Source: an uncultured Prevotellaceae bacterium
Lineage (GTDB): Bacteria; Bacteroidota; Bacteroidia; Bacteroidales; Bacteroidaceae
DNA: 14,281 nt
Assembly (NCBI GenBank): GCA_947306845.1
Contig: CAMZHP010000052.1
Span: forward strand, 1-14,281
Direction of reading: 5' to 3'
Shown: positions 1-14,281 of the stretch, in pieces
How the letters are laid out: each line of letters begins with the position of its first letter
Position numbering within the stretch: position 1 is the stretch's first letter
The notes under the pieces: generated by a model
Told to the model about the DNA's origin: nothing
Seen by the model: the letters and a program-made list of their open reading frames with translations, nothing else
Database searches by the model: none
Program-made: the position numbers and the translations under genes

Positions 1-1
1 C

Positions 2-892
2 TTCGATGATGAAGTCCCACATTTCCTCGTAGGTCTCAGCAGCAGCCTTGTTAGGATGACTTATTTCCCGTCATTGCTTATCCTTACCATTATTACCGAT
101 TTTACTCCCGACGCTGACAAGACCTCCTCTTGGAGTGGTTGGTGGTTGGCCGTTCCTGTCCTAGCCATTATCTATGGCGCCGTCCTCTGGGTAATCAGAC
201 AAATTGAGCCTTACGAACCTGAGACAGCCAGCAAAGGACTGATGTCGCGCACCACATGGGTTAACCTACTGACCATGAGTGTCATGTTCATCACAGTGGG
301 CATATTCAGCAATGGTGATGAGGCCTTTCACTATCGAATGAGAATGGAACAACTCATCCTCCACGAGAAAGTTGATGATGCACTCAAAGTAGGTAAGCGT
401 TCCCTGGCTACCAGCCCCTCGCTGACCATGCTGAGAGCATACGCCTTATCCCAGCAAGGTCTCTTGGGAGAACGTTTTTTCCAATATCCTGTGCCTGAAG
501 GGATAGAGCAATTGGCCAATGACAGTATCTCGATGCAGGCCATTCTCATTCCCGACACCCTGATTAGAATAATTACAGAAACGCCACGCTCACGGGTGGA
601 CTACAAACTGATCAACCTGCTTCTCGACAAAGACCTCAACACTTTTGCCTCACTGGCCACAAAAGTTTATCCCGACTCTGTCATGCCAAAACACTATGCT
701 GAGGCACTGGCATATTATCATTATTATTCGGGACAACCCAAGGAAGAATCATCCGACCGTGTGACAGAGACTGATTTCAATGATTTTAGGAAAATGGAAA
801 AAGAATATCACGGAAAAGAGTTGCGAAACCAACTCCGTCGGACATTTGGTAATACATATTGGTATTATTATAAATATGGTGGCAGTAATTGA
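2..892 (+). CDS. Bacteroidetes membrane protein of unknown function, 3' part (possibly DUF6057-like)
   Basis: The frame is open from base 2 to the TGA at 890-892, and codons before the ATG at 56 read through to the window edge, so this is the C-terminal part of a longer protein and that ATG need not be the start. About 297 residues are visible. Counting from the ATG at 56, hydrophobic segments at about residues 28-47 (rich in W, L, V, A, I) and 66-85 look like membrane helices. The rest is soluble, mostly helical and TPR-like in feel (about 90-140), ending in a Tyr-rich tail. The pattern of N-terminal helices followed by a long soluble domain reminds me of Bacteroidetes DUF6057 proteins; that is memory, not a search, and no function can be given. 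It lies on the same strand upstream of groES but is separated by about 105 bases containing a promoter-like site, so it is probably a separate unit. Confidence 0.7.
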   Translation, partial: FDDEVPHFLVGLSSSLVRMTYFPSLLILTIITDFTPDADKTSSWSGWWLAVPVLAIIYGAVLWVIRQIEPYEPETASKGLMSRTTWVNLLTMSVMFITVGIFSNGDEAFHYRMRMEQLILHEKVDDALKVGKRSLATSPSLTMLRAYALSQQGLLGERFFQYPVPEGIEQLANDSISMQAILIPDTLIRIITETPRSRVDYKLINLLLDKDLNTFASLATKVYPDSVMPKHYAEALAYYHYYSGQPKEESSDRVTETDFNDFRKMEKEYHGKELRNQLRRTFGNTYWYYYKYGGSN

Positions 893-909
893 CAAATGTG
901 ACATTTTTT
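891..909 (+). terminator. Possible weak terminator after the DUF6057-like gene
   Basis: A 5-bp stem (AAATG at 894-898 with CATTT at 902-906, 3-base loop) begins just after the stop codon and runs into a stretch of T ending at 909. The stem is short and AT-rich, so this is only a weak candidate. Confidence 0.25.
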
Positions 910-935
910 GTTCAATTCTGATTCAAAAAACCACT

Positions 936-952
936 TTGGCACAGTTTTCGCT
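936..952 (+). promoter_or_regulatory. Candidate sigma-54 (-24/-12) promoter of groES-groEL
   Basis: The sequence TTGGCACAGTTTTCGCT has the GG of the -24 element at 938-939 and the GC of the -12 element at 950-951, exactly ten bases apart. Against the sigma-54 consensus YTGGCACGRNNNTTGCW it differs only at two positions (A for G at 943, C for T at 949). Transcription would start near 962-964, giving a leader of about 35 bases to the groES ATG. A competing reading is a poor sigma-A type promoter, TTTG at 907-910 and a -7 at 931-938 that lacks the TA. No CIRCE operator is visible. Confidence 0.5.
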
Positions 953-997
953 ATTTGGAAGGCAGAATTGATAAATACTTTTTAAAAATCAACAATT

Positions 998-1267
998 ATG
1001 AACATTCAACCATTAGCAGACAGGGTGTTGGTGCTGCCCGCACCCGCAGAAGAGAAAGTTGGCGGTATCATCATTCCCGACACAGCAAAAGAGAAACCGC
1101 TTCAAGGAAAAGTGATTGCTGCCGGTAAAGGCACAAAAGATGAGGAAATGATTCTCAAAGCAGGCGATCAGGTACTTTATGGCAAATATGCTGGTACAGA
1201 AGTAGAGTTTGAGGGTGAGAAGTATCTGATTATGCGTCAGAGTGATGTTCTCGCCATCATAGGATAA
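998..1267 (+). CDS. groES: Co-chaperonin GroES (Cpn10)
   Basis: This 89-residue protein is the lid of the GroEL folding chamber; in the cytoplasm seven subunits cap the GroEL ring and close the folding cage. It opens with the family pattern [10 protein letters not shown] (residues 5-14). The mobile loop that docks on GroEL is at about 16-34, containing [13 protein letters not shown] with the hydrophobic III tripeptide. The family's GxVIAAGxG segment follows at about 37-45, and it ends at the usual VLAIIG. The length is slightly below the usual 95-97 residues. The start is preceded by an A/T-rich leader without a Shine-Dalgarno. groEL begins 27 bases downstream, the usual operon order. Expression is probably driven from the sigma-54-like site at 936-952. 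Confidence 0.97.
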
Positions 1268-2926
<1,659 letters not shown>

Positions 2927-2950
2927 AATGTCATATACAGTTGACAAAAC

Positions 2951-2985
2951 GAGGGGGGAATCAAGACGTTCCCCCTTCAATTTTG
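2951..2985 (+). terminator. Intrinsic terminator of groESL
   Basis: A 10-bp stem pairs 2951-2960 with 2969-2978. Its core is GGGGGAA/TTCCCCC, with one G-T pair, and the loop is the 8 bases 2961-2968. A short AATTTTG tail follows. It lies 24 bases after the groEL stop. Confidence 0.8.
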
Positions 2986-3025
2986 TAAAAATATACAATT
3001 TTTTAATTTATTTTTGTACCAATTA

Positions 3026-3057
3026 TTTGGAGATATTAGGGTAAAGCAATACCTTTG
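3026..3057 (+). promoter_or_regulatory. Strong Bacteroidetes-type promoter in the groEL-rhaB gap
   Basis: TTTG at 3026-3029 (-33) is followed after exactly 20 bases by TACCTTTG at 3050-3057, a perfect match to the TAnnTTTG -7 element. Transcription should start near 3062-3065. No start codon or ORF follows, so the product appears to be non-coding. Confidence 0.7.
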
Positions 3058-3062
3058 CAATC

Positions 3063-3172
3063 CAAATAGAGTAAATTTATTTATAAGATATTTTTTTGAT
3101 TTGTTTTAGTAGATTAGTTTTTAAGTAGTTTGTTTTTTGAAAATCGGTTGTCGTGAGACATCCGATTTTTTT
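3063..3172 (+). ncRNA. Candidate small RNA (about 110 nt) between groEL and rhaB
   Basis: A near-perfect promoter at 3026-3057 and a strong intrinsic terminator at 3140-3172 bracket about 110 bases containing no ATG, so the predicted transcript is non-coding. The 5' part (about 3063-3139) is strongly U-rich with very little G or C and shows no obvious stable fold. The 3' end is a long hairpin with a GTGA tetraloop and a run of seven T. This is the layout of a free-standing small RNA. It could instead be an attenuated leader for rhaB, but rhaB starts 212 bases further on with its own promoter-like site. I do not recognise an Rfam family. The start is estimated from the promoter and may be off by several bases. 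Confidence 0.5.
3140..3172 (+). terminator. Strong intrinsic terminator of the candidate small RNA
   Basis: Bases 3140-3152 pair with 3157-3169 in 12 of 13 positions. The only mismatch is T3148 against T3161. The loop is GTGA (3153-3156), and seven T run from 3166 to 3172. Confidence 0.85.
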
Positions 3173-3180
3173 GTGATTTA

Positions 3181-3229
3181 GAGTGAAGAGTGAAGAATGA
3201 AGAGTGAAGAATGAAGAGTGAAGAATGAA
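3181..3229. repeat. Tandem 7-bp repeat, seven units of GAGTGAA / GAATGAA
   Basis: Seven consecutive 7-base units fill 3181-3229 in the order GAGTGAA, GAGTGAA, GAATGAA, GAGTGAA, GAATGAA, GAGTGAA, GAATGAA. The last six form three exact copies of a 14-base unit. The array sits directly after the small-RNA terminator and ends about 100 bases before the rhaB promoter. Short arrays like this are known to me from intergenic DNA of Prevotella and Bacteroides. Copy number may vary between strains. No dyad symmetry or coding role is apparent. Confidence 0.9.
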
Positions 3230-3329
3230 AAACGATAGTGACTATGTTTGGGGGCCTATGTTCTTTGTATCTCTTTTGTTGTTTTTCCCTCTGTTGCAAA
3301 ACTTTTAGGACTAAAATCAAATAATTGGG

Positions 3330-3358
3330 TTGGCATTGAGGAAAAATAGGTATTTTTG
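3330..3358 (+). promoter_or_regulatory. Candidate promoter of the rhaB-rhaA-permease operon
   Basis: TTG at 3330-3332 is followed after 18 bases by TATTTTTG at 3351-3358, matching TAnnTTTG. Transcription would start near 3364, giving a leader of only about 20 bases to the rhaB ATG. The binding site of the AraC-type regulator was not identified but is expected just upstream. Confidence 0.5.
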
Positions 3359-3384
3359 CACACAAATGGAAAATACATCGAATC

Positions 3385-4866
3385 ATGGAAAATAAGCAAT
3401 TCTTTTTTGCCGTTGATTTGGGAGCCACCAGCGGCCGAACAATCGTAGGCACTCTTGATCAAGGAAAAATCTCTTTGGAGGAAATTACCCGTTTCGACAA
3501 CAACCTTATCCAGACCGGTGGACATTTCTACTGGGATGTGTATGCGCTGTATGATGAAATCATCAATGGGCTCAAAATTGTAGCCCAGCGAGAGATTCCC
3601 ATCACATCCATCGGAATAGACACATGGGGTGTGGACTTCGTCTGCATTGGCGATGATGATGCCATCCTTCGCAACCCTCTTTCATACCGCGATCCCCATA
3701 CTTTTGGCAAGATGGAGGCTTTTTTTGAGAAATGTGTGGACAGGAAAAAAGTATATGATATTACAGGCATTCAGTTCATGAATTTCAACTCATTATTCCA
3801 ACTCTATGCCATGAGAGAGAACGGCGACACTGCACTGAAGAACGCTTCAAAAATACTTTTTGTCCCCGACTGCCTGAGTTACATGCTCACAGGCAAGCAA
3901 GTATGCGAGTACACCATTGCGTCAACCTCGCAGTTGCTTGATCCCCGGACGAAAGAACTCGACCGTGACTTGTTGGCTAGTGTGGGACTTTCCCGTGAAT
4001 TATTTGGAGAAATGATCAATCCTTCCCAAGTCATAGGCACATTGACCGAAGAAGTGCAATCGATGACCGGAATTGGTGCCATACCTGTCGTAGCTGTGGC
4101 AGGACATGACACCGCCAGTGCAGTGGCTGCTGTGCCAGCACGTGATGAGCATTTTGCCTATTTGAGCAGTGGCACCTGGAGTTTGATGGGAATTGAGACC
4201 AAGGATGCTGTCATCAACGATCGCAGTTACGACCTCAATTTCACCAATGAAGGGGGAGTAGAGGGAACGACACGTTTCTTGAAAAACATCTGTGGTATGT
4301 GGCTGTATGAGCGGTGCCGCAAGGAATGGACCGATGCGCCCAAGTCACATAAAGAGCTTCAGGCAGAAGCTATGAAGGTCACTCCTTTCCAAAGTCTGAT
4401 CAACCCTGATGACCAAATCTTTGCCAACCCCGCCTCCATGGTGGATGCCATTCAAGACTACTGCAAGGGCACTGGCCAGCATGTACCTGAGGGCTATGCA
4501 GAAATCTGCCGCTGCATCTTCGACAGTCTGGCACTGCGATACAAGCAAGTATTTAAATGGCTGAAGGAGTTTGCCGCCTTCCCCATCAACACACTGCACA
4601 TTATAGGTGGAGGCTCACTCAACGAATACCTCGACCAATTCACGGCCAACTCCACGGGCATTGAGGTATGGGCAGGGCCTCAGGAATGCACAGCCATCGG
4701 CAACATCATGTTACAGGCTAAAGCATGCGGCATCGTGGATGATATCTGGCAGATGCGTGGTATCATCGCCAATAGCATAGAGATGAAGCGTTTCGTCCCA
4801 CAGGACAAGGAAATGTGGGATAACGCTTACCAACAATATCTTGAAGTCACAGGACAAAAGGAATAA
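3385..4866 (+). CDS. rhaB: L-rhamnulokinase
   Basis: This 493-residue FGGY-family kinase phosphorylates L-rhamnulose to L-rhamnulose-1-phosphate with ATP, the second step of rhamnose breakdown in the cytoplasm. The N-terminal FGGY domain opens with AVDLGATSGR (9-18) and has GIDTWGVDF at 77-85. The C-terminal domain contains AGHDTASA (239-246; D242 is the expected catalytic base), the nucleotide-binding SSGTWSLMG (261-269) and GGGS (408-411). The length is normal for RhaB. The identity is backed by the next gene, rhamnose isomerase, 29 bases downstream, and by the aldolase and regulator across the convergent junction. Bacteroides calls this enzyme RhaK. The start is the first ATG after the promoter-like site and gives the full N-terminal motif. 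Confidence 0.95.
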   Translation: MENKQFFFAVDLGATSGRTIVGTLDQGKISLEEITRFDNNLIQTGGHFYWDVYALYDEIINGLKIVAQREIPITSIGIDTWGVDFVCIGDDDAILRNPLSYRDPHTFGKMEAFFEKCVDRKKVYDITGIQFMNFNSLFQLYAMRENGDTALKNASKILFVPDCLSYMLTGKQVCEYTIASTSQLLDPRTKELDRDLLASVGLSRELFGEMINPSQVIGTLTEEVQSMTGIGAIPVVAVAGHDTASAVAAVPARDEHFAYLSSGTWSLMGIETKDAVINDRSYDLNFTNEGGVEGTTRFLKNICGMWLYERCRKEWTDAPKSHKELQAEAMKVTPFQSLINPDDQIFANPASMVDAIQDYCKGTGQHVPEGYAEICRCIFDSLALRYKQVFKWLKEFAAFPINTLHIIGGGSLNEYLDQFTANSTGIEVWAGPQECTAIGNIMLQAKACGIVDDIWQMRGIIANSIEMKRFVPQDKEMWDNAYQQYLEVTGQKE

Positions 4867-4895
4867 ACCTAATCATCAATATAAATAAAAAACAA

Positions 4896-6146
4896 ATGAA
4901 ATCAGAACTGATCGAGAAAGCTTATGAAGTGGCGAAGGAACGCTATGCCGCCATTGGTGTCAATACCGACAAGGTGATTGACGAGTTAGAAAAACAGCAA
5001 ATCTCTCTGCACTGCTGGCAGTCAGATGATGTGGTAGGATTTGAACGCAATGAAGCCCTTTCCGGCGGAATCCAAACCACCGGCAACTATCCCGGCCGTG
5101 CCCGCACGATTGACGAGGTGCGCCAGGATATCGAGTTTGTCAAGACGCTTCTTGCTGGCAACCACCGCCTCAACCTCCATGAAATCTACGGAGATTTCGG
5201 AGGCCAGTTTGTTGATCGTGACCAAGTGGAGGTTAAGCACTTCCAAAGTTGGATGGACTGGGCAAAAGAGAACAAAATGATGCTGGACTTCAACTCCACC
5301 TCCTTCTCCCATCCCAAGAGTGGTGACCTTACCCTCTCCAATCCCGACAAGGGCATTCGCGACTTCTGGATAGAGCACACCAAGCGTTGCCGCCGAATCG
5401 CCGATGCTATGGGAAAGGCCCAGGGCGATCCCTGCATCATGAACATCTGGGTACACGATGGCTCCAAAGACATGCCTGTGCAGAGAAAGAAATATCGTGA
5501 GATTCTCGCCGCCTCTCTTGATGAAATCATGGAAGAAAAGCTCGATGGTGTCAAGAACTGCTTCGAAGCCAAACTCTTCGGTATCGGTCTTGAGAGTTAC
5601 ACCGTTGGTTCTCATGATTTCTACACCGCATACTGCGCTACCCGCAAGCAGATGTACACCATCGACACCGGTCACTATGAGCAGACCGAGAATGTGAGCG
5701 ACTTCGTATCCACTCTCCTCATGTACGTGCCTGAGCTGATGCTGCATGTCAGCCGTCCGGTGCGCTGGGACTCAGACCATGTGACCATCATGAACGACCA
5801 GACCCTCGACCTGTTCAAAGAACTGGTTCGCTCCAACGGTCTCCATCGTGCCCATGTCGGCCTTGACTACTTCGATGCCAGCATCAACCGTATCGGTGCT
5901 TACATTGTCGGCGCAAGAGCCACCCAAAAGTGCATTCTGCAGGCACTTCTCGAACCGGTAGCACGACTCCGTGAATTGGAGGACAACGGCCAATACTTTG
6001 AGCGTCTTGCCCTGATGGAGGAAGCCAAGTCGATGCCGTTTGGCGCCGTGTACGACTATTTCAATCTCAAGAACAATGTTCCTGTGGGCGAAGAGTTCAT
6101 CCCTGCCGTCCAGCAGTATGAGAAGGATGTCACCTCGAAACGCTAA
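4896..6146 (+). CDS. rhaA: L-rhamnose isomerase
   Basis: This 416-residue metal-dependent isomerase converts L-rhamnose to L-rhamnulose, the first catabolic step (RhaI in Bacteroides naming). Family motifs visible are CWQSDDVVGFE (40-50), LNLHEIYGD (92-100), DFNSTSFSHP (131-140), IDTGHYEQTE (256-265) and HVSRPVRWDSDHV (284-296). With a constant shift of ten residues, the metal ligands I recall from the E. coli enzyme fall on E224, D257, H284, D292, D294 and D324, so the site looks intact. The length matches the family (about 419 in E. coli). The start is preceded by an A-rich leader without a Shine-Dalgarno. It is 29 bases after rhaB and 20 bases before the permease, clearly in one operon. 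Confidence 0.96.
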   Translation: MKSELIEKAYEVAKERYAAIGVNTDKVIDELEKQQISLHCWQSDDVVGFERNEALSGGIQTTGNYPGRARTIDEVRQDIEFVKTLLAGNHRLNLHEIYGDFGGQFVDRDQVEVKHFQSWMDWAKENKMMLDFNSTSFSHPKSGDLTLSNPDKGIRDFWIEHTKRCRRIADAMGKAQGDPCIMNIWVHDGSKDMPVQRKKYREILAASLDEIMEEKLDGVKNCFEAKLFGIGLESYTVGSHDFYTAYCATRKQMYTIDTGHYEQTENVSDFVSTLLMYVPELMLHVSRPVRWDSDHVTIMNDQTLDLFKELVRSNGLHRAHVGLDYFDASINRIGAYIVGARATQKCILQALLEPVARLRELEDNGQYFERLALMEEAKSMPFGAVYDYFNLKNNVPVGEEFIPAVQQYEKDVTSKR

Positions 6147-6166
6147 CCCAGAAATCCCTATTCATC

Positions 6167-7516
6167 ATGTCAAACAGCAAAGGAAGTCTGCGGAGCACGA
6201 TTGCCGTGTCGCTCACCAATTACCTGGATGCCGGGGCCATCGTGGCAGGTGCCAGCGGACTCACGTTATGGAAGAACTACCTTGGACTCTCTGAGGTGCA
6301 TTTAGGTTGGCTCAACTTCATCAGCGCCAACTGCTTGGGAGCAGCCATCGGAGCCATCATCGGAGGTTTCCTGGCCGATAAGTACGGACGTAAGTTCATT
6401 TACACTTACAACCTGCTTGTCTACATGCTTGGAGTGGCACTCGTCATCTGCAGTGTCAATTTCCCCATGTTGCTCTGCGGCTTTCTTGTCACAGGAATCT
6501 CTGTGGGAATAGGTGTTCCTGCATCATGGACGTATATTTCTGAAAGTTCAGAGGTCAACAACCGCGGACGCAACATTTGCATTTCCCAGATGTCATGGGG
6601 TTTCGGTCCTATGGTCATCCTGCTTTTGGGCATGCTGTTCGCCCCCGGCGGCTATCTCTTCGGATGGGTAGAAGGAATCGCCCACGCTGTCGGTGGTGAT
6701 GCGCTCACTCAAGAATCCGTCAATGTGTTCAGTTCGCGCATCGTCTTCTTCTCGCTGTTCATCGTCGCTTTCATTGCATGGAACTTGCAGCGCAAGCTCG
6801 ATGAGAGCAGTGAGTGGAAAGCTGCCAAGGCAGCTGCTAAGGCCAAGGGAGAAGACACCGGATTGCTGCATGCCATCAGTGTGTTGTTCTCCAACAAGAT
6901 TGCCGTTCGCACCGTCATTTTCCTCGCTACCATCTACCTCACATGGAACTTAGTGGCATCAGTGATGGGATTCTTCCAGCCCCATATCTACGAGACAGCA
7001 GGAGGTGTAAGCAATGAGCAAGCCAACTGGATGAACTGCATCCAATGGGCCATCATCGTCGGTGTGACATTCTTTGTATCCAAGCTTATTGACAAGACGA
7101 GCCACAAAGCCATCTACACCTTCGGATTGCTGGTGGCCATCAGTGCCTGGCTCGTCATCGTCACCATAGGCGTCAATGGTAAGGCAGGCCTGTGGCTGTT
7201 TGCCATCCTTTGGGGAATTCAGGGTGGCACCTCACCCCAGATTTTCTATGCATTATGGGGTTCCGAACTGTTCCCGGCCAAATTCCGTGCAGGTGCTCAG
7301 GGTCTGATGTTCTTCATCGTCCGTGGTCTGTCCGCAGTATGGGGACTTATCTTCACCTACATTTACGGTGAGAATGGCGAGGGCTTCACCATCGCAGCAT
7401 ATTGCATGATAGTTCTGTTGCTCATTTCGCTTGTTGTGGGTTATATCGGATGCCCCAACACCCGCGGCAGAACACTTGACAGTATCGCCAAGGAGCGTTA
7501 CGGAGATGTGTACTAA
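6167..7516 (+). CDS. MFS sugar permease, probable L-rhamnose transporter
   Basis: This 449-residue protein has the hydrophobic profile of a 12-helix major facilitator. The loop 2-3 signature is GGFLADKYGRK (66-76). Sugar-porter-like motifs lie in the second half: WGSELFPAKFRAGAQGL (364-380, like the ELFPTxxR motif) and CPNTRGRTLDSI (429-440, like PETKGRTLEEI). A charged, Ala/Lys-rich central loop at about 209-230 separates the two six-helix bundles. Being last in the rhaB-rhaA operon, 20 bases after rhaA, it most likely brings rhamnose across the inner membrane by cation symport; that substrate is inferred from position only. E. coli uses the unrelated RhaT carrier of the DMT superfamily, so this would be a non-homologous replacement. 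A 15-bp terminator follows. Confidence 0.85.
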   Translation: MSNSKGSLRSTIAVSLTNYLDAGAIVAGASGLTLWKNYLGLSEVHLGWLNFISANCLGAAIGAIIGGFLADKYGRKFIYTYNLLVYMLGVALVICSVNFPMLLCGFLVTGISVGIGVPASWTYISESSEVNNRGRNICISQMSWGFGPMVILLLGMLFAPGGYLFGWVEGIAHAVGGDALTQESVNVFSSRIVFFSLFIVAFIAWNLQRKLDESSEWKAAKAAAKAKGEDTGLLHAISVLFSNKIAVRTVIFLATIYLTWNLVASVMGFFQPHIYETAGGVSNEQANWMNCIQWAIIVGVTFFVSKLIDKTSHKAIYTFGLLVAISAWLVIVTIGVNGKAGLWLFAILWGIQGGTSPQIFYALWGSELFPAKFRAGAQGLMFFIVRGLSAVWGLIFTYIYGENGEGFTIAAYCMIVLLLISLVVGYIGCPNTRGRTLDSIAKERYGDVY

Positions 7517-7554
7517 CCACTGCACAGAATTGCCGATATTTAGCCGATTATAAC

Positions 7555-7588
7555 AAAGCAGTCCGTCTGATTCCAGACGGACTGCTTT
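7555..7588. terminator. Hairpin terminator between the convergent rhamnose units (probably bidirectional)
   Basis: A perfect 15-bp stem pairs 7555-7569 with 7574-7588 around the 4-base loop ATTC. It lies 38 bases after the permease stop and 47 bases beyond the end of rhaD on the other strand. Because the stem begins with AAA and ends with TTT it can serve both directions, though the T run is short on each side. Confidence 0.85.
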
Positions 7589-7635
7589 ATTTGCTATTGA
7601 TACAAAAGGTTGTTGAGGACAAACTTGCAAATGAT

Positions 7636-8445
7636 TTATTTCGGCAGGTTGAATGCCACTGTCATCTCTTTCATCTGCTCCTGGGTCATGCCATCAGGAA
7701 TAAAGCCCATGCAGCGGGCGTTGATGTATATCTTCGCACTTTTCGACAATACGTCAATTTGGTCGAACGCATCCATCACATCCAAACCCTGTGCGAAAAC
7801 GCCGTGCTTCTCCCACAGCACCACATCATAGTCATCAAGTTCTTTCAGCGTGGCATCAGCCAACTCCACGCTGCCCGGCAATGTATAGGGAATGATGCCA
7901 AGGCCTAACGGACAGAAAGCCTTTGTCTCCGGAATCATACTCCAGAGGATGTTGGTCAGCACGTCTTTCTTCAAGAATTCCTTGTTATGGCTCATGGCCA
8001 CCAGTTCTATGGGATGGGTGTGGACGGTAGCTGTGTAAGCCGAACCCTTCTCTATGAGATGATTATGCACTGTCAGGTGCGAAGGCAGTTCGCTGGTAGG
8101 CTGCACCAATTCATCTGCAATAATCACATAGCTGGCGCAATCGTCAAGGATGCGGATCACACTGCCGTTGCTCATGGGCCAACGTGCGAGGTCGCGCATC
8201 CGCTTTCCAGTTCCCTTGCAATAGAAATAGCATCCTTTCAGGTATGGCAGTGTCACCCCGATTTGTTTCACTTCGCTGATGGCTGGCAGTGCCCTTAACT
8301 CATCGTCCACATACTGGGTGATGTTCACGGTGATGTTGCCTCCGTTGCGCTCAGCCCATCCATTTTGCCACAGATACCCAGCCACTTCGGCAATTTTCTC
8401 AATTTCAGCCCGCAAGTCTGGGCGATTTTCCAAAATACTTTTCAT
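7636..8445 (-). CDS. rhaD: L-rhamnulose-1-phosphate aldolase
   Basis: This class II, zinc-dependent aldolase splits L-rhamnulose-1-phosphate into DHAP and L-lactaldehyde. From the start chosen here it is 269 residues (E. coli RhaD is 274). Visible features are the substrate phosphate-binding ERNGGN (32-37) and KGTGKR (77-82), the expected catalytic Glu at 119 in SELPSHL, and the zinc ligands in HTH (142-144) and H214 in WEKHG. A longer frame from an ATG at 8484 would add 13 residues and overlap the regulator stop by 4 bases. I prefer the Met at 8445 because it gives the family's usual N-terminus (MKSILENRP) after an A-rich leader. It lies downstream of the AraC-type regulator on the same strand. 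No lactaldehyde reductase gene accompanies it, unlike the Bacteroides rhaKIPAO arrangement I recall. Confidence 0.93.
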   Translation of the reverse strand: MKSILENRPDLRAEIEKIAEVAGYLWQNGWAERNGGNITVNITQYVDDELRALPAISEVKQIGVTLPYLKGCYFYCKGTGKRMRDLARWPMSNGSVIRILDDCASYVIIADELVQPTSELPSHLTVHNHLIEKGSAYTATVHTHPIELVAMSHNKEFLKKDVLTNILWSMIPETKAFCPLGLGIIPYTLPGSVELADATLKELDDYDVVLWEKHGVFAQGLDVMDAFDQIDVLSKSAKIYINARCMGFIPDGMTQEQMKEMTVAFNLPK

Positions 8446-8480
8446 AGTTTTCAAATAGTTTATATGTTTTAATAAGCATT

Positions 8481-9374
8481 TCATTCATTTGCTCTCCCAG
8501 CTGTTCCCTGCCTTCTGAATTCGCTGGGTTTCACGCCTGTTTTCAATCGAAACCTGGACGAGAAATAATCCGGAGAGTCAAAATTGAGCCTGTAGGCAAT
8601 TTCCTTGACACTCATCTTGGTCGTGGACAGCAATTCCTTGGCTCTCTGCAAGCGCAAGTCCTGCTGGTAAAGAGCAGGAGAGATTCCTGTATATTGTTTG
8701 AAGAGCTTGCGGAAATTTGAATAGCTGACTCCGAGGGAATCTGCAAGTTGCTGAATGGTAAGGTCGCTTTCCAATGACTCTCGGATTTGTATGCGGGCCT
8801 TGGTGACCATTTCCACATGTCCATGATTCTTGTTGAGCTCTATATTACGCTCCAAAGCATACATGGCACCTATGAGATGATTGACGATTCCAGCCAACAT
8901 CTGTTGTGAATGTGCAGCTTCCTCGAAAGCGGCTTTCTGTGCCGTCTTATAGAGTTCAATGATTTCTGATGAGTACCCCACATGATAAATTGGCTTGGAA
9001 GGGTGGAGAAAGCCGTAGTTCACACGGTCGTCAATATTGCGGCCCTTGAAACCTATCCAAAAACTTTTCCATTGTGATTGAGGCAAAGGGCCATAAGTAT
9101 GCCATTCTCCGGGGAACAGCAAGAAGATGTCTCCTGCCTTGATCGGAGACTTCTCTATGTGTGTTGACTGGAAAAAGCCTTCGCCCTCCAACAAATAAAG
9201 CATCTGATATTCATTCAGCACACGGCCCAGTTTCATATCAAAGTAATAACCATCCGCGTGTCCCTTGGTAGGATAAGGTTCGCCAGCTTCAACGGCATCA
9301 TACCCTACAGTGCTGACTGTCAGGCCCCACAATGCGTCATGCTCATTGGCTACCAAATATCTGCTGTCTTGCAT
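8481..9374 (-). CDS. rhaR: AraC-family regulator, probable rhamnose activator RhaR
   Basis: This 297-residue protein has an N-terminal cupin-like sensing domain (about 30-150, with GDIFLLFPGEWHTYGP at 81-96) and a C-terminal AraC DNA-binding domain (about 190-287). The first helix-turn-helix lies at about 206-227 (QQLADSLGVSYSNFRKLFK) and the second at about 255-276, including DSPDYFSSRFRLKTGVKPSEFR, the AraC-family hallmark. Being transcribed just ahead of rhaD and adjacent to all other rhamnose genes, it is very probably the L-rhamnose-responsive activator of both units, like RhaR of Bacteroides; the effector is inferred from context. It has its own promoter-like site at 9426-9457 and shares the upstream region with the divergent gene at 9568. 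Its stop is 35 bases from the preferred rhaD start. Confidence 0.88.
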   Translation of the reverse strand: MQDSRYLVANEHDALWGLTVSTVGYDAVEAGEPYPTKGHADGYYFDMKLGRVLNEYQMLYLLEGEGFFQSTHIEKSPIKAGDIFLLFPGEWHTYGPLPQSQWKSFWIGFKGRNIDDRVNYGFLHPSKPIYHVGYSSEIIELYKTAQKAAFEEAAHSQQMLAGIVNHLIGAMYALERNIELNKNHGHVEMVTKARIQIRESLESDLTIQQLADSLGVSYSNFRKLFKQYTGISPALYQQDLRLQRAKELLSTTKMSVKEIAYRLNFDSPDYFSSRFRLKTGVKPSEFRRQGTAGRANE

Positions 9375-9425
9375 GGTTGTTTGATTGATAAATTACTGAA
9401 TCGCAAACGCGACACAATATCTTTG

Positions 9426-9457
9426 CAAAAATAGCAAAAGTAAAGATAAAAATCAAA
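9426..9457 (-). promoter_or_regulatory. Candidate promoter of rhaR-rhaD (minus strand)
   Basis: On the minus strand TTTG (9457-9454) is followed after 20 bases by TATTTTTG (9433-9426), a full TAnnTTTG match. Transcription would start near 9420, about 45 bases before the rhaR ATG. A second TAnnTTTG match on the same strand, TACTTTTG (9442-9435), is less well spaced. Confidence 0.5.
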
Positions 9458-9502
9458 AATATCTCCCTTTTTTTTGATGTTTTGCAAAAAACGGAAGATA
9501 TG

Positions 9503-9534
9503 TTTGAGCAAACGGCTACTTTTTAGTAACTTTA
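9503..9534 (+). promoter_or_regulatory. Candidate promoter of the kinase-RapZC / MurU / guaA operon
   Basis: TTTG at 9503-9506 is followed after 20 bases by TAACTTTA at 9527-9534, one mismatch from TAnnTTTG. Transcription would start near 9540, about 28 bases before the ATG at 9568. Confidence 0.55.
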
Positions 9535-9567
9535 CACCCCCTAACGAGATTTCGACGATTTACTGTC

Positions 9568-9804
9568 ATGGATAAGAGAACTATCTTGCATATCATTTTC
9601 CTGTTGCTGCTCTCTGGGGCACTCATTTATCTCACAGGATCATTCCTCATGGCACTTGGCATTATGATGCTTTTGTTGCTTATCGATTCTTTCTTGCTCA
9701 AATATGACAACAAGCGACGTCAGGAGTGGGAGGAGCAACAAGCCAAAGACAGGATGACGGAGAATGACAAAAATGAGGATTTGCACAGTCAAGAGCAACC
9801 TTAG
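9568..9804 (+). CDS. Small two-helix membrane protein of unknown function
   Basis: This 78-residue protein has two hydrophobic segments, about 6-22 and 25-44, joined by a very short turn (a helical hairpin), then a highly charged tail (about 45-78) rich in K, R, E, D, Q and N. By the positive-inside tendency (MDKR at the start, KYDNKRR after helix 2) both ends are probably cytoplasmic. I do not recognise a family. It is the first gene after a good promoter and ends 17 bases before the kinase-RapZC fusion, so it is probably part of that operon. It might anchor or regulate a partner at the inner membrane, but nothing in the sequence proves this. Reality as a gene is supported by the promoter, tight spacing and sensible membrane topology. 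Confidence 0.75.
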   Translation: MDKRTILHIIFLLLLSGALIYLTGSFLMALGIMMLLLLIDSFLLKYDNKRRQEWEEQQAKDRMTENDKNEDLHSQEQP

Positions 9805-9821
9805 TTATCACACAGACGATC

Positions 9822-11357
9822 ATGCAACAACTGAGGCAATTATATATATCCCATTTCGGAAAGGAACCATTCTCCATAGAGGCTTTGGCAGGAGCCGGCA
9901 GCAACCGTGCCTATTACAGGATGGGCAATGAAGAGGGCGATACCGTCATCGGCGTTGTGGGCACCAGCCGTGAAGAGGATGAAGCCTTCATTTACCTGTC
10001 ACGACATTTCCGAAAACGTCAGCTTCCGGTCCCGGAGGTGATTGCGGCCAGTGATGACGGCATGAGATATCTTCAGGAAGATTTGGGCAGGACGTCACTC
10101 TTCGATGTCCTTAAGAATGCCAGAGAGGCGGGCGGGCGCTACAATCTGAAGGAGCAAGCCTTGTTGACGGAAACTATCAGGCAACTCCCCAATTTTCAGA
10201 TTCGAGGTGCCCGTGGATTGGAATGGAGCCATTGCTATCCTCAGCCCGAATTCAATGAGGATAATGTGCTGTTCGACCTCAACTATTTCAAGTATTGCTT
10301 TCTTAAGCCAACCGACCTCGACTTCCACGAACTGAAGTTGGAGGCCAATTTCAGGTTGATGGCCAAAGATTTGCTGACAGAGCCTACCGATAGTTTCATG
10401 TACCGCGATTTTCAGGCACGCAATGTGATGCTGGATAAGAACGGCAAGCCATCATTCATTGATTTCCAGGGTGGCCGTAAGGGACCATATTACTATGATC
10501 TGGCCTCATTCCTCTGGCAGGCCTCAGCACGCTACCCTGATAAGCTGCGAAGAAAACTGATCTACGAATACTATTATTCGCTCAAACAGTTTACAGAGGT
10601 TCCCTCCAAACGTCATTTCGTGGAGCGGTTGTCACTCTTTGTGCTTTTCCGCACTTTGCAGGTACTCGGCGCATACGGATATAGAGGTTATTTCGAGCGG
10701 AAGAAGCATTTTATAGACTCCATCCCACCTGCTATCGACAACCTCCGTCGGATTTTGGACACAGTAGATTTCCATTATCCCTATCTGATGGATGTGCTGC
10801 GCCGACTCACCCTTCTGCCACAATTCGAAGTGAAGGATGATGAGCCTCGTCAACGGACAGACGGATACCGGACTACAGACAGCAATGTCTATCAAGCCCA
10901 TACCAACGACGGTCCCGCTACTTTCTCCAAATACGACGGCAAAGGCCCCTTGGTGGTGAGGGTCTTCAGTTTCTCCTACAGGAAAGGCATTCCTGAGGAC
11001 GAGTCTGGCAACGGTGGCGGCTATGTGTTCGACTGCCGAAGTACGCACAATCCAGGACGCTATGAGCCCTACAAGCAACTGACAGGTCTTGACGAACCAG
11101 TGATTCGTTTTCTGGAAGACGACGGAGAGATCATCACTTTCCTCGAGCATATCTACCAACTGGCGGATGCTCATGTAGCCCGTTATCTGCAACGAGGTTT
11201 CACCAGTCTCATGTTCTCGTTCGGATGTACGGGTGGTCAGCACAGGAGTGTCTATTCAGCCCAGCATCTCGCTGAGCACATCAACAGGAAATACGGCATA
11301 GAGGTGAGAATATGCCATCGTGAACAAGGTATCAACCAAATATTGCCCGCAAGATGA
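9822..11357 (+). CDS. APH-fold sugar kinase (AmgK-like) fused to a RapZ C-terminal domain
   Basis: The protein has 511 residues and two domains. Residues 1-330 form an aminoglycoside-phosphotransferase-like kinase. It has a glycine-rich ATP loop LAGAGSNRAYYRM (22-34), the catalytic loop YRDFQARNVML (194-204, catalytic D196, N201) and the metal-binding FIDFQGGRKGPYYYDLASFL (212-231, D214). The DFQ...GP..YDLAS pattern resembles AmgK, which phosphorylates MurNAc/GlcNAc at the anomeric carbon. A hydrophilic linker (about 335-375) leads to a RapZ C-terminal domain (about 377-502): VFSFSYRKGIPED, VFDCRSTHNPGRY, TGLDEPV, GCTGGQHRSV (468-477) and CHRE (498-501). The RapZ P-loop NTPase half is absent and replaced by the kinase. 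In E. coli the GCTGGxHRSV region binds glucosamine-6-phosphate; the basic tail used for RNA binding there is missing here. It overlaps the next gene by 4 bases (ATGA), so translation is probably coupled. The substrate is inferred. Confidence 0.88.
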   Translation: MQQLRQLYISHFGKEPFSIEALAGAGSNRAYYRMGNEEGDTVIGVVGTSREEDEAFIYLSRHFRKRQLPVPEVIAASDDGMRYLQEDLGRTSLFDVLKNAREAGGRYNLKEQALLTETIRQLPNFQIRGARGLEWSHCYPQPEFNEDNVLFDLNYFKYCFLKPTDLDFHELKLEANFRLMAKDLLTEPTDSFMYRDFQARNVMLDKNGKPSFIDFQGGRKGPYYYDLASFLWQASARYPDKLRRKLIYEYYYSLKQFTEVPSKRHFVERLSLFVLFRTLQVLGAYGYRGYFERKKHFIDSIPPAIDNLRRILDTVDFHYPYLMDVLRRLTLLPQFEVKDDEPRQRTDGYRTTDSNVYQAHTNDGPATFSKYDGKGPLVVRVFSFSYRKGIPEDESGNGGGYVFDCRSTHNPGRYEPYKQLTGLDEPVIRFLEDDGEIITFLEHIYQLADAHVARYLQRGFTSLMFSFGCTGGQHRSVYSAQHLAEHINRKYGIEVRICHREQGINQILPAR

Positions 11358-12085
11358 GACAGGCCATGATATTTGCAGCAGGATTGGGTACGAGGCTCAA
11401 GCCCATCACAGACCACATGCCAAAAGCATTGGTCAGGGTGGGGGAGAAACCGCTTCTCGACCATGTGCTCGACAAGATGCAAGATGCCGGTTTTGAGCGC
11501 ATTGTCATCAACATCCACCATTTTGCAGATCAGATCGTGGACTATGTGAAGTCACATCCCCGTGACGGTATGGAGATTTTGTTTTCAGATGAGCGGGAAG
11601 CCCTGTTGGAAACTGGCGGAGGATTGCGCAAGGCAGCATCTTTGTTCTCACCCGACAGCCATGTGCTGATTCACAATGTGGATATTTTGAGCAACGTCGA
11701 TATCGGTCAACTCTACGAGCTGTCGTCAAAAGTGGATGCCACACTTTTGGTCAGCGAGCGCCAGACAAGCCGATACCTACTCTTTGATGATGACATGCTT
11801 CTGAAAGGGTGGACACATATCGGGACAGGCGAGGTGCGCTCTCCCTATCCAGATTTGGATCCGAAGAGATACACAAAACTGGCTTTTTCTGGCATTCATG
11901 TCATATCCCCGGCATTGTTGCGGATGATGCAACCTTGGCCAGAGAGATTCAGCATCATCGACTTCTATCTGTCACAATGTGACAAGATTCGTATCACGGG
12001 GCATCTGAAAAAGGACCTGCGACTCATGGACGTCGGCAAACTGGAAACCTTGGAGGACGCCAATCGGTTCATTACCCAATTATAG
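11354..12085 (+). CDS. murU: Sugar-1-phosphate nucleotidyltransferase, MurU-like
   Basis: This 243-residue nucleotidyltransferase has the signature [11 protein letters not shown] (9-19) and [18 protein letters not shown] (22-39) that binds the NTP phosphates. LLETGGGL (84-91), HNVDIL (107-112, with D110 a likely metal ligand) and [10 protein letters not shown] (224-233) follow. There is no C-terminal left-handed helix, so it is not GlmU. The short, single-domain form and the position directly after an AmgK-like kinase, overlapping it by 4 bases, point to MurU, which makes UDP-MurNAc from MurNAc-1-phosphate and bypasses de novo synthesis. Glucose-, mannose- or other sugar-1-phosphate transferases have the same fold, so the substrate is not certain. 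guaA follows 41 bases downstream and may be co-transcribed. Confidence 0.8.
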
Positions 12086-12126
12086 GAACGACATACTCAT
12101 TATTTGACGAAATAAACATATATCAT

Positions 12127-13668
12127 ATGCAAAAAATCATCATTCTTGACTTTGGTTCACAGACCACGCAATTGATCGGAAGGCGTGTGCGTGAACTTGA
12201 CACGTTTTGTGAGATACTTCCATACAACAAGTTTCCTGCTGACGACCCATCAGTCATCGGTGTGATTCTCAGCGGTTCGCCCTTCTCCGTTCACGACCCT
12301 CAGGCATTCCGTGTTGACCTCAGCCAGTTTGTGGGCCGTTTACCGGTTTTGGGCATTTGCTATGGAGCACAGTTCATCGCCCATGAAGGAGGCGGTAAAG
12401 TGGAGCGCACCAACACCCGTGAGTATGGTCGGGCCAACCTTCAGTCCTTTGATAAAGAGAATCCCCTTTTTGAAGGATTCGATGCCAACTCTCAGGTATG
12501 GATGAGCCATGGTGATACCATCACCGCCATACCGGCCGACTGTCATGCCATTGCCTCCACAGCTGATGTCAAATATGCCGCCTATGCCAGTGACCGTCAT
12601 CCATTGTGGGCCGTGCAGTTCCATCCCGAGGTCTTCCATACCACTCAGGGCAAGGATTTGCTCCGTAACTTCGTCGTGAACATCTGCGGAAGCAGACAGG
12701 AATGGAGTCCGGCATCCTTCGTGGAGACCACCGTGTCAGAATTGAAACAGCAGTTGGGCGACGACCGCGTCATTCTAGGGCTCAGTGGCGGTGTTGACTC
12801 CTCCGTCTGCGCCGTATTGCTCAACCGTGCCATAGGTGATCGTCTCACCTGCATTTTCGTCGACCATGGCATGTTGAGAAAGAATGAGTTCAACAAGGTG
12901 ATGGATGCCTACAAGGGGTTGGGCCTCAATGTGATAGGCGTTGATGCCAGTCAGAAGTTCTTCGCCGACCTGGAAGGTGTTTCCGACCCAGAGCAGAAGC
13001 GCAAGATCATTGGTCGCGACTTCGTGGAAGTGTTCAATGCCGAGGCCAAGAAAATCACAGATGCGAAGTGGTTGGCCCAGGGCACCATTTACCCTGACCG
13101 CATAGAGAGTCTCAGCATCACGGGCATGGTCATCAAGAGTCACCACAATGTAGGCGGTCTGCCCAAGGAGATGCACCTCCAACTCTGCGAACCTTTGAAA
13201 TGGTTGTTCAAAGACGAGGTCAGACGTGTGGGCTATCAGCTGAACATGCCCGAGCGGTTGATCAAGCGCCATCCTTTCCCAGGTCCCGGACTTGCCGTCC
13301 GCATCTTGGGAGATATCACACCTGAGAAGGTTCGTATCCTGCAAGAGGCTGATGACATCTATATTGAGTCGATGCTTCAATATGTGTGTGACGACGGGGA
13401 AGTGCTATATGACAAGATCTGGCAGGCTGGTGCCATCCTGCTTTCGACAGTCCGCAGTGTGGGAGTCATGGGAGACGAGCGTACCTACGAGCATCCAGTG
13501 GCACTGCGTGCCGTCACCAGCACCGATGCGATGACCGCCGACTGGGCCCATCTGCCTTATGATTTCATGGCCCGAGTATCCAATGAGATCATCAACAAGG
13601 TGCAAGGAGTCAACCGTGTCTGCTACGACATCTCCTCAAAACCGCCATCAACAATAGAGTGGGAATAA
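12127..13668 (+). CDS. guaA: GMP synthase (glutamine-hydrolysing)
   Basis: This 513-residue enzyme converts XMP, ATP and glutamine to GMP, the last step of guanine nucleotide synthesis. The N-terminal class I glutamine amidotransferase (1-190) has the nucleophile C78 in GICYGAQ and the partners H166 and E168 in QFHPEVF. The ATP-pyrophosphatase domain has the PP-loop [10 protein letters not shown] (217-226), and the C-terminal dimerisation domain carries [15 protein letters not shown] (381-395) and ends in the family's invariant KPPSTIEWE. Length and motifs are complete. It is last in the probable operon beginning at 9568 and is followed by a 16-bp terminator. It is housekeeping, so its position behind the recycling genes may be incidental. 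No purine riboswitch is visible in the 41-base gap before it. Confidence 0.97.
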
Positions 13669-13671
13669 TAC

Positions 13672-13714
13672 AAATGCATCACTGGGAATGATTCCTTGTC
13701 CCAGTGATGCATTT
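13672..13714. terminator. Hairpin terminator after guaA, shared with the convergent hydrolase
   Basis: A perfect 16-bp stem pairs 13672-13687 with 13699-13714 around an 11-base loop. The stem starts with AAA and ends in TTT, so it can work in both directions. It begins 4 bases after the guaA stop and ends 15 bases before the minus-strand hydrolase stop. Confidence 0.88.
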
Positions 13715-13728
13715 TGATTTCTGTAAGT

Positions 13729-14281
13729 TTAGAAATTCTTACGCACTCCCTGCCACTCAGGGAATTTCATTTTGAGGTATTCATCATCAAGGAAGAGGGC
13801 AGATTGTCCCACATTGCCTTTCAGCTGCCAGTCGAGCCACTTCACCACGGCCTTGGCATAGTTACCCCCATGTTTTTCGTAATAGGTGCCGCTGTGACCA
13901 TCCTTGGAATTCAGCATCACCACGGGAATGTTGTCAGGTATGCGCTCATAATCCTTCTGTGCGTTGGCAAATGCGATGTCGGCGGGACCACCTATCATAT
14001 AGAACATCGGCTGATGCAGATTCTTCAGGGCCTCTTTGGTCGATCCCATCATCTCCATGTCACCTATACCTGTGTTCAACATCACACAAGTTTTGATGCG
14101 GGGATCGTGTGAAACGCCCAATACTTGTGCACCTCCGCACGACTGTCCCATCGCTGCCACATGGTCGAGATCCAGGCAATGATAGTATTCTGAGCCTGCA
14201 GTGGCATTCTGTTCTATCAGCCAGTCGAGCACCTCCAGCAACATCTTGGGATAAGTACTGAAGACTGGTGCTGACGGCTGC
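13729..14281 (-). CDS. Alpha/beta-hydrolase, C-terminal part (5' end beyond the window)
   Basis: The frame runs on the minus strand from the right edge to the TAA at 13731-13729. Codons before the ATG at 14244 stay open to the edge (12 more residues), so the gene is cut and its start is unseen. About 183 residues are visible. Counting from that Met, the nucleophile elbow is GQSCGG (34-39; S35), the likely acid is D89 in GGPADIAF and the likely His is H117 in DGHSGT, giving a complete catalytic triad in the usual order. The layout resembles dienelactone-hydrolase or cutinase-like (chlorophyllase-type) hydrolases. The substrate cannot be told, and whether there is a signal peptide is unknown because the N-terminus is missing. 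It converges on guaA with a shared terminator, so it is not functionally linked to the operon. Confidence 0.85.
   Translation of the reverse strand, partial: QPSAPVFSTYPKMLLEVLDWLIEQNATAGSEYYHCLDLDHVAAMGQSCGGAQVLGVSHDPRIKTCVMLNTGIGDMEMMGSTKEALKNLHQPMFYMIGGPADIAFANAQKDYERIPDNIPVVMLNSKDGHSGTYYEKHGGNYAKAVVKWLDWQLKGNVGQSALFLDDEYLKMKFPEWQGVRKNF

What the first reader, a model, noticed from the sequence alone, without database searches (positions are those of the whole stretch)
9822..11357. Sugar kinase fused to a RapZ sensor domain: possible amino-sugar-gated cell-wall recycling kinase
Seen: an APH-fold kinase with D196/N201/D214 intact and the DFQ...GP..YDLAS pattern is joined by a hydrophilic linker to a RapZ C-terminal domain with GCTGGQHRSV intact. 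The RapZ NTPase half is gone. Known: in E. coli the RapZ C-terminal domain binds glucosamine-6-phosphate and controls GlmS through the sRNAs GlmY/GlmZ; AmgK phosphorylates MurNAc/GlcNAc at C1. Inferred: the fused domain senses amino-sugar phosphate and tunes the kinase, so salvage is balanced against de novo UDP-amino-sugar synthesis without any sRNA. The basic RNA-binding tail is missing, which fits a metabolite role rather than an RNA role.
Basis: partly seen in the sequence, partly recalled or inferred. Interest (0 to 1): 0.8.

Follow-up and report, generated by a model that had tools for sequence, protein, structure and literature searches.

The report
Cell-wall sugar kinase with RapZ domain
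A Prevotella-like bacterium's protein joins an enzyme that probably salvages the cell-wall sugar MurNAc to the sugar-phosphate-binding half of the regulator RapZ; the pairing recurs in other Bacteroidota and may show what that half of RapZ does when no small RNA is involved.

The parts
9822..11357 (+). Kinase-RapZC fusion gene, 511 aa plus stop
   Evidence: ORF; Pfam APH + PapZ_C
9876..10562 (+). APH-fold kinase core, aa 19-247; catalytic D196, N201, D214
   Evidence: invariant; motifs of 51 kinases printed (second motif missed by the pattern in L162)
10833..10943 (+). hydrophilic linker, aa 338-374, low pLDDT
10953..11327 (+). RapZ C-terminal domain, aa 378-502
11007..11021 (+). GNGGG loop insert (aa 396-400), absent from 7 of 7 canonical RapZ compared
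   Evidence: GGG invariant in 28 of 28
11049..11060 (+). NPGR motif (aa 410-413) in place of E. coli NPHW; H190 equivalent is G412
11226..11246 (+). phosphate loop C469-T-G-G-Q-H-R475, equivalent to E. coli C247-R253 (C-x5-R)
11354..12085 (+). MurU-like nucleotidyltransferase, 243 aa, overlaps the fusion gene by 4 bp
   Evidence: NCBIfam MurU 126 bits, best; under cut-off 370; best PDB sequence matches 4y7t, then 8hhd named MurNAc-1-P uridylyltransferase

Best explanation
The gene encodes an AmgK-like anomeric kinase that phosphorylates MurNAc (and possibly GlcNAc) at C1; the overlapping MurU-like gene then makes UDP-MurNAc, so wall sugar is reused without going through MurQ. The RapZ-type C-terminal domain binds a phosphorylated amino sugar at its conserved C-x5-R-S loop and tunes the kinase, matching salvage to the amino-sugar phosphate pool. 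[quoted passage not shown] Inferred: kinase substrate, ligand, and regulation. Ligand identity is open because the pocket differs from that of E. coli RapZ.
Against: Kinase (62 bits against 550) and MurU (126 against 370) score under curated cut-offs. H190 is replaced by Gly and a loop is inserted. RapZC is more conserved than the kinase in 592 of 630 fused pairs, unusual for a mere regulator. It also exists as a separate 133-139 aa protein; in two genomes it is unlinked and the kinase elsewhere is a weaker match (51.6 and 27.9 bits, no MurU beside it), so regulation in cis is not universal. No binding or activity data. In 16 of 80 Prevotellaceae loci with 8 kb of downstream sequence no MurU was found.
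Confidence: 0.5

Rival explanations
1. The RapZC domain is an enzyme: a cysteine-dependent sugar-6-phosphate phosphatase (C-x5-R-S loop) that turns MurNAc-6-phosphate into MurNAc and hands it to the kinase, doing the job that the unrelated MupP does in Pseudomonas.
For: The loop pattern was present in all 139 RapZ-bearing loci held. In E. coli C247A and C247S are inactive, the authors suggest the -SH may be catalytic, and CTD crystals with GlcN6P showed density that is likely a transformed product (PMC9841335, passages). B. subtilis YvcJ is reported to have phosphatase activity (PMC7525490, passage). All 12 genomes with AnmK but no MurQ, which would make MurNAc-6-P with no MurQ to use it, have RapZC and the kinase; AnmK with the kinase always comes with RapZC (25 of 25), while the kinase without RapZC never has AnmK (0 of 64). 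High CTD conservation and free-standing copies suit an enzyme.
Against: 11 of 36 RapZC genomes lack AnmK, as do 6 of 6 Prevotellaceae tested, two of which had no BadF-type kinase match either. 63 of the 64 RapZC-free kinase genomes carry one kinase type (over 100 bits), so the AnmK contrast may be one lineage event. No phosphatase fold appeared among the structure rows shown (not an exclusion). A HAD phosphatase elsewhere was not searched for.
Confidence: 0.2
2. The CTD is mainly a dimerisation or scaffold module that holds kinase and MurU together for channelling; the ligand pocket is secondary.
For: E. coli RapZ-CTD can dimerise on its own (PMC7073468, passage). Triple fusions and tight gene order point to selection for proximity.
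Against: Many of the invariant residues are in the phosphate loop and the loops before it; a scaffold would not need them. Two genomes keep the domain unlinked to the kinase.
Confidence: 0.15
3. The CTD binds RNA as in E. coli RapZ and controls expression of wall-sugar genes.
For: E. coli RapZ-CTD dimers bind the sRNAs without the NTPase half (PMC9841335, passages).
Against: No basic tail like that of E. coli, H190 lost, no full-length RapZ frame among 36 hits.
Confidence: 0.05

Closest known systems
AmgK-MurU anabolic MurNAc recycling (Pseudomonas; PMC5371407, passages)
   Same: APH-fold kinase next to a MurU-like uridylyltransferase; complementary to MurQ across genomes; AmgK is the kinase's best NCBIfam match
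   Different: sequence far below the AmgK and MurU equivalog cut-offs; carries a RapZ C-terminal domain; AnmK absent from 11 of 36 sampled RapZC genomes
RapZ (E. coli; YvcJ in B. subtilis)
   Same: C-terminal domain fold and phosphate loop C/T/G/H/R
   Different: no NTPase half, no basic RNA-binding tail, H190 replaced by Gly, GGG-containing loop insert, fused or adjacent to a sugar kinase; separate clade 100/100
MupP (MurNAc-6-P phosphatase; HAD fold recalled)
   Same: the rival reading would give RapZC this role; MupP too goes with AmgK
   Different: unrelated fold; no activity shown here
Tannerella forsythia MurNAc salvage (MurT, MurK, MurQ, proposed AmgK/MurU; PMC7670621, passages)
   Same: Bacteroidota MurNAc salvage with AmgK/MurU proposed
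   Different: that paper's main text has no mention of RapZ; whether its AmgK is the fused form was not checked

Membership tests
AmgK | APH fold with intact catalytic residues | tested here: met
AmgK | score over NCBIfam equivalog cut-off (550 bits) | tested here: not met
   62 bits, the best AmgK-type match of the kinase part; so called AmgK-like, not AmgK
AmgK | genomic link to a MurU-like gene | tested here: met
   window 4-bp overlap; 48 of 80 within 300 bp
AmgK | MurNAc/GlcNAc C1-kinase activity | not testable with these tools
   -
MurU (gene 11354-12085) | score over NCBIfam cut-off (370 or 250 bits) | tested here: not met
   126 and 124 bits, best two families, next 73
RapZ | RapZ C-terminal domain (PF22740) and fold | tested here: met
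RapZ | N-terminal Walker NTPase domain | tested here: not met
   no such Pfam hit; kinase instead
RapZ | complete CTD pocket H190, T248, G249, H252, R253 (plus C247) | tested here: not met
   five of six kept; H190 is Gly
RapZ | basic RNA-binding tail | tested here: not met
RapZ | binds GlcN6P | not testable with these tools
C-x5-R phosphatase (PTP-like) | C-x2-G-x2-R-S/T loop (motif recalled) | tested here: met
   CTGGQHRS in the window; pattern in all 139 RapZ-bearing loci and 357 of 360 listed proteins
C-x5-R phosphatase (PTP-like) | PTP-type fold | tested here: inconclusive

The most novel reading that the evidence does not exclude
RapZC is a catalytic domain: a PTP-loop sugar-6-phosphate phosphatase that feeds MurNAc from MurNAc-6-phosphate to the fused C1-kinase, so one polypeptide (with MurU fused, three active sites) moves phosphate from C6 to C1 and makes UDP-MurNAc. 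RapZ in E. coli would then be an RNA-binding derivative of such an enzyme.
Probability: 0.17. Interest if true: 0.88.

Novelty: new variant of a known kind. Interest (0 to 1): 0.62.

Why it matters
What RapZ does outside enterobacteria is open; authors of the E. coli work speculate that signalling in response to metabolite binding is its primordial function (PMC7073468, passage). Here the RapZ ligand domain is physically tied to one enzyme in one pathway, without NTPase half or RNA tail, and none of the 36 hits in 296 Bacteroidota genomes lies in a full-length RapZ frame. One purified protein can test whether the domain senses or converts an amino-sugar phosphate. Two Bacteroidales records name this kinase 'RNase adapter RapZ', which misleads.

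Tried and rejected
The full-length model (17 close homologues) was weak in the C-terminal part (mean pLDDT 72) and the rows of its PDB search were dominated by kinase-fold entries; it was replaced by a model of the C-terminal domain alone. A PTP-type phosphatase fold was looked for in the structure matches: none in the rows shown, which is not an exclusion. I first read the 12 AnmK+ MurQ- genomes as strong evidence for a phosphatase. The larger table shows that among kinases of the lower-scoring type (under 80 bits) RapZC is present in 36 of 37 genomes, whether or not AnmK is there (G015 is the exception), so the AnmK contrast rests mostly on one other kinase type. BadF-type kinases (PF01869) were sought as another MurNAc-6-P source: 30 of 41 RapZC genomes have a match at E<=1e-5, but the family is too broad to conclude. 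Separate kinase and RapZC genes as the ancestral state: the kinase tree, rooted at the midpoint only, places separate genes among fused ones (L120 beside L102 at 100/97, six others with nine fused at 93/98), so fission looks likelier. Distribution outside Bacteroidota was not surveyed except by tblastn of plasmid records, where 4 of 49 matching records, all Bacteroidota, covered at least 80% of the query. My first gene lists missed MurU in L166 (RapZC-free) and in L123 (separate genes); a tblastn recheck found both.

Full report
What is there. The ORF at 9822-11357 is 511 codons plus stop. Pfam finds an APH kinase (aa 19-247, 54.8 bits) and the RapZ C-terminal domain (aa 378-502, 108.5 bits), both over cut-off, and no RapZ NTPase domain. 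By sequence the nearest solved structures are E. coli RapZ for the C-terminal part (5o5s, E 1e-13) and a bacterial APH-family protein, 3csv, for the kinase. The best NCBIfam match of the kinase part is AmgK (NF045759, 62 bits, cut-off 550). The next gene, which overlaps by 4 bp, has MurU as its two best NCBIfam matches (126 and 124 bits; cut-offs 370 and 250; next family 73). Both are therefore called AmgK-like and MurU-like, not members.

The pocket is not simply the E. coli one. E. coli residues H190, T248, G249, H252 and R253, with C247 nearby, form the sulphate/malonate pocket proposed for GlcN6P (PMC9841335 and PMC5737377, passages). In the window C469, T470, G471, H474 and R475 are kept, but H190 is G412, followed by R413. 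Among 360 listed homologues (the 120 best of each of three searches) the motif reads NPGR in 240 and NPGK in 119, with one pattern miss; the loop pattern was found in 357 of 360 (the three misses were not examined). Canonical RapZ from seven records has H in six and Y in one, and none has the GGG-containing insert that precedes the FD.R strand in the Bacteroidota class. In a tree of 52 domains the 45 Bacteroidota and 7 canonical domains are split at 100/100.

How common. Eighty loci were fetched as best relatives from GTDB genomes; record titles point to Prevotellaceae, and 80 of 80 hold both parts in one open frame of 509-760 aa. A MurU-like gene lies within 300 bp downstream in 48, farther on the same strand in 9, inverted in 1, and was not found in 22, of which 6 have under 3.7 kb of downstream sequence. 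L009 fuses all three parts, as do P0024 and P0029-P0035, 8 of 120 listed proteins. Records named Parabacteroides distasonis, Bacteroides finegoldii, Phocaeicola massiliensis and Prevotella sp. oral taxon 299 also carry the fusion; the first two are annotated 'RNase adapter RapZ', with a nucleotidyltransferase gene next.

Phylum survey. In 296 Bacteroidota genomes drawn by the tool, 36 have the RapZ C-terminal domain: 27 in frames of 478-526 aa and 9 in frames of 134-155 aa; none in a frame of RapZ length. Of the 9 short ones, 7 lie between a kinase gene and a MurU-like gene, and 2 (L121, L122) have neither nearby; in those two genomes the only AmgK-like matches are elsewhere and weaker (51.6 and 27.9 bits) with no MurU beside them. 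Of the 27 fused, 21 have a MurU-like match in the 3.4-kb locus, searched with the window's MurU only. In the kinase tree (51 rows, midpoint root) separate genes lie among fused ones (L120 beside L102_fused, 100/97; six rows with nine fused at 93/98), so fission after fusion, with neighbourhood kept, looks likelier than the reverse. Relatives of the free-standing form are named from Chryseobacterium and Kaistella.

Pathway profile. Over the same 296 genomes (RapZC; AnmK E<=1e-5; AmgK-like E<=1e-5; MurQ E<=1e-40; table) the patterns RapZC/AmgK-like/AnmK/MurQ are: ++++ 13, +++- 12, ++-+ 3, ++-- 8, -+-- 64, --++ 181, ---+ 13, ---- 2. So no RapZC genome lacks an AmgK-like match; 294 of 296 have MurQ or the kinase, and 16 both. 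None of the 100 AmgK-like genomes has a match reaching the NCBIfam cut-off. A similar either-or pattern is described for MurQ and AmgK-MurU in proteobacteria (PMC5371407, passage), which supports MurNAc as substrate. In ten RapZC-free kinase loci (L163-L172) a MurU-like gene lies beside the kinase in 9, the tenth being cut by a contig end; NamZ coordinates fall close by in 8 of the 10; in L170, the only one tested, a sodium:solute symporter follows.

Mechanism. The sensor reading rests on homology: E. coli RapZ-CTD alone binds GlcN6P at nanomolar affinity (PMC7073468, passages), the fold and phosphate loop are kept, and the domain is tied to a kinase in the same metabolic field. Sensing a universal metabolite would also fit its retention in Prevotellaceae, 6 of 6 of which lack AnmK and NamZ. 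Against it stand the changed pocket, the free-standing copies, and the fact that RapZC is more conserved than the kinase in 592 of 630 pairs of fused proteins (54% against 45% mean identity).

Main rival. The loop reads C-x2-G-x2-R-S (PTP-type motif, recalled). E. coli C247A and C247S are inactive, and CTD crystals with GlcN6P showed density that is likely a transformed product (PMC9841335, passages). YvcJ is reported to have phosphatase activity (PMC7525490, passage). The 12 genomes with AnmK but no MurQ all have RapZC, and 25 of 25 genomes with AnmK plus the kinase do too, against 0 of 64 kinase genomes without RapZC having AnmK. But 63 of those 64 share one higher-scoring kinase type, so the contrast may be a single lineage event; 11 of 36 RapZC genomes lack AnmK; and no phosphatase fold was seen in the rows shown. 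I put it at about 0.2.

Literature. Searches of the open-access library gave no paper holding both RapZ and AmgK, none with RapZ and Prevotella, and nothing on this fusion in the titles and abstract starts listed. Of six papers I read passages only, of the rest the listings. Subscription papers were mostly not covered.

Verdict. Observation confirmed; kinase-MurU MurNAc salvage well supported; amino-sugar sensing plausible but unproven. It is a recurrent Bacteroidota variant of a known pathway that makes the non-RNA role of the RapZ C-terminal domain testable.

Noticed in passing
window 9568-9804 (+): A 78-aa ORF with a hydrophobic N-terminal half lies 17 bp upstream of the fusion gene; tblastn (E<=1e-5) finds a relative near the same place in 26 of 80 loci. 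No function assigned.
   Followed up: partly
window 3385-9374: A rhamnose-type cluster (kinase, isomerase, transporter, aldolase, AraC regulator; names from my reading of the sequences, only the AraC gene run through Pfam) lies between groESL and the fusion gene; in many other Prevotellaceae loci groEL is within about 2 kb upstream of it.
   Followed up: partly
L163-L171: Kinase, MurU-like gene and NamZ exo-MurNAc-ase close together without RapZC, in L170 followed by a sodium:solute symporter: a likely MurNAc scavenging neighbourhood.
   Followed up: partly
G236, G006, G275: BadF-type kinase directly beside a MurQ match, recalling the T. forsythia MurK-MurQ cluster (coordinates).
   Followed up: no
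G011 and G277: AnmK lies about 11 and 16 kb from RapZC on long contigs; may be chance.
   Followed up: no
P0070, P0075, P0140: Three of 360 listed homologues did not match the CTGGxHRS pattern; not examined.
   Followed up: no
window 56-892: ORF whose best stretch matches only the last part of DUF6057 (profile 471-568 of 569): perhaps a cut or shortened form.
   Followed up: no
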